A DNA stretch of 64,000 bases from Aurantiochytrium sp. KH105 (Eukaryota > Sar > Bigyra > Thraustochytrida > Thraustochytriidae), in the NCBI GenBank assembly GCA_003116975.1, contig BGKB01000023.1, positions 485,151-549,150 on the forward strand, given 5' to 3'. The notes beneath the pieces are model-generated. The model was not told where the DNA came from. It saw nothing but the letters and a program-made list of their open reading frames with translations, and searched no databases. The number at the start of each line of letters is the position of its first letter. Position 1 is the stretch's first letter. Made by a program: the position numbers and the translations under genes. Positions 1-64,000 of the stretch are shown in pieces.

Positions 1-565
1 CCTCGGGGATGACAAAGGGCTTTTGCGATGCATCTAGGAACTTGCGCGTCTTGATATCGAACTCGCGGACGATCACAGCGTCTCCGCCACCGGGTGAAAG
101 CTTGACGAGGATCCTTTCCGGTTCGACATCATTACCTTCGTCCAACAGGGTGTATCCTTTCCAGACCCACTTTTGCTTGTCTTGCGCAGCGAGAGCGTCG
201 ACATCGATGACCGTTTCCCACTTGGGTTCCTTCTTTTCGTACTCATCGAGTGTCGTGCAGCGCCAGATACCACGCTCGTGCTTGTCGTCTTTCCAGAAGT
301 TGTAGTACCGCTCGCCGATCTTGCCCACGTACGGGATCTTTTCCTTGGAGTCGAGGATCTCAAGGATTCGCTCGTACGTCTTACCCTTACCTTCCACAGG
401 GAGGGCTTTGTTCTGCTTCTCCACCCAAGCGAGGGCCTTGGTGGAGTCTACCTCTTCGAGCCACTGCAGTGGGTCTCTCGCGAGCGCCCTCGTGCGAATC
501 AAGCGCACGAGGGCGGCCGTTGTCGCCACGAAGGCCGCCACCGAGACGGCCTGGCGCGACGTCAT
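1..565 (-). CDS. Prolyl oligopeptidase family (S9) serine peptidase, 5' part only
   Basis: Minus-strand frame opening at the ATG at 565..563 and still open at the left edge, so only about 188 N-terminal residues are present. After a hydrophobic N-terminus (signal anchor or targeting segment, roughly residues 5-20) comes the family's entry signature, DPLQWLEEVDSTKALAWVEKQN, at about residues 32-53. The rest (YYNFWKDDKHERGIWR, then a GYTLLDEGN segment) is typical of the start of the seven-bladed propeller of S9 peptidases related to protease II. The catalytic alpha/beta-hydrolase domain would lie beyond the window. Members cleave after proline or basic residues in short peptides. It is divergently transcribed from the PP1 inhibitor gene. 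The family call is sure; substrate class is not. Confidence 0.8.
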   Translation of the reverse strand, partial: MTSRQAVSVAAFVATTAALVRLIRTRALARDPLQWLEEVDSTKALAWVEKQNKALPVEGKGKTYERILEILDSKEKIPYVGKIGERYYNFWKDDKHERGIWRCTTLDEYEKKEPKWETVIDVDALAAQDKQKWVWKGYTLLDEGNDVEPERILVKLSPGGGDAVIVREFDIKTRKFLDASQKPFVIPE

Positions 566-1063
566 GGCCGGTCTCTGCGGGCCAGCCTTTCCTTCCGGCC
601 CCCTCCTCCTCCGTTCGGCTCCCCGCCTTCCTTTTCCTCGCGGCGATGCGCGTGAAGAGCGACTGCTCGCGCCCAGCGCCAGGCGCCCGGTGTCTGCTGT
701 CTGCCTGCTGTCTGCCTGCTGTTGCTGCAGCTAGCTGCCCCCGTACTCGCTTCCCTGCTTCTTTGCTTCTTTGCTTCTTTGCTTCTTTGGAATGTAGAGA
801 TTCTCCTCCCCCCCCAGCCAGAACCTTCCCTGGGTTCCACACGCTCCGAGTGCGCCAGCGCGCTCCGATGCCGTGCGTGCCGGGCGACGCGCAAACCGAG
901 AGCGAGAGCGCGAGCGCGAGCGGCGCGGCGGCGGGCAGGCTGCGCGCGGGCCCGGACAGCGAGGGAGGGCGCGGGGCGGACCTGGGTTGTGCAGCAGCAG
1001 CAGCAGCAGCAGGAACCGCAGCAGCAGCAGCAGCAGCGGCGGCGGCAGCAGCAGCGGAGGAGG
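566..1063. promoter_or_regulatory. Shared leader/promoter region between divergent genes
   Basis: Between the S9 peptidase and the PP1 inhibitor gene. It holds a period-8 run (CTTCTTTG, about four copies, 756-788) and a GCA/CAG-rich tract (about 993-1057) ending just before the inhibitor's start codon. Long open frames on both strands here are composition artefacts. No core promoter element was identified. Confidence 0.4.
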
Positions 1064-1594
1064 ATGGAGCGCGCGCAGGGCCACCGCGCCGGGGCCGGGA
1101 CGCGCACGGCGACGGCGACGAACAGCGGCGACGGCGCCGTGCTGCGGCTGCGGCTGGCTGGAGATGGCGCGGCGACGGGGCAAGGTCCGGCAGCAACGGC
1201 CGAAGAGGAGCGTCCGCACGTGAGCTGGCGGGAAGATGTGGTGAATAACGAGCATATGAACAGGAAGAAGTCGAACCGGTGCTGCATCTATCACAAGCCC
1301 AAGGCCTTTGACGAGAGCGATAGCGAATCCGACGACAGCGACGAAGAGGACGAGTTTAGGAAACGGCATCCCGAGTTTGCTGGCCGAAGAGCACCAAGTC
1401 ATTTGAAGAAAACAAGGAAAAATACTGGATGTGGCTGTCATTCACATGGCCACGGCCATGGTCACGACGATGACGGCGATAAAGAAAGTGATGACAAAGG
1501 CGAACAAGACAAACACTCCACTGGCCCTGGTGAGGGTGAAACGCCTGAAGGCGGTCTGGGCGGAGACGCTCACGGTCCTACCTCTTCAGAGTGA
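1064..1594 (+). CDS. PPP1R11: Protein phosphatase 1 inhibitor-3 (PPP1R11/Ypi1 family)
   Basis: A 176-residue protein, small and disordered as is usual for this family. The family core is clear: HVSWREDVVNNEHMNRKKSN (from residue 52) holds the RVxF-like PP1 docking motif HVSW, followed by RCCIYHKPKAF and an acidic serine-rich stretch. The C-terminal GCGCHSHGHGHGH corresponds to the conserved Cys/His cluster but is more histidine-rich than animal forms. The protein is known to bind the PP1 catalytic subunit and restrain or direct it, mostly in the nucleus. The start at 1064 is chosen because TRTATATNSGDGAVLRLRL matches the usual family N-terminus; upstream in-frame codons are CAG-repeat sequence. 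Confidence in the family is high. Confidence 0.88.
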   Translation: MERAQGHRAGAGTRTATATNSGDGAVLRLRLAGDGAATGQGPAATAEEERPHVSWREDVVNNEHMNRKKSNRCCIYHKPKAFDESDSESDDSDEEDEFRKRHPEFAGRRAPSHLKKTRKNTGCGCHSHGHGHGHDDDGDKESDDKGEQDKHSTGPGEGETPEGGLGGDAHGPTSSE

Positions 1595-2073
1595 AATTTC
1601 ATGATCCCTTCCTTCCCCTTGATGATGACGAAATTGAATCGAGATTGTAATAAGATGTACAATGTGAACATACTTGGCTAGCCTAGGGCTAGGCCTAGTT
1701 GTTTCCTGAAAGTTGATCGGTGGCGAAGCAAAGCAAAGCAAAGCAAAGCAAAGCAGACAAGAAAACGAACAACAGCAAGGGTGCAAAGAATGAGGAGGAG
1801 AAAAAGGAGAAAAAAAGCCATGACAGGACAGGCAGGGTGTTTGTTTTGTTTTTCTTTCGTTGTAGCACACAGGAGTACTAAGGACAGACAAAAGCGCTAG
1901 CTTCATCAAGCGAAAGCCGAAGAGCAGTCAAGTGAAATTGCAACGCCATCGCTGTAGTCTCCATCCAAAGCTGCAGTGCAAGAGGAAAAAAGAGGCCGTT
2001 TGAAAAAAAAAAGTGGGAGAAGGGAGAAAGGCACGGTGACGGGAAAAGAAGTGACGCGAGAGATGAGGGAGAT
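1595..2073. other. Intergenic, convergent 3' ends
   Basis: 3' flanks of the inhibitor and AMP-binding genes. It contains a GCAAA microsatellite (about 1726-1755) and an imperfect CTAG-rich inverted repeat near 1677-1700. No gene seen. Confidence 0.5.
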
Positions 2074-2934
2074 TTATTTGAGGGTAACATTGCATGCATC
2101 CTCCTCCATCGCCTTGGCGCAGGCAGCCTCGTCAAAAGACTCCGAAGGAATGACGAGCTGGGCCAGCGAACCAACGCTCGCGAGCGTGCCGAGCACGAGG
2201 TTGGGCGGAAAGTCCTTTTGGACCTTGAAGAGGACCCTTGCATCAGTCTCGATCTTGAGGTCCGAAGCCTTCTTTTCAGCGGCATCAATAGCCTCCTTCT
2301 GGGTCATCTCGGACTTGGTGGCGCCCGACGAGCCGTCAACGTAGACCAGAAAGGGCGCATCGTCCTTTTCGGTGATGCCCTCGAGGCGATCCGGAATGGC
2401 GTTGTACAAGAGCATATCACGGAAGCGGTGGAGGCCCGGCACGGCAGCGAGTCCGGTGTGGCAAATGTACTTGAGTTCAGGGTACGCCGAGATGTTGAGC
2501 TCCACGGACTGGTCCATGCGCATACCCTTGAGCTCGGGGATGAGCTCGTACACGACAGAGACCTTGTCTGGGGAGACAAAAAGAACAGAGCACTTGTTCT
2601 CCTTGAGGAGCTTATCCAGGCTGTCCTTGGTGACCTTGTCGGATCCGCTAGCGGAGGCTACCTTGATGCCGGCGCTTGCTGCGCCGAGCATCACGCTCAC
2701 GTGCTCCGCATTGTTTCCCAGCACGGCGCCCACGCAGCCGCCGGGTGCGAGGCCCACGTCGACGAGGCCGTTTGCCACGGCCGAGCTGTGGTCGTGCAGG
2801 TTAGCGTACGTCCAGCGAATGTTCTGATGTGTCACGCGCAGCGCGTTCTTGGTCGGGAACTGCGTCAGCTTGTCCTCGAGGAGCGACTTGACCGCGAAAG
2901 ACGCCATACCGCGCCTCTGCATGAAGCGGTGCAT
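2074..2934 (-). CDS. Short AMP-binding (acyl-CoA synthetase-like) protein, N-terminal half only
   Basis: A 286-residue protein. Residues 10-100 (fold entry with the TYANLHDHSSAVANGL segment, then GGCVGAVLGNNAEHVSVMLGA) match the N-terminal subdomain of ANL-superfamily adenylating enzymes. The phosphate-binding loop, normally YTSGTTGxPK, appears near residue 200 as YVDGSSGATK, so it is altered but recognisable. Family members are usually 500-650 residues; here the frame ends naturally about 75 residues after the loop, with no adenylate-binding core motifs and no C-terminal lid. The start MHRFMQRRGMASFAVKS is basic and hydroxylated and could be a mitochondrial presequence. It may be a stable non-catalytic binding protein, or a gene missing 3' exons. 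The following plus-strand gene is divergent from it. Confidence 0.6.
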   Translation of the reverse strand: MHRFMQRRGMASFAVKSLLEDKLTQFPTKNALRVTHQNIRWTYANLHDHSSAVANGLVDVGLAPGGCVGAVLGNNAEHVSVMLGAASAGIKVASASGSDKVTKDSLDKLLKENKCSVLFVSPDKVSVVYELIPELKGMRMDQSVELNISAYPELKYICHTGLAAVPGLHRFRDMLLYNAIPDRLEGITEKDDAPFLVYVDGSSGATKSEMTQKEAIDAAEKKASDLKIETDARVLFKVQKDFPPNLVLGTLASVGSLAQLVIPSESFDEAACAKAMEEDACNVTLK

Positions 2935-3632
2935 CTTTCCTTGCTAGCGCTACTCTGGCCTGTTGTGTGCGTGAGTGTGAGTATGTTGGGCGCGAATACC
3001 GACGCGGGCGCGTCAAATGGAATGTCACAGTTGTCTCGTTAGTTTTCTTGCTTCGCAACTTTTAAAGTTTCGAGGACCCTCGTCCTTCTTTTCGATAATT
3101 TCGATTTCTTCTCAACATTCTGGCGCACGTCGAGCACGAAGGACTGTGCGGGGCCAGTCGCATGAACCGACCCTTGCTTGACGCCGAAAAGGATCGCGCT
3201 GGGCCCGCCGCACACGCCCTTCTTACCCTCGTTTATCTTCTCCCTTCCCTCCCCTCCTCGCCAAGCCAATCAGATCCTTCGCATACCAAGGACGGCAAGC
3301 GCAGCTCTCCGCCTCTCCCCGCCCGCGGCTCGCGCCCGCCCGCGGCCGCCCTGGCCGAGCGTGCTCGCGGCGGCGGCCGTGGCCGTGGCCTCGGCCTCTC
3401 GCCCGCCTGCCGCGCCGCCATCGCCTGCCGCCATCTCTGCCTCGCCTCGCCTCGCCTGGCCTCGCCTCGCCTCGCCTCGCCGCCGGGCGCCGCGAGGGCC
3501 GCCCGCACGTACCTTGCTGCCGCCGCGTCTGCCTGCTCGCCTCGCCGCGCCTCGCCTCGCCGCGCGCTGCTGCGTCGCGCTGCTGCCGTGGGAGAGGAGC
3601 TCTGGCAGCGCTGGCAGCGGCAGGCACAGACA

Positions 3633-3671
<39 letters not shown>

Positions 3672-4187
3672 GAGACAGGAGAGACAGGCACAGGCAGAGA
3701 GAGCAGACAGACACAGGCAGCGGCGCGCAGAGACTGCTGCTATACCGCGCTACACTAGGCTATAGAAGACGACACTGCAGGAGACGAGCCACGGGCGAAG
3801 AAAGAAAGGGGCCAAGCAGAGGCAGCGCCGCGGACTCTTGCGCGCGCACATAGCGCGCTTGCGCGCGCGCATAGCGCACTTGCCGCGCCGCCGCCCACTT
3901 GCTGCGCGCGTCCGTACACTCAAGTATCCGCGCCGCGCCCCGCGCGCAGCGCCGCCCACCTTAAAGGCCGTAAGGCGTCACGCGGGGGGCCCGAGGTCAC
4001 GCAGCGCAGCGGGGAGAGGGGAAGGGGGTGCGCGAGATGGTGTGTGCCGCGAGGGTGTGCGCGGGGACCCCGTACGGAGCACCGGTGGCCCCGGCAAAGA
4101 GCTGAGCGCAGAGCAAGCAAGCAAGCGAGCGAGCAAGCAAACAAGGCTTGGCTGGCGCGAAGCGAGGCGCGAGCGGCGACGAAGGGC
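2935..4187. promoter_or_regulatory. GC-rich divergent upstream region with microsatellites
   Basis: Between the AMP-binding gene and the Urb2-like gene. It contains CTCGC-type repeats (about 3440-3480), a GGCA run (about 3633-3671), alternating CG-rich runs (3840-3880) and a GCAA/GCGA run (about 4113-4142) some 50 bp before the Urb2 start codon. The overlapping open frames on both strands are low-complexity artefacts. No gene supported. Confidence 0.45.
3633..3671. repeat. GGCA tetranucleotide microsatellite
   Basis: Roughly nine uninterrupted copies of GGCA, flanked by ACAG/AGAG-type variants to about 3720. Confidence 0.85.
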
Positions 4188-7100
4188 ATGGGCGTCATCG
4201 AGAAGGAGGCTGCCGGAGGCGGCGGCGGCGCAGGGAAGAAGCGGCGCCGCGAGGATGATGTGGAGGTCGCGCTGACACTGCTGAGGAAGAAGGAGACCAA
4301 GCTCCTGGGCCAGCAGCACGAGCTCGCCGTGGAGTTCCTGCGCACGCTGGCCAAGTCCAGCGGAGACCCTGCGAACGCAAGCGAACAAGGACAAAGCGAG
4401 GACAGCGAGAGTGCGACCGCAACGAAATTTCGAAGGGCGGCGCGAAATGATGACGTCGCTTACGCGCTCTCATTGCGCATCACCGCGTCCCAAATGGCGC
4501 TCCTGCGCGCGGTCGTCGAATGGGCCTGTGGCGCGGTGGCCATCAAACCGGAGGACCCTGAGCTCTGGCGTGCCCTCGAAAGTGCCGCTGAGAATCTGGC
4601 CATGTGCTCTGGCTGGGGTGTCATTCCCGCCAAGCTGGGCTTCAGAGTTCTTGCGGCGACGGCAAAGGCTACCAAGTCTTTCGCAGCTTCTCAGGATCTA
4701 GACACGCTCACCACTATCGTGCGACTCTTTTCCACCAAGCTTGGCTATCGTCCAGATTTCAATAGCCTCGTGTCGCTCGCCGCTGCTTGCTGCCAGCTTG
4801 TGACCGAGGCGACGGCCCCGCTTCTTGACGCCTCGGCGCGTCTATTGCAGCAGGTCAACATTCAGCTCCTTGAGCAGTCTGACGCGCAAGCTTCGAAGAA
4901 GCTCGTTGAAATCCTTCTCAAGAACTTGCTCGTCCCTCTTGCAGCTGCTCGCCTCCGTCTCTCGCCGTCGCCCACGGTTGCCCTGTTCCCTCTCCCGAAC
5001 TCTACTGCTCCTGGTGCTCCTGCCCCTGCCCCTGCTCCTGCTCCTGCTCCTACTGATGCTGTTCCTCCCGCTTCGGATTCGGATTCGGTTCCACCGCAGA
5101 TGGCTTCGTCGAGTCCAGCGTGCAAGGCCGGAGTACATACCATTGACAGCGTGCTTCGTAAGTGCTTGTTTCACGATGAGGCCATTGAGCACTACAATTC
5201 CGCGTGCGTCACCTGGCGAGCCCACGACGAGTCAAAGAAACAATCTAAACGTGCCCCTAGCTACGTCGCGAGCTTGTTTGGCGCAATTCGAGACGGTGCC
5301 GCAAACGGCGACGGGCCTCTTTGCGCGCTCGTCCCTGAACTCACGGCAATGTATCTGAGCCAGGTGCAAAGAGTGTCATCTGAGGCTGCCAAGACAGAAC
5401 GCAAGCTTTCTCATGAGATGAAGTTTTGCATCGAGATGCTTCATGCCGCATCGGCCGGCGTGGTCCACGCATCAGCGCTCATGTCGTGCGCAGGTATTTT
5501 GCGCGTCATGTTGGATTACCATGCCTTTGAAATTTCTCGGGTTGCCGACACTGATCAACTTACGCACTGGTTTACCTCCTCGATCATGCGCCCGCACAGG
5601 AGAGATGCCGATCGCGCAAGCTTGGATCCGCGCAAATCTGCTGGGCAAGTCCACGTGATTGCCCTCATTCTCGAGGCTGACCACCGCATCATCCACGCGC
5701 AGCTGCACGATGTTCTGCACCTCGCCTTTGCAATGTCGCGGGCCGGGGCTTTGAAGTCTACCTCGCCGATAGACTCTGCCAGTTTTGCGGCACTAATGTA
5801 TGCCCCAGGCACGGAGCTCGTTCTTCGACTCGTCGATACGTACTCGCGACTGCGCCAGATCCCCATTTTTCTTCCCCTATACATTGCCGCCATGAAGACG
5901 GATCCATCTCTCTCGCTAGAGGCGCTTCGTGCAGATGAAAATGTTGAGGCCGGTATTGGCGGTATCTTCTCTCGCACCGCCCCTGGCCAATACACGCAGG
6001 TGTGGACCTCACTCCTCGAAGCCATCGAGCAAGCGCGCCTCGAAAAGACCTCCACAGACACCAAATTGTGCATCGCCACTCTTTTCGCCTGGTTCATGCG
6101 CTACGTCACGGTTACTGATCATAGTGCACAGGAATTTGCCGCGCTTGCCACCCCACTCTTGGAACGATTCGAGCGTGCAGATGCAGCAGACGAGGTGACT
6201 GGCGCCGCTGTTGCTGATCTTGTTGTTTTCGATGCTCTCGAGTCTCTCGAGCATCTCTGCGCAGACTTTCGGTATTCTCAATTGTCGAACAAGGAAGACA
6301 TTCACGGCGTCACTGCCTCCGACGTGAATGCGCGAGAACGCGGGCCTACGATGGCTTCCGGCGAGTCGCTGTGCCAATTTGCGCTTCGCTTCGAGCGCGC
6401 TCTTCGTGAGACGATCAACGCGTCAGATACAGCGGAGCTGGTCCGCAATACCGCGTACCGGTCGCTATCCCGCCTGGCGCTCGCGAGTTTGCGCGATGCG
6501 GCATTGTCATCCCAGTCTCGCGAGCAAGTGGTGCGAATCGTCTCAGCTCACGTCAAGGATCAGGCCAATGTCGTTCTCGAGCATTTGCCCCTCTTGGATG
6601 CCTCACCCAGCATGCACGGCATCATCGACGAGGTCTTGTCGATCGTTATATCGGGAATGGACACGGAGCCTTTTCTTCGGGCAAGCTTTTACGAGCTTCG
6701 TGCGGTGCGGGACCGCTTGGTCAGTGTGCTGAGCGATCGAATTGCCACATCCTCCAAGGATGAGGACGTGCGTACATTTTGCATTGGGCTCATCGCCGCG
6801 CTTCCCGACGGGTATCTGCTTGAAGCGCATGCAAAGACACTGCTCGAGCATGCCTCGAGCAAGAGAACCCACACGCTTCCACTTCAGCAAGGCAGCCTCT
6901 GCATGGCTGAGACGCTGCTTCGGCAATGGAATGGCCTCTGCCAAGAAAAAGTGCTCCAGGCAACGATCCAGAATCTCATGTCTGCGCCGAGTCTGCCAGA
7001 AAACGAGTCCGAGGCAGAACTGGGCCTTCTTCGTGCTTGGAGTGCCGCGTGCCTCGAGGTTGGTGCGGAGGAAGCTTTTGCCAAGGTAGTGCGCACTGCA

Positions 7101-8369
7101 CTTCGCGACAATCAGGAGAGCAATCTTGCGACCCTGCTTCAAAGTTGTGTGAACTTTTACCGAAAAAGTATGGCGAGCGGCGGGCCAACAATACGTGCCT
7201 CAGCGGTTGTCCAGGCTCTTCAGCTTCCCATTTTGGAATCTTCAGAGGCGCTCCAAGTTGTTGCTCTGGACTTTCAGGCCGTTGTTGTCCGTCAAAAGCT
7301 CGACGACAAGGTCGCCAAGCAGCTCATCTTGCATCTTTCGCGTCTCGTAGCCAATGGTTGTGCACTGCAAAGCGCGGATGAGGTTGCCTTCGTCAGCGCC
7401 ATGCATCGCAATGCGCGCATTTGCCAGAGTCAGGATGCCACAAAGCCTCCTTCGGAGCTTCTCTTGCGCTCTCTTCTTCAGAGCTTTTCGCAGGGCGATA
7501 ATCTGCATGTGAGTCAGGCGGTGGCGGACATGCTTTCCGTGGCACAGTGCGTCGAGGAACTCCCCAAGCTTTTGGGCACATTGTCATCGGCCTTTGCCGC
7601 CGACGCAAACCTTGCGCCTCTCCTCCTACACGTGCTTCCCATTGTGACAAAATCATCGAGCGAGCGTCATGGGACTTTCGATCGCACCGTGGGCGCTGCG
7701 GTCCTCGCGAGTCTCATTCGGCACTGTTCTACCCCCGTGGACCTACAAGCCAAGCGCGCATGCATGGCCGCCATGCAAGAGCTCCTCTTGTACAGCCCGA
7801 ACTTATGGCGAACAGGGCACCTATGCAACACACGTGCAGCGCTCGCCGCAGCTGCGAAACAAGCCAACGAAGCGCAGATGCGCGGAAGTGGCGCCTTGCT
7901 CCAGACAAGCTGCGAGCTTTTCTTTTCGCTCCTCAAGAGTCATGGGCCATCCATCTCACGCAAGTGTCCGGCACTGGCCGTGAGCGGAGTTCGCGCCTGC
8001 TGCGATGCCATCCTTCGCTATCACGAAGCTGGGTTGTCCAGGGATGATGATGTGGACCACGCGCCGTACGCTCTTCAAGCTGTGCTGCGCGCCTGCGAAG
8101 AGATTGTCCCACACAAGACCATCTATCGTCATTACACGGTTTTCTGGCTCGCGCAGTACCTAAGAGAGCGCCCAGGCTGGGCCGCCGGTGTCACGCTCGA
8201 TGCCAAGCTGCGCGAGAGCCTGCAGCTCATCGCTTTTATTTGGTTTGATTTGGCGTCGCCAAAGGAGATTCAGCAGCTTCACACCTTGCTCGGCGAGGGC
8301 GGTCGTGAAAACCTCCGGACGCTGCGAACGCAGTACTTGCGCAAGCACCGGTACAAGGGTCAAGTGTAA
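4188..8369 (+). CDS. URB2: Urb2/Npa2-type nucleolar ribosome-biogenesis protein
   Basis: A 1393-residue, largely helical, repeat-like protein with a basic N-terminus (AGKKRRREDDVEVALTLLRKK) of nuclear-localisation type. Recognition rests on the C-terminus: about residues 1310-1393 carry an FDLASPKEIQQLHTLLGEGG segment and end in YLRKHRYKGQV, the arrangement of the Urb2/Npa2 C-terminal domain of plants and fungi. The length is near that of yeast Urb2 (about 1170 residues) and human URB2 (about 1520). The family acts in early assembly of the large ribosomal subunit in the nucleolus with Urb1 and the Dbp6 group. ATG 4188 is preferred over an in-frame ATG at 4044 because the intervening codons are low-complexity leader. 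A proline/alanine-rich loop lies near residues 265-295. No intron seen. Confidence 0.72.
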   Translation: MGVIEKEAAGGGGGAGKKRRREDDVEVALTLLRKKETKLLGQQHELAVEFLRTLAKSSGDPANASEQGQSEDSESATATKFRRAARNDDVAYALSLRITASQMALLRAVVEWACGAVAIKPEDPELWRALESAAENLAMCSGWGVIPAKLGFRVLAATAKATKSFAASQDLDTLTTIVRLFSTKLGYRPDFNSLVSLAAACCQLVTEATAPLLDASARLLQQVNIQLLEQSDAQASKKLVEILLKNLLVPLAAARLRLSPSPTVALFPLPNSTAPGAPAPAPAPAPAPTDAVPPASDSDSVPPQMASSSPACKAGVHTIDSVLRKCLFHDEAIEHYNSACVTWRAHDESKKQSKRAPSYVASLFGAIRDGAANGDGPLCALVPELTAMYLSQVQRVSSEAAKTERKLSHEMKFCIEMLHAASAGVVHASALMSCAGILRVMLDYHAFEISRVADTDQLTHWFTSSIMRPHRRDADRASLDPRKSAGQVHVIALILEADHRIIHAQLHDVLHLAFAMSRAGALKSTSPIDSASFAALMYAPGTELVLRLVDTYSRLRQIPIFLPLYIAAMKTDPSLSLEALRADENVEAGIGGIFSRTAPGQYTQVWTSLLEAIEQARLEKTSTDTKLCIATLFAWFMRYVTVTDHSAQEFAALATPLLERFERADAADEVTGAAVADLVVFDALESLEHLCADFRYSQLSNKEDIHGVTASDVNARERGPTMASGESLCQFALRFERALRETINASDTAELVRNTAYRSLSRLALASLRDAALSSQSREQVVRIVSAHVKDQANVVLEHLPLLDASPSMHGIIDEVLSIVISGMDTEPFLRASFYELRAVRDRLVSVLSDRIATSSKDEDVRTFCIGLIAALPDGYLLEAHAKTLLEHASSKRTHTLPLQQGSLCMAETLLRQWNGLCQEKVLQATIQNLMSAPSLPENESEAELGLLRAWSAACLEVGAEEAFAKVVRTALRDNQESNLATLLQSCVNFYRKSMASGGPTIRASAVVQALQLPILESSEALQVVALDFQAVVVRQKLDDKVAKQLILHLSRLVANGCALQSADEVAFVSAMHRNARICQSQDATKPPSELLLRSLLQSFSQGDNLHVSQAVADMLSVAQCVEELPKLLGTLSSAFAADANLAPLLLHVLPIVTKSSSERHGTFDRTVGAAVLASLIRHCSTPVDLQAKRACMAAMQELLLYSPNLWRTGHLCNTRAALAAAAKQANEAQMRGSGALLQTSCELFFSLLKSHGPSISRKCPALAVSGVRACCDAILRYHEAGLSRDDDVDHAPYALQAVLRACEEIVPHKTIYRHYTVFWLAQYLRERPGWAAGVTLDAKLRESLQLIAFIWFDLASPKEIQQLHTLLGEGGRENLRTLRTQYLRKHRYKGQV

Positions 8370-8916
8370 CCTTCGTAACTTTTTTTTACCTTGCTTTTCC
8401 TTTTCTTCAAGAGATTGCACAACCAACAAAACGTTTCTGAGCTTGTTTGACCAGAGGGGCGGGAGTGGATTCTCGCCAACGACGCGACCGTGACCAAGGT
8501 TCGCAAGAGCTTGTCTAAGGTCATTCATCAAAGCTACGACGAGACGAATTTGATGGGGTGCAATAGCGTCAACAGCAGCAAGAACAGTAAAGTTAGTTTT
8601 CCCCTATTCTGACCTGGTTTACTGGCCGTGGCTGCACGTTACGTTTTGAGCATTTCTCTCCTGGCTTTCTCGACTTATTTTTTGGGGGTTTTGCTTGCGA
8701 TAGGCAACTTTCTTTTGTCACTCCATTGTAGAATTCTTTCGTTTTTCAACAGAAGTGAGGTACACGTTGCGTGATAAAAAGGGCGGTGCACATTCGACCC
8801 TTCCTGCATAGCTCAGGCTGAACTTTCGTTCACTGACAACGATTGGTATTCGACAGATACATTTCCTCCTTACAGTTAGAATCGTTTCTTATTTGTTTCG
8901 TTTTTTCTTTCGTCCA
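8370..8916. other. Intergenic, convergent 3' ends
   Basis: 3' flanks of the Urb2-like gene and the giant NHL/EGF gene. More AT-rich than the genes, with several T-runs. No gene, RNA gene or repeat recognised. Confidence 0.5.
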
Positions 8917-11900
8917 TCACATGACCTTGCGCGAATTGCGCCTCTTCTTCTTCTTGACAGACTTGTCGCCATTTCGCCTCTTCCGGCGGCGTTTCGGCGA
9001 TAGCTCATCCTCTTCAAGCCCCTGGCGGCGCTCTGCACGAGCAAGGAGATACCGCTGGCGGATCCGACGACGGATCCAAATGTATGTCCCGAACATACAA
9101 AGGAGGATGAAGCAGCCAAACACAATAAGCGTGATTGCATACTGCTCATACCAGTTGGGTCGATAGATGATGAGATGACAAGACTTGAAGAGACCCGTTT
9201 CGTAGTCTTTGATTCCCTCGTAACCCTCGATACATTGCAAGGTTCCCTCAATGTAACCAATCGGAGGATCCTTCCCCAATGGATGATGCCAGGGCTCTTC
9301 AGTCCACTCTCCGTTCTCGTCAAGGTACGCGCGCCGCTTACAGAAACACGTGCATGTATTGGGTGCACTGCAATTTCCTTGCGAGGCTAAGAAACCTTCG
9401 TACAAAAACCTTTTCGAATTCTGACACGGATCAAGTTCAAAGTCCTTGATTTTCTCCGGGTCAGTCGTTTGCAATTCGAGAATTGTTTGTACGTCAGCGC
9501 GAAGCTCACACACGGGCTCGCTACAGTCGACCCCGGTCCAGCCTTCCGGGCATGTGCAAGTGTCTGGGGCCGTGCACAGCCCACCATTCTCGCACCGATA
9601 GCATCCCTCACTCCCCGGAGAGACTTCTGAGCACGTTTCATCAAAGGTACCTTGAATACAAATTGGAATCTGACACGCTGTACCCGTGTAGCCCGTCTTG
9701 CCAGGCTTGATGTCCTCGTATAGCGCTGGAAGCTCAGAGTCCCAAGTGTCGCAAGTGCATGAGTCCTTTGCGGTGCACGTGCCGCCATTCAGGCAAGAGA
9801 CCACCGTATCATCGGGAAGCCGATGCCGACACAGAGGGGTCTTACAATTGTAGCCAGAGTATCCGTCTGAGCATGAGCACACGTCCGGAGATACACAGCT
9901 TCCCATATTATAGCACTGGTAAACGCCTTCTCCCACAGGGGCGTCTTGATTGCGGTACCATAGCGGAGTGGCGCTCAGTTCAACAGCGAGAGGCGCAGAG
10001 CTATTGAAAAGATATGCGCTGGCCTGGTTGCTCTGACGAATGTATCGACCCGAGTCATAGTCGCCCTGTTCCCACTCAAGCACGTTGCAGAGAAATCCCA
10101 CGAGACCTCCGTCCTCCATGTCATCCGAGAAACGCCCGCTGTCCGCACGGCAACCGGATTGGTAACTGCGACCATCGTTGCGCACAACCTCTCCATCGCC
10201 CGGAGACCATTCGGCGCGAAGAGGGCTCTGGTTCGGGTAATTTGTGCAGTATCGCTGTTTCTGCATACGACACAACCGATTCGACTCGTCAAGAAATTCC
10301 TCGGGGAGATCCCACAGGTCTTCATTGTAAGTGCGCATCTCTACACGATACACCTTGACGGGAGGAATGTCGTTTGACCATGTATACGGCTCGTACGGGG
10401 GGAGAGTCAAGTCGTCAAAGAGAACGTTATTGAACGGCTCGTCCCCGTAGAGGATGAGTCCATAGCCGCCCAACCGGAGGGTTCCGAGGTCGTCATTGGG
10501 AACAAAGGCCTCTGCTTGCGAGCAAATGGGCGTCGAACAGTCGTACCCAGTCCACCCTGTGAGCTGAGGGTCTCCGACATCATCCTGATAGAGTGGTCTG
10601 CCNTCTCCCACAGGGGCGTCTTGATTGCGGTACCATAGCGGAGTGGCGCTCAGTTCAACAGCGAGAGGCGCAGAGCTATTGAAAAGATATGCGCTGGCCT
10701 GGTTGCTCTGACGAATGTATCGACCCGAGTCATAGTCGCCCTGTTCCCACTCAAGCACGTTGCAGAGAAATCCCACGAGACCTCCGTCCTCCATGTCATC
10801 CGAGAAACGCCCGCTGTCCGCACGGCAACCGGATTGGTAACTGCGACCATCGTTGCGCACAACCTCTCCATCGCCCGGAGACCATTCGGCGCGAAGAGGG
10901 CTCTGGTTCGGGTAATTTGTGCAGTATCGCTGTTTCTGCATACGACACAACCGATTCGACTCGTCAAGAAATTCCTCGGGGAGATCCCACAGGTCTTCAT
11001 TGTAAGTGCGCATCTCTACACGATACACCTTGACGGGAGGAATGTCGTTTGACCATGTATACGGCTCGTACGGGGGGAGAGTCAAGTCGTCAAAGAGAAC
11101 GTTATTGAACGGCTCGTCCCCGTAGAGGATGAGTCCATAGCCGCCCAACCGGAGGGTTCCGAGGTCGTCATTGGGAACAAAGGCCTCTGCTTGCGAGCAA
11201 ATGGGCGTCGAACAGTCGTACCCAGTCCACCCTGTGAGCTGAGGGTCTCCGACATCATCCTGATAGAGTGGTCTGCCGCCATCGTGACGGTCGTCCCGCC
11301 AAAGGCTCTGCCATCTTGGGCACGTGCAAGTGTCAGGAGCGGTACAGAGACCGTTATTGTTGCACTCTTGTGCACACAAGGGCACCTCGCACTCGTTTCC
11401 TGTCCATCCTCGCTCGCAGGTGCACGTGTCGGGCATGGTGCAATTTCCGATGCCCTTGGAGAAGATTGGCTGCTCATTATTGTCCAAACCAAGATTCTCC
11501 GAGGAGGATCGCGAACATTTCTGACTGCAGACTGGAACTGTACAGTCGTCGCCCTCCCATATCGCGTCTTCGCCCTCGACCGTATCGCAACTACATGTTG
11601 CAGGGGCAACGCAGGTTCCATTGTTCTTGCAACCGCGGAAAACGTGGTCAATGCACTCATTACCATCCTTGATCCAGCGCCCAAAGGCCTCGACTCGCTT
11701 GTCTGATGTATAGTCAATGAAAGGCGAATACGAGGCAAAGGTATCGAGAACACGAGGACCTTGCGTGTCTTCGAGCGCGCTCCCGGCCCGAAGATCAGCA
11801 ACCTGCACAACCTTGGACGATTCCGCATCGCATGTACGAATGTACTCGACGGTGCATTTGCCCTTTTGCCAAGCTGTCTCACTGATGCGAGTCCAGTACC

Positions 11901-14900
11901 CTTTCCGAGTCCACCCAAGATTCGTATAGTTTCCCGCGGGCTCGGTGTGATAGTAGGTCGCGGGCCAACCCATGTCATCGTAGTAATATGGTCGCTCCGG
12001 CTCAAGCTGGTATCGATTCTCCGGGCTCCATTCATCAGCGTGATGGTCCATGTATCGCGAGTAAAAGTTTGGATGGTCATGCATGTACAAAGGGTTCTCC
12101 CATTCCGTAAAAGCGCGCATGGAACACTCGTAGAGACCCTGATAGCCAAAGGGAGCGGGAACTTGGGTCCCGTTTTCGAGCTCGACAACAACCTCGTGTG
12201 ATGAGAGCGTGAGCGGTGGCTCGTAGTACCCCTGCTCACAAATTGGGGTCCGGCAATCGAAGCCTTGCCATCCCGGAGCGCATCTGCAGGTATCCGGGGC
12301 TACGCAGCTACCACCATTTGCGCAAACATACTTGCCCTGGCCAACGGCAGCCCAGCGCACAAATGCAACCATGCGGTCAGAATCGGTCGCGCCAGGTGCT
12401 CGCCAATTGTAGAGTCTCGATTCGAAGTCGTTGGCGAGAGCATCATCGGGGCCTGGAACAAAGGCAGCATTCCAGCCATAAGGAGTGAAGGGCGTGAAGC
12501 GCCACAGCTCGGTGAGATCCTCGTTTGCGCTCTCCGTCTCGTACGGAAAGGGAGCACGGGCACGGGCTGTGCTTGCTGCGGAGTAATTGACTTCGATGCG
12601 GAAACAGCCGTTGGTGTCTGCCATTGTATCATCGCCATCAACCATGCCTGTGACTTGGCGCCAATAGCCATTTCGCGGAGGTGAGAGATCCTCCACGGTT
12701 CGCGCGCTTTGCAAACAGTCGAACTCGTTCGTCGAGTTGCACCACGTTTCCGTGTGCAAGAGGTCGCAAGGGACGTACTGGCGCCAGACGAGACCGCGGA
12801 TCTCGGCGTCGAAAGGGTCCGTGAACCGGCGAGCGGCATCTGCGATGCGTTGTGCCAAGCTTGGGGACTCCACGCCGCTGTCCGGGTCCTCTGCAACGAG
12901 AAAGCCTTGGTTGCAAACGGGCAAGGAGCAGTCATGACCGCTGTATTCGGGCGTGCAGCGGCACGTGTCCGGAGCAACACAAGTACCACCATTCATGCAG
13001 GTCTGCGTGCACACTGGTTGTCGACAATCGTCTCCGGTCCAATCTGATGGACATGTGCACGTATTAGGTGCAGTGCAATTGGCTCCATTGCCACAGGTCT
13101 GATCGCAAACAGGAGTTGTGCAGTTGGCATCCATCCATCCGCTCGCGCAGGCGCAAGTATCGGGAGCAGCACATTCGCCGCCGTGGTGGCAGGTTTGGAC
13201 GCAGAGCGCCTGGTCGCAGGCAGGCGCATTCGTGTACCCTGGGATACAGTCATAGGTATCTGGGGCGACGCAGATCTGGCGTTGGTTCGAGGGATTGCCC
13301 GTGCAAATGGGGGTGGTGCAATCATCGCCCTCCCAGCCAGACGCGCACTGGCACTGATCGTCGGCGATGCATTCACCTCCGTTTTCGCAGACCTTGGCAC
13401 AGGTGGCGGAGATGGCCCGAATGGCATGGTTTCCTGTGTCGGCAATGTAAAGCCAGTTCAGATCTCCTCGTTTCGTGAGGGATACATTGGCCGCGATGGC
13501 AACGCCTCGTGGCCGACGAAATTGCGACTCCATGGGGAGCTCGTACGAGCCAAGGGCAGCAGGGGCTCCGCAGGCGTCTTCGAGCGGAGCGGCGGGACGC
13601 CCTGCCACGGTGGCAACATGGACCTCTTTGATGGGATGGGCTTCAAGACGAAAATTGCGAGGCCAGCCTCCAACGCGGGCCTGAGCAGCTACACCGTTCG
13701 CTGTAGATCCAGAGAAGTCTGCCGTTCGGTCCGGAAGAAGAACGACGCGGATGAGTCCTGCCCCGAGACCGGCATGTACGGCAGCACGACAGATGCTTGA
13801 GTCGTCAGTGTACTCGTCGGGATCACCAAAGACTGCCGCAGAACTCGACGATTCGCAGGCAGATGGACAGGAAACGTAAATTGCAGTTCCTTGTGCACGG
13901 TCCTCGTCATTGGTGAAGTACTCTGCATCGGTGTCCTTGCGAGAGCCAAGTGTTTGGCCATTACTGCGAGACCCATCCAAACGAGGAGGAGATCCCTGGC
14001 AACGATGTACCGTGCGGCCTCGAAAGGCACGTTCGGCTTGCGTCCATCCCTCAAGCTTGAAGCCTTCGTTGCGCGTTTCCCAATTGTAATGAATGTTGCC
14101 CATGACATCCGAGGCCATGAGCATGAGTGCATCTTCTGGAGGTTCGTATGAGGCGCAACCCATGGGCCGTACGATATCATCGAGACGAGTGTCGCACGTG
14201 AGCGACTGCGCCACGAGACTGGCGGGTGTGACACGGCGGACGCGGCAAGACATGGTATCTGTCATGTAGACGCGACCAGTCAGCGTGTCCATGGTGACTC
14301 CAGCGGGCGCATTGAAGCTAGCCTCTGTGCCGGACCCGTCGGAGCGACCGCTCGTCACCGCCCCGAGCTGGCCAGCCACAGTGTGCACACTGTCTTGGTA
14401 GACCTCACCCTGAATGGTGGAAACTAAACCAATACGTGTGACCCTGCGTAAGCGGTTGCCATCAACAACGAGGATAGTTTGTTCGGGGCCAATGGCGACA
14501 TCGGACGGGAAGAAGAATTTGGCGTGGGTTGTGTTTCCGTCAGCTTGACCGGGGACGCCCTCAAGACAGGGCAACCTGCACGAGGGCGGCGGGGCTGGGC
14601 GAGCTCGCAGCGTGCCTGCAACTGTGGTAACATCTCCGTTGGGCATGACACGACGTACGAGGTGATTATGTGAGTCCGCAACAAAGAGAATGCCCTCATC
14701 GTCCACGGCAATGCCCGCAGGCGTATCAAAGCGCGCTTCTTTTGCGTCTCCGTCGGCGAACCCAGGGCTTGGCGGCTCGCCCTTGCGTCCTGCCAAGGTC
14801 TCCACCACAAGGTTTTCGAGTGCCTCGTCTTTGGTAAATACGATTTTGCGGATGCGATGGTTGTTGGCATCACTGACAAGAAGAGTCAGCTCCCCGATGC

Positions 14901-16017
14901 CGTTGCTGATAGGCGAGCCTGTGCGTGGGTCCGTCTTGACGCTCCAGTCATAGTAGAGTGCCACGCTCGTGGGTGCGTCAAAGGTTGCTTCGCTGAGAGC
15001 TGCGCCGTCTGTGGAGCCAGGAGTGCCCGGAATTCCAGCGAGCGTCGTGACCTCGCGAGTCGTCCCGTCGATGCGGCGGATGACGTGGTTGCCCGAGTCT
15101 GCAACATAGACGTTTCGGTCCTTGTCGATGGCGATACCAGTGGGCTCATTGAAGCGCGCATCAGCAGCGGGGCCATCTACGTGGCCCGCTTCGGCATCGC
15201 TCGCACCGGCGAGGAGCCAGGCCTCCCCTTGAGGTCGTTTGGCGAGGTCGCTTTCCGCAAGTATCCAAGCGTCAGTCTCGAGGCGCGCAGGCATGGGATC
15301 AGGATGTTGAGGTGCAAAGGTTACTTCCTCGGGACTTGCACTGACGCCGTAGCCCCAGCAGCGTGCTCTGCATGCGGAATAGTCGAGACTAGCATCTGCT
15401 GAGGAAGGCTTGACACAGGTGTCCGGGCTGAGCATGACGCATGCGTGAGATCCGCTGCCAAAATCATTGCGGTGCTGACCGCCGATAGCCCATGGGGTAT
15501 CCGAGACTGCTGGGATGTTGGGCAGGAGCTCATCCCACGGGACACCTTGAACCTGGAGTTCGCAGGTGCTTTGCAAATCACTGCCGCACGCGATGGACTC
15601 GCAGCGATGGCATGAAGAGAGCGCCCCTCGCGCGCGGCAGATATGGCCCATATTTTTGAGGTTACGGGCCACGCGACCCTTGATTTCCAGAGCATCTCCA
15701 TCGCGCTTGGCATAGGCGAAGGGCCAGTGGGGCTCTTGAACGCTTTCGCACCAGTGCTTTTCCGTCCAGCTTCTGTGCAGCCGCATGGTCAAGGTTGGTC
15801 TTGCCAGTGAGGCAATGAGCACCACTGCTGCGACCGCGCGGCCAAGAAGACCGAGTCGGGGTCTCCTCCTTCGTGGCCTCCAGTGGGCTGCAAATAGTGA
15901 ACAAGCATTCGTCCCTTTTTCCCGTAGCGCCCTTGAGCGGCCCTGCGCGCCGCTCGAGGTTAGACCTGTGGAGCGAAGACCTGGACGAGAGTGACGGGAG
16001 CCCTCCGGGCCGCGCAT
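8917..16017 (-). CDS. Giant single-pass membrane protein with NHL repeats and EGF modules
   Basis: The frame encodes 2366 residues as assembled, about 2141 if the duplicated block at 9929-11277 is an assembly fault. Order: basic N-terminus and a hydrophobic signal segment (about 55-77); a Cys-rich region; NHL-type propeller repeats from about 265 to 850 (for example FNEPTGIAIDKDRNVYVADS, and FDTPAGIAVDDEGILFVADS); then from about 870 many short EGF-like units of the form CxNGGxCxAxDxCxCxxGWxGxxC, some separated by longer Trp/Tyr-rich inserts; a transmembrane helix near 2290 (ITLIVFGCFILLCMFGTYIW); and a strongly basic cytoplasmic tail of about 50 residues. The order resembles a type I receptor or adhesion protein, with a teneurin-like domain vocabulary but no teneurin YD repeats. 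Ligand unknown. There is one undetermined base at 10603. The start is the only Met upstream of the signal segment. Confidence 0.82.
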   Translation of the reverse strand: MRGPEGSRHSRPGLRSTGLTSSGAQGRSRALREKGTNACSLFAAHWRPRRRRPRLGLLGRAVAAVVLIASLARPTLTMRLHRSWTEKHWCESVQEPHWPFAYAKRDGDALEIKGRVARNLKNMGHICRARGALSSCHRCESIACGSDLQSTCELQVQGVPWDELLPNIPAVSDTPWAIGGQHRNDFGSGSHACVMLSPDTCVKPSSADASLDYSACRARCWGYGVSASPEEVTFAPQHPDPMPARLETDAWILAESDLAKRPQGEAWLLAGASDAEAGHVDGPAADARFNEPTGIAIDKDRNVYVADSGNHVIRRIDGTTREVTTLAGIPGTPGSTDGAALSEATFDAPTSVALYYDWSVKTDPRTGSPISNGIGELTLLVSDANNHRIRKIVFTKDEALENLVVETLAGRKGEPPSPGFADGDAKEARFDTPAGIAVDDEGILFVADSHNHLVRRVMPNGDVTTVAGTLRARPAPPPSCRLPCLEGVPGQADGNTTHAKFFFPSDVAIGPEQTILVVDGNRLRRVTRIGLVSTIQGEVYQDSVHTVAGQLGAVTSGRSDGSGTEASFNAPAGVTMDTLTGRVYMTDTMSCRVRRVTPASLVAQSLTCDTRLDDIVRPMGCASYEPPEDALMLMASDVMGNIHYNWETRNEGFKLEGWTQAERAFRGRTVHRCQGSPPRLDGSRSNGQTLGSRKDTDAEYFTNDEDRAQGTAIYVSCPSACESSSSAAVFGDPDEYTDDSSICRAAVHAGLGAGLIRVVLLPDRTADFSGSTANGVAAQARVGGWPRNFRLEAHPIKEVHVATVAGRPAAPLEDACGAPAALGSYELPMESQFRRPRGVAIAANVSLTKRGDLNWLYIADTGNHAIRAISATCAKVCENGGECIADDQCQCASGWEGDDCTTPICTGNPSNQRQICVAPDTYDCIPGYTNAPACDQALCVQTCHHGGECAAPDTCACASGWMDANCTTPVCDQTCGNGANCTAPNTCTCPSDWTGDDCRQPVCTQTCMNGGTCVAPDTCRCTPEYSGHDCSLPVCNQGFLVAEDPDSGVESPSLAQRIADAARRFTDPFDAEIRGLVWRQYVPCDLLHTETWCNSTNEFDCLQSARTVEDLSPPRNGYWRQVTGMVDGDDTMADTNGCFRIEVNYSAASTARARAPFPYETESANEDLTELWRFTPFTPYGWNAAFVPGPDDALANDFESRLYNWRAPGATDSDRMVAFVRWAAVGQGKYVCANGGSCVAPDTCRCAPGWQGFDCRTPICEQGYYEPPLTLSSHEVVVELENGTQVPAPFGYQGLYECSMRAFTEWENPLYMHDHPNFYSRYMDHHADEWSPENRYQLEPERPYYYDDMGWPATYYHTEPAGNYTNLGWTRKGYWTRISETAWQKGKCTVEYIRTCDAESSKVVQVADLRAGSALEDTQGPRVLDTFASYSPFIDYTSDKRVEAFGRWIKDGNECIDHVFRGCKNNGTCVAPATCSCDTVEGEDAIWEGDDCTVPVCSQKCSRSSSENLGLDNNEQPIFSKGIGNCTMPDTCTCERGWTGNECEVPLCAQECNNNGLCTAPDTCTCPRWQSLWRDDRHDGGRPLYQDDVGDPQLTGWTGYDCSTPICSQAEAFVPNDDLGTLRLGGYGLILYGDEPFNNVLFDDLTLPPYEPYTWSNDIPPVKVYRVEMRTYNEDLWDLPEEFLDESNRLCRMQKQRYCTNYPNQSPLRAEWSPGDGEVVRNDGRSYQSGCRADSGRFSDDMEDGGLVGFLCNVLEWEQGDYDSGRYIRQSNQASAYLFNSSAPLAVELSATPLWYRNQDAPVGXGRPLYQDDVGDPQLTGWTGYDCSTPICSQAEAFVPNDDLGTLRLGGYGLILYGDEPFNNVLFDDLTLPPYEPYTWSNDIPPVKVYRVEMRTYNEDLWDLPEEFLDESNRLCRMQKQRYCTNYPNQSPLRAEWSPGDGEVVRNDGRSYQSGCRADSGRFSDDMEDGGLVGFLCNVLEWEQGDYDSGRYIRQSNQASAYLFNSSAPLAVELSATPLWYRNQDAPVGEGVYQCYNMGSCVSPDVCSCSDGYSGYNCKTPLCRHRLPDDTVVSCLNGGTCTAKDSCTCDTWDSELPALYEDIKPGKTGYTGTACQIPICIQGTFDETCSEVSPGSEGCYRCENGGLCTAPDTCTCPEGWTGVDCSEPVCELRADVQTILELQTTDPEKIKDFELDPCQNSKRFLYEGFLASQGNCSAPNTCTCFCKRRAYLDENGEWTEEPWHHPLGKDPPIGYIEGTLQCIEGYEGIKDYETGLFKSCHLIIYRPNWYEQYAITLIVFGCFILLCMFGTYIWIRRRIRQRYLLARAERRQGLEEDELSPKRRRKRRNGDKSVKKKKRRNSRKVM
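9929..10602. repeat. Exact 674-bp repeat, copy 1 (likely assembly duplication)
   Basis: Identical by eye to 10604-11277, separated by one N at 10603. It lies inside the NHL/EGF gene and keeps frame, since 674 plus 1 is divisible by three. Confidence 0.9.
10604..11277. repeat. Exact 674-bp repeat, copy 2 (likely assembly duplication)
   Basis: Second copy of the block starting at 9929. No difference was found at any position compared by eye. It probably represents overlapping contig ends joined by a one-N gap. Confidence 0.9.
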
Positions 16018-17840
16018 GGTTCCGTCGCTTCGCCCGGATGGTGATTTGTTGTGCGCCGCCAGGGCGGCCTGCCTCGAAGTTCTGCTCCTCGATCATCATC
16101 AACGTTCGAATCAACGCCGTTGCGCCAAAAAAGGGTTGCGGTCCCACTTTATTCTTCCGTCACTGTCCATACTGTCGTTTTACTCTTTACCACTGCATAT
16201 TTTCCCGGGTACAGAACCCTCTCCTCGTTGCGCTTATGCGAACCTCTGTCCTTTGACTCGGAGGAGGAACGTTTCATATTTCTCCGTCTCTCGTTCATCT
16301 GCGTAGTTGCTGTGTCTCGTATGTGGGGTGAAAGAAGCCAGTGGTATTCCACTCAAGACTCCCCATCTGCGGGGTTCACAACTCTCCCGCAACCTCCTCT
16401 GCGGCGCGTCCCTTGTTGTCCCCCGTGCGCGGAGGATCGCCACTGCGCGCGGTCCGGCTCCTCGCGCAGCCAGGCGAAGCGCGGACGTTGCTTTTTTCTT
16501 TTTTTCCTTCCCGCACAATGAATAGCCAGCCCTCTGTTTGGCCCTTTTGGCGCCGTTTGCGGCCCTTGCGGCGTCCGCTCTCTCTGCTGCGAGTCCTGCC
16601 TCCCTTGCCTGCGTGCTTGCCGAGCGAGCGAGATCGAGCGAGCGAGCGAGCGAGCGGCCGCGACTGCGCCCGCCCCTTCCCGCGTCCGCCGCCCGCGCTC
16701 TCCCTCTCCGCCTCTCTCTCTCGCCGCGCGGCGCGATCGCCGGCCGCCCGCGTCCGCTCGCCGGCCGCCCGCGTCCGCTCGCCGGAGCGAGGCCCGCAAA
16801 GGAGGAGGGAGGAGGGAGGGAGGGAGGGAGGGAGGGCGTGAGGGATCCGGCAGCAGCGGATCGCCTAGCTTAGGCAGCACGCTAGCTAGCTCGCTAGCTC
16901 GCCGGCCGCCGCTCGCTTCCGTGCCCGCCGCAGCTGCTGCTGCTGCATGCAGTTCCAGTTCCTCGCCGCGCCGCCGCAGGAGTCGCAGTCGCAGCGCAGC
17001 GCAGCGCGGCCGGCGAGCGGGCGGGCGGGCGGGCGAGCAGGGCAGGCGGGCAGGGCAGGCAGGCAGGCAGGCGGGCGGGCGGGCGGGCGGTCTCTGGCGC
17101 GACGGCCGCGGCCGAGACGGGCCAGCTGAGACAGGCGGGCGGGCGGGCGCGCGTGCCCCCCTCGGGATCCGAGTCTCCGGCCTCCTCGCTGCGGCCCTCC
17201 TCGCGTCGCTCGCAGCTCGGGGCTCTCGCGCTGTCGACCCGGGCTCGCGCCGCGCCGCGCCGACCCCCGTGCGGACCCAGCGCGCGCTGCCCTCGCGGCT
17301 CGAAGCGCGTCCGCGCTGCTGCAGGCGCGGCAGGCGTCGCAGCCGCAGACTGACCGAGCGAGGACTTACCGACTGACTCACTGACTGACTGACCGTCAGG
17401 CAGACAGACAGACAGACAGACAGACAGACAGGCAGGCTTGCAGAGGAAGGCAGCGAAGGCAGCGAAGGCAGAGCTGCAGTGCAGACCCCGCGCGGATCTC
17501 TCCCTCTCTCTGTCTCTCTCTCGTCTCTCCTTCGCAGTCGCTCGCAAGCGCCAGCTAGGTATACAGACAGCTAGCTAGCTAGCTAGCCGGGACCGACGGC
17601 GAGGCGGAGGAAAGAAAAGAAGAAAGGGAAAGAAAGGAAAGGAAAGGAGAAGAAAGAGGAAAGGAAAGGCAAAGAGAGAGGAAAAGAGGAAAAGAAAAGT
17701 CCTCTTCCCTTCCCTTCCGCTCGCCTTCCTTTCACAGGTGCTGCGAGACAGGACAGAGCGAGAAAAGCAAAGCGAGAAAACAAAGCAAAGAAAAACAAAG
17801 CAGACGCGCTACGGAGCAGAACTCGACGAGCGCGAGGACG
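16018..17840. promoter_or_regulatory. Divergent upstream region, very GC-rich and repeat-laden
   Basis: Between the NHL/EGF gene (minus) and the CCT gene (plus). It contains GGGA runs (about 16800-16838), GGCG/GGCA runs (about 17010-17095), an ACAG run (17398-17436), a GCTA run near 17570-17587 and purine-rich AAAGG/AAAGC runs just before the CCT start codon. Long open frames here are compositional. No gene supported. Confidence 0.45.
17398..17436. repeat. ACAG tetranucleotide microsatellite
   Basis: About eight clean copies of ACAG followed by GGCA variants, in the leader of the CCT-domain gene. Confidence 0.85.
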
Positions 17841-18761
17841 ATGCAGACCAAGAGGAAGCAGCAGGAGATGCTGGACGCGGCGGAACTGCTGCTCTCGGTC
17901 TCGCCCATGTTCAAGCCGCAGCAGCAGACGCGCGACCGCAGCTGGAGCCTGCAATCCCTGGAAACCCTCGTCGATGTGGCGGCGCGCGCCCCGCGGTTCT
18001 CCATTGGTCCCTCCGCGACTGCCGCCTCGGGCGCATCCGCCGACCCCTCGCGCTGGAAGGCGGCAAAGCCCGCGCGCGACACTCCTACGGGCCTCGCGCA
18101 CCACGGCCGCAGCCTCCTCCAGACCGCGCCGCACGCCTCGCAGGGATTCGCTGCCCTTGCCGCCCCTTCTGCCTCCGCCGCCGTCTCTGCCGGTACTATC
18201 AAAGGAACGCCGGCCGCCACGGCCGCCGCGTTCAAGTCCGGCAACAGAGCTCAGAAAAAGCAAAAGCTGCAAGCTTCAAATGTTAACGCCACCACCTTTG
18301 GCGCGTACTCTCGCGCCCCCGGCCCGGCCGCAGCAATGGTTTGCAGCAACCCTCATTGCGCCAGCAGCAAGAGAGCCTTTTGCAGCACCTGCAACGTCTG
18401 CAGCGGCGCCGCAGCCCGTCAAAGCCTTCTCGGCCACCAAGTGCCGATCAAAAAGCCACGCGCGAAGACGGCGAGCAAAGCCACCAAAAAGCACCACAAC
18501 CTCCCTGCGCGGCGGTGCCCGGACATTCTCCCGCTAGAAATGCACTCCATCTATTATCGGCAAGGCCGCACCGGCGTGTACACAGCGGCAGAGCGCAAGG
18601 CGATGATCGCCAAGTTCTTGCAAAAGCGCGAGAAGCGCGTATGGCATAAAAAGGTGCGCTATTCCTGCCGCCGAAATCTTGCCCACAAGCGCATTCGCGT
18701 CAAGGGACGCTTTGTAAAAACGGAAGAGCCTGCTGTCCTTGCTCCAGAGGAAAGCGTGTAG
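17841..18761 (+). CDS. CCT-domain (CONSTANS/TOC1-type) nuclear protein
   Basis: A 306-residue protein. Residues 249-293 form a full CCT motif: AAERKAMIAKFLQKREKR, then VRYSCRRNLAHKRIRVKGRF, matching the R-KF-KRxxRxxxKxIRYxxRKxxAxxRxRxKGRF pattern. In plants this domain binds DNA with NF-Y partners and carries the nuclear signal. Upstream, residues 168-187 hold a cysteine cluster (Cys168, 173, 181, 184, 187) that might bind zinc but does not fit the B-box spacing; the N-terminal half is Ala/Ser-rich and disordered. It is probably a transcriptional regulator; targets are unknown. The start codon follows a purine-rich leader and is the first ATG of the frame. The family call is sure. Confidence 0.85.
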   Translation: MQTKRKQQEMLDAAELLLSVSPMFKPQQQTRDRSWSLQSLETLVDVAARAPRFSIGPSATAASGASADPSRWKAAKPARDTPTGLAHHGRSLLQTAPHASQGFAALAAPSASAAVSAGTIKGTPAATAAAFKSGNRAQKKQKLQASNVNATTFGAYSRAPGPAAAMVCSNPHCASSKRAFCSTCNVCSGAAARQSLLGHQVPIKKPRAKTASKATKKHHNLPARRCPDILPLEMHSIYYRQGRTGVYTAAERKAMIAKFLQKREKRVWHKKVRYSCRRNLAHKRIRVKGRFVKTEEPAVLAPEESV

Positions 18762-19078
18762 CCAGATTGGTAGCCCATCCCTCCTGCTTCGAGTCTCGGC
18801 GCTGCGGCCGAGCTGTACAGCAATACGAAGCAAGACGGTGTAGATATCCACGTTGTTGCTTTGTCACTTCGCCGACAGACGCGCAATGNGCAATGCGACC
18901 AATTTGACAGTGTAGAGGATACATTGATTTCTTTCTTCTGTCGTTGTGAGGTTTCTTTGCTTGCTTACAACAGCAACACCACAAAAGAAATTCTTCCGCC
19001 CAACTGAGATCAGTCACACGATGAGCGTGACGTGAGAGAAGAAAGGATTGAACGATGCTGCTGGGGAAGACGGTGCTT

Positions 19079-19110
<32 letters not shown>

Positions 19111-19325
19111 GACGCGCGCGCTCGTCCATTTTTTTCTCTCTCTCTCTCTCTCTGTTCTTCTTTCCTGCTCTTCGTGGGTGACCTTGGCTGACCGGTGACA
19201 CATCGTTCAATATATTCTATCCGTCGATCAAGCAAACGGGCAAGCAGTCAGCCAATCAAGCAATCAATAAGTCGATCAAGTTATCGAGAACGAAATCAAT
19301 CAACCAATTCAATCATCAATTCTAT
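18762..19325. other. Intergenic, convergent; contains contig join and microsatellites
   Basis: There is a single N at 18889 flanked by a short shared GCAATG, which looks like a contig join. It also contains a CAG run (about 19077-19108), a CT run (about 19134-19155), and an ATCAA-rich degenerate repeat at 19230-19320. No gene supported. Confidence 0.5.
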
Positions 19326-20330
19326 TTATGAGCGTGCCATGGTTTCCTCCATAAATTCTTGAATCGCTTGCAGAATGTGAGGCCCGCCCAGCTCGTGACC
19401 GCCGTTATGGGTCTCGTAGCGAACATTGACACCGCTGTTTGCAAGCAGGTCTCGTGCCCACCCAGATGCCTGAAAAGGCAACACGTTATCAGCGCGACCG
19501 TGCGTCATGAGCACACGAAGTCCGTGATCCTTGCCCGCCTTGGTGAGCTTATCATGCCACTCATCAACGACAATAGGAGCCCCAGAGAACATCATGACGC
19601 CATGGACACGACGCTCGCCGACGAGCTGCCAGCTCAAATCTGCCGCAGTCATTGCACCTTGGCTAAAGCCGCCGATCAGGAGCGGTACATCGTCGCCGAG
19701 AAAACGTCCTTCGATGGCCTTGACCATCTCCTTCATGCTCGTTCTGCACTCTTCAAGACCGTTTGGTTTATCGCGAATCAACTTCGCGACTCCTGCTTCG
19801 CCCATTTGCATCGCGCCGAGCCAGCGCATCACGTCAATTTCCCACCATGCCGCAGCCCCCATGGATGCTGCGCTCACGGGCGCCTGCGGCAAAACAAACA
19901 TGAATCTTCGTGATGGCATGCGTCGCGCCATCTCGTTGGCAAGCGGTACAAAGTCCGTGTTTTGCGCGCTAAACCCGTGCAGGACGATGACGACGACGTC
20001 TAGTTTTTCTACGTCGTGATGGCCAACTAAAAGACATTCGTAGGCCCCAAGCTTTTCGGCCTTGGTCGTGCACGTCCTAGCGGACCCTGAGGAGCTGACA
20101 TCTTCTTGTTTCGGGACCTGCTGCTCTTGCTGCTCTTCTTGTTGTTGCTGCCCCAGGAGTTCGTGGGCTTCCACTGCGCGTGCAATGAGGTCAGCCTTCT
20201 CTACACAACCTTGCGTACCAAGCCCTGCGCGGGCGATGAGTGCCTTGAGCTCCTTCACCGACAGCGTGCGGACTTCTTCCGCCGCCGCCGCAGTCGCCGC
20301 TGCTCCCGCCGTCGCCGCGCTCTCCTCCAT
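19326..20330 (-). CDS. Acyl-protein thioesterase / phospholipase-carboxylesterase family hydrolase with N-terminal SAP-like domain
   Basis: A 334-residue protein. Residues 95-330 form the alpha/beta-hydrolase of the APT1/LYPLA family: VVIVLHGFSAQNTDF, nucleophile Ser223 in GGFSQGAM, Asp281 in HGRADNVLP and His312 in NGGHELG, so the catalytic triad is intact. The family removes palmitoyl groups from cysteine or hydrolyses lysophospholipids. Typical members have about 220-240 residues; the extra N-terminus (residues 20-55, VRTLSVKELKALIARAGLGT then KADLIARAVEAH) resembles the small SAP/ARMET-C-like helix-extended-helix unit found attached to other eukaryotic enzymes, followed by a Gln-rich linker (61-75). 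The triad makes activity likely. The role of the extension is unknown. Confidence 0.85.
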   Translation of the reverse strand: MEESAATAGAAATAAAAEEVRTLSVKELKALIARAGLGTQGCVEKADLIARAVEAHELLGQQQQEEQQEQQVPKQEDVSSSGSARTCTTKAEKLGAYECLLVGHHDVEKLDVVVIVLHGFSAQNTDFVPLANEMARRMPSRRFMFVLPQAPVSAASMGAAAWWEIDVMRWLGAMQMGEAGVAKLIRDKPNGLEECRTSMKEMVKAIEGRFLGDDVPLLIGGFSQGAMTAADLSWQLVGERRVHGVMMFSGAPIVVDEWHDKLTKAGKDHGLRVLMTHGRADNVLPFQASGWARDLLANSGVNVRYETHNGGHELGGPHILQAIQEFMEETMARS

Positions 20331-20809
20331 CTTGGGTGTTTGCGCTTTGCTTTCGAGAAGCTCAAGCTCAAGTCACCAACTTGACTGTGAAGCCAGCTCA
20401 ATGATGCAAACGCTGGAATGAAAACCCCCCGAAACGACAGAGGACAAATTGGGGAGAATGAACGAGGCCAGGCCTATCATGTTCATGCCGTCCATCATGG
20501 GGCCCAATTTTAGATTATAAATCAGTAAATCTCTGGGCTTCTGCTCGAGCTTTTGCAGCGTCAAGAAAATCTAAATTTCCGAGTCTTTAATTCATACATA
20601 GGCCTTTAAAAAAGGCCTACAAGTGCTGCTTTGCTCTGCTCTCGGAAAATAAAATTGTTTGTTCAAAACGCTGGAGTCACACTAGGTAGTGCAGAAGGAT
20701 GAATGAACGGTAACATGATGGAAGGCTGACCCTACTCGACTCGCGCGAGACCAATTGACTTGGCCGCAGGCAGCAAGCAATCGCACAAAGACCCGATACG
20801 TGCGAGAAG
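20331..20809. promoter_or_regulatory. Divergent upstream region with a 21-bp hairpin
   Basis: Between the thioesterase (minus) and the first LRR gene (plus). It contains the perfect inverted repeat TAGGCCTTT-AAA-AAAGGCCTA at 20599-20619; the left half plus spacer recurs at 35948. No gene seen. Confidence 0.45.
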
Positions 20810-22324
20810 ATGGCCCATGCCGGGAGCGCAGGGGAGCCAAACCCTGCTCTCGAGCTCTTGCAGGGGGAGCTCTCGAGGGAGGAGGAAGTCTCTCGTAAAG
20901 ATGACCTCTCGGGCGAAGCGGAACCCTGGAACAAGTCGCAAGAGCGCGACGTGTGGAGCGAAGCGCCCACCTGGGCGGTGCCTGCACTGAGTCTGGCCGT
21001 GCAACAAGCAAAGACTTCGCGTACGCTGCATCTGGCCTTCTTTGGTCTCTCGAGGCTAGAGGAAAAGCTGATCCTTTCGCCCGCACTCAGCGGACTCGTG
21101 CGATTAGACGTGGGCCACAACGATCTGGAGACTCTACCAAAGGAAGTGGCCAAGCTTGCGCGCCTCGAGCAACTCTGGGTGAATGATAACCCTAGATTGT
21201 CCAGCTTGCCGTCGGATCTCACGCATTGCCACCGCCTGCGCGTCGTTGATGCACGGCGAACAAGCTTGAGAAATCTGCCCGCAGGCCTTGGGACACTTCC
21301 AAACCTCATTGCCATCGACCTTCGTGGCATTGAAGTGCTCAAGTCCAACCTAGTTCAGGCTTACGTGCCCCCTCATGACGACGAAGAAGAGGAGGGTGGG
21401 CTGGTTTTTAACAATGCTAGCAGTAGCCCACAGGCAGCCTCATCACCACCAACGACGGCGGTATCGAGCGATCCAACCTCTTCTGCTTCAACTCTTCGGT
21501 CAGGGGGTACCTTGACCGAGTGCAGGCCTCAGCACGCGGAGACTCCGCTTTTGGCCGAGGTCATCGCGCGAACGCGGGGGCTCAAGTCGTACTTGCTCCG
21601 TCGTCAGGAGATTAAGGAGCTCAAGGGCAAGCTTCGCGAGAAACTTTGTTCCGGTCTGTACCGAGACCTGAGCGAAACAGAAGCTGGACGTGTCAAAGTT
21701 GTTGCGCTGATCAAAGAGGTCAGCAAAGTTTTTCCTGAGCCAGAAACTTTTGCAGACGTGATTCGGAATTGCGACCGACTTTTTCCTGATCGTATTGCGC
21801 GCGCGGACGTACGCAAGATTCGCCAAGAAATTGATTCCCTCAAGCGCCAAAACGAGAGGAAGAAGCTTGCCGCAAAACTTGAGCTGCGTCTACGTGCACT
21901 TTACTTTGATCGTATCAACCCTGCGCTCGTTGAAGGCATTGTCCACTCACTTTACGCGGAGATTTCGGAGCTCGCAGACGTGCAATTCCTCATCCGTCAC
22001 GCCGCGCAGTTGTTTCCTGAGCGTGCGGATCAAATCAATGCCGTCAAAGTATTTCAGAACCTACGTGCGCTGCAAGAACGTTTGGCTCTCGAGCGCGCCG
22101 AGGCTGTGGAAGGCGTTCTCAGGGCCATGGTCAATCTGTACAGTCATGTTGATCCACCGGTGGTGAGAAAGGCCGCAGAGGCCGTTTGCGCGCCATTTCG
22201 CAAAGTGGAGGAGCTGAAAAAGTTGGCGGCGGACGCCTCACAGTATTTTCCGACAGAGTTTGAGCAATGTGCCACTCGTCCCCGCCAGGTGCGCCTGGCC
22301 TTTGTCGGCGAGTCGAACAATTAG
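20810..22324 (+). CDS. Leucine-rich-repeat protein with C-terminal helical repeats
   Basis: A 504-residue protein, soluble, with no signal or membrane segment. Residues about 95-185 carry four to five LRRs of the typical cytoplasmic kind (LSGLVRLDVGHNDLETLPKE, ARLEQLWVNDNPRLSSLPSD, then LPNLIAIDLRG). A Ser/Thr-rich linker with an acidic patch follows (185-250). The rest is helical and appears to contain three related units of about 60 residues, each ending in a phenylalanine-proline signature (VFPEPETF, LFPDRIAR; LFPERADQ; YFPTEFEQ). The repeat unit is not one I recognise. LRR proteins usually act as protein-binding scaffolds. It lies directly upstream of a second LRR gene on the same strand, but the two are not obviously paralogous outside the repeats. 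Confidence 0.75.
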   Translation: MAHAGSAGEPNPALELLQGELSREEEVSRKDDLSGEAEPWNKSQERDVWSEAPTWAVPALSLAVQQAKTSRTLHLAFFGLSRLEEKLILSPALSGLVRLDVGHNDLETLPKEVAKLARLEQLWVNDNPRLSSLPSDLTHCHRLRVVDARRTSLRNLPAGLGTLPNLIAIDLRGIEVLKSNLVQAYVPPHDDEEEEGGLVFNNASSSPQAASSPPTTAVSSDPTSSASTLRSGGTLTECRPQHAETPLLAEVIARTRGLKSYLLRRQEIKELKGKLREKLCSGLYRDLSETEAGRVKVVALIKEVSKVFPEPETFADVIRNCDRLFPDRIARADVRKIRQEIDSLKRQNERKKLAAKLELRLRALYFDRINPALVEGIVHSLYAEISELADVQFLIRHAAQLFPERADQINAVKVFQNLRALQERLALERAEAVEGVLRAMVNLYSHVDPPVVRKAAEAVCAPFRKVEELKKLAADASQYFPTEFEQCATRPRQVRLAFVGESNN

Positions 22325-22765
22325 ATAGGCAACCGCACGAAGTATTTGTTTGAATAAAATTCGATTCATGGACACTCCATTCGCAAAGGTTGAAACGGAC
22401 TTCATCTGCCAAGTCGATCTTTTCCTCGCGGCAATCGAAATTAAGGGTTTTAAAAATATTTGCCATGTCCGGTGCAGGTCATTGTTTTTTGTTTTGTTTT
22501 TTTCGATCATGAGACAAACACGTATACAACTAGATCATGAGGACTTCGCCGTTCAGAGCCTACTCTACTAGCCAGCCAATCCCAAGCGCGCTTGCCTCCT
22601 GCATGATGGAGTAGATCCAATGAGATCGCCCCGTCACCTACAGTCAATTACTGCCAATGATCATGCAGCGCCAGTGCCGGTGCCAGAGCCACTGACATGT
22701 GAGTGCCAGTGCCTGTGCCAGTGACTGGAGCAAATTTGTAACGCACAAACGAGACTGATATGTGA
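22325..22765. other. Intergenic between two same-strand LRR genes
   Basis: AT-rich first half, then a degenerate GTGCCAGTGCC-like short repeat around 22668-22730. No gene seen. Confidence 0.45.
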
Positions 22766-24004
22766 ATGGCGCGCACCGCTGGAGGCAACACCGCCCATGG
22801 GCATACGAACGGAGCCGGGAAAGACGCCGCAAACCCGAAGAAGACAGCGGGAGAAAAGAAGAAAGAGGACGCTACCGCCGCGAAGAAGCCCAGAAAGAAG
22901 GCAAGCGGAATTTCTGCCAAGGCGAGCTCGGACGCGTCCAAGAGCACCGGCCAGAAAAATAAGAAAACAGGAAAACAAAAGGCGAAAGAGCCTGAAGTGA
23001 TCGCAATTGTGCAGCATGAAGACCCATGGAGAAAGATTCCGTCACCTTATGGTGGTCGACTCTCGCAGGCTGAGAGTCTCGCGCGAATCGAGTCTTTATT
23101 GGATCGTCGGGCTACCTTTGTGCGCGCCATAACACCGCAGGAAGCCTTCCCTGAGAAAGGTCCGCCAAAGACCACGAAGAATCTCACCGAAGATATTATT
23201 CTCCGCTTTTGGAGTAGTCACGAAGCAAATGCAGCCGTCCTGGCGGAGAAGGACGAAGGTATCTATCTTCGCGCAAATGCATGCGGGCTGGAAGTGGTGA
23301 ACTTGCTGCCAAACGGTGAGATTTCAGCACGACTGGTAATGCTGGATGTATCAGACAACGAGCTGACATCTTGCGAAAGTCTCGGAGGACCGAATTGCTT
23401 CCTTAGATCTCTTTGCTTGCGTCACAATCGACTTGAATCTCTCGCGAAAGCGAACGAGATGAAGCATCTCGTGGAGCTCGATATCTCGCACAACGCTCTC
23501 CCAGTGCTCCATCTGGACTTTTGTGCAGCCTCGCTTCGTGTTTTGCGTGCCGGGCACTGCGATCTCGATTCTGCTGCGCTCTCTGCCCTAAAGTCGTGCG
23601 CGTACCTCGAGCACGTGGATCTGGGATCAAATCGTCTTGGTGACCCTGCGGCAATCCGAGATGCAGTCGTCTGCTTTCGCAAGCAAATTCGAGTTTTTCG
23701 CGTGGAAGGAAATCCGATTGGGAGGATCGAGCTCGACGAGCTTTTGGCGTGGCTCAAACAACAATGCCCGTGTCTGAGCGAACTCGATGGTGCGGCCCAA
23801 CTTCACACCTTTAGCAGGGCCCCGGGCCTTGCTGATCTCAACCTCAACAGTGAGGCGGATGGAATCATGGTGCAAGATGGCGCCTCATGCAGCTGCATTG
23901 AAGGGAATCCATGCGCGGTTCCATACAATTGCAAAGATTGGGAAAACAGGATTGAGATTGCAAGACGTGCGCGAGCTGAGCTCGGGTATCAGACGACAAA
24001 ATGA
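22766..24004 (+). CDS. Leucine-rich-repeat protein with lysine-rich N-terminus
   Basis: A 412-residue protein. The first 75 residues are Lys/Ala-rich and disordered, a nuclear or nucleic-acid-binding type of tail. About residues 165-345 hold SDS22-like LRRs (RLVMLDVSDNELTSCESLGG, LRSLCLRHNRLESLAKANEM, LVELDISHNALPVLHLDF, LEHVDLGSNRLGDPA), capped by a region like the LRR C-terminal cap (VFRVEGNPIGRIELDELLAWL). The order is as in axonemal and phosphatase-regulatory LRR proteins, but no specific orthologue is evident. Ending in YQTTK, it closes 160 bp before the convergent RRP5 gene. Function beyond protein binding is unknown. Confidence 0.75.
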   Translation: MARTAGGNTAHGHTNGAGKDAANPKKTAGEKKKEDATAAKKPRKKASGISAKASSDASKSTGQKNKKTGKQKAKEPEVIAIVQHEDPWRKIPSPYGGRLSQAESLARIESLLDRRATFVRAITPQEAFPEKGPPKTTKNLTEDIILRFWSSHEANAAVLAEKDEGIYLRANACGLEVVNLLPNGEISARLVMLDVSDNELTSCESLGGPNCFLRSLCLRHNRLESLAKANEMKHLVELDISHNALPVLHLDFCAASLRVLRAGHCDLDSAALSALKSCAYLEHVDLGSNRLGDPAAIRDAVVCFRKQIRVFRVEGNPIGRIELDELLAWLKQQCPCLSELDGAAQLHTFSRAPGLADLNLNSEADGIMVQDGASCSCIEGNPCAVPYNCKDWENRIEIARRARAELGYQTTK

Positions 24005-24164
24005 AAAGGGTAACGAAATGATATTATTTTTGAGGGGGCGGCGTCGTTGTAGACTAAAGTGTAGGCCTTTTGTAGTTGCAAGGAAAAGGGATCTTGTTAT
24101 TTGCTATTGAAATTGTTGAAAGAGGTTTACTTTACGCTCAGTGAGAGCCACAGGCCATTTTTAT

Positions 24165-26582
24165 CTAGTCCTGGTCGGTGACAGACGCGACGTAGTCGCG
24201 AGCCTTGGCCTTGACACGGTCTGCGCCCTCCTCGGTGCCATGGTCGCTTTCGTACAAGAGCCAGCGCTTGAAAAAGGTCTTTGTCTTTTTGATGGAGAAT
24301 TTGGCCGCCACTGCGCGCTCAAAGAGGTTCGTGACGCGGCTGGATTCATTGCCGTACTTGATTTCCATGTCAATGTACTGAAGCCAAAGGTCGTTGCGCT
24401 TGGGGTTTTCGTCAATAAGGGCCTCAAGAATCGTGCGTGCACGCTCGCTCTTTCCGCCAGCTTCCGCCATAGAGTACTCGAGGCGGGCATAGCCAAGGTA
24501 CAGCTTCGGGCGAACCTGCTTGTCGACGTTGCGCTGCGCGTGAACCAAGAGTTCCTGTGCGCCGGCGGGATCCTCGGCCTTGAACTTGAGCTCGATGCGG
24601 CGCAGCCAAGGAATTTCGGAAGCGCCATGGGCGGCCTTGACGGCCTTACGAAGAGCGTCGTCGGCCTTGTCAATCTGGTTGTTTTCCTCAAAGACCTTTG
24701 CAATTTCAAGGTAGGCTGCATCCTTGTCCATGCGTTCGAGGATTTGACGGCAGCATTTTTCAACAGTTTGGGAAGATCCGTGCTTGCACTCGATGCGAAG
24801 CAAAGCAAGCAGGACGTTTTGCTTTTCAGTCTCCATGCGGTAGTTAATGGTACGCATGGCGCGCTCGGCGACAGCACGCGCCTGATCGACTTCGACTTGG
24901 GCGGTTTGGAAAGCCATGTACTGAATCCACAGCATGGAAGAGTTGGGAGATCCCATGAGAAGACGCTCAAAATCGTCCACAGATTGCGGCACGCCCTCCT
25001 CCTCGAGCTTGGCTTGCTCAAGGGCTGCCAGTTTGGCCTCGTCCAGAGCACGTTCTCGTGCTTGCCGTTTCGCCTCGGCGCGTTTGGCCTTGCGCCGTTC
25101 CTTCTTTTGTGCAGCGTCGGCTTCCGCCTCGCTGTCGTCGTCGCTTCCCGCTTCTGAACCAGAGTCGCTGTCCTCGTCACTTTCGCCCTCAGCAGCGCCA
25201 GTTCCGTTCTTGCGGGCCTTGGCAGCAGCGACGCTCCACTCTTTAGCACCGGCTTCAGTCTGCTGGATCGCATCGGCCAGGGAAAGCGTTCCTCCCTCCT
25301 CGTCATCGTCGTCGTCGTCGTCACCCTCCTCGTCCTCGTCCTCGTCATCCTCCTCCTCCTCAGCATCATCGTCGTCGTTGTCGCCAAGAACCTCGTTGTC
25401 CTCTTCATCAGAGCTGTCGGCCTCCAAGCGCCGCAAGGCCTCGTCGGCGTCCTCGCCAATACGAATAGCCTTACCCCCTTCGGCATCCGAGTCAGCATCA
25501 GAATCAGCGTCGGAATCGGCGTCGGAAGATTCCTCACCGGCGCTGGAGGACTCTTCGTCAATGGCTTCGTCCTTTTCCTCCTCCTCTTCATCGTCGTCAT
25601 CATCCTGACCCTCGGCACTCTTGGCTGTGGCCAAGAGAGATGGTTTTAGGGAGAACCCAAGACGTTTCTTGTCAGCGTCAACGTTGATGACAACAATCTT
25701 GACCTTATCGCCCCGAGAATAAAGCTTGTCGTGGCTGACAGGCTGCTTGCCGTCTGTCAGCTCGGATTTGTGCACGAGGCCGCCCACTCGGTTCGAGTTT
25801 TCCAGGTTTACAAAAATACCAAAGTCAACGACAGACGCCACAGTGCCGCGGTAAGCAACGCCTTCCTTAATATCTTCAAACGACAGACGATCCGTGTTAC
25901 GGCCAAGGACTGAGGTGGCACGAAGCGAGAGAACAAGTTTACGCTTTGACTCATCGCTTGCGATCACGCGACCAGCCACAAGCTTGCCCACGGGGAACTC
26001 CTTGGAGGCATCCTTGATGAACCTGTCGGCGAGATGCTTGAGAGGAACAATGGCAAGCACGCCTCGCTTAATGCGAATGAACGCGCCGACCTTGTTGACG
26101 CTGTCCACAAATCCCTTGACGAGCTCACCCTCGGAAGGGTACTCGGAGGCGAGCTTGAGCTCGTCGTCCAAGACCTTTTCCGGGAGACGATTCTTGGTCT
26201 CATCGACATGGTTCAGGAGAGAGGGACGCGCGGAAACGTCGAGAGAGCCACCAATGCGGGAGTTCTCCACGGAGCGCAGGACCACGCATTTGACAAATTG
26301 ACCCGGGTAAAAGGTCTTGAAGGGATTCGATTTCCAGTCTTCCACGTCGAGGACTTCGGTAGGGGCAATGCGGACATACTGGCGCGCCTGGACGCGCAGC
26401 CGGAGGCTTGGCTGTGCCGGACCTTCGAGCCCCTCGTGGCGGTCGACGCGGCCCACGAGCACGGTACCGGGCTCGATGTCCTTTTGCCAGTCATACGTGC
26501 GCGGCTTCTTTCTGGTCTCCTGGTCTGCGTTGCTTCCTGCGCGCTTGCGTCCCGCGTGCTCTGCGAGCTCCGCGGCCCCCAT
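24165..26582 (-). CDS. RRP5: Short RRP5/PDCD11 homologue (S1 domains plus HAT repeats)
   Basis: An 805-residue protein. Residues about 30-350 contain four or so S1 RNA-binding domains (for example EGELVKGFVDSVNKVGAFIRI, and VAYRGTVASVVDFGIFVNLE, ending KKRLGFSLKPS). A very acidic stretch follows (about 355-500), then a Lys/Arg/Glu helix and seven or so HAT/TPR-type repeats (SPNSSMLWIQYMAFQTAQVE onward to KTFFKRWLLYESDHGTEEGA), the signature of the Rrp5 C-terminus. Rrp5 joins early small- and large-subunit precursors in the nucleolus; yeast Rrp5 has twelve S1 domains and about 1730 residues, so the N-terminal S1 series is missing here. The start is placed at 26582 (MGAAELAEHAGRKR); further in-frame upstream codons are repeat-derived. 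A GCAAG microsatellite lies 9-45 bp upstream. Confidence 0.85.
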   Translation of the reverse strand: MGAAELAEHAGRKRAGSNADQETRKKPRTYDWQKDIEPGTVLVGRVDRHEGLEGPAQPSLRLRVQARQYVRIAPTEVLDVEDWKSNPFKTFYPGQFVKCVVLRSVENSRIGGSLDVSARPSLLNHVDETKNRLPEKVLDDELKLASEYPSEGELVKGFVDSVNKVGAFIRIKRGVLAIVPLKHLADRFIKDASKEFPVGKLVAGRVIASDESKRKLVLSLRATSVLGRNTDRLSFEDIKEGVAYRGTVASVVDFGIFVNLENSNRVGGLVHKSELTDGKQPVSHDKLYSRGDKVKIVVINVDADKKRLGFSLKPSLLATAKSAEGQDDDDDEEEEEKDEAIDEESSSAGEESSDADSDADSDADSDAEGGKAIRIGEDADEALRRLEADSSDEEDNEVLGDNDDDDAEEEEDDEDEDEEGDDDDDDDEEGGTLSLADAIQQTEAGAKEWSVAAAKARKNGTGAAEGESDEDSDSGSEAGSDDDSEAEADAAQKKERRKAKRAEAKRQARERALDEAKLAALEQAKLEEEGVPQSVDDFERLLMGSPNSSMLWIQYMAFQTAQVEVDQARAVAERAMRTINYRMETEKQNVLLALLRIECKHGSSQTVEKCCRQILERMDKDAAYLEIAKVFEENNQIDKADDALRKAVKAAHGASEIPWLRRIELKFKAEDPAGAQELLVHAQRNVDKQVRPKLYLGYARLEYSMAEAGGKSERARTILEALIDENPKRNDLWLQYIDMEIKYGNESSRVTNLFERAVAAKFSIKKTKTFFKRWLLYESDHGTEEGADRVKAKARDYVASVTDQD

Positions 26583-27543
26583 CTTGCCGTGCCTTGCCTT
26601 GCCTTGCCTTGCCTTGCCTTGCCTTGCAGCGCTCCGCTCCGCTCGGCGCGCTTGGTCCTTTGCTTGCTTGGTCTCTCTCAGCCCGCCCCCACCCACTGAC
26701 TGGGTCGGTCCCGCGGTGGCTCGTCGGGCGCCACCGCCGCGCGCACCCCCCGCGCACCCCATGCTCGAAGTGCACACCTTTTCTCGTAGACTGCGCAACG
26801 CGCTCGGTGTGAGTAGATTCGCCGCGGGCACTTTGAAAGTCCCGCCCGGTCTAATGGGCGGCTGGCACGGCAGTGACGAGGGAAACTACTTTCGGCTGCG
26901 GCAGGCCACAGCAGGTTGCTGCAGCTGCTGCTGCCGCTGCTGGTCGTGGTCGGTGCAGCCTTCCATGGCAGGTGACGCTGGCAGCTCAACTGCCACCGGC
27001 GGAGCCAAAGAGCTTTGATGAAGTTCTTGGTTCTGGTCGTTGCCGAGTTAGTGGCACTGTCAAGCCTCGTCAGGCTGCCACCGGCCATAACGCGTGCTTT
27101 TGCTATAACAATAAAGAAAGGACCCAGGACCGCGCGGAAAAGCAAAAAGCAAAGTAACATCGCGTGCGCGGAGGTGTCGGGCAGGGAGAGGGGGCGAAGC
27201 GCGAGTTGAGAGTCAAGACCGGGGCAAGCGCGCCGTGGCAAAAGCTTGTGGCGCCGTTCGCTCGCCCGAGACCTGGCTTCTTGCCAGTCCAGTAGAGACG
27301 TGGTGGTGGCGGAGGCCTGTAAACCCTCTTCTCTCAATTTGCTGCACAAGCGCGCCAACCACTATTTTCAAGGACTCTCAAGCCAAGCTAAGACAACAAA
27401 GAGCCAACAGAGAGCCAGGTAGCGAGGGTAAGCAAGGCACGCAGAGCCCTCGGGGGCTTTGAGAATCCTTGTGTGGTGAAGACTTGTCGTGACTTGACGC
27501 ACGGTGCGTTGACTTTGTACCTTTTAAGAATCTGTGCAAAAAC
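26583..27543. promoter_or_regulatory. Divergent upstream region of RRP5 and ArsJ-like genes
   Basis: Contains the CCTTG microsatellite (26591-26627) at the RRP5 start, CTG-rich sequence near 26920-26950, and otherwise unstructured sequence. No gene supported. Confidence 0.45.
26591..26627. repeat. CCTTG pentanucleotide microsatellite
   Basis: About seven copies, immediately 5' of the proposed RRP5 start codon (GCAAG on the coding strand). Confidence 0.85.
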
Positions 27544-29244
27544 ATGTTACCCCAGAATGAGGTGAACCAAGGGCGGGAAGCCTCTGAGCTCGAAGAAGAA
27601 ACCGGAAGCGTGGCCGACACGAAGCGCGAGGGACACGAGGCAGCTTTGCCAGAAGAAGAAAATGATGCCGTCGAAACGAAGGCTGCAATGGGTGCCGTGG
27701 ACCCAGAGGTAGTCGTCCCCGTTGTCGCGCAGAACGAGGCATCCCCCGCAAAAACTGTCGCGGTAGACCCACCAGCAGGCGCAATCGGAAGCACAGACGA
27801 GCCCTCACGTGCACCAGCTGCCAATGAGCCACGTAGCATTCGCAACCTATACGTGACTGTCTACAGCTTCAACCTCTTTACCATCACGGACGGAGCGATT
27901 CGATTGGTGGTCCTGCTGCATGCTGCCGCGCTTGGTTTTTCACCCATTCAGATTGCCATCATGTTCACCCTGTACGAATTGGCCGGAGTTTTCACCAATC
28001 TCTTCGGAGGCATCATCGGCACGCGATATGGTCTCAAAGTGTCACTCTTTATCTCGCTCGGAACACAAGTGGTTGGCTTGGTCATGCTCCTTCTTACGAC
28101 GATCATTTTCCCCGAGGTTGAGGACGACAACGTGAGCGAGGAGGTGCGCATTCGCGTCACAGCGTGGATTACATTCTGCCAAATGATGTCTGGCATTTCG
28201 AAGGACTTTATGAAACTCGCCTGCAAGAGCGTGCCCAAGCTTGTCACGAAAGAAGGTGCAGATGACGCACTCTTTCACCTCGTGGTAATGGTCACGGGCT
28301 GGAAGAACTCTTTCAAGGGTTTTGGCACGGTATTGGGCGCCGTGCTTGTCGAGTTCATTGGTTTCGAGCCCGCCATTGGCGTGCTTCTTGGGATTATCTT
28401 TGTGATTGCGCCCGTGCCCATGATTTGGATGGATCGCGACATTGGCCAGGGGTCCAAAAAGACGGCGCGCTTTTCGTGGAAGGCGTTTCAGTCGACGTGG
28501 AATGTCAATGTTCTCTCTTCAGCGCGCGTCTTTCTCTTTGGCTCTCGTGATGTATGGTTTGAGATTGCCGCGCCTATTTTCATCCGAGGCATTCTTGGCT
28601 GGCCAGAGTTCACCGTCGGTCTCTTTATGGGCGCTTACACGATCATTTATGGCCAGCTGCAGACGGCAACGGGCAAGGTTTACAAGAGCAAGAAAAAGTC
28701 GAAGGGTACAGGAGGGGAGAGCAATGCAGCGGGTACCGATGACGCCGAGGTGGCGACGGAACAAGTGCGTCGCTGCTGTAAGGCCAGCTTTGAGGGCCCA
28801 CCCACGGAAAAGCACGTTCCTGGCTGGGCATATGCCACAACAGCTTTTACGCTCATCTGGGGCATTGTTTTGTATCCGCTGTATCGCAAATACGCGGATT
28901 CTGGATTCACTTCTTCACACTGGCAATGGTCGATTGCGGGCGTCCTTATTGCAGGCCTCGTCATCTTTGCGTGCATGTTTGCTGTCAACTCGGCCGTTCA
29001 TTCGTACCTGATTGTCCTTTATGCCGAGGGAAACAAGCTGACCATGACGGTTGGTACGTACTACAGCGCCAATGCGCTCGGCAGACTGGTGGGAACCATT
29101 CTTTCTGGTGTCATCTATCAATACACGCAGGAAGACTTTGGTATCAGCGTGTGTTTGTGGGTTGCTGCTGTCTTTATGGCAATTGCGGGCGCTGTTGCCA
29201 TTGCGCTGCGTCCTCATGTTTCGAACAAGCCCGCGCAAGTTTGA
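27544..29244 (+). CDS. arsJ-like: ArsJ-like major facilitator transporter (organoarsenical efflux type)
   Basis: A 566-residue protein. An acidic, disordered N-terminus (1-98) precedes a 10-12 helix MFS core. The first helix TITDGAIRLVVLLHAAALGFS, then QIAIMFTLYELAGVFTNLFGG, the loop SGISKDFMKLACKS, TGWKNSFKGFGTVLGA and NVLSSARVFLFGSRDVWFE match bacterial ArsJ, the permease that exports 1-arseno-3-phosphoglycerate made by glyceraldehyde-phosphate dehydrogenase acting on arsenate. Bacterial ArsJ has about 410 residues; the added length here is the N-terminus and a cytoplasmic loop (about 378-420, Lys/Gly/Ala-rich). No GAPDH gene is adjacent. The bacterial-type origin suggests old transfer, but base composition matches its neighbours. 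Substrate is inferred from family only. Confidence 0.78.
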   Translation: MLPQNEVNQGREASELEEETGSVADTKREGHEAALPEEENDAVETKAAMGAVDPEVVVPVVAQNEASPAKTVAVDPPAGAIGSTDEPSRAPAANEPRSIRNLYVTVYSFNLFTITDGAIRLVVLLHAAALGFSPIQIAIMFTLYELAGVFTNLFGGIIGTRYGLKVSLFISLGTQVVGLVMLLLTTIIFPEVEDDNVSEEVRIRVTAWITFCQMMSGISKDFMKLACKSVPKLVTKEGADDALFHLVVMVTGWKNSFKGFGTVLGAVLVEFIGFEPAIGVLLGIIFVIAPVPMIWMDRDIGQGSKKTARFSWKAFQSTWNVNVLSSARVFLFGSRDVWFEIAAPIFIRGILGWPEFTVGLFMGAYTIIYGQLQTATGKVYKSKKKSKGTGGESNAAGTDDAEVATEQVRRCCKASFEGPPTEKHVPGWAYATTAFTLIWGIVLYPLYRKYADSGFTSSHWQWSIAGVLIAGLVIFACMFAVNSAVHSYLIVLYAEGNKLTMTVGTYYSANALGRLVGTILSGVIYQYTQEDFGISVCLWVAAVFMAIAGAVAIALRPHVSNKPAQV

Positions 29245-29679
29245 GATTAAAGCCCATATATGATTTTGTTGAGGTCTCGCCATTTTTGGGGGGGAGGTGC
29301 GAGCGTACTTTGTGGTTTTCAATCCACACATTGTCAACTCCTCTTCTATCCGAACGAGGGAACCGCGATCGAACAACATAGTTCCCTGTTTTCTTGTCCT
29401 TCAACAGAAAGCTAGTCCCTTTCTCCACATAGTTCAGGCTCACGCAAATGTATGTCCCTTTTTGTAATATGGCGGTCGATCACTTGCGCAGACAGCCTGC
29501 TAGCTAGCCTATTTATAAATTTCTTGCCACGCGATCGAAAAGTTTCAATCATAACAATTTCTTTCAATTAGATTCTGACTATAACCCATTGTAGCTGTAG
29601 CAATGGCTCGCCAAATGTAGGAATTTGGCGGATGAGTTGAATTCGAGTGGATGAGCTCGGTGGACCCAACAGAGGGTCC
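29245..29679. other. Intergenic, convergent 3' ends
   Basis: AT-richer 3' flanks of the transporter and the glycosidase-like gene. No gene, repeat or RNA recognised. Confidence 0.45.
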
Positions 29680-32088
29680 TTAGGATTGCTCGCGCAAATA
29701 TTTGAGGGACGTTGCACGCGTAACGATAACAAGCGGTCCCACCGGAGCTTCAAAGATAAGGGAAGCGCGATTCGTGTCTGGATCCCAGACGGATGCCACG
29801 GTGCGTCGGGGCGCGTTTTCTTGCCCAACACCAATGTCAATGTGGTACACGGCATCGCGTGGCACAGGAGCAAGACGATACGTGACGTTGCTCTTCTCGG
29901 ATCCAGCGGGGAACTGAAGACGCGTGACGCTTTGCGGAAAGAACTCGACGAGAACCTGGCCCATTTTCAAGGCAAAGGCTTCGGGTCCAAAAGGCTCGAT
30001 TGAAATCTCACGATAACCCATGTGCACGCCATAGCGCACATGGTGCAAGAGCATGACGACAACGCTTGGATATTCAAAGTAGTTGAGCGTGCGTCCCACA
30101 TTTTGTGATCCGTCGCAATTGAGGCGCTCGCGCATCCAGGTATGCTCCTCGAGAAGACGCATGAGCGGGGAGAGGATGCCATTTTCAAAGGTGTCCAAGT
30201 CACCAAAGCGCCTGCGGGCCAGCGCGTTGAACCAGGCGATGCGCCCCATGGCGCATGCCGAATCTCCGACATTGCCAGAGGCGGTGTCCTTGGGGCCATA
30301 GTAAATTTCACTAACCCACGTAGGTGCTTTTTGGCATTTTCCACCGTCGATGCGGCGAAAAATTTGCTGTGCCCGGGACGCGTTGGCGACAAAAGATGCA
30401 GCCAAAAGGTTGGCGTCGTAGTCGACAAAGTCTCGAAACGAGGTATTGGAAGGGAAATCCCATTGCGTCACGTAGTGGTCCTCGCGCCAAAGATGCGCGT
30501 CGACGCCGCTGCGAATTTGGCTTGCAAGCAAGCGCAAATTATCTGCGCCCGTTGCGTTGCCCACGGCATCCTCGGCAGCAGCAAACTCATCAAAGAAAAA
30601 TACAAGCGCTGCATTTGTGTCCGTCGTATAGTTGGAGCGAAGGAAGACGTCAATCATGAGACTACCGGGTACGCTGGCGAGTTTCAGTTGAGGATGAATC
30701 ATGTCAAAGAGAAAGCGTGAGGCGTCGCGGAGCTTGGGCATGTAATCGCGGAGCCAGGCCAGATTGCCCGAAGACTTGGCATAGTTGAACGCAGAGAGGA
30801 TCCAGAAAAGATTGGGTCCCGTCTGAATCTCGTTGCTAATCGCCGCATAGACCGGCTTCGTATCGATAAAGTGATGCGGAATCTGTCCCTTTTCATTGAT
30901 GAAGTCGCCGTTTCGCTCAATGACTCGGCGAACCTGATCTTGCAAAAAGGCATCATGGCTCCACAAGAGGGCAGCAGTACCGAGATAGCTGTCCGGATCG
31001 AAAAAGTTGTAATTTCCGGCGTATCCGCGCTTGGGCGAAGCAATGGTGGGTGAAATGTGGGCGACCTGTTGGCCAGGGGCAATAGCGTTCGCGTGCGTCA
31101 TGAGCGTGCCGACCGGAGAGCCGTAAAGAGCTGTCATGTAAATGACAAGATCTCGCAGAGGCATCTCGTGCTGAAGACCTTTTCGCAGACCGGCACCGGC
31201 GGGAAAGTCAAAGTTGTTGGCGGCAACTCGCACGGTGTGTTTCCATGCGGTACCTTTTTTCATGGCACTCGATGCGGAAGGCGCGGGACGCGTCGTCCAT
31301 TTGTCCAGAGATGCGTCGCCTCCGGCAGGAAAGGCACTACCCGCGAGGTGCTCGACAAAGCCCGTGCCCCGCGACTTTACGGAGGAGCGCAGGTACGTAT
31401 TGGCGCGCATGGGAGCATCATTGTGGGAAAAAAGTAGATCGATCGACTTGTTGCCGACTGCATCGCGCTCTGATCCCGAGGCGCCGAGAGCATAAACACG
31501 CTGCAGAGGTGTTCGCGAGGCAAAAGAGGAAGCTGATTCAGGAGCATTTAGCATTTGGACGACCGACGCGTTGTAGAACGCGTAAATGGAAGCGGGCGCG
31601 AAGTCCCAGGATCGGACGAGTGTTCCCGGGGCGTCGGCGAGGACGCTGCCGCTTGCTTCAAAGACAAATTCCTGGCTCTCAGCGCGCAAGGACAGCGTCC
31701 AGTTCTCTGCAGCAATTTCGTCACCTACATGAACGATTTGGATGCTTTTCTCCGTCGCAGTATCCTTGAGTACAATTAGAGCTTCGGCTCGACCAGATTC
31801 AACTACCGCGTCGCCAGTAGCAGAAGATTCGCGGTGAAGCACAATTCCTTGGTTGGCGAGGACATTGGCCCCAAAACCGGCTTTGCCGGCGAAGTCGGCT
31901 TGGATCGAAGTGATGCTCCCCCTCTGCGTCTGAAGGCACACGAAGCCGTTTTGCAAGACGGCTTCGCCTTGGGCATTGTGCACGAGTCGGAGCGTTGTGT
32001 CGTGCAGCTTGCAGGCGACGGGCTCTGCGCTTGCGGTGGTGAGCGCAAGAGAGAAGAGCGCAAGGCTAAAGAGCGCGAGTCCCGCCAT
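29680..32088 (-). CDS. Secreted six-hairpin (alpha/alpha)6 glycosidase-like protein
   Basis: An 802-residue protein from the start at 32088, which gives a clean signal peptide (MAGLALFSLALFSLALTTASA); an upstream in-frame ATG at 32229 would bury it. Residues about 20-320 are beta-rich, as in the N-terminal sandwich of this clan. Residues about 330-690 are the helical barrel, with landmarks GYAGNYNFFDPDSYLGTAAL, GQIPHHFIDTKPVYAA and GPNLFWILSAFNYAKSSGNL, then a C-terminal beta segment. This is the pattern of bacterial and protist alpha-L-rhamnosidase/trehalase-type six-hairpin enzymes, but I cannot fix the GH family or name the catalytic acids. Several NxT/S sites fit secretion. It probably trims extracellular polysaccharide or glycoprotein. 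Confidence 0.65.
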   Translation of the reverse strand: MAGLALFSLALFSLALTTASAEPVACKLHDTTLRLVHNAQGEAVLQNGFVCLQTQRGSITSIQADFAGKAGFGANVLANQGIVLHRESSATGDAVVESGRAEALIVLKDTATEKSIQIVHVGDEIAAENWTLSLRAESQEFVFEASGSVLADAPGTLVRSWDFAPASIYAFYNASVVQMLNAPESASSFASRTPLQRVYALGASGSERDAVGNKSIDLLFSHNDAPMRANTYLRSSVKSRGTGFVEHLAGSAFPAGGDASLDKWTTRPAPSASSAMKKGTAWKHTVRVAANNFDFPAGAGLRKGLQHEMPLRDLVIYMTALYGSPVGTLMTHANAIAPGQQVAHISPTIASPKRGYAGNYNFFDPDSYLGTAALLWSHDAFLQDQVRRVIERNGDFINEKGQIPHHFIDTKPVYAAISNEIQTGPNLFWILSAFNYAKSSGNLAWLRDYMPKLRDASRFLFDMIHPQLKLASVPGSLMIDVFLRSNYTTDTNAALVFFFDEFAAAEDAVGNATGADNLRLLASQIRSGVDAHLWREDHYVTQWDFPSNTSFRDFVDYDANLLAASFVANASRAQQIFRRIDGGKCQKAPTWVSEIYYGPKDTASGNVGDSACAMGRIAWFNALARRRFGDLDTFENGILSPLMRLLEEHTWMRERLNCDGSQNVGRTLNYFEYPSVVVMLLHHVRYGVHMGYREISIEPFGPEAFALKMGQVLVEFFPQSVTRLQFPAGSEKSNVTYRLAPVPRDAVYHIDIGVGQENAPRRTVASVWDPDTNRASLIFEAPVGPLVIVTRATSLKYLREQS

Positions 32089-32465
32089 GATTGGGCGCGG
32101 GACGGATCTTTTGCCTGGGGTCTCCCTCGAAGACGGGGAACTGACGGGCCGGCGGCTCATGCTGGCCCAGTCTCCAGGCGGGCGATGGGTGCCGCTGCGT
32201 CTGCGCGTCCTTTCCTCTTGTCCTCTCATTCAGTGTCTGTCTCGCTCTCGCTCTTTCTCGCGCGCGTAGCAGCCGGTTGGCCCCGGCTCGATTGAATGAA
32301 GCCAACGCAGTCTAAAAAAGGAAGAAGAGACACAATCCATGATTTCATATAATTCCTTGATTCCACGATGCCATAGCCTCACATCAAAGCATCGACGGCC
32401 CGGACGCATGGCTGTCCGAAGCCTGTTTTCTTTCGGCCAAAGAAATACTATTCTCTTATCTAATC
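32089..32465. other. Intergenic between glycosidase-like and glycosyltransferase-like genes
   Basis: 5' flank of the glycosidase gene and 3' flank of the next. CT-rich near 32235-32265. No gene seen. Confidence 0.45.
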
Positions 32466-33659
32466 TTAGTCGTAGTAAGTGTTGAAGTCAGGGACGATGT
32501 ACACTTTGTCAAGCTTGCCGTTAAAGGAAATATGCTCGCAATCGCCGCCCTCGTAGCGCAGGTTCTTGATGCTCTGCGCTTTGTAAACTGCCAATCCACC
32601 AAAGCAAGACTTTGCCGGAATTGGGTCGGCATCTCGGTCGTTTGTCTTAATTCTCGTGTATTGCTGGTGATTGCCCCATTCGACGTCAAACTTGGGCGGC
32701 CGAGGCTGGCCTGCAGGAATCTGAAAACTATGCTCCATTTCCTGATCGGTGAAGCGTGTGGCCAAGGAGTCGTACGAGCGACCAAACTTTCCGTTGTCCT
32801 TTCTCACAAAGCTACACGCTTGCTTTCCGACAGATTCCTTGTTACACTCACTGGTAAGCCCGTTTGCGCAGACGAGATCCCAGTCAGAATCGAGTTTCTT
32901 TTTGCCAGCGAGAATGGAGCTCAAGCTCCCTAGCGTTCCTTCGATGCTAATTTTGGCAAGATCAAGGTCAACCATCATGACGAGCGTGTTAGGCTGTGAA
33001 ATTTGAGGAAGCTTCGCGAGTCTATCCATGTAGATATTGCGCAGCTTGGCCATTTTGTAGAATCGTAACGCCGACAATGCGAAATCTCCCGGGAGGGGAT
33101 CAGCAGGGGCGTTGGGGTCCGGCTTTCCATCCATTTTTTCGGAAATGAGCTCTACGAACTCGGGCCTGGACTCGGCAAACGTTGCGAGGCTCTTGTCTGT
33201 GCCATCTTCAGAGTCATTCTCGATAATGATCATTCGAAAACTCTTGAATTTCTTTCCAATCGTCTCCATGGTGGCAAGGTTTGCTGAGAGGGTTTTGTTG
33301 GCGTCTCGCACTAAGGAGCAAACGATCAAATCGTATTTTTCCAGCGTTTTTTCAAGGATTGGATCGTGCATTTCAGGGCCCTCCTCGACTTGAGGTGGCT
33401 CGATCTCCTCCTTTGGGGCTTCCTCAGGTTGATCAGATGGGTTCTCTTCAGAGGGAGGAGCAGCAGATGGGTTCTCTTCAGAGGGAGGAGCAGCATCTGG
33501 TTCATATACTGCTCTGAGGTTTGCTGTGAAGAAGAAGGATGTCTCATCACAGTTGCACGGGGGGCGTTGGGAGAGCAGCACCAAGAGGGCACACACAAGT
33601 ATGGCCATGAGTACGAAAAAGAGCCGCTTGCGATCGACCTTTAGCATGTTGCGCAACAT
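32466..33659 (-). CDS. Putative type II membrane glycosyltransferase, paralogue 1
   Basis: A 397-residue protein. A short cytoplasmic basic start (MLRNMLKVDRKR), then a signal anchor (12-30), a Pro/Glu-rich stem (about 50-100) with an exact 10-residue tandem repeat, then a GT-A-like globular domain. Key features are LIVCSLVRDANKTL, the ENDSEDGTDK motif at 147-156, and MMVDLDL (Asp231, Asp233), a plausible metal-binding DxD. The fold hints (ring of short motifs, Golgi-type topology) resemble cap/O-mannosyl-type transferases, but I cannot assign a GT family. It ends in IVPDFNTYYD, shared with its neighbour. It is followed by a diverged tandem copy on the same strand. Confidence 0.6.
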   Translation of the reverse strand: MLRNMLKVDRKRLFFVLMAILVCALLVLLSQRPPCNCDETSFFFTANLRAVYEPDAAPPSEENPSAAPPSEENPSDQPEEAPKEEIEPPQVEEGPEMHDPILEKTLEKYDLIVCSLVRDANKTLSANLATMETIGKKFKSFRMIIIENDSEDGTDKSLATFAESRPEFVELISEKMDGKPDPNAPADPLPGDFALSALRFYKMAKLRNIYMDRLAKLPQISQPNTLVMMVDLDLAKISIEGTLGSLSSILAGKKKLDSDWDLVCANGLTSECNKESVGKQACSFVRKDNGKFGRSYDSLATRFTDQEMEHSFQIPAGQPRPPKFDVEWGNHQQYTRIKTNDRDADPIPAKSCFGGLAVYKAQSIKNLRYEGGDCEHISFNGKLDKVYIVPDFNTYYD

Positions 33660-34508
33660 GACCGGGAACCAGCTCAGCGACCTTGCAGTCCTTTTACTGG
33701 TCGCCCGCGTTCACCTCTTTCCGTACAGCGAGCACTCGTGCACGCTGCGCAGCCCGATGTCGGGCACACCGCGCCCACGTCTTTTGTTGGATCTCTTGCG
33801 CGACCCCGAGAACTTTTGCGCGCTAAGGCACGGTAAGCAAGTGCTGCTGGGCTTGCGCGCGCGCGTAAGCTTGCACACGTGCTTTGTCGCTTCCGCTCGC
33901 ACGCACGCGCTCGCTTGCGCACACAGCGAAATGGTCTGTTGCGCGTCGCATTCAAGTTGACAGTCCAACTTATTGCCTTCCTTTTACGACATATTTTAGA
34001 AGCACACCGAAGAATGTCACTAATCGACACAAAAATGTGACGTGCAACTTTTACGCGAAGACGTGGCATGTTTGCACACGTGGCAGCACCGTCGTTAAAA
34101 AACAGTAAGCTGGTGCGCTGTGAGGCGAGCTGAGCCACGACCTGGCACTGACCCAAGGCACAAGGGACGTTTTTTTATTTTTATAAAAAGAACTTGCAGG
34201 AGTCGAGCACATATTGTATACCCGAGGAGGTATGGCATGCACTGCGTGACGGCAAAGTGACTTTAGGTGATGCGAGATCACGCATGTGATGTGAGGTGCG
34301 CGCATTAAAACAACTTTTAAAAAAAAAAGGGAGCTTCGAGATGTTTCTGCACTTTCCAGCGGAAGGCCGACAATTGGTGCAAGAGAACATGCTAAGGACG
34401 GTAGGGCATGACAGGGAATGCATTTGCGGTCAGTGGACATTGAATACAAAAAAAAAATCGCCTTTCAGTTTGGCCTATTCCATTTGCTTGTTCTCTTGGA
34501 GACAATTA
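33660..34508. other. Intergenic between tandem glycosyltransferase-like paralogues
   Basis: GC-rich leader of paralogue 1, then AT-rich 3' flank of paralogue 2 with A/T runs. No gene supported. Confidence 0.45.
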
Positions 34509-35612
34509 CTAGTCGTAATAGACGTTGAAATCAGGAACAATGTACACATTGTCGAGTTTGCCATTGACAGACATATGCTCGCAGTCGCCCCCACTGTAAC
34601 GCTTCCCTTGAAGGCTCCGAGCGCGGTACACAGCCACGCCTCCGAAACAAGATTTGACCCGGAGGGGAGGGGCATCCCGGCTGTTTAGTTTGGAGCCGAC
34701 TGCCGCTTCATGCGCCTTCCATCTGTCTCTGTGATTGGGCGGAGCCTCCATTTCGGGCCCGACAGTGAAGCCGTTGTCCATTTCGTCTTGCGTTAACCTT
34801 GTCGCCAAAGAATCGTACGCTCTTCCGGTTTCCCCGTTATCCTTTCTCACAAATTGGCAACTCTCGCTCCCTAGGGCTTGAACGCGGCAATTGCTGACGA
34901 TTCCATTAGCGCAAACGAGGTCCCAGTCCATGCGCATGTCCTTGCCTTGAGAGAGAATTGCACTCAAACTCCTGAGCGTATCGTTGATGGGAATGCTCTT
35001 GAGGTCCAGGTCGACAATTGCCACCAGAGTGTTTCGTTTCGACATTTGCGGCAAGGTGTCGAGAACATCCACGTAAAGGTTTCGCAGAACAGCCATTTTG
35101 TGAAATCTCAGCGCAGAGAGGGGAAAGTCATCGTGGTTTAGAGGGGGGGCTGGCATGCTGGGGTCCTGTGACATCTCTTCCTCCATCTTTCGAGAGATGA
35201 GACGTACATGTTCCTCTCTCCTTGTGACCCAGCTTGCAAGCAGCTTATCTGTGCCATCCTCGGAGTCATTCTCCACAATGATAAAGTAGGAGCTCTTGAA
35301 GGCTTTTGCGATTACTTCAAGTGCTCTCAGGTTCGGGAGAGTGGTTGAGGCTGAATCGCGCACGAGCGTGCAAATGATTAGCTCATACTCTTCGAGAATA
35401 TCAGTGCGAATGGGCTGCTTCTCCTCCTCAATTGTGTCTACTCGTGTTGGTGTTTGTCGCAACGATGTGGCAGTGGCATCTTGGTCGCAATTGCAAACAT
35501 ATTGTGCGGAGAGAAGAAGGAGCGCTGTAATAGGCAACAGGAGCAGGACAAAGGTCTGTCGAATGTTCAGGCGAGGACAAGACACCCGAAGGCTCGTCAC
35601 CTTTCGGAGCAT
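34509..35612 (-). CDS. Putative type II membrane glycosyltransferase, paralogue 2
   Basis: A 367-residue protein when started at 35612 (MLRKVTSLRV), which aligns with the start of paralogue 1; an upstream in-frame ATG at 35711 would add 33 basic residues. It has a signal anchor (FVLLLLPITALLLLSAQYV), a shorter stem than its sister without the tandem repeat, and the same motifs: LIICTLVRDSASTTLP, ENDSEDGTDK, IVDLDLKSI, DWDLVCANGI, VRKDNG.xGRxYDSLATR, KSCFGGVAVYRA and the ending IVPDFNVYYD. The two proteins are clearly a local duplication that has diverged across the whole length. It is likely Golgi-resident; acceptor and donor unknown. Confidence 0.6.
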   Translation of the reverse strand: MLRKVTSLRVSCPRLNIRQTFVLLLLPITALLLLSAQYVCNCDQDATATSLRQTPTRVDTIEEEKQPIRTDILEEYELIICTLVRDSASTTLPNLRALEVIAKAFKSSYFIIVENDSEDGTDKLLASWVTRREEHVRLISRKMEEEMSQDPSMPAPPLNHDDFPLSALRFHKMAVLRNLYVDVLDTLPQMSKRNTLVAIVDLDLKSIPINDTLRSLSAILSQGKDMRMDWDLVCANGIVSNCRVQALGSESCQFVRKDNGETGRAYDSLATRLTQDEMDNGFTVGPEMEAPPNHRDRWKAHEAAVGSKLNSRDAPPLRVKSCFGGVAVYRARSLQGKRYSGGDCEHMSVNGKLDNVYIVPDFNVYYD

Positions 35613-36830
35613 TGCGGTCACTCTGCTAATTTGCGCGCGTTGCGGCGTGCTGCGCACGCTGAGCTGCAGTTTTGGGCACAACGCGCGTCTGCTTCTCGAT
35701 CGGTCACCCACCTATCAAAAGAGCCGCTGCCTTACGCCTGTGGGCCCGTCTTGTCTTCCAGCGTGCGCGTCGCCCGAGTTGCGTCACCCTCTCGGCGTCT
35801 TTGCGCCCAGCGCGAGCTGACGGCGCGCGCGGACTCCACGCCAGGACCGCGATACGCTTTTGCTAAGCCGGCCCGCCGCGGCGCCACGTCAACAAACACT
35901 AGCAGTACTATAGGCCTAGCGAACAAAAGCTGAAAATAGGTATAGTATAGGCCTTTAAAAAATTGTGTGCACACTGGATTGTGTGTAGTAGTAGTAGTAT
36001 TGACCGTGAGGGCTCGAGACATATTGGACACTCAAGCACTGTCAGTCAGCAGTTTCTGCGGAGTGGTGGTGATAGCTGGGCAATGTGTATAAGCGATTCG
36101 CTGGCACGAATGCGTAGCTCAGAGCTGGTGTTTTCCGTCAACTTATACTGTTGCCAACGTGACAAAGCCAGCAAGCAGCCGAGTGTCGTTCTCAGGAAGG
36201 GGGCTATGGAACCGGAACACCGAAGCCGAGTCCATGTCGTGGCTGACTACTTTTCCTCGCGGCCAGCTGCGGTCACATGACTCGTGTAGTCTCCTCATCT
36301 AGGTCAATTCGTCTTTCCGGACACTTGCATCCAAGTCATTAGCCACAGCCATGATCCCGCCACTGGTTTGTTTTCCTGTTGCGGCCACTGTAGCAGCATC
36401 CGCGTCGCCGCTAAATAGCTTTCCCCTGCATTCGTGCAAACCTGTGCATCTCGGATTGTGCGTCTCACTCAGCATTCTCGCACTTACTTTGTTTTGCATC
36501 CACTTTTTCATCGAGGCCCCAAAGCGTCACTTGCTGTATGGATGGTCTTGAGCAGCAGAAAGCAACAAGAAGAAGAAGAAGAAAAAGAAGAAGAAGAAAA
36601 AGAAAAAGAAGCAGAACAAAAACGTTGGCCAGCACAGGCAGAGAGAGACCCAACCCAAGCCCACGAAGGCAAGCCCAAGACGGCGAGCGTACGGGTTCGA
36701 GCCGGCCCTGAGCGTGCGCGAGCGAAGCAAACGCTGTAAGACGCAACGGCTCGAGCCTGCCGAGCAGCAAGGCGTCCATCCTCTAGCGTCCGGAGCGGGC
36801 GCAGGCACGCGACTGAAAGATCAACCAACG
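35613..36830. promoter_or_regulatory. Divergent upstream region of paralogue 2 and TRIP13
   Basis: Contains TAGGCCTA-type motifs at 35911 and 35948, a GTAGTAGTAG run near 35985-35997 and a GAA-rich tract (about 36568-36612). A 66-residue hydrophobic frame at 36351-36551 has no support beyond being open. No gene called. Confidence 0.4.
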
Positions 36831-38276
36831 ATGGCGGAGGCCGCAGTCAAACTGGCGCATGTGGAGATTTGCCTGACCCGCGAGGCGGCGGGCGTGAGTA
36901 AGGCGAACCGCGAGGAGATTGCACGTACGGTGGAGCACGCTCTGCGAACTCAGCTGGACATGGTACACCCAGAAACCAAAGTTTCCTTAAGTTGCTTGAC
37001 GCTAGCGCCAGATGTTGCCAACTGCATCCGAGACATAGTTGTGGATTGCGAGGAATCGTGCCCCTGCTGGAATGCGCAATTTGTCACGCACGTGTTTGCT
37101 CTCCATGAAGAGGGATCGTACGACGAGACGACGGAGGACGACCCTACTTCGACGGTTTTCACGCATTGGGAGCTACCAGCCCAACAATTCCACGGGCTCT
37201 GGGAGAGTCTTGAATATGAGGCCGGCATCAAACCCCATCTCTTGGAGTTTGCCTCGACTTCGCTCTTGTTCTCGTCGCGCCAGGTGGACCACAATCTGAT
37301 TTCTTGGAATCACGTGGTGCTTTTGCACGGACCGCCAGGCACGGGCAAGACCTCACTCTGTCAGGCGATGGCCCAGAAGCTCAGCGTTCGTCTGTCCAGT
37401 ACCTTTGCGCGTGCAGAGCTTCTCGAAGTCAACTCGCACAGTCTCTTTAGCAAGTGGTTTTCAGAGTCCGGGAAGCTAGTGTCCAAATTGTTTTCTTATA
37501 TTCATGAGTTAGCAGAGGACGAAGAGACGCTCGTGTGCATTCTCATTGACGAGGTGGAGAGTCTGGCTGCTGCTCGCTCGGCCTCCATGAATGGATCGGA
37601 GCCCTCGGACTCGATTCGCGTCGTCAATTCACTGCTCACACAGCTTGATCGGCTCAAGGTAAGTTTGACTTGTCAATGGCAGAAACGCTCGTCCATCTCT
37701 TTCTACGTGTCCGCGCGCGGAAAAAGGAAAAGAAGAGAAGAACGCACTCGTTTCGAATATGTCTTCAAGAGTCTCACGCCGATTTGTGCGCGAGCTTGGC
37801 TGGGCGGTTCATGAACTAACTACCCCACACGTTCGCTTTGCTGGAAAAATGTAATCGCACAGTCACGCAAAAATGTCATCGTGCTGACCACGAGCAACAT
37901 TACCGAAGCCATCGACGTGGCATTTGTGGACCGCGCCGACATTCGACAGTACATTGGCTTGCCGGTGGAAAGCGTGCGGCGAAGCATTCTTCGATCCTGC
38001 ATCGTCGAGCTCCAGCGTGCCGGCGTCGTCGCGCAGGACGAATTGAGCGCAGAGGCTGAGAGTGCGCTCGACGACTGCGCGAGGGCCACACATGGTCTCA
38101 GCGGTCGTGGTCTGCGCAAGCTACCTTTTCAGGCGCACGCTCGTTTTATTCGGTCGACAAAACCTGCAAGTCTTGTTGGTTTTCTTCGCGCTATTCATGA
38201 CGCTGCCAGGGCGGAAGCGGCCTCGTCGGTAGCGGCCTCCGCGGCCACGTCGACTGCGCCAGTGAGTGCAGCGTGA
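36831..38276 (+). CDS. TRIP13: TRIP13/Pch2 AAA+ ATPase (two exons)
   Basis: Exon 1 is 36831-37658, the intron 37659-37862, exon 2 37863-38276; joined in phase 0 they give 413 residues, against 432 in human. The N-terminal adaptor-like domain is followed by [17 protein letters not shown]-type sequence (THWELP), Walker A GPPGTGKT (167-174), the sensor segment [18 protein letters not shown]-like ([16 protein letters not shown]), Walker B ILIDEVES with Asp240/Glu241, then in exon 2 [30 protein letters not shown] and the Arg-finger-side [20 protein letters not shown]13 is a ring ATPase that unfolds HORMA proteins (Mad2, Rev7, meiotic axis Hop1 type) in checkpoint, repair and meiosis. The start at 36831 is the Met that fits the family N-terminus; an upstream in-frame ATG at 36714 is leader. 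Confidence 0.93.
37659..37862 (+). other. Spliceosomal intron in TRIP13
   Basis: 204 nt. Donor GTAAGT, branch-like CTAAC at 37816-37820, acceptor CAG ending at 37862. Splicing at these sites restores the conserved [17 protein letters not shown] junction. It is the only convincing intron in the window. Confidence 0.88.
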
Positions 38277-38582
38277 TCAACACGAACAATCAAACAAAGA
38301 TTGCTGAACCTAGGCTTCATTTGTACAAAACAAAGATGATGCCCCTGCCTCTCAGCCCTGATTCCTTTAAGTGCGCCCCTGTCCTTCTCATTGGAGCCCG
38401 AGGCAAGCGTATGCTTTTCTGAGCATTCGGGGAAAGGAAGAAAAAGGGACACACGTCTTGCTTGCGAGAGAGCTTGGCAAATGAATAATTGATTGATTGA
38501 CCAAGCGAGCTTCGTGGGCAGACACGCAGCGTCTTTCTCGTTCTTTATTGTCGTTGTGCAGCCTCACTCCCCTTTTCTAATA
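38277..38582. other. Intergenic, convergent 3' ends
   Basis: 3' flanks of TRIP13 and the COMM-domain gene. Nothing recognised. Confidence 0.5.
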
Positions 38583-39167
38583 TTAGGACGTAGCACGGGT
38601 AGCAGCAATAGTTTTGGCTTGTGCAAGCGCATCCGCGAGTTTGGCGACAAAGCTTTCTAGTTGCGCTCTTGTGTACATGATGTTGATTTTTTGGCATTCT
38701 TCGCGCCCCGTATCAGGTCGACAAACGAGGAGCTCGACAAAGAAAATTGGCATTTGCCAGGCGCCTGTCAATGCGCTACCTCGCACCTTGTACTCGAGAG
38801 ACCAGCGCACATCGACGAGCTCATTGATTGCTAGGGCGTCGCGCTCTAGATTTGCCACGTGCGAGTCGGCCTGCCGAGCCAAGCGTACAGCCTCTGGCAA
38901 AAGGTCTTCTTTCACGAGGAGCTCTACCTCAGGTCCTGCTCCACTCACAAGTGCCATCACTTGACGCGCGTCCGCAGCGCCTGCAGCCTCGAGAAGAAAG
39001 CTCGCAGCCGCAAGCTCGAGCTCGCCATGCTCGCTAATCTCGCTTTCCTCTCTTTTCCGAGAACTCAGCAGCGCGCTTGCGCGAGCAAACGTCTGACGCT
39101 GTTCCGTGCTATCCAGCTCCGCCAGCCTTCGCAGCCCCGTCAGGACCTCGGGACCAAGCTTTCGCAT
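38583..39167 (-). CDS. COMM-domain protein (COMMD family)
   Basis: A 194-residue protein, the usual size. The N-terminal part (1-105) is helical. The COMM domain spans about 110-185: LVDVRWSLEYKVRGSALTGA, then MPIFFVELLVCRP and MYTRAQLESFVAKLADALAQ, matching the L-D-x-x-W-x-(Y/V) entry, central strand and final helix of the family. COMMD proteins form a ten-subunit Commander ring with CCDC22/CCDC93 and the Retriever complex for endosomal recycling. Which of the ten paralogues this is cannot be settled by eye. Its 5' end lies about 90 bp from transposable element A. Confidence 0.82.
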   Translation of the reverse strand: MRKLGPEVLTGLRRLAELDSTEQRQTFARASALLSSRKREESEISEHGELELAAASFLLEAAGAADARQVMALVSGAGPEVELLVKEDLLPEAVRLARQADSHVANLERDALAINELVDVRWSLEYKVRGSALTGAWQMPIFFVELLVCRPDTGREECQKINIMYTRAQLESFVAKLADALAQAKTIAATRATS

Positions 39168-39255
39168 CGTTGTCTTTGATTTTGTCGCGCAAGAAAAGAC
39201 ATCAACCGTGACTGCCTCTGAGACATGGGACGGAATTTAATTTTAAATTTTTTAA

Positions 39256-40245
39256 CACGGAGTTCGCGAGTAAAGTACGTGATCGTCTCCTCATAATCGA
39301 AGGCCTCCTGGGCATCAGACCCATCCGGCTTTGCCTCGATCGGCGCGCGGCCGCGGCAGCGTGCGCGCGACCCCGGGGGAGGACGCCGGCCGGGAGCGCG
39401 CGGGCGTGCGGGGGGTCCCTGCAAAATTGCTTCGGCCCGGCAAAGACCTAATCAGCAGCTAATCATCAGGAAGCATCTTAGGGAACAAGCAGGCAGAACC
39501 GGGACCTGCGAGCCCCTGAGCGTCCGTGCGGGCCTTGCGGGGGCGTAGAAGGCGCGACAAGGCCGGTGGGCGAGCCGCATGAGCGGAGTAGAANTTGGCG
39601 CCTTGGTCTCGGATACCTCGCTCGAAGATCTCGCGGATAGTTGCTCGCCACGGCTCCATGTCGATCTTCTCGCCGTAGAGCTTCCCGTGTGAGGGACGGT
39701 GCGCCCAGCCTGGCTGGTTGCGGTCTGCAATGGGGGTGACAAAACCCCTCGCGTCTTCGTACTCAGGTTGGTCGCTGCGCATCATATCATCCACACGGCA
39801 GAACCGGCGGCGGCGCCTCTTCAGCTGCCTCCATATGGCCCTGTTCCTGCGCAAGCCCGTGCGTGAACCACGCGCACAGGCTACCCTTGACCGCGCGCCC
39901 TCTCACAGGTTTTCCTGGGCAGCAAGGCCCGTACACCCGCGGCGGCACCGCGAGCCCGCCGCACCCCTGCGATCCCCGTCTGCTCCCGCCGTTAGGCGCG
40001 CCGCCCTCCCCCTTCTGCTCCGCCCTTCACGCGCCCGCCTGCCCATATATTATATAGGGCGCCCCGGGGCGCCCGCGGTCTAACTTTGCAACGAGTTGAC
40101 TTTGCAGACCAAGACTGCGGCAATCGACGTTTCTCGCCGGTGGGCGAACGGTCGACCAACCGATTCGAAAAAAAAATCAAAGCCGGAGGGGTCTAGGTGC
40201 CGATTGGCCTTCGCAAAATCATGTATTTCTCTCGTGGACTCCGTG
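39256..40245. mobile_element. TTAA-flanked DNA transposon A (non-autonomous, degenerate ORF)
   Basis: 990 bp between TTAA at 39252-39255 and TTAA at 40246-40249. Inverted ends begin CACGGAGT on both sides; the left arm runs to about 39333 and the right from about 40178, with matching blocks around TCCGGCTTTG and CGAAGGCC. TTAA target duplication is characteristic of piggyBac-type and Kolobok-type elements. Inside, on the minus strand at 39459-39854, lies a degenerate reading frame related to the one in element B. There is an N at 39594, so part of the element may be misassembled. There is no transposase. Confidence 0.68.
39459..39854 (-). pseudogene. Degenerate element-encoded gene, family shared with element B
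   Basis: The translated frame carries RSDQPEYEDARGFVTPIADR, QPGWAHRPSHGKLYGEK and MEPWRATIREIFERGI, which align with RSDMPEYALAEHHVLPAKP, QGWARRPHHGSTYGS and MGPYRERLEELFRLGV in element B. It loses similarity at the N (39594), beyond which the related sequence seems to continue in a different frame. Function unknown. Confidence 0.5.
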
Positions 40246-40341
40246 TTAAAAAAATTAATTTTAAACCAAATTGGTCTGGTTCTTGAGAAGTTTCTCAAAA
40301 CTCTAACAAGAAATCACGCCTCTCGTTGATCGCTCGTCTGC

Positions 40342-40575
40342 GCGTAAGCACCGGCGGCAGCGCCGCGCGTAGAGCCGTGGGGACGCGCACGAGCTCGCGC
40401 GTGCGCCTACCTGCCTGCCGACCGTGGCTGGAAAAGCGATCGGAAAAGATTAGTGGTTGCTCATTGCCGTCTTGGCTGCAGACAAGGCAAGCAATCCAGC
40501 AGAGGAAGCGGGCCATTGGCTCGCCCGTGAGCGCCAAGTACTCATACCAAGGCTTGGCCGCCCGACACACTCTAA
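40342..40575 (+). repeat. Left inverted flank of the Gag-bearing element
   Basis: Matches the reverse complement of 42789-43020. The best block is 40348-40386, identical over 39 bp to 42975-43013 reversed. Confidence 0.8.
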
Positions 40576-42788
40576 TAAGCTATCAGCTTCCATAGCTCTG
40601 CCATCTCCTGCTCGTGCAACGCACGTGTCAATCGTCAACGGCAGAAAGTACAACACAAAAGCAAGAACGGCTCGCGCGATTGATTACCCGGAACAAGATC
40701 GACAAAAACATGGCGAACATGGAAGAAATGGAAAACAAAGCGAAAAGAGTGGCACAGCTCGATGCAGGACTCAAAAATTCCGCGGGCGTGAAGTCGGAAC
40801 AAGTCGGTCGTCGATCTCCATATTTCAAAATTGAAGAGACACCTCCAATTTCACCCGTCTCAAAATCATCCAGCTCTCAGGGCACTACACTCAATGAAGC
40901 CATTCGTGCATTCAGTCTTGCTATGTTCGGATATAACGTTACTGACGAAGGCATTTTCGCGGCAGCTCTTCTTCAAATGGCTTCGGAGGCCCGTCGTCCT
41001 GAACTCAAGTCCTGGTTTGACCCCATCATCACCAAGTTGAACCTTCGTTATCAGGCGTCAGCAGTCCCAAGCGTCGACCAAGTCGAAGCTCCTACCCGTC
41101 CCGCCCTTTACGAGATCCCAAAGATTCTCGCACACCAAAAATTTAAGGGCAACATCAATCCCACGAACTATTCCCGGTTTCGATCCGATCTTGAAGCCAA
41201 TACGCAGCTGTTGGGCGTCCCTGCTTCCACTCTTCGAGACGTGGAAAAAGGCATTGCTACGTACTCTACTTCTTTCGGTGCATTCCTCCGCGCGATCCTT
41301 TTCAGCACAACGGATGATAAGTTTATTAGGGACTCCTTTCTGGGTACTTCCACAGATGGTGTGCTTATCCTTCGCAAGCTTCATGAACGATGTAGCAAGC
41401 CGGACGACGTGGCCATTCAGCAGGTCTTCAGCCTTTTGATGGCTCCGTGCGCCGGTGCCACCATTGCGGCTGTTGAGAAACACAAATCGGACTTTCTCTC
41501 GCGTCGGAAAACCCTTGAAATCATGCTAAGACGCCCTTTTCCCGACAAGCTGCTCGTCTCGATGTTTTTGAAATCATTACCGCCGGATCTCAACGAGATC
41601 GTTAACCTGGTGCATGTCCGACAGAGCAGTCTTCAAGATCTTGAAGCCGTCACCACTTCTATGGTCGATGCGATGCACAACCGGTCATTCAAAGCTCCTG
41701 GTCCGCCGCAAGCTTTCACAGCATCTGCTGGCACGGGCCACACCGTGGACTCTCGTCAGCCGGGTCATCAGCGAAACCGCCGAAATTCAAAATCGCGACG
41801 GAAGCAACCTGACAAGCCCAAGAACCAGCCATCTCGGTCCGCCGATTCCTCCTCTAACACGGGCATCTCTTGGAAACTCCAGCAACCTTGCGCGGCCTGT
41901 GGAGGTCCCAAACATTCCTATGCTAATTGTCGACAAAAGACTACCCTTTTCTGTGCTTCCTGCAAACAAATGGGTCATCACACGCGCTTGTGCAATGCCG
42001 AGCTACGTGCAGTCGCAATTCCTGCCCCACGCCATGAAGATCCACACTCCCATTTCACTGGCCCTCCCGGACAACAAGCGGGTATGCCCCCCGGGGGAAT
42101 GGCGTATATGCCGGGAAAGCAACGTTTTCTTCCTCGTCCGTCATCGTACCAACCTCAAATGTACACGCTTTCTTTCCAAGGGTATCATCCTCAGCAGTTT
42201 CCAGGATACGAACATCCAGGACACGGACCGCCTCCACAATCCGGATACTCTCCGGCAGCACCGCCCGTACAAATGCAAAATGCGCAATACTACTAAAGTG
42301 TTTCGACCGAAGAAAGAGTGGACTTTTTTTAAAAAAGTAAATAAAGCCAAACTTTGAAGAAGTAGAAATGGAAAAGGAGACCTAGTGCAGCATCAGAATG
42401 AATTTTACGCTCGTACTCGTATGGGCAAATTGTTAAAATCTTGAAGACGGACAAGCATTGCCACTTTTTGCAAACTTTCCCGTAGCTCTAACTAATAAAG
42501 CTGTTGCGTCTAATCTAGGCACACAACAAGCCTTCTATCGTCTTTTATTCACAGTTTTGTTGAAATTCTTTAGAATGTCTGGTAAAACTTTTGCTCTTTA
42601 CATAAAATTGGTGTTTATAACACATAATATTGTACGCTTGATGTAAAATATTTAATTTAATACATAATAATACACCTTCTTGTGATGTGACAAGTTTTTT
42701 ACTTTGAATGTTTAATTTTGTATTTTATGTATAAATTACTTTTTTAAGATATTCAATTTTACAAATTTTATTTCTATTTTTAAAATTG

Positions 42789-43020
42789 TTGGAGTGGTTG
42801 TCGGGCAACCAAGCCTTGGGATGAGTACTTGGTGCACACGAATGAGTCAACGACTCTTGTACAGTGCTGGTTTGCTAGCCTTGTCTGCAGCCAAGACAGC
42901 AATGAGCAATCAATGATCCTATTTGATCGCTTTCCAGCCACCGACGGCAGGCAGGCGCGCGCGTAGGCTCGTGGGCGTCCCCACGGCTCTACGCGCGGCG
43001 CTGCCGCCGGTGCTCACGCG
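42789..43020 (-). repeat. Right inverted flank of the Gag-bearing element
   Basis: Reverse-complement partner of 40342-40575. Confidence 0.8.
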
Positions 43021-43030
43021 CCTTCGCTTA

Positions 43031-43826
43031 GGCTAGCGAGCACGCAGACGGACAATCAGAAGAGAGACGTGAAAGATGTCTTGTATTTTGAGTTAGAGGT
43101 AAGGAATCAATCCAGACCAGCCATCTCGCGTGCGAGGCTGCAAAATGGGTTGCAGCAAGCTGGGTTGCGGCAAGCTGCGTTGCGGCAAGCTGGGTTGCGG
43201 CAAACTGCGTTGCGGCAAACTGCGTTGCAGTGTGGCGCGGCATGACTCTGATATAAAAATGCGCAGCAAAGGCTTAAGATAATTTGGATTTTCGAAGTCT
43301 AATGACGCTCTGAAAAGCTTCTGTACGAAGTCCAGCATTTCGGGATGTCGATATGTAAATCTATAAATGGTAGTTTTATTGTGTCTACACAAACAACGAG
43401 TAGGCCTTGCGTGGTACGCTTCCAATCATGTCATAGTTACTAAGTTGGAGGAGAAGAAAGATAGACAGCCGGAAGAGAGAGAGCATCATCTTGATCGATT
43501 TTGGATGCGTTCGTCGATCTAGCTAGTTGCTGGAAGGGGTGGGAATAACTCACCTACTACTGTCTCACCCTGTCATCGATCAGGAATTCAATTGGTCATT
43601 GCAACAAACAAGTATGCGACATCTATCTCAGATGCAGAGTAGATGTAGTCGGCTCCTGCCTCTCGCGACGTGCTCGGTTGATTGCTCTCTGGTGGTGAGG
43701 AACTGACCCTGCGCAACGAGCCTGAAATTCTATGCTTGCTTGTTGTGCTTTTGCTTGTTGCTTTTGTTTTTGTTGGGCTCGATCGATCGGTTGAGCTGCC
43801 CCTTTATTTTTTTTTATTTTTTTTAA
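43031..43826. other. Intergenic between the Gag-bearing element and element B
   Basis: Holds the 15-bp minisatellite at 43149-43229. Short open frames here have no recognisable content. Confidence 0.45.
43149..43229. repeat. 15-bp minisatellite, unit GTTGCGGCAAGCTGG-like
   Basis: About five tandem copies with C/G and A/G variants. Scattered copies of the same GTTGCRGCAA core lie at 45582-45655, just beyond the other end of element B. Confidence 0.75.
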
Positions 43827-45548
43827 GACCGTCTCCACGTAAGACCAGGAGACGATTTCCCATATTGGTGTACGGAGATTTGGCACTCGCGATATTCCGC
43901 ACTTCAGCCAATCGCCTCGCCGGCGCGCAGGCTCGCTCCGCCGCCGCCTGGCTGCCCAGAACACCCGGCGGCACGGCCGTGCAAGCCTTCGTTGTAAAGT
44001 TGTGTCACCCCCCTTTTTTCACCTCATGCGTCTAATCATCGACGATGGACCAGCGCAGAACTGCGCGAAAGGGCGACTTTGCGCGGGCTTTGCGACCGTG
44101 TTTGCGGAGGAGACTGCCGCGCAGCTGGGCTAGATGCCAGGCAGAGGCAAGGAAACGCGTGGAGAAGACAAACTTGCTGTTAAATATCGTTGTTGGTCGG
44201 TTTTGCTTGCATTTTGCGAAATTTGGTCTTCACGTTGACAATCTTTGCCTTGATCTGGGTCTCTGTAGGGAAGCTAGCTGGCTTGGGCTCAACGTGTTGA
44301 TCAAGAAAAGTCTGCATGATTTGCTTGGGGGTCTTGCTTGGGTGTCTTGCTTGGGTTCGTGACCGTAAGAAGTTGAATCTCGCTGGCAGATTTGGCTTCC
44401 ATGCCTTTTCGCCCTGTTCCTGATGACCCAGACTGTATAACTGCTGCAGCTGCTGCGTCCTTCGGTGCAAGCTCTGCTGCCCTTGCCAGTCTTTCAGCTT
44501 GCTCTCGAGCCTTCTGTTGAGTGCTGAGCTGCCCGATGAGCAACTTGATGCGTTCCTCATAAGGAAGACACAATCGTCCTGGGAACTCCTTCTCGAGTTG
44601 CGCGCGCATCACACCTGGCCCCATCTTGTGCGACGAGTCCTCGACGCCTAGTCGAAAAAGCTCTTCGAGTCGCTCCCTGTAAGGGCCCATGTAGTCGCTA
44701 CCGTAAGTCGAGCCGTGATGAGGCCGCCGCGCCCAACCTTGAGGTTTCGCTGGAAGAACATGGTGTTCCGCGAGCGCATACTCTGGCATATCGCTTCTCC
44801 CGTCTCGCAGGCTGATCATCACTTGCGAGTCATTGCTTGCTATTTGCGTTGCGTTGTCCACGCCGATCGTCTCGCACGCTTGCTCAATTGTATCCTCGTC
44901 ATTGTGGGCATCATCATTCAAGTCGATGCCAGTCGAGGTCGTGGCTTGCACAAGCAAGTCCCCACTCTGGTCCATCGACTCCACCATGCGACGAACTGCG
45001 TATGCAGCGACATCTTGCCGCTCGGAATCGACAAAAGATGCCGATCGTTGCTGCTGTGCTTGCTGCTGCGATCGATGTTGGTCTGACAAGCTGTTGGAGC
45101 ATTCGTTTGTTGCACCGCTCGTTGAAGCATGACGCCCAGGCCGACGAGGACCAAGAAATGTGCCACAACAAAACACATTTAGCAAGTGTACTCCCCAAAG
45201 CGGTCCCTCGAACAAGACGTCATCGCTCACTACACCAGGAGCTTGTTCAGGATGCTGGGAATTTCAACAGTCATTGGTACCTTATTTGGCGCTTTTGCGT
45301 CTACCTTTGCCCTATTACGACTGGGAACTCTCTGCCCATATTAGCGCCTATTACCACCACCCCACGCGGCCCGCAAACGCGATAACTTTCCGTCTACGAA
45401 ATTTCGTGGCTCGAAAAGACCAGATTCGCGCTCTCCAGGCCAAGCCGAAGCCAGGCGTCCTCGCCGCGGTCTGCGAAACGCAAGTGCGGATTTTCGGGTC
45501 TGTCAAATCTCCGTATATTTTTGCTCCTGCTCTTATAAAAAGACGGTC
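43827..45548. mobile_element. TTAA-flanked DNA transposon B with one ORF
   Basis: 1722 bp between TTAA at 43823-43826 and TTAA at 45549-45552. The inverted ends start GACCGTCT; the left arm runs to about 43904 and the right from about 45482, sharing GACCGTCT, a CAGGAG block, TACGGAGATTTG and TCCGCACTT. Its only gene is the minus-strand frame at 44301-45230. No transposase is recognised, so it probably needs one in trans, possibly a piggyBac-type enzyme given the TTAA target. Confidence 0.7.
44301..45230 (-). CDS. Element B protein of unknown function (shared with element A)
   Basis: A 309-residue protein. The first 140 residues are polar and Gln/Ser/Asp-rich. The conserved part is about residues 143-240: SDMPEYALAEHHVLPAKPQG, GWARRPHHGSTYGSDYM, then GPYRERLEELFRLGVEDSSH and MGPGVMRAQLEKEFPGRLCL with a helix IKLLIGQL. 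The helix-turn pattern and the charged helices could bind DNA, but there is no catalytic motif of any transposase family that I know. The C-terminus is Ala/Glu-rich with a predicted coiled-coil-like stretch. A related but broken copy sits in element A, which shows that the gene belongs to the mobile family and not to the host. Confidence 0.55.
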   Translation of the reverse strand: MSDDVLFEGPLWGVHLLNVFCCGTFLGPRRPGRHASTSGATNECSNSLSDQHRSQQQAQQQRSASFVDSERQDVAAYAVRRMVESMDQSGDLLVQATTSTGIDLNDDAHNDEDTIEQACETIGVDNATQIASNDSQVMISLRDGRSDMPEYALAEHHVLPAKPQGWARRPHHGSTYGSDYMGPYRERLEELFRLGVEDSSHKMGPGVMRAQLEKEFPGRLCLPYEERIKLLIGQLSTQQKAREQAERLARAAELAPKDAAAAAVIQSGSSGTGRKGMEAKSASEIQLLTVTNPSKTPKQDPQANHADFS

Positions 45549-46409
45549 TTAAAAAACAACAGCTTGCGTGACGGTAAGTTTGCGTTGCAGCAAAATCCGT
45601 TGCGACAGGTGTGCGTTGCAGCAAATTGCTTTGCGCCAATTTGGCGTTGCGGCGCACCTCGCGCACTGTGGCGAACCTCTGACACACTTACCCTGATCGA
45701 TGGTCATTCAATTTATCATCTTGTTATGAATGAACAAACGTTTTATCAAGTCTCATTCTTCTACCAGGACTTGTGCCAAACTTTCGTTCCCCCAAGAGAA
45801 GACACCATTTTTCATAATCACGAAGACTTTCCCCGGTGGGCTAGACTTTGTGCAAGACAGGTTGATCAACAAATCGAATCTATACGGACTGGCTTGGTTT
45901 GGCTCGGCTTCCTACACTTACCTTCTTCCGAAGGAGGCTGATAGATGGGGCATGAATGTAGATTCAATGGATTCCAAATGGCTGAGCGACTTACAAGATA
46001 GCAAAGAGTGTCTGTCATTCACGCACACTCATTTAGTCATTCTGAGCGCAATGTTCGATCTGGGCGAGAAGGGCAGCTTTCTTTGCGTCTGCCTCTCTCG
46101 TCTAAGCGAGGAGGAAATTCCAGTGCAACTTTCTCATTTCCGTTCAAGTGGAGGTGGGTCATGAGAAGCTTTGTGTAGAAGGTAAGATGCCAAGCTTGCG
46201 CGCAATGATTGTTTTACAAACGCTTCGTTCTGGCTGTGGCCATCATGGATCCCTTGGAGAAAGGAGACGAGTTGTGTGCGTCATCTTCTCGAAGTTGCAG
46301 TGGCTTGACGTTAAAGATATCTTTATAGTTCTGTGCTGTTGCATTTTATTTGCTTGCGTTCTTACCCTTGCCGGTGATAAAGAAAAAGGAAAGGTGTGAC
46401 TTTGATAAT
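45549..46409. other. Intergenic after element B
   Basis: GTTGCRGCAA-type repeats at 45582-45655, then sequence with a 144-residue plus-strand frame (45730-46164) that resembles no family and has no codon-level support. Treated as non-genic. Confidence 0.4.
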
Positions 46410-47429
46410 TCAAGCAGAACGAAAGCGGCGGTACAGAATGACTGCAATGATGACTGCCAGATACCACTTGAGATTACTTCCCTTGTATCGTGACATTGCC
46501 ATCTTCTTTCCATTCCGAGGAGCAGCAGCAGCGCGCGGGGCTTTGGCCTTACCATCATTGGTGGTCAAGACCGTATCTCGGATGGACTCAGGAAGGCTGG
46601 CGAGCGGACCAACAATGTACTTTGAGTCAAATCCAACACGGTAGCGATGCTGGGGACTGTCGGAGCAAATGGCGTCCATCATGGCCTCGGGAACAAGTTC
46701 ACTGTTGGTGTTGCCAAGGTCCATGAGCGCCTTGCCAAGCATGCGCCGATAGTTTTCGTAAAACTCTTGGCCGTAATCGCGCTTGATTTCGTCGGGCTGT
46801 TTTTCCCAAACAGCGTCCCACCCGGTCTGGAAAGAGCCATATAGTCCGGTCTTGTTGAAGACGCCAGGCTCGATGATGTGGACAGTGGCGCCCCATTGGA
46901 GCAGATCCGTGCGCAGCGCATCGCTAAAGGCTTCCACACCGTACTTGGAAATGCAGTATGCCGCCTGGCCCGGCAACGCGATGCGCCCAGCGATGCTGGC
47001 GACATTGATGACGCGTCCCTGCGAATCGCGAATCAGAGCAAGGACCGATTTGGTGACCATGACGGTACCCATGACATTCACGTTGAAGAGGCGATGGTAG
47101 ACGTCGGTGTCGACGAGCTCAATGGGCCCGGGAGCGATGAGTAGCCCGGCGTTGTTGACAACCGCGCGCAGCGTGCTGTTGGGGCGTTCCGCAAGGTGAT
47201 CCTTGATGGTCCGCGCGCAGGCATCCACCGACTCCTGCTTGCTCACATCGAGCTGGATGCCGACGACGCGGTCTGATGCGGTGTTCTTGAGCTTCTCCAT
47301 GGTCTCGCTCATGTAGCAACCTGCAAAGACGCCGTATTTGCCCTGTTCGTCGAGCATGTTGACGAGGATGGACCCGAATCCGGTGTCGCATCCGGTAACA
47401 TAAATGTACTCCATGATGCCAAGCGCCAC
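46410..47429 (-). CDS. Short-chain dehydrogenase/reductase with C-terminal membrane anchor
   Basis: A 339-residue protein. Rossmann start TGCDTGFG (12-19, the variant typical of the RDH/HSD17B6/DHRS9 group), NNAG at 92-95, catalytic Ser145, Tyr158 and Lys162 (YCISK), and IEPGVFNKTG after the active site. The last 20 residues, LKWYLAVIIAVILYRRFRSA, are a hydrophobic anchor with a basic end, suggesting an ER or lipid-membrane-bound enzyme. It probably oxidises or reduces a retinoid, sterol or long-chain alcohol with NAD(P). The start gives a one-strand N-terminus directly before the Gly-rich turn, as expected. A GCGTT microsatellite lies 52-90 bp upstream. Confidence 0.85.
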   Translation of the reverse strand: MALGIMEYIYVTGCDTGFGSILVNMLDEQGKYGVFAGCYMSETMEKLKNTASDRVVGIQLDVSKQESVDACARTIKDHLAERPNSTLRAVVNNAGLLIAPGPIELVDTDVYHRLFNVNVMGTVMVTKSVLALIRDSQGRVINVASIAGRIALPGQAAYCISKYGVEAFSDALRTDLLQWGATVHIIEPGVFNKTGLYGSFQTGWDAVWEKQPDEIKRDYGQEFYENYRRMLGKALMDLGNTNSELVPEAMMDAICSDSPQHRYRVGFDSKYIVGPLASLPESIRDTVLTTNDGKAKAPRAAAAPRNGKKMAMSRYKGSNLKWYLAVIIAVILYRRFRSA

Positions 47430-48456
47430 TTTATTTTAGCTCTTGTTCGCTTGATTGCTTCGCTTGTTTCGGTGCCTTTCGCTGCGTTGCGTTGCGTTGC
47501 GTTGCGTTGCGTTGCGTTGTGAGGGTGAATGGATGAATGAATGCCTTGCTGTTTTTACTTGATAGACGTTGTGCGGAAAAGTCTCTCTTCTCTCCTCGCA
47601 AGACTATTCGACCGTGCTCTCTCTGGCTCAAGGCTTACTTCCCAGGCAGTAAGTCAAGCTTGGGCCGCCCGCGCGTGCGTGCGTGCGTGCGCTTGCGCGA
47701 TTGCGCGCTTGCGATACGCGCTCGCCTTCCCTCCCCTTCGCTCCTGCGCGCCGAGCGTGTCTGCCTGACTCTCCGTCTGTCTTGTCTGTCTCGGTCAGGA
47801 TTCCGGTCTGCCCGCCTTCCTCAGTGACCTCGCTCGGATGGATTCCTTCCTTCCTTCCTTCCTTCCCTCCTAAAAAGGATCCTTCCCTTCTTTCTGCCTT
47901 GCTCGCCTCCCTCTCTTTGGAGTCCCTCGTCCACCTCGCGCAGAGCAGAGGCCGCGCAAGAAGCAAGCGGTCGTCGGCGGCGGCGTCTTGTGCTGTGCTG
48001 TGCTGTGCTGCGATGCAAGCTGCAGCAGCTGCTGCTGCATGTACGATAGATCGCAGGGGCTGTCCTTGTCATCTCGTCTCGTCTGGCAGGCCGCTGTGCT
48101 GCGTGTGCGAGCGAGCGAGCGAGCTATGTAGTATGGGACGCGGGCGCGAGACGAGCATCGATCGATTGACCAGGAGGCCACGCGCAGCTGCAGCTGCAGC
48201 TGGAGGCGACAAGCAGGGCGACGCGGGATCTCTCGGCGCATCGAGACGGCGAGGACTTGACCGAAGGAAAAGAAAAGAAAAGAGAAGAGAAGAGAAAGAA
48301 AGAAAGAAGCGAGAGCTCGACTGCGACCTGGCGAGCCGCCCGAGTGGCCATGCGCCATCTGGCGCGTCGAGAGCGCTCGCTCTTGAGGGAACTAGCCAGG
48401 CAGCACTCAGTATCTTTGCTCCGTCGTCCCACGCTTCTCGCATCGACGGAGTCGCG
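47430..48456. promoter_or_regulatory. Upstream region of the dehydrogenase, GC- and repeat-rich
   Basis: GCGTT run (47481-47519), TTCC run (about 47847-47868), GCTGT and GAAAG runs towards 48000-48310. Several long frames on both strands are compositional. No gene supported. Confidence 0.45.
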
Positions 48457-48773
48457 TCAGGCCGGGGTGCTGGCGAAGTCGGCGCGCAGCAGCACCGCGC
48501 GCTCCCCGTCGGCGAAGGGGAAGCCGTGCTCGTCGAAGAGCCGCGTGTACAGGAGCGTGAGCACAAGCGGAGGGTTGCGGTCCGCAACGAGGCGGTCGCA
48601 AAGAGATTTACGCACGTGCGTGGGGGCAAGGTCCGCAGGGAGCAAACCGCAAACTAGCTCCGCAAGGCGAGCGCCGGCGACCTCGACACGCAACGAGCTG
48701 CTTGCATTGCGCGGATGACGGCGATTGTCGCCTGCATAGACCCAGGCCTTGGCAAATTGCCACGAAGAAGAAG

Positions 48774-48805
<32 letters not shown>

Positions 48806-50214
48806 GAAGAAGAAGTAGAAGAAGAAGAGCCCTGGGCCGGGGCCACAATGGGGCCCTCCACGGGACCGTGAATCCGCGCTGTGACCTGGACAAGGGCTTC
48901 GCGCAGACCTTTGGTCGCGCGCAAGGTTGCAATGGATCGGAAGAATCGCGGAGGGGTCGTGACGCGGACTAGCGGCCGCGTGCTCGCGTCCCAGGCAAAA
49001 ACCTCGTTCCCAAAGACCTCATTGAGACATATACACTCGCGACGATAGCTGTATATAACGCGACACTTGGAGAATACAATCCGTGTCCCGCTATCGCGCA
49101 TGCGCTCAAGGTATGCAATGTGCTCTTCGCTGGCCTTTTCACCCCACAGCTGCACTTGACCTTGCACTCCTTGTTCTCCATTTGCAGGAGGCGCAAAAGA
49201 AGCATCAGGGGCGTGGGAAATGGTGACCGGCTGCTGGTCTTGCAATGTCACGAGTGCCATCCGACGTCGCGGGTTTCTCCCATGCACTGAGATGGAGACC
49301 ACACGGCCGGCCACGGCCACGAGGTTCTCCAGACGATGGGATTGCAGGACCGCTGCCAGCGTCTCGACCTCGTTGCCTCGAGCGATTGCAGCGCCCGCTC
49401 CGCGAAGGTGACGTTTTGGAGATCGATTGGCTACTTCCTGCTGAGACTTGAGGTTGGGGTGCATGCGGTGAAACTCGTCGCGCAGGCGTTCAGCGTCGGC
49501 AGCCGCTACGCCTGCCCAGTGCTGAAGCATCTTGCGCAGACGCTCTGTCTCGTGCAAGACTTGAACGCAGTCACTCACCTTGCCGATGAAACCAACAACC
49601 TGATGATCCTTTGTGCGAAAGAAGACGTTGCGAAGAAATACGACACTTCCCGGTTTGGCACGGTCGCGTGCCCAAACCGAGGCGCCATGAGTTAGGACGA
49701 TGGGCAGAAATTGACTCGTCGTGTCGCCAACTTGAAGACTCCAGCGTTGCGGGCCGCAAGGCTGCGCTGCGAGGACAACACACAAGGTGGAAGCGAACAT
49801 GTTGGCCCGCGCTTCGGCGAGTTTGAATGCAAAGGGCGACTCTCCAGGTCGTTGTGCGCGAGGCAGTTGGTCAGTGGGGGACGCTTGCGAAGGATTCGCG
49901 CTTGGACCCGAGAGCTCCCGGCTGGGATGGGAAGCCTGACCATTCTGGCCATCTGAGTATGCCGTGAGGTCGTCCACCGATGCCTTTTCGTCGACCGGCG
50001 AGGCATCCTGCCGCAGGCTCGTCGAGGTGGCTCTTGAGGTTGCAGTTGTCGCGGGCGAGAAGGCCTCGTTTCGGGGTCTTTTGCGCGCGGTCTGTGCACC
50101 CGCTTGAGCTGTGTCCTCGCCTGGCGCATCGATCTCGGCCTGGGCGGCAGTCCACTCCCAGGCATCGACGCGCAGCTCCTCCTCTTGCGTCAGGCCTCGT
50201 GGTGGGCTCGACAT
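48457..50214 (-). CDS. Three-OB-fold protein, Shieldin-2 (SHLD2)-like C-terminal architecture
   Basis: A 585-residue protein from ATG 50214 (an upstream in-frame ATG at 50379 adds Gly-rich leader). The first 120 residues are disordered. Then three OB-like segments follow: about 130-215 (ending VVFLRNVFFRTKDHQVVGFI), about 300-410 (VAVAGRVVSISVHGRNPRRR, QVQLWGEKASEEHIAYL, IVFSKCRVIYSYRRECICLNE), and about 440-585 (LVQVTARIHGPVEGPIVAP, a Ser tract of about 22 interrupted residues, LRVEVAGARLAELV, then NPPLVLTLLYTRLFDEHGFP). The order and the C-terminal helix-strand ending are as remembered for human SHLD2, which binds ssDNA and limits end resection, except that the zinc-binding insertion of its last OB-fold is missing. 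An RPA- or MEIOB-like origin is also possible. The Ser tract is encoded by a GAA microsatellite. Confidence 0.5.
48765..48830. repeat. GAA microsatellite inside the OB-fold gene
   Basis: GAA-type repeat that reads as a poly-serine tract on the coding (minus) strand. It is in frame, so length changes leave the gene open. Confidence 0.8.
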
Positions 50215-51496
50215 CGATGGACCGTCAGCAAAAGCAAAAGATATACAACAAACAACTCCTTCACCCTTTCGTTGGCCCGTGTTCGGGTCACCGACGCGAG
50301 AGCCCCCTGTGCCGCCGGGGAATTCCGCGCCACAATTCCCCTTTACGTCGTCGCCGCCGCCGCCTCTACGTGCGGGCACGCGGCGACGCGCGTTTACTCT
50401 TTAATGGACGACTGAGCTGAGAGCGCTTGGAGACCCGCGAAAAAGAATGGGGACTCATGGCAAGGCAGGCAGGCAGGCAGGCAGGCAGGGCTGCAGCGCG
50501 TCATCTGTTATTTCACGTTGCCGTTGTTGCACGTTGCCAGCAACAGATTTGCTTTTCTCAAGTCAAGGTCAAGTCTGTCTGCAAGTAAGAAACTTGCAAA
50601 TTCATAAAGGTCGCTTTTCGTGCGTGCAGTGGCAGATGCTCGTGTCCTTATCGCAGTCTGTCCAGCGAGCAATCCCAGTCCGTGGTAGGCAATCTTATAA
50701 CGTGCAGGCGCTCACCTAACATGGCTACTTGTCAACTCGCCGCGGCAGCAAGGCTCAGGCTCACTAGTGGTCACCTTAGGGCTCTTTGAAGGCGTGGATG
50801 CGCTCGATTGCGAGTTCGGCGGAGCCATTCGTCGCCAGTGCATGCAACCGCCAGCGACGGCCACGGCCGATGTTCCCATCCATCCATCTCAGCTGCCTCT
50901 CCGTGCATCCGTCCATCGATCGATCTGTCCTCGGGATCGATCTCCTGCTTCGAGTTGCTTGGCATCCGCAATGACCTCGGCGTGACCAGCACGTCATGAT
51001 GTGCGGCCGCGACGCGAGGCAGGGTTCGGAGATCGATCGAATTGATAATCTAGCCTACGATCGTCGCAACGGTTGGTAGCTGCAGCTGTGCATTATGCAG
51101 CTCGAGATAGCTGTAGCTCGTGGAAACCTGTGTCGCCTCGACTTTGCATGCGGCACGGCTCGCAGACGCTTTCTCGGCAGCGGCACGCACATTGCTTTAC
51201 GCTGGCGGCTGCGGCGTCTCGCCCCGGCGTCGTCGTCCTCGTCATCGTTTGTGCGGTCAGTTCTGCGCAGGACTCGTTAATCAACCGTGCTGACTGCGCA
51301 AGATACTGCCGCCGCTGTGTTTCTCGTTCTTGCACGCGCCGGCAGCGGGGACGGACGCCTGCCTTCCCTCTCCGTCTGGCAGGAAGGGAGCAAGCGGGCG
51401 GCAAATGCGCGGCTGCGGCGGCGCTGGTTTGGGGGCAGGCAGGGACGCAGAGAGGCAGGTATAGGGATGCAGGCGGGGGCAGGGAGGGGGGCCAAG

Positions 51497-51543
<47 letters not shown>

Positions 51544-52467
51544 CGCTCGGTCCCTGTCAACGCTCCATACTCGATGTGCGTGACCGCGCTGGGCACGTGC
51601 ACGAGGGGCCAACCAGCAGGGGGGTCGTAGTCTTCTTCTATGTCTTTGCGTAGGAGGTAGGTACCAAAGGGAGGGAATAAGATGGCCGCACGATCGACGC
51701 AAGCAACTGCAACCATCCTGCTGCACGCCGAGAGATGAGAGATCGCGAACTTGGAAAAAAAAAAAAAAGGCAGGAAGGTATATGTTTGCCTCGCCAGGCT
51801 GCCAGCCAGGCCAGGCTTCACGCCGCAATCTTCGCCTCTGGCCGCCGGCCCTGACCGCCAGCCAGCTAGCTGTCAGCCCTGCCTTGGCTTGCCTGGCCTC
51901 CGGCTCCTCTGCCCCGAGTCCTCTCCAAACTACCGCATCCTCCCTCGAGTTGATTGCTGCCGCCATGGCTGCCGCAGCCGCTGGCACGGCCGCGGTGCAA
52001 ACTCGCCGGGACACCCCTGCGTGCAGCCAGTGTGTGATAAATAAAAACAAGGCAAGACAAGGAAAGAACTTGAAAGAAAGAAAGAAAGAAAGAAAGAAAG
52101 CTGGTCGGCCCTGATCAGACTCCGACGCACAAACCGGAGACGCTGGACGGGAGAGGAGAACGAACAGACTCCTTCTCCTCCTCCGCCGCCGCAGACGCCA
52201 CCGCTCGCACGGCAGTACGCCCCGCGCGGCGCCTCCCGCCTCGCCCCGCGCAGCGCCCCGCGCAGCCCCGGCCTGCACGCGCAAGCGCAAGCGCACGCGC
52301 ACGCGCACGCGCTGCAGAGGCAGGCAGGTGAAGGAGGCAGCAAGCAGGCAGGTGAGCCGCCTCAGCTCCGCTCCGTGCGGCGCGTGCCGAGCAAAGCGAG
52401 AACAAGAAACAAACAGCCAACCAGCCTTCCCAGCCTACCGAAGCTGGCGCCCGACGCCTGACGCGAG
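50215..52467. promoter_or_regulatory. Long divergent upstream region of the OB-fold and myosin genes
   Basis: Contains GGCA (about 50460-50488), CAG (51498-51542), AAAG (about 52071-52100) and CGCAAG/CGCACG-type runs (about 52278-52320), and otherwise mixed sequence. A 343-residue minus-strand frame at 51277-52308 is low-complexity and rejected. Its size would allow a spliced or short gene, but none is recognised. Confidence 0.4.
51498..51542. repeat. CAG trinucleotide microsatellite (about 15 copies)
   Basis: Uninterrupted CAG run in noncoding sequence upstream of the myosin. Confidence 0.9.
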
Positions 52468-55400
52468 ATGGGGCGCGCCGAGAAGGACCTCTATGACGAG
52501 GGCGCCGCCGTCTGGGTGAGGGACCCGGACGAGGCGTGGGCCCGCGGCGTCATCACCGAAAAGCTCCGCGACGGCAGCGTCGTGGTCAAGACCGATAAAC
52601 GCACCACGGTCACCGCACCCCTCGATGACGTCGAGTTCTGCTCCACGTCCCCGCGCCAAGAGGTCAAGGTGGACGACCTCACACAGCTCCCGGACCTGCA
52701 CCAAGCGGCCCTTCTGAGCACCTTGCACGTGCGCTTCGAGGCCGACAAAATATACACCTTCTCCGGCGAGATCCTCATCGCCGTCAACCCCTTCAAACGC
52801 ATCCGTGGTCTCTATGAGCCCTCATCCATGGCAAAGTACGTTAACGCGGGCGTCGGTGAGGTCGAGCTCCTCGACCCTCACGCCTACCGCATCGCCGGCG
52901 CCGCCTACAAAGCCATGACCACCTACAGCGGTCGCAACCAAAGCATTCTCGTCAGTGGCGAGTCCGGCGCTGGCAAAACATACAACACAAAGGTTCTCCT
53001 CTCGTACCTAACGGTGGTGTCTGCGGGCGATACCTCGCGCGGCATGAACGAGTTTCGGGCCTCGCTGAAACGCGGCTCGCGAAGGACAAACGTTGTGGGC
53101 TCGAGCGTGTCGCAGCGGGTGCTCGAGGCGAACCCCCTCATGGAGGCCTTTGGCAACGCCAAGACCCTGCGAAACGACAACTCCTCGCGCTTCGGCAAGC
53201 TCATCGAGCTCGACTTTGATCGCCAGTCCGCGCGGCTCATGGGCGCAGCCATCGACGTCTACCTCTTGGAAAAGGCACGCGTCGTGCACCAGCAAGAGGG
53301 CGAGCGCAACTACCACATCTTTTACGAGATGAACGCCGGCCTTTCTCGCGAGGAACGCAACGAACTTTCCTTTCCTGACCTGCGCTCCTGTAGGTACATT
53401 GAGTCTTCCACGATGGACCGCGCCGACATCGATGACAAGTCGCAGTGGAAGTTGACCAACGCAGCATTTGACATTATTGGCTTCACCGACACCGAGCGCT
53501 TGCAAGTGCTTCGCGTCATGTCGGCTGTCCTGCATTTGGGCAACATTTCCTTTGAGCCACACAATGTCAACGGCGCCGAGGGCAGCAAGGTGTCGCGGGG
53601 GTCCAAGGATTCCGCGGAACTCTGTGCCTCCCTCCTCGGAGTCGACAAGGACCAGCTCGTGGCCGCCCTCACGACGCGCGGCATTAGCGTTGGTGGTGGC
53701 GGCTTCCTCGCGGCTCTTTCTGGCCCCACAGAATCGCTTGTCAAACAACACACTGTCACACAAGCGGAAGAGGCGCGCGAGGCCCTTGCCATGGCGCTCT
53801 ACGAGCGCACCTTTGGCTGGATTGTCTGGCGTATCAACGAGTCAATTGGTGTCAGCAACAAAATGGCACAAAAGTCTCGCGCGGCGCGAAAGAGTAGGGC
53901 CGCCATTCCCATCTCGCGCGCGATGATGGCCAGAGCCCTCACCACGGGCAAGAGCGCCGAGCCCGAGTACTATGACGATCACAGCATTGGCGTTCTCGAT
54001 ATCTTTGGCTTTGAAGTGTTCGAGTCGAATGGTTTCGAGCAGCTCATGATCAACTACACGAACGAACGTCTTCAGGGCCAGTTCAACGAGCACATTTTCA
54101 AGCTCGAGGCCGCTCTCTTTGAGGCTGAGGGACTCGACTGGTCCGTCATTGACTGGCCGGACAACCAGCTCACCCTTGACATGATTGAGACCCGCCCAAT
54201 TGGCCTGCTCTCACTCCTTGACGAGACGTGTCTCATGGGCTCTGGCACAGACAAGAGCTTTGTTTCCAAGATTTACCAGAATCTGACCAAGGGCAAGTTC
54301 AGCACGGTCATTCGTGCCGATCGCAATCAGCAAGTTCGCCTTCAGTTCGAAATTGCGCACTTTGCCGGGCCCGTGGCCTACAATTCCGAGAGTTTCATCA
54401 CCAAAAACAAGAACGAGCTTCGTGTCGAGGCCGTCGATCTCTTGCGCTCCTCGGACGACAAGTGGCTTTCAATCCTCATGCCGCCTGATGCCTCTGCTGC
54501 GGGGGGTGGCTCCGACGCGCAAGAGTACTTTAGCCATCTCGCCAACCAACCGCGGAACCAGCGCAGCAGCTTGCAGCGTCACCGCCGCGTTTCGCCAACG
54601 ACCACACGTTTGCAGCAAAAGACGGTCAGCAGCCACTTTCGCACGCAGCTCTCGGTCGCACTTAACCACATCAACGCCTCGCAGCCGCACTACATTCGCT
54701 GCATCAAGCCCAACGATCTCAACGTTGAGACCGTTTTCGATCGCGTGCGCGTCGAGGAGCAGCTCGCCTACTCTGGCGTCCTCGAGGTGGTGCGCGTGGC
54801 CCGCGCGGGCTACCCGACCCGCTTTGCGCTGCGGGACTTTGCGGACCGATTCCACGTCCTGTCCGTGTCTCGGTCCTCGAAGCGCCGTCATTCGAAGCGC
54901 CGCTCCAAGGGTCACAAGTCTGACTTCAGGTCAACTTGCGAACACATCGTCAAGTCTGCCAAGTTGGAAATCATTACCGACTACCAGATTGGCCACACCA
55001 AGGTTTTCCTCAAGCCGTACGCCTACACTACCCTCGAGCTGCTCAAGGCCGAGCGCGTCCTCAAGTACGTTCTCATCTTGCAGCGCAGCGTCCGCGTCTG
55101 GCTTCGGACCTACCGCGCCACGAAGAAGCTGCGAGCCGCCAAAAAGATCCAGCGCAACGTTCGTGGCTTCCTCGTGCGCCGCAAGGTGGGCGGCTTTCGT
55201 CGCGAGCGTCGTGCGGCCATTGCCATCCAGCGCATTGCGCGCGGCGTCTTGGCACGTGCGCACGTCGTTCCCCTCATTGAGCAGCGAATTGCCGACGACA
55301 AAAAGCGCCGCGAGAGCGCGGCCCGCCGCATCAAAAAGGCCTACCGGCGCAAGGTTCTCAAGGATCGTCTGCGCGAGATCCACGAGGAGTCGGTGCGCCA

Positions 55401-56223
55401 GCGCAGTGCCGTCATGCTGCAGAGTCTTGCACGCGTGATCAAGGCGCAAAAGCTGGCCAACTCCATGTATGCTGAGCGCGTGGCCGATGATGCCGCGCGC
55501 ACACTGCAGGGTGTGGCGCGCATCTTGGCTGCCAAAAAGACCAAAGAAATGCTCGAGCAAGAGCGTATCGAGGAGGAGGAAGAGGAGCCAAATCTCTTTA
55601 TCCTCTATGCTGGGCCTCTTTTGGTGCTCTTTCTCTTTACGCAGCCCTTGCTCATGATTGGCCTTGCCGGCGTTGCGGTGGCCATGCTCGCGGGTGCTGG
55701 CATGGCGCTCGAAGCCGAACAGCGCCAAACCTTGTTCCAGCAAGAGGGAGCTAGCTACAGCCGTCGTGCACGCCGCCACCGACGCCGCTACGGTGACCCT
55801 GATGGTTTTTACGACGATGATGAGGGCGACGATCTTTCGGACGATGACGATGACTTTGACGATGACGCCGCCTCTGACGTGTCAGACGATGTTGGCTTTT
55901 TCAAGCGCAACAAGGGTAACAGCCGCAAGCTCACGCGCCAGCTCTCGCGTCTGACGCCCGGCAAGGAGAAGACCTCGCGTTCGCAAAAGTCTTCGCGCTC
56001 GCAGAAACCTTCTCGATCCCCCTCGAGCGCTTCTCGTCGTCCTTCGCGGGCTGCAGAGCCCTCCCCATCGGCGCGTGCTTCCCGCAAGCTCGCGCCTGCG
56101 CGCAAGGGCATTTCCTCGCGCAAGCTCGAGATGACCGCCTACGATGACTTTGACGTTTACTTTTCCGGGTCCAAGAAGAAGCCCTCCCGCAACCGCATCC
56201 GTCGCAGCGGAGGGGCGCTTTGA
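52468..56223 (+). CDS. Myosin heavy chain with IQ motifs and a membrane-spanning tail
   Basis: A 1251-residue protein. Complete motor: SH3-like start, P-loop GESGAGKT (164-171), Switch I NDNSSRFGK (236-244), Switch II DIFGFE (511-516), and the actin-binding PHYIRCIKPND. An Arg/Ser-rich insertion sits at 186-212. Residues about 865-1030 contain five or so IQ-type motifs (KIQRNVRGFLVRR, AIQRIARGVLARA, RRIKKAYRRK, MLQSLARVIKAQKL, TLQGVARILAAKK). An acidic hinge precedes a 42-residue hydrophobic block at about 1042-1083 (FILYAGPLLVLFLFTQPLL, then MIGLAGVAVAMLAGAGMAL) long enough for two membrane passes, followed by a basic/acidic/Ser-rich disordered tail to the end. A membrane insertion would be unusual for a myosin, most of which reach membranes through PH, FYVE or lipid-binding tails. 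Actin motor function is intact by motif. Class not assigned. Confidence 0.9.
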   Translation: MGRAEKDLYDEGAAVWVRDPDEAWARGVITEKLRDGSVVVKTDKRTTVTAPLDDVEFCSTSPRQEVKVDDLTQLPDLHQAALLSTLHVRFEADKIYTFSGEILIAVNPFKRIRGLYEPSSMAKYVNAGVGEVELLDPHAYRIAGAAYKAMTTYSGRNQSILVSGESGAGKTYNTKVLLSYLTVVSAGDTSRGMNEFRASLKRGSRRTNVVGSSVSQRVLEANPLMEAFGNAKTLRNDNSSRFGKLIELDFDRQSARLMGAAIDVYLLEKARVVHQQEGERNYHIFYEMNAGLSREERNELSFPDLRSCRYIESSTMDRADIDDKSQWKLTNAAFDIIGFTDTERLQVLRVMSAVLHLGNISFEPHNVNGAEGSKVSRGSKDSAELCASLLGVDKDQLVAALTTRGISVGGGGFLAALSGPTESLVKQHTVTQAEEAREALAMALYERTFGWIVWRINESIGVSNKMAQKSRAARKSRAAIPISRAMMARALTTGKSAEPEYYDDHSIGVLDIFGFEVFESNGFEQLMINYTNERLQGQFNEHIFKLEAALFEAEGLDWSVIDWPDNQLTLDMIETRPIGLLSLLDETCLMGSGTDKSFVSKIYQNLTKGKFSTVIRADRNQQVRLQFEIAHFAGPVAYNSESFITKNKNELRVEAVDLLRSSDDKWLSILMPPDASAAGGGSDAQEYFSHLANQPRNQRSSLQRHRRVSPTTTRLQQKTVSSHFRTQLSVALNHINASQPHYIRCIKPNDLNVETVFDRVRVEEQLAYSGVLEVVRVARAGYPTRFALRDFADRFHVLSVSRSSKRRHSKRRSKGHKSDFRSTCEHIVKSAKLEIITDYQIGHTKVFLKPYAYTTLELLKAERVLKYVLILQRSVRVWLRTYRATKKLRAAKKIQRNVRGFLVRRKVGGFRRERRAAIAIQRIARGVLARAHVVPLIEQRIADDKKRRESAARRIKKAYRRKVLKDRLREIHEESVRQRSAVMLQSLARVIKAQKLANSMYAERVADDAARTLQGVARILAAKKTKEMLEQERIEEEEEEPNLFILYAGPLLVLFLFTQPLLMIGLAGVAVAMLAGAGMALEAEQRQTLFQQEGASYSRRARRHRRRYGDPDGFYDDDEGDDLSDDDDDFDDDAASDVSDDVGFFKRNKGNSRKLTRQLSRLTPGKEKTSRSQKSSRSQKPSRSPSSASRRPSRAAEPSPSARASRKLAPARKGISSRKLEMTAYDDFDVYFSGSKKKPSRNRIRRSGGAL

Positions 56224-56463
56224 AAAAAGAGAGAAAAAAAGGACTCTTTTGATGACCATTACGAGATGGATAGATGGTGCGGCGGCGGCGGTAGCAGAGT
56301 TCGTCCGTTCGCAGCAAGTTTATCCGTATACTTCTATTCTGTTCCACTGTTTCGATTTTCCTATAACTACGTTTACACAATTTTTGTTCGCGGAGTCCTG
56401 GGGTGCGCGCTTGTCAGCCAGTAAGGCTCGGTCGCTTGACGAGGGTTCCCAAAATTGTCGGGC

Positions 56464-56499
<36 letters not shown>

Positions 56500-57114
56500 C
56501 TAGGCCTTACACCTATACACACACAAGCCGTAGGCTAGGCATACAGGTGTAGGCTTGGGTAAGCATTGGTTCCAGCTGCAAGTCGTTTGCCTCGTCTTTG
56601 ATCGCCCCATCAACTACTGTCATCATGGCCTGAAATGAAACCTTGAACGTCGGAGCCGCTCGCGCACCGCCTCTGTCGACGAGGAGCGCCACGCCTGCCT
56701 CCACATGACTCGCAAGGAGCGACGAGGAGAATGCAAGCGCCACGCACACAGCCAGCCAGCCAGCCTCGGGACAACAGCCGCAGACGGGTGCAAGGTGTAA
56801 AAGTAAGTCCTCGTTGCGTCGCCAGTGATGGAGGTGTCCACCAGCCTCACTCCGCCTGCCGCTGCAGCTGCCGCTGGTCGTGTCGGTCGATCGATGTGAC
56901 TGGCGACTGCCGGGAGGGAGCACACACCTTGCCGAAGAAGATGCATGCTTCTTCCTTCGCATGCTTTCATACAGACTCATTTACTCGCACGCACGCTCGC
57001 CCGTCCCGCTCGCGCGGAGGCCTGCTCGCGCGCAAAGCCTGAACCCCCGGCGCGACGCGAGCACCGCGCCTGTCGCGCCGACAGGCCCCGGCAGCTTGCG
57101 CGCTCGCCTGCTTG

Positions 57115-57152
<38 letters not shown>

Positions 57153-57299
57153 TGCCTGCTCGGGCGCCCTGCTCGCGCAGATCAGATCCGAGGCAGCGCG
57201 AGACGCTCGCCAGGGCCGCTGGTGGGTCGCAGCAACCTCACCCACGCACGCATCCTCGCTCGGGCGAAGGCGAGGCCGTGGACACGCTAGCTCGCGAGC
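56224..57299. other. Intergenic between the myosin and ankyrin-SAM genes
   Basis: Holds a CTTG run (56463-56499) and, nearer the next gene, a CTGG run (57117-57152). Minus-strand frames between 56513 and 56980 show no family resemblance; a spliced small gene cannot be excluded but is not supported. Confidence 0.4.
57117..57152. repeat. CTGG tetranucleotide microsatellite
   Basis: About eight to nine copies, about 150 bp upstream of the ankyrin-SAM start. Confidence 0.85.
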
Positions 57300-59156
57300 A
57301 TGGCCACGCGCTTGCGAGGGCTGAGCGCCAGCCTCGACGAAGAACGGCAGAGGCAGCGGCGCAGCGCAGGCGCCAGGGTGCAGAGCATCAGGGCCGCCGC
57401 CTCGAGCGCGTGGAATAGCGCAGCCAAGGCCTGCGGCAAGGGCCCCCAGCAAAAGCTCAACAAGGACCTCTGTGAAGCGGCGGCGTACGGAGATGCTGAC
57501 CTCGTGGAGAGCCTCGTGGCGGAAGGCGCCGACCCCAGCCATGTGAGCCGGCAGCGCGCCTACGCAGGGCTCACGGCCCTCCATATTGCAGCTGAAGCTG
57601 GCAACGTCGGGGTCTGCGAGTGGCTCGTCAACCAGGGTGCACAAGTCAACGCCGAGTCCCGTGACGCACGTCACTACACGCCTTCGATGCTGGCCAGCCT
57701 TGCGGGCCATTGCGATATTTGCGAGCTCTTTCTCGCCAATGGCGCCCAATGGAAACCGCAAGAGGCAAACATTTGCTTGCGGGCGGCAGCAAAGGCTCTC
57801 TCGTTGCCCATGTGTACCTTTCTTCTTGAAACAGCTGGGGCGAGCGCAGCCTCAAGTGACGCGAACGGCACCACCCCGCTTCACCTCGTCGCTTCGTACG
57901 ATGACGTGCGAACGAGTCGCATCATGTCTTTGGCGACACGCCGTGCGCAGCGGGACACAGAACGTGTCACCCTGGCACGTGAGGGCGCGAAGCGACGGAA
58001 ACTCGCCAAAATGCTGTTGGCAGCCGGCGCTGACGCGAACGCTGCCGACAAGGACGGATGCACGCCTCTTTATTGCTGTGCTTCACACGCGTCTCTCGCG
58101 GCGGTTCTCATCAATGCTGGCGCTGACGTCAATGTCCATGTAGGCCAGGACCAGGAAACGCCTCTGCTCAAGGCCGCGGGGAGCGCAGCGTCCGTTAAAC
58201 TCTTGCTAACTAAGGGCGCTGATCCTAACGCCCGTTCATACTACGGTGTGGTGCCTTTACATCGCGCTGCAGCCTCGCAAAGTCGCAAGGCAGTCTCCTT
58301 TCTCTTGCAGTATGGGGCCAAGCCCAATTTGAAGGAGTCCATGGGGCGCACTGCCTTACACTACGCCGCAGAGGAACTTCGACGGACCAACTGCGCCACA
58401 CTTCTTCAGCACAAGAAGACTAATATTGATGCGAGGGACAACGAGGGGAATACCGCTCTCATGGTTGCTGTCCTACAGTATCGCGTGTCAGAAAAGGCGA
58501 ACAAAGTCTTGGCCACCGGTCGCTTTCTCCTCCGCCGGGGTGCCGACATTAACATTACAAATCATCGTGGCCTCGATCTCGAAGGGCTCACCGAGGCTTA
58601 CGGGATTCCCATTTTTGATCGTCTCGTGGACACCACCGAAAGTTCGCTCCCGGACGAAGATGGCCGCAGCGAGTTCGACGACCACAGTTATGCTGACTCG
58701 GCCTCGGTAATTTCGCTATCTGAGCTTGCTGAGAGACGTCATGGGTCCGGTTCATCGCGAAAGGACAAACGAGGCGAACGTGTTGTTTGGCTTCAGAATC
58801 AAGAAGACGAGTCAAGGCAAGCAAGCACCGAGGATGAGGATGATGCGGCGGCAGTGGCGGCAGCAGCAGCAGCGGCAGCAGCAACAACAACAGAAGAAGA
58901 AGAAGAAGAAGAAGAAGGGGAAGCTACATTTTCTGAGGAAGAAGGCGAGATTGATCGTTTCAGCGACGATGAACTCAGCGAAGAAGGTGAGAAAGACGAA
59001 TGGCTCGAGACGATTGGAGAAAGCCAAGACGGAGCCGAAGGTGGACCTCGGGACGTTTACGACGACGACGATCATGACCATAACAATGACGATTATCATT
59101 GTGATGAGCACGATGACCTTGACGTCGACGAGGAAAGTGAAGAAGACCTTGAGAGC

Positions 59157-59209
<53 letters not shown>

Positions 59210-59660
59210 AGAAGAAGAAGAAGAAGAAGAAGAAGAAGATGCTAGCGTTGTCGATGGAGCGGATGACGACCAGGACGACGTTCACAGTGAGCATGGTGAG
59301 GCCAAAGCTCTTCGAGATGCAGAAGCCCGAAGTGAGCTTGCAACACGAAGGGCGCAAGCCAAAGCAACAAGTGACCTGGTCGTCTTCCTCGAAGCGATTC
59401 ACATGAGTCGCTTTCTTCCTGCGCTCGTAAAGGGCGGCGTACATAGTATTCGCGACCTGCGGGCACTTGATGATGCTGGGATCGAGAGTCTTGGCATGCG
59501 AGTCAATGAAGAAAAAATCTTCAGGAGTGCCGTGGATGGCCTGCGCGAGAGTGTGAGGCGAAGAGTTTCCGCTCTCGAGGTACAGCCCGAGCCGCTTGGA
59601 ATCGTTTACGGATCCGGCGCTGGCACACGGAGTGCCGGTGCACCTGCTTCACCCCCTTGA
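57300..59660 (+). CDS. Ankyrin-repeat protein with C-terminal SAM domain
   Basis: A 786-residue protein. About ten ankyrin repeats lie between residues 55 and 440 (LTALHIAAEAGNVGVCEWLV, TTPLHLVASYDDVR, GCTPLYCCASHASLAAVLIN, VVPLHRAAASQSRKAVSFLL and GNTALMVAVLQYRV). Two of them are separated by a longer charged insertion (about 205-235). A disordered acidic stretch with Glu and Asp runs, encoded by GAA and GAC repeats, covers about 490-660. The SAM domain is at about 691-750 (VVFLEAIHMSRFLPALVKGG, LRALDDAGIESLGMRVNEEK). Such proteins act as adaptors. It has no membrane segment. Its last 55 bp overlap the end of the convergent gene. Confidence 0.88.
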
Positions 59661-61156
59661 GCCGGACGCAAGCCTTTCGTAGGCGTGCCTTTGGCTAACG
59701 ATTTTGAATGTGACAATTGTGCATGAGCCGGGATCGTGTAGCTCACGCGTAGGACATCAATGGTGCCGTCCGGGTAGATGGTGACGCGATGGTTTGCGTG
59801 TGCTGGCGGCGTTGGCGGAGCTCGCAGCATGAGCATGTCTTCTTTGTCTTGCTCCGCTCGATCCGCTTTCTCTTCTTCGTCGTCTGCGCACGTGGACGCG
59901 GGAATCTGCAATGCTGCTGGTGCGGCCTGTCGCGATGACAAACGCGATGCCGCCGCCAAGATTGCATCATTTTCGTTTTCTTTCATTCGCAAGTCTTCGT
60001 TAAGGGTATGCACCACTCGGTTCGAAGATGATGGCACGGAAGGTGTTGCGGTCGTTGTCGTTGTCCTCATCGTCGATGTTGTGGTCCACGATTCAAATTC
60101 CTCGAATGACGCCGGCGATGCAAGAGGCGGTGAACGAAAGCGCCCGGTGCCTCGTCCTGGGCGCGTTCGCGGCGACACGAGCTTGCGCCGTCGACGTCGG
60201 TTGCGGAGCTCCTCTCGAATTTCCGCAATGAGCTCGCAGTAGGAACGCAAGAAATCCATGAGAGTCTCCCGCGGACGTTCGCGCACAGCCTTGGCCACGT
60301 ACGAATGGGCAAAGATCGCTTCGGCAAGATTTTCAAGTGCCACGTCAAAGTCCTGCATCGTAAGCGTCTCGGTTCCTGCAGCCGTTTGGAATGCGCGAAC
60401 GAGCGAGCGCCGCGAACAGAGTCGCGGATGCAGCTGAAAATCGCGCGTGAATTGCACAAAGCTGGTAAACGTCAATCGGTTGTCAGCTTCGTTGGCGTAA
60501 AAGGCGAAAATGTCTCGTTTCAAAGCAGACTCAACATCGACATTCTCGATTGCCACGATTTCGCAAGTCTCGTTTGCCACGGTTTCCTTTTCACACTCGT
60601 ACGCTTCTGCGTCGTCAATTCCGCCTTGATGTAGCTTCTGGTGCTCCTCATGGGCCTTCTGCTGGTGCTCCTGCTGGTGCTCCTGGTGAAGTTCTTGAGC
60701 GCCAGCCCACTTTCCCTCCATGTCCAAGGGCCTTTCGCGCGGACTTCGGGGCTGACGCGCTGCCCAGGCCTGAATCGCTTCAGCCCACGCGCGTGGATTT
60801 TTGCGCTGCAGGTGGTGGACGAAGGCCTCCTCTCCGTTTGCGAGACCACTTTCAACGGCGAGCTCACGGACAATGTGAACGAAGCCGTCAAAGTCAGTGA
60901 GGCCACGTCGACGGCCTGGGATTGCCCGCTGCTCAAACGCGACGGCAACCGCGCCGGGCGCGGCGTCAACACCGGCGTCGCGCATCAGGGACGAAAAGTT
61001 TGAGAGGCTCATGGCATCTCGGTCTGAGGGACCAAAGTGGTCTTGCCCCAGGCCTGCGTATCTCTGAAAGAGCACGTAGAGCGCTGGGTCTCGCGTTTGC
61101 GCCTGCGTCCGCGTCCGCGTCGGCGCCTCCTTACATTCGTCTTCCCTTGCGGCCAT
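59606..61156 (-). CDS. Protein with two p25-alpha/EF-hand-like units
   Basis: A 516-residue protein, start at 61156 (MAAREDECKEAP); upstream in-frame codons are leader. The first unit, about 22-105 (LYVLFQRYAGLGQDHFG, then LSNFSSLMRDAGVDA, GLTDFDGFVHIVREL), has the phase and hydrophobic pattern of a TPPP/p25-alpha domain, that is, two degenerate EF-hand-like pairs. A second unit at about 215-305 (KRDIFAFYANEADNRLTFTS, then LTMQDFDVALENLAEAIF) repeats it. Calcium-loop aspartates are mostly absent. A HQ-rich short tandem (HQEHQQEHQQ type) sits between. The C-terminal third is disordered, Thr/Ser/Pro-rich. p25 proteins bundle microtubules, so a cytoskeletal or axonemal role is plausible but unproven. 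Confidence 0.62.
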   Translation of the reverse strand: MAAREDECKEAPTRTRTQAQTRDPALYVLFQRYAGLGQDHFGPSDRDAMSLSNFSSLMRDAGVDAAPGAVAVAFEQRAIPGRRRGLTDFDGFVHIVRELAVESGLANGEEAFVHHLQRKNPRAWAEAIQAWAARQPRSPRERPLDMEGKWAGAQELHQEHQQEHQQKAHEEHQKLHQGGIDDAEAYECEKETVANETCEIVAIENVDVESALKRDIFAFYANEADNRLTFTSFVQFTRDFQLHPRLCSRRSLVRAFQTAAGTETLTMQDFDVALENLAEAIFAHSYVAKAVRERPRETLMDFLRSYCELIAEIREELRNRRRRRKLVSPRTRPGRGTGRFRSPPLASPASFEEFESWTTTSTMRTTTTTATPSVPSSSNRVVHTLNEDLRMKENENDAILAAASRLSSRQAAPAALQIPASTCADDEEEKADRAEQDKEDMLMLRAPPTPPAHANHRVTIYPDGTIDVLRVSYTIPAHAQLSHSKSLAKGTPTKGLRPAQGGEAGAPALRVPAPDP

Positions 61157-61949
61157 GGCGGCTCTCTCGCCCGTGCAGTGCGATCGGCTCGGCTCGGCTC
61201 GGCTTGCGACTTGAGAGCGCTGCTTCGTTTCGGCTTTGTGCGCGCTTCCACTTTTTCGAAAGCACCCCCTCTCACCAATGATCAGTACAAAACAAATAAA
61301 AAAACAAAACAAATCCATCAATCCATCAATTCATCTATCAATCCATCTATTCATCCTAGCCTTGGTCTGCTGCTTGCGTTCTCGGCTCCTCGCTCTTCTC
61401 TCCATTTCCCTCCCTTATCTGCTTGCATTTCTTTTTCCATTTGTTGTTCCAATAAAAATGGATCCACCCATCCACCATGGCCAGTACTTCTCTGCGCAGG
61501 CGGCTTCGCTGGCTTCTATGCTGTCACTGCTGCTGGTGGTGAACACGAAGGAAAGCCGAAGCCGTGCCTGACACGCATCATCATCGTTCTGCCTGACACA
61601 TCGTCTCCTGGCTATTCTCACACACAAACTACCCGAAAAATTACCCGAAATTTTGGTCTTGCGATCCGTTCTAGCACCCTCAAAACATTTCCGCGTGACT
61701 CAGTAATAGGTCCATGCAGACTTTCCTGCAAGAGGATAGTTGTCCTAGAGTTTGAAATCCTGGGGAGTAGTTTTGGTCGAAATTTGGGAGGGATTTGGTT
61801 TGGCGCTTGAAGCGAGGAAAGTGGCCTATTGGATTAAAATAGGTCTGGGTAGTGGCGTTACCCGGGCCATGGCGAAGTATTTTTCGTTAGAATCAAAATA
61901 GAGATTCATTTGTGCTCGGAGAATCTGTTTTACCGGGTTCGAACTGATC
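61157..61949. other. Upstream/intergenic before the piggyBac relic
   Basis: ATCAATCC-like degenerate repeat (about 61312-61345) and scattered ACCCGAAA motifs (61632-61660) shared with the right end of the window. No gene supported. Confidence 0.4.
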
Positions 61950-62951
61950 ATGCAAGTGTCCCAGATCCTCGTAAAACATGCCATTGAGACCCGCCAGGCG
62001 CCACGACGGGCCATGCAAAATCACTTGAACAGCATACGTCAGCGTGAAAGCGCGCGTGGCAGGACTTGCATATGGCAGCCTGACATCACGTGCACCACTT
62101 TTGCGTCTTGTGAGGCTCTCTGGCATGCTCGCTAGGGTCTTAGCCATGCTCGCACTTTGCGCAGCATACGATGCATTTGCGGCCTTTGGCCAACAACGTA
62201 TGCGTGTGTGCTCCTTTTGCGCGGTTCGCCATGATGTCTGGGAGGCGCTTGCTCCTATCGTCCGTTGACCTCGTATTTGGGACCTCCTCGCATGGTTCCC
62301 CGGCTTCCGCAGTTCCATCTTCCTGGCAAACGTCGCCTCCTCCTCCAAGCAACGCACTCAGACTCTGAGCAGGATCACTCAAGCTGATGCGCAGAGCCAC
62401 CAGGAAGTCCTCGTACGAAATTTGCTTCTTTAGCGACGCCCACGACGCCCAAGAGTTACATTGGCTCAATTTGTCTTGAAGCTTCGTCAGCTGGTACGCA
62501 TGGAAGCAGTTGTAGAAGATGTACTCAAGCCAGGCCAAGAACATGATCACATTGGGGCTCATGCGGGCGGTCCGCCGCGCGCGACCTGCGAGCGTTTTCC
62601 GTACGGTGTCCACTCCGCCCATGACATGGTTCCAGAACGAGCCCGCAACGGGAAGGATCCGTTCGGCCGGTGGAGGGGTTCCATTTGTGATGACGTCGTC
62701 GTTATGCCAACGCCAGAGCTGCAGATACTGCTCCACGGTATGGTTATCCGTGCAAAACCGAGGGGCTTGCTGTAGACCTCGGCGATGTGCGGAACGGGCT
62801 CGCCAGTGTCGATGTAGATGAATTCCAAATACTCGTCGGCAAGCGCAGAGAAGTAGCGCCTCCAAGCCCGGCGCTGCGATGCCGAGAATCTGACGACCAC
62901 AATCTGCATGATGTAGAGCGGGTCCGCATACACCAAAAGGGGGCCCGGCAC
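61950..62951 (-). mobile_element. Decayed piggyBac-like transposase
   Basis: A minus-strand coding relic broken into at least two frames. The central part (62865-62140) has the piggyBac-domain end: SFWNHVMGGVDTVRKTLAGR, in which the Asp of MGGVD (62608-62610) would be the third catalytic aspartate, followed by a Tyr/Phe-rich helix (MFLAWLEYIFYNCFHAYQL) and the SYEDFLVALRISL block. Downstream, CIVCCAKC and, in the same frame after stops, CKSCHARFH resemble the C-terminal Cys/His zinc-binding domain. The N-terminal segment (62951 on) is in another frame, so there is at least one frameshift near 62760 and stops after 62140. Terminal repeats were not found. PiggyBac enzymes insert at TTAA, the target of elements A and B. 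Confidence 0.6.
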
Positions 62952-63418
62952 GTAGGGACTCGAAGATTCAAGAACCGTGCCCCGTCAGCTTGATTATGGG
63001 ATACTCGTCGTTCTGTTACTCGTAATCATTCACGTCTTGCTCATCACCAAGGTCCTCGTCAATCTCATGTTCGCGCGTTCCAACTCCTCCTCTGCGTCTG
63101 GTTTGTCGTTGACCTTCAGCGCTGCGAGAAGCTCGGCCTCCTCGTCATCGACCATCGCGCCATTTGCAACTTCGCGCTCCGGGCCACTGCGTGCTACGGG
63201 TTGCTGCACGAAGGACGAGGGCGCAAGAGCAGCCACGGCACGTCCGCAGGGCGCAGCTCGCGCCGACGCGCGACGAGGGCTCGCTTACTCGCTGCAGCGT
63301 CGCAGCTTGAACTAGACTTGCGAGTCTAACGAGCGTGGTTAGGTGCGAGCAGCCTGCGCGAGCAGCTGTAGCGCCACGACCACCGGAGGAATTTCCGTGC
63401 AAATTTGCAAGGAGGAGC
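62952..63418. other. Intergenic right of the piggyBac relic
   Basis: Short open frames only, including a 68-residue minus-strand acidic frame that could be an eroded piece of the transposon. Nothing supported. Confidence 0.35.
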
Positions 63419-63670
63419 GGGGGCAATGTGGAGACCATGTCGCGAAATCGCAAGAATAAAGGAGACCCCGAAGGTATTTAAAGTAGGTTTTGTTTGGTCC
63501 ACCGGAAATTTCGGGTAGTGGGACTACCCGAACCTGCCGCCCATCGGGGAAAATGATTTGCCGAGAATTTCGGGTAGTGCCACTACCCGAAATTTAGCCA
63601 GGGATAGCAAAGGCCTGTTTCTGGTCAGCCAGTACCATTCTACTCTGCTGCGTAACGACTCTTTGAAGAA
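63419..63670 (+). repeat. Tandem repeat unit, copy 1, with palindromic core
   Basis: Shares a GGAGACCCCGAAGGTA block, a CCTGCCGCCC block and a common end (TGCGTAACGACTCTTTGAAG) with copy 2. It contains AATTTCGGGTAGTG-C-CACTACCCGAAATT, a 29-bp near-perfect palindrome at about 63567-63595, and a second TTCGGGTAGT/ACTACCCGAA palindrome at about 63507-63530. Confidence 0.7.
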
Positions 63671-63769
63671 GATAAGAAGACCGAGGCGCAGAATCGCGCG
63701 GCCCGGACGCAGCGCCGGCGCGGGTCAAAGTCAGCAAATCAGCAAGAGGTAGAGCTAGAGCCAGAGCGC

Positions 63770-64000
63770 GGAGGCAATGCGGAGACCACGCCGAATCGCA
63801 AGAAAAAAGGAGACCCCGAAGGTAGTGGCACGCAATACCTGAACCTGCCGCCCTTCGGTGAAAATGGTTCGCCAAAAATTGTGCCACGAGTATACCTGAA
63901 ATTTAGCCAGCGTATTTCTGGTCAGGTAGTACAATACTGAGGGCCTGTTTCTGGTCAGTCAGTACTATTCTACTCTGCTGCGTAACGACTCTTTGAAGAA
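63770..64000 (+). repeat. Tandem repeat unit, copy 2, cut by the window edge
   Basis: Diverged direct copy of 63419-63670 with an offset of about 330-350 bp. The palindromic halves are eroded here. Confidence 0.65.

Follow-up and report, generated by a model that had tools for sequence, protein, structure and literature searches.

The window, meaning the whole stretch of 64,000 nucleotides analysed here (Aurantiochytrium sp. KH105, assembly GCA_003116975.1, contig BGKB01000023.1, positions 485,151-549,150), carries on its minus strand an intronless open reading frame of 585 amino acids, with a start methionine at 50214 and a stop at 48459-48457 (Table 1, in window coordinates). This frame is a real, conserved coding gene. 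Two copies lie in the genome searched (76 Mb, 367 contigs), one in the window and one on contig C45 (L002), with 97% amino-acid identity. The two copies are probably alleles, since their nucleotide likeness spans the entire 4.7-kb locus. The single indel between them inside the frame is a 15-bp, in-frame one in a poly-serine tract. Outside the frame, 18 of 21 indels are frame-breaking (a count that leaves out two at the ends of the compared stretch), including the nearest on each side, which lie 31 bp ahead of the ATG and 46 bp past the stop. Because frame-breaking indels occur only outside it, the frame can be taken to start at 50214 and needs no intron. The differing codons comprise 28 synonymous and 18 non-synonymous ones (dN 0.015, dS 0.068, dN/dS about 0.22). 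The same window encodes, as had been predicted, a TRIP13 homologue (36714-37814, plus strand; AAA E 5e-21, TRIP13_N E 2.3e-5 and 24.9 bits for a cut-off of 27). It also holds two adjoining minus-strand genes of the CAP59 mannosyltransferase family (32466-33659 and 34509-35711), perhaps a tandem duplicate.

Table 1. Features of the 585-residue protein and its gene, in window coordinates
Feature	Position	Strand	Basis
Gene, 585 aa, intronless	48457..50214	-	Open reading frame, indel pattern, dN/dS
Residues 1-119, hydrophobic-poor, probably disordered, unlike the SHLD2 N-terminal REV7/SHLD3-binding segment	49858..50214	-	Composition, alignment
Candidate OB-A, residues 120-222	49549..49857	-	POT1PC E 0.0035; MEIOB half-domain gain of about 15 bits; SHLD2 OB-A z 4.0
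Candidate OB-B, residues 275-432, carrying an insert of some 25 residues	48919..49392	-	VQLWGE motif; RPA1 half-domain gain of 15-19 bits; SHLD2 OB-B z 4.6
Poly-Ser tract, residues 463-484, length differing between copies	48763..48828	-	15-bp in-frame indel
Candidate OB-C, residues 485-585, after the poly-Ser tract	48460..48762	-	MEIOB OB-C z 3.8 (provisional MEIOB sequence); SHLD2 OB-C z 2.6

The original prediction saw in this protein a relative of shieldin-2 (SHLD2) outside animals, with three OB-like segments and a SHLD2-like C-terminal ending, and lacking the zinc-binding insertion of the last OB-fold. The absence of the insertion is borne out: there is no CxxC in the entire protein and only two cysteines follow residue 433, hence no zinc ribbon. 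The poly-serine tract, encoded by a trinucleotide repeat, appears to occupy the place where an RPA1-type OB-C carries that ribbon.

Unaided searches gave little. With the whole protein and six sub-segments as queries, no Pfam family reached its cut-off; REPA_OB_2, Rep_fac-A_C and OB_MEIOB_N had no match in either, nor had Rep-A_N, PF16900, PF08646 or PF02765 in the protein. SHLD2_OB1, OB_SHLD2_2nd and SHLD2_C were absent from the protein and its six segments at E<=10, a range in which the HMMER filters drop most matches above 0.1. The best OB lead was POT1PC, at 17.7 bits for a cut-off of 27.2, over 23 residues of OB-A. Searches of the PDB, with phmmer on the single sequence and with a profile, returned no OB match. 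In single-sequence hhalign the highest probability was 3.3%, for an out-of-order alignment with SHLD2, and a piece of myosin reached 2.4%. BLASTP found nothing against MEIOB or the genome's own RPA1; against SHLD2, its best stretch (E 0.009) was out of order and the second (E 0.029) paired OB-A with OB-A. No profile search gave the protein a firm place in RPA1 or MEIOB, so the assignment that had been named as refuting the SHLD2 idea did not occur. No homologue from related protists turned up in the collections scanned, and no relative was confirmed in viral and prokaryote contigs. AlphaFold2 models built for residues 110-585 and for residues 120-232, the second copy being the only relative, had pLDDT values of 32 and 39 and no visible OB-fold; built from two near-identical sequences and without a control, they weigh neither way. 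The three OB-folds are candidates, inferred only, because structure prediction failed.

Since the HMMER filters drop weak matches, chimeras were used, in which a half-domain of the protein was completed with the missing half from a known family member and its score compared with those of shuffled, reversed and homologous halves; the joints were picked by eye, so that these tests favour the real sequence over the shuffles. On OB_MEIOB_N, the OB-A half scored 98.8 bits (RPA1 98.0, POT1 93.0, SHLD2 86.3, reversed 85.7, 4 shuffles 82.4-83.8). On REPA_OB_2, the OB-B half scored 63.9 bits (MEIOB 54.2, SHLD2 54.0, POT1 50.1, reversed 45.5, 4 shuffles 44.5-49.0). OB-A and OB-B would accordingly be read as acting like RPA1-type OB halves. 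OB-C is the weakest of the three candidates, with no gain on Rep_fac-A_C either as an anchor (46.2 bits; 4 shuffles 46.3, SHLD2 46.3, POT1 51.1, MEIOB 61.7) or in the tail (100.1 bits vs 99.7-102.7 for 6 shuffles). The three predicted OB-like segments therefore survive in part: A and B gain 15-19 bits over 4 shuffles on MEIOB and RPA1 halves, with no Pfam cut-off reached and no RPA1-context gain for OB-C. An unfiltered local profile of the A-B region points the same way when made from RPA1, MEIOB and SHLD2, 4/400 shuffles and 1/400 block shuffles reaching the real score. Profiles made without SHLD2 were weaker: RPA1 alone was equalled or exceeded by 9/400 and 8/400 shuffles, and RPA1 plus MEIOB by 27/400 and 16/400.

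The reading preferred here, with a probability of roughly 0.55, is that of a fast-diverging, lineage-specific RPA1-type triple-OB protein binding single-stranded DNA. Behind a disordered N-terminal tail would come three OB-folds, arranged A-B-C as in RPA1, MEIOB and SHLD2, and a serine linker would take the place of the OB-C zinc ribbon. On the analogy of these three proteins, the OB-folds would bind single-stranded DNA, OB-C and the N-terminal tail being the likely protein contacts, and the role may lie in repair, recombination or end protection. The folds, the DNA binding and the pathway are all inferred from this analogy. The genome has separate genes for RPA1 (L003) and for a POT1 homologue (L007); its REPA_OB_2 and Rep_fac-A_C matches fall on the RPA1 gene, and its PF02765 matches on L007 and L008. 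Another diverged RPA1 paralogue would be one more lineage-specific single-strand binder, interesting and unsurprising.

The original assignment, a true SHLD2 relative outside animals whose OB-folds would coat single-stranded overhangs at breaks and act with REV7 to stop resection, is supported by pairwise comparison. Residues 120-585, with the poly-serine masked, were compared with five OB proteins: SHLD2 (the human sequence, validated), MEIOB, two RPA1 sequences and the genome's own POT1 homologue. Among these five, SHLD2 is the sole one with clear full-length similarity. In local BLOSUM62 alignment, SHLD2 gave z 5.5 at gap penalties of -8/-1 (0/3000 shuffles), 6.2 at -14/-0.1 (2/3000) and 5.6 at -12/-0.1 (0/3000), but only 3.1 at -11/-1 (51/3000), where the best semi-global alignment was also out of order. 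Block shuffles of SHLD2 gave z 4.7 (-8/-1; 2/3000), 2.9 (-11/-1), 5.5 (-14/-0.1; 0/3000) and 4.9 (-12/-0.1). Fitted p values for the local alignments lie between 1e-4 and 1e-2, and z across 12 settings was 2.3-5.6. With six more combinations of matrix and gap penalties, SHLD2 had z 3.3-5.5, against 2.9 or less for MEIOB, POT1 and both RPA1s; a set of 16 other genome proteins had z of 2.2 or less against the 585-residue protein. With PAM250, one of these 16 reached z 4.9 against SHLD2 itself. At a gap opening of -16 the SHLD2 z fell to 4.1, and at -18 to 2.4, while an unrelated protein reached 4.6 against the 585-residue protein. With domain boundaries set by eye, A paired with A (z 4.0), B with B (4.6) and C with C (2.6), cross pairs remaining at 2.1 or less; z summed over domains was 5.8-6.7 for SHLD2. 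RPA1 and POT1 were at chance level with their A, B and C counterparts and in their domain sums. In the optimal OB-B alignment with SHLD2 the two LWG motifs were out of register; they came into register, at z 3.1, only after the OB-B insert was dropped, so the pairwise signal is statistical and not cleanly structural.

The SHLD2 family profiles do not set this protein apart from RPA1. On SHLD2_OB1, the second half scored 115.2 bits (MEIOB 117.0, POT1 113.3, RPA1 110.3, reversed 110.1, 5 shuffles 109.1-112.3), the first half 83.6 (RPA1 92.5, MEIOB 80.8, POT1 78.3, reversed 78.5, 5 shuffles 76.9-79.5) and the first strand 175.9 (RPA1 179.2, reversed 172.9, MEIOB 171.7, POT1 167.3, 5 shuffles 167.4-171.0). 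The second half of OB_SHLD2_2nd gave 81.6 bits (RPA1 81.7, MEIOB 80.5, POT1 73.5, reversed 73.0, 5 shuffles 70.7-72.4), and its first half showed no gain, with 60.1 vs 58.5-63.0 for shuffles, or 65.5 vs 63.6-66.4 minus the insert. On SHLD2_C, the second half scored 100.9 bits (POT1 100.6, MEIOB 99.6, reversed 98.8, RPA1 98.2, 5 shuffles 98.0-99.3) and the first strand did not gain (259.1, RPA1 259.1, shuffles 258.3-260.6). Summed over six pieces (both halves of OB1, both halves of OB2, the first strand of C and the C tail), the gain over shuffle means was +26 bits, vs +24 for RPA1, +18 for MEIOB and +4 for POT1. The ends of OB-A and OB-B gained nothing on the profiles, and PIxAxQ and RVV stretches noticed by eye as possible SHLD2 marks received no credit from them.

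The tail is, weakly, the sole piece in which this protein alone seems to gain on the SHLD2 profiles. Its last 35 residues scored 222.6 bits on SHLD2_C, against 215.3-217.3 in 9/9 controls (a gain of 6 bits), and 222.3 vs 215.3-217.2 on repetition with 6 new shuffles. In a larger test with 49 new shuffled tails, five to a query and with the top-scoring stretch alone reported for each, the query holding the real tail scored 336.7 bits and nine all-shuffle queries 321.6-335.6. The real tail reached profile position 157 and one of the 49 shuffled tails position 155, so that chance nearly matches a gain that would otherwise look SHLD2-specific. The letters of the predicted SHLD2-like ending are present, and they recall SHLD2 weakly.

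Genome-wide searches with SHLD2_C (PF15793), OB_SHLD2_2nd (PF22779), SHLD1_C, OB_MEIOB_N and POT1PC were empty at E 10. Little follows from this, since none of the five profiles rose above its cut-off in a control genome, and POT1PC overlooked two genes that hmmscan recognises, the 585-residue one and that of the POT1 homologue. A human SHLD2 query against the genome was likewise empty and did not recover the 585-residue gene either. SHLD1 was thus not found with a profile whose control was also silent. Residues 1-125 did not align with the N-terminal REV7/SHLD3-binding segment (as in 6kto_D; z -0.6 and -0.2). In favour of the SHLD2 reading, a REV7-like HORMA gene is present (tblastn E 8.7e-5), though absent from the Pfam HORMA matches at E 0.01, and REV7 would serve polymerase zeta too. 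The REV7-like protein (L019 on C129, L020 on C61) has 307 amino acids in L019 and an extended acidic tail whose last residues are DYSPLE. The nearness of TRIP13 has little weight, since TRIP13 also serves MAD2 and Hop1-type HORMA proteins, and candidates for both are in the genome. These are a MAD2 gene (L009) and a seemingly intron-split Hop1-like HORMA gene (L012 on C49, and C90), all named by eye.

SHLD2 is described as having three OB-folds and a zinc ribbon, with orthologues found by BLAST in vertebrates only, and MEIOB as occurring in most metazoans and Capsaspora and not in fungi or plants (PMC6003645, PMC11377751, PMC6138439, PMC3778009, PMC11616998); the ribbon of SHLD2 OB-C is a four-cysteine one (PMC6003645). 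Titles and abstract openings among the literature matches listed report no protist SHLD2. A SHLD2 relative here, which seems unlikely, would be a zinc-less form in a protist far from animals that lacks the known REV7/SHLD3 contact at its N-terminus and may do without SHLD1. SHLD2 membership thus keeps its pairwise likeness and its A-A and B-B pairing and loses on the Pfam profiles, the RPA1-equal gain and the missing ribbon and N-terminus: the protein resembles SHLD2 slightly above chance, short of being named as SHLD2. If it were a true SHLD2, the origin of shieldin's resection block would lie outside animals (Tomida et al.), and its OB-fold arm would be older than the animal lineage.

It is less probable still that the protein is MEIOB-like, or another meiotic RPA1 paralogue acting on resected meiotic ends. 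OB-C aligned with MEIOB OB-C at z 3.8 (2.0-4.4 by gap setting; MEIOB OB-C sequence provisional), compared with 3.7 for OB-A of the genome's own RPA1 and 2.6 for SHLD2 OB-C. The MEIOB domain sum (2.9-3.4) is second to that of SHLD2, the MEIOB profile rewards OB-A more than SHLD2_OB1 does, and TRIP13 together with the Hop1-like gene suggests a meiotic toolkit. On the other hand, OB_MEIOB_N has no match in the protein or, with a silent control, in the genome, pairwise z falls to 1.6 for OB-A and 0.2 for OB-B, and neither an NPDIPEA-type end of OB-B, judged by eye, nor a zinc ribbon is present.

Chance likeness in an alanine- and serine-rich protein that is not OB at all would fit the lack of any unaided family match above cut-off and the failed structure models, but is very improbable given weak OB-A and OB-B signals, in the right order, from the POT1PC, MEIOB, RPA1 and SHLD2 models. 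A second POT1/TEBP-type telomere protein is the most improbable reading: the POT1PC lead in OB-A, the only unaided one, approaches the 18.6 bits of the genome's own POT1 homologue, yet just 23 residues match, the A-A, B-B and C-C comparisons with that homologue are at chance, and it is the better POT1 candidate. That homologue (L007 on C66, L008 on C103; PF02765 31.6 bits genome-wide) shows, by eye, what look like three OB segments without a zinc-binding insert.

Set beside known systems, the RPA1-type triple-OB protein favoured here shares with POT1 the weak POT1PC match of OB-A, and differs in lacking a PF02765 match and in coexisting with a separate POT1 homologue. With MEIOB it shares the OB-C alignment (provisional MEIOB sequence) and the OB-A gain on OB_MEIOB_N, but not an unaided match to that profile, a zinc ribbon or an OB-B above chance. 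To SHLD2 (FAM35A) it is likened by a disordered N-terminus followed by three candidate OB segments, by the best full-length pairwise match with A and B correctly paired, and by a helix-like stretch seen by eye after OB-A. It differs in lacking the ribbon, the REV7/SHLD3-binding N-terminus and SHLD2 profile matches, and in an N-terminal tail of about 120 residues, against about 420 described for SHLD2 (PMC6003645). From RPA1 (RPA70) it departs by the missing Rep-A_N, PF16900 and PF08646 matches and zinc ribbon, by chance-level pairwise scores and by the existence of the organism's own RPA1, while the order of the OB segments, the LWG motif in OB-B and a similar total gain on the SHLD2 profiles recall its DBD-A, -B and -C.
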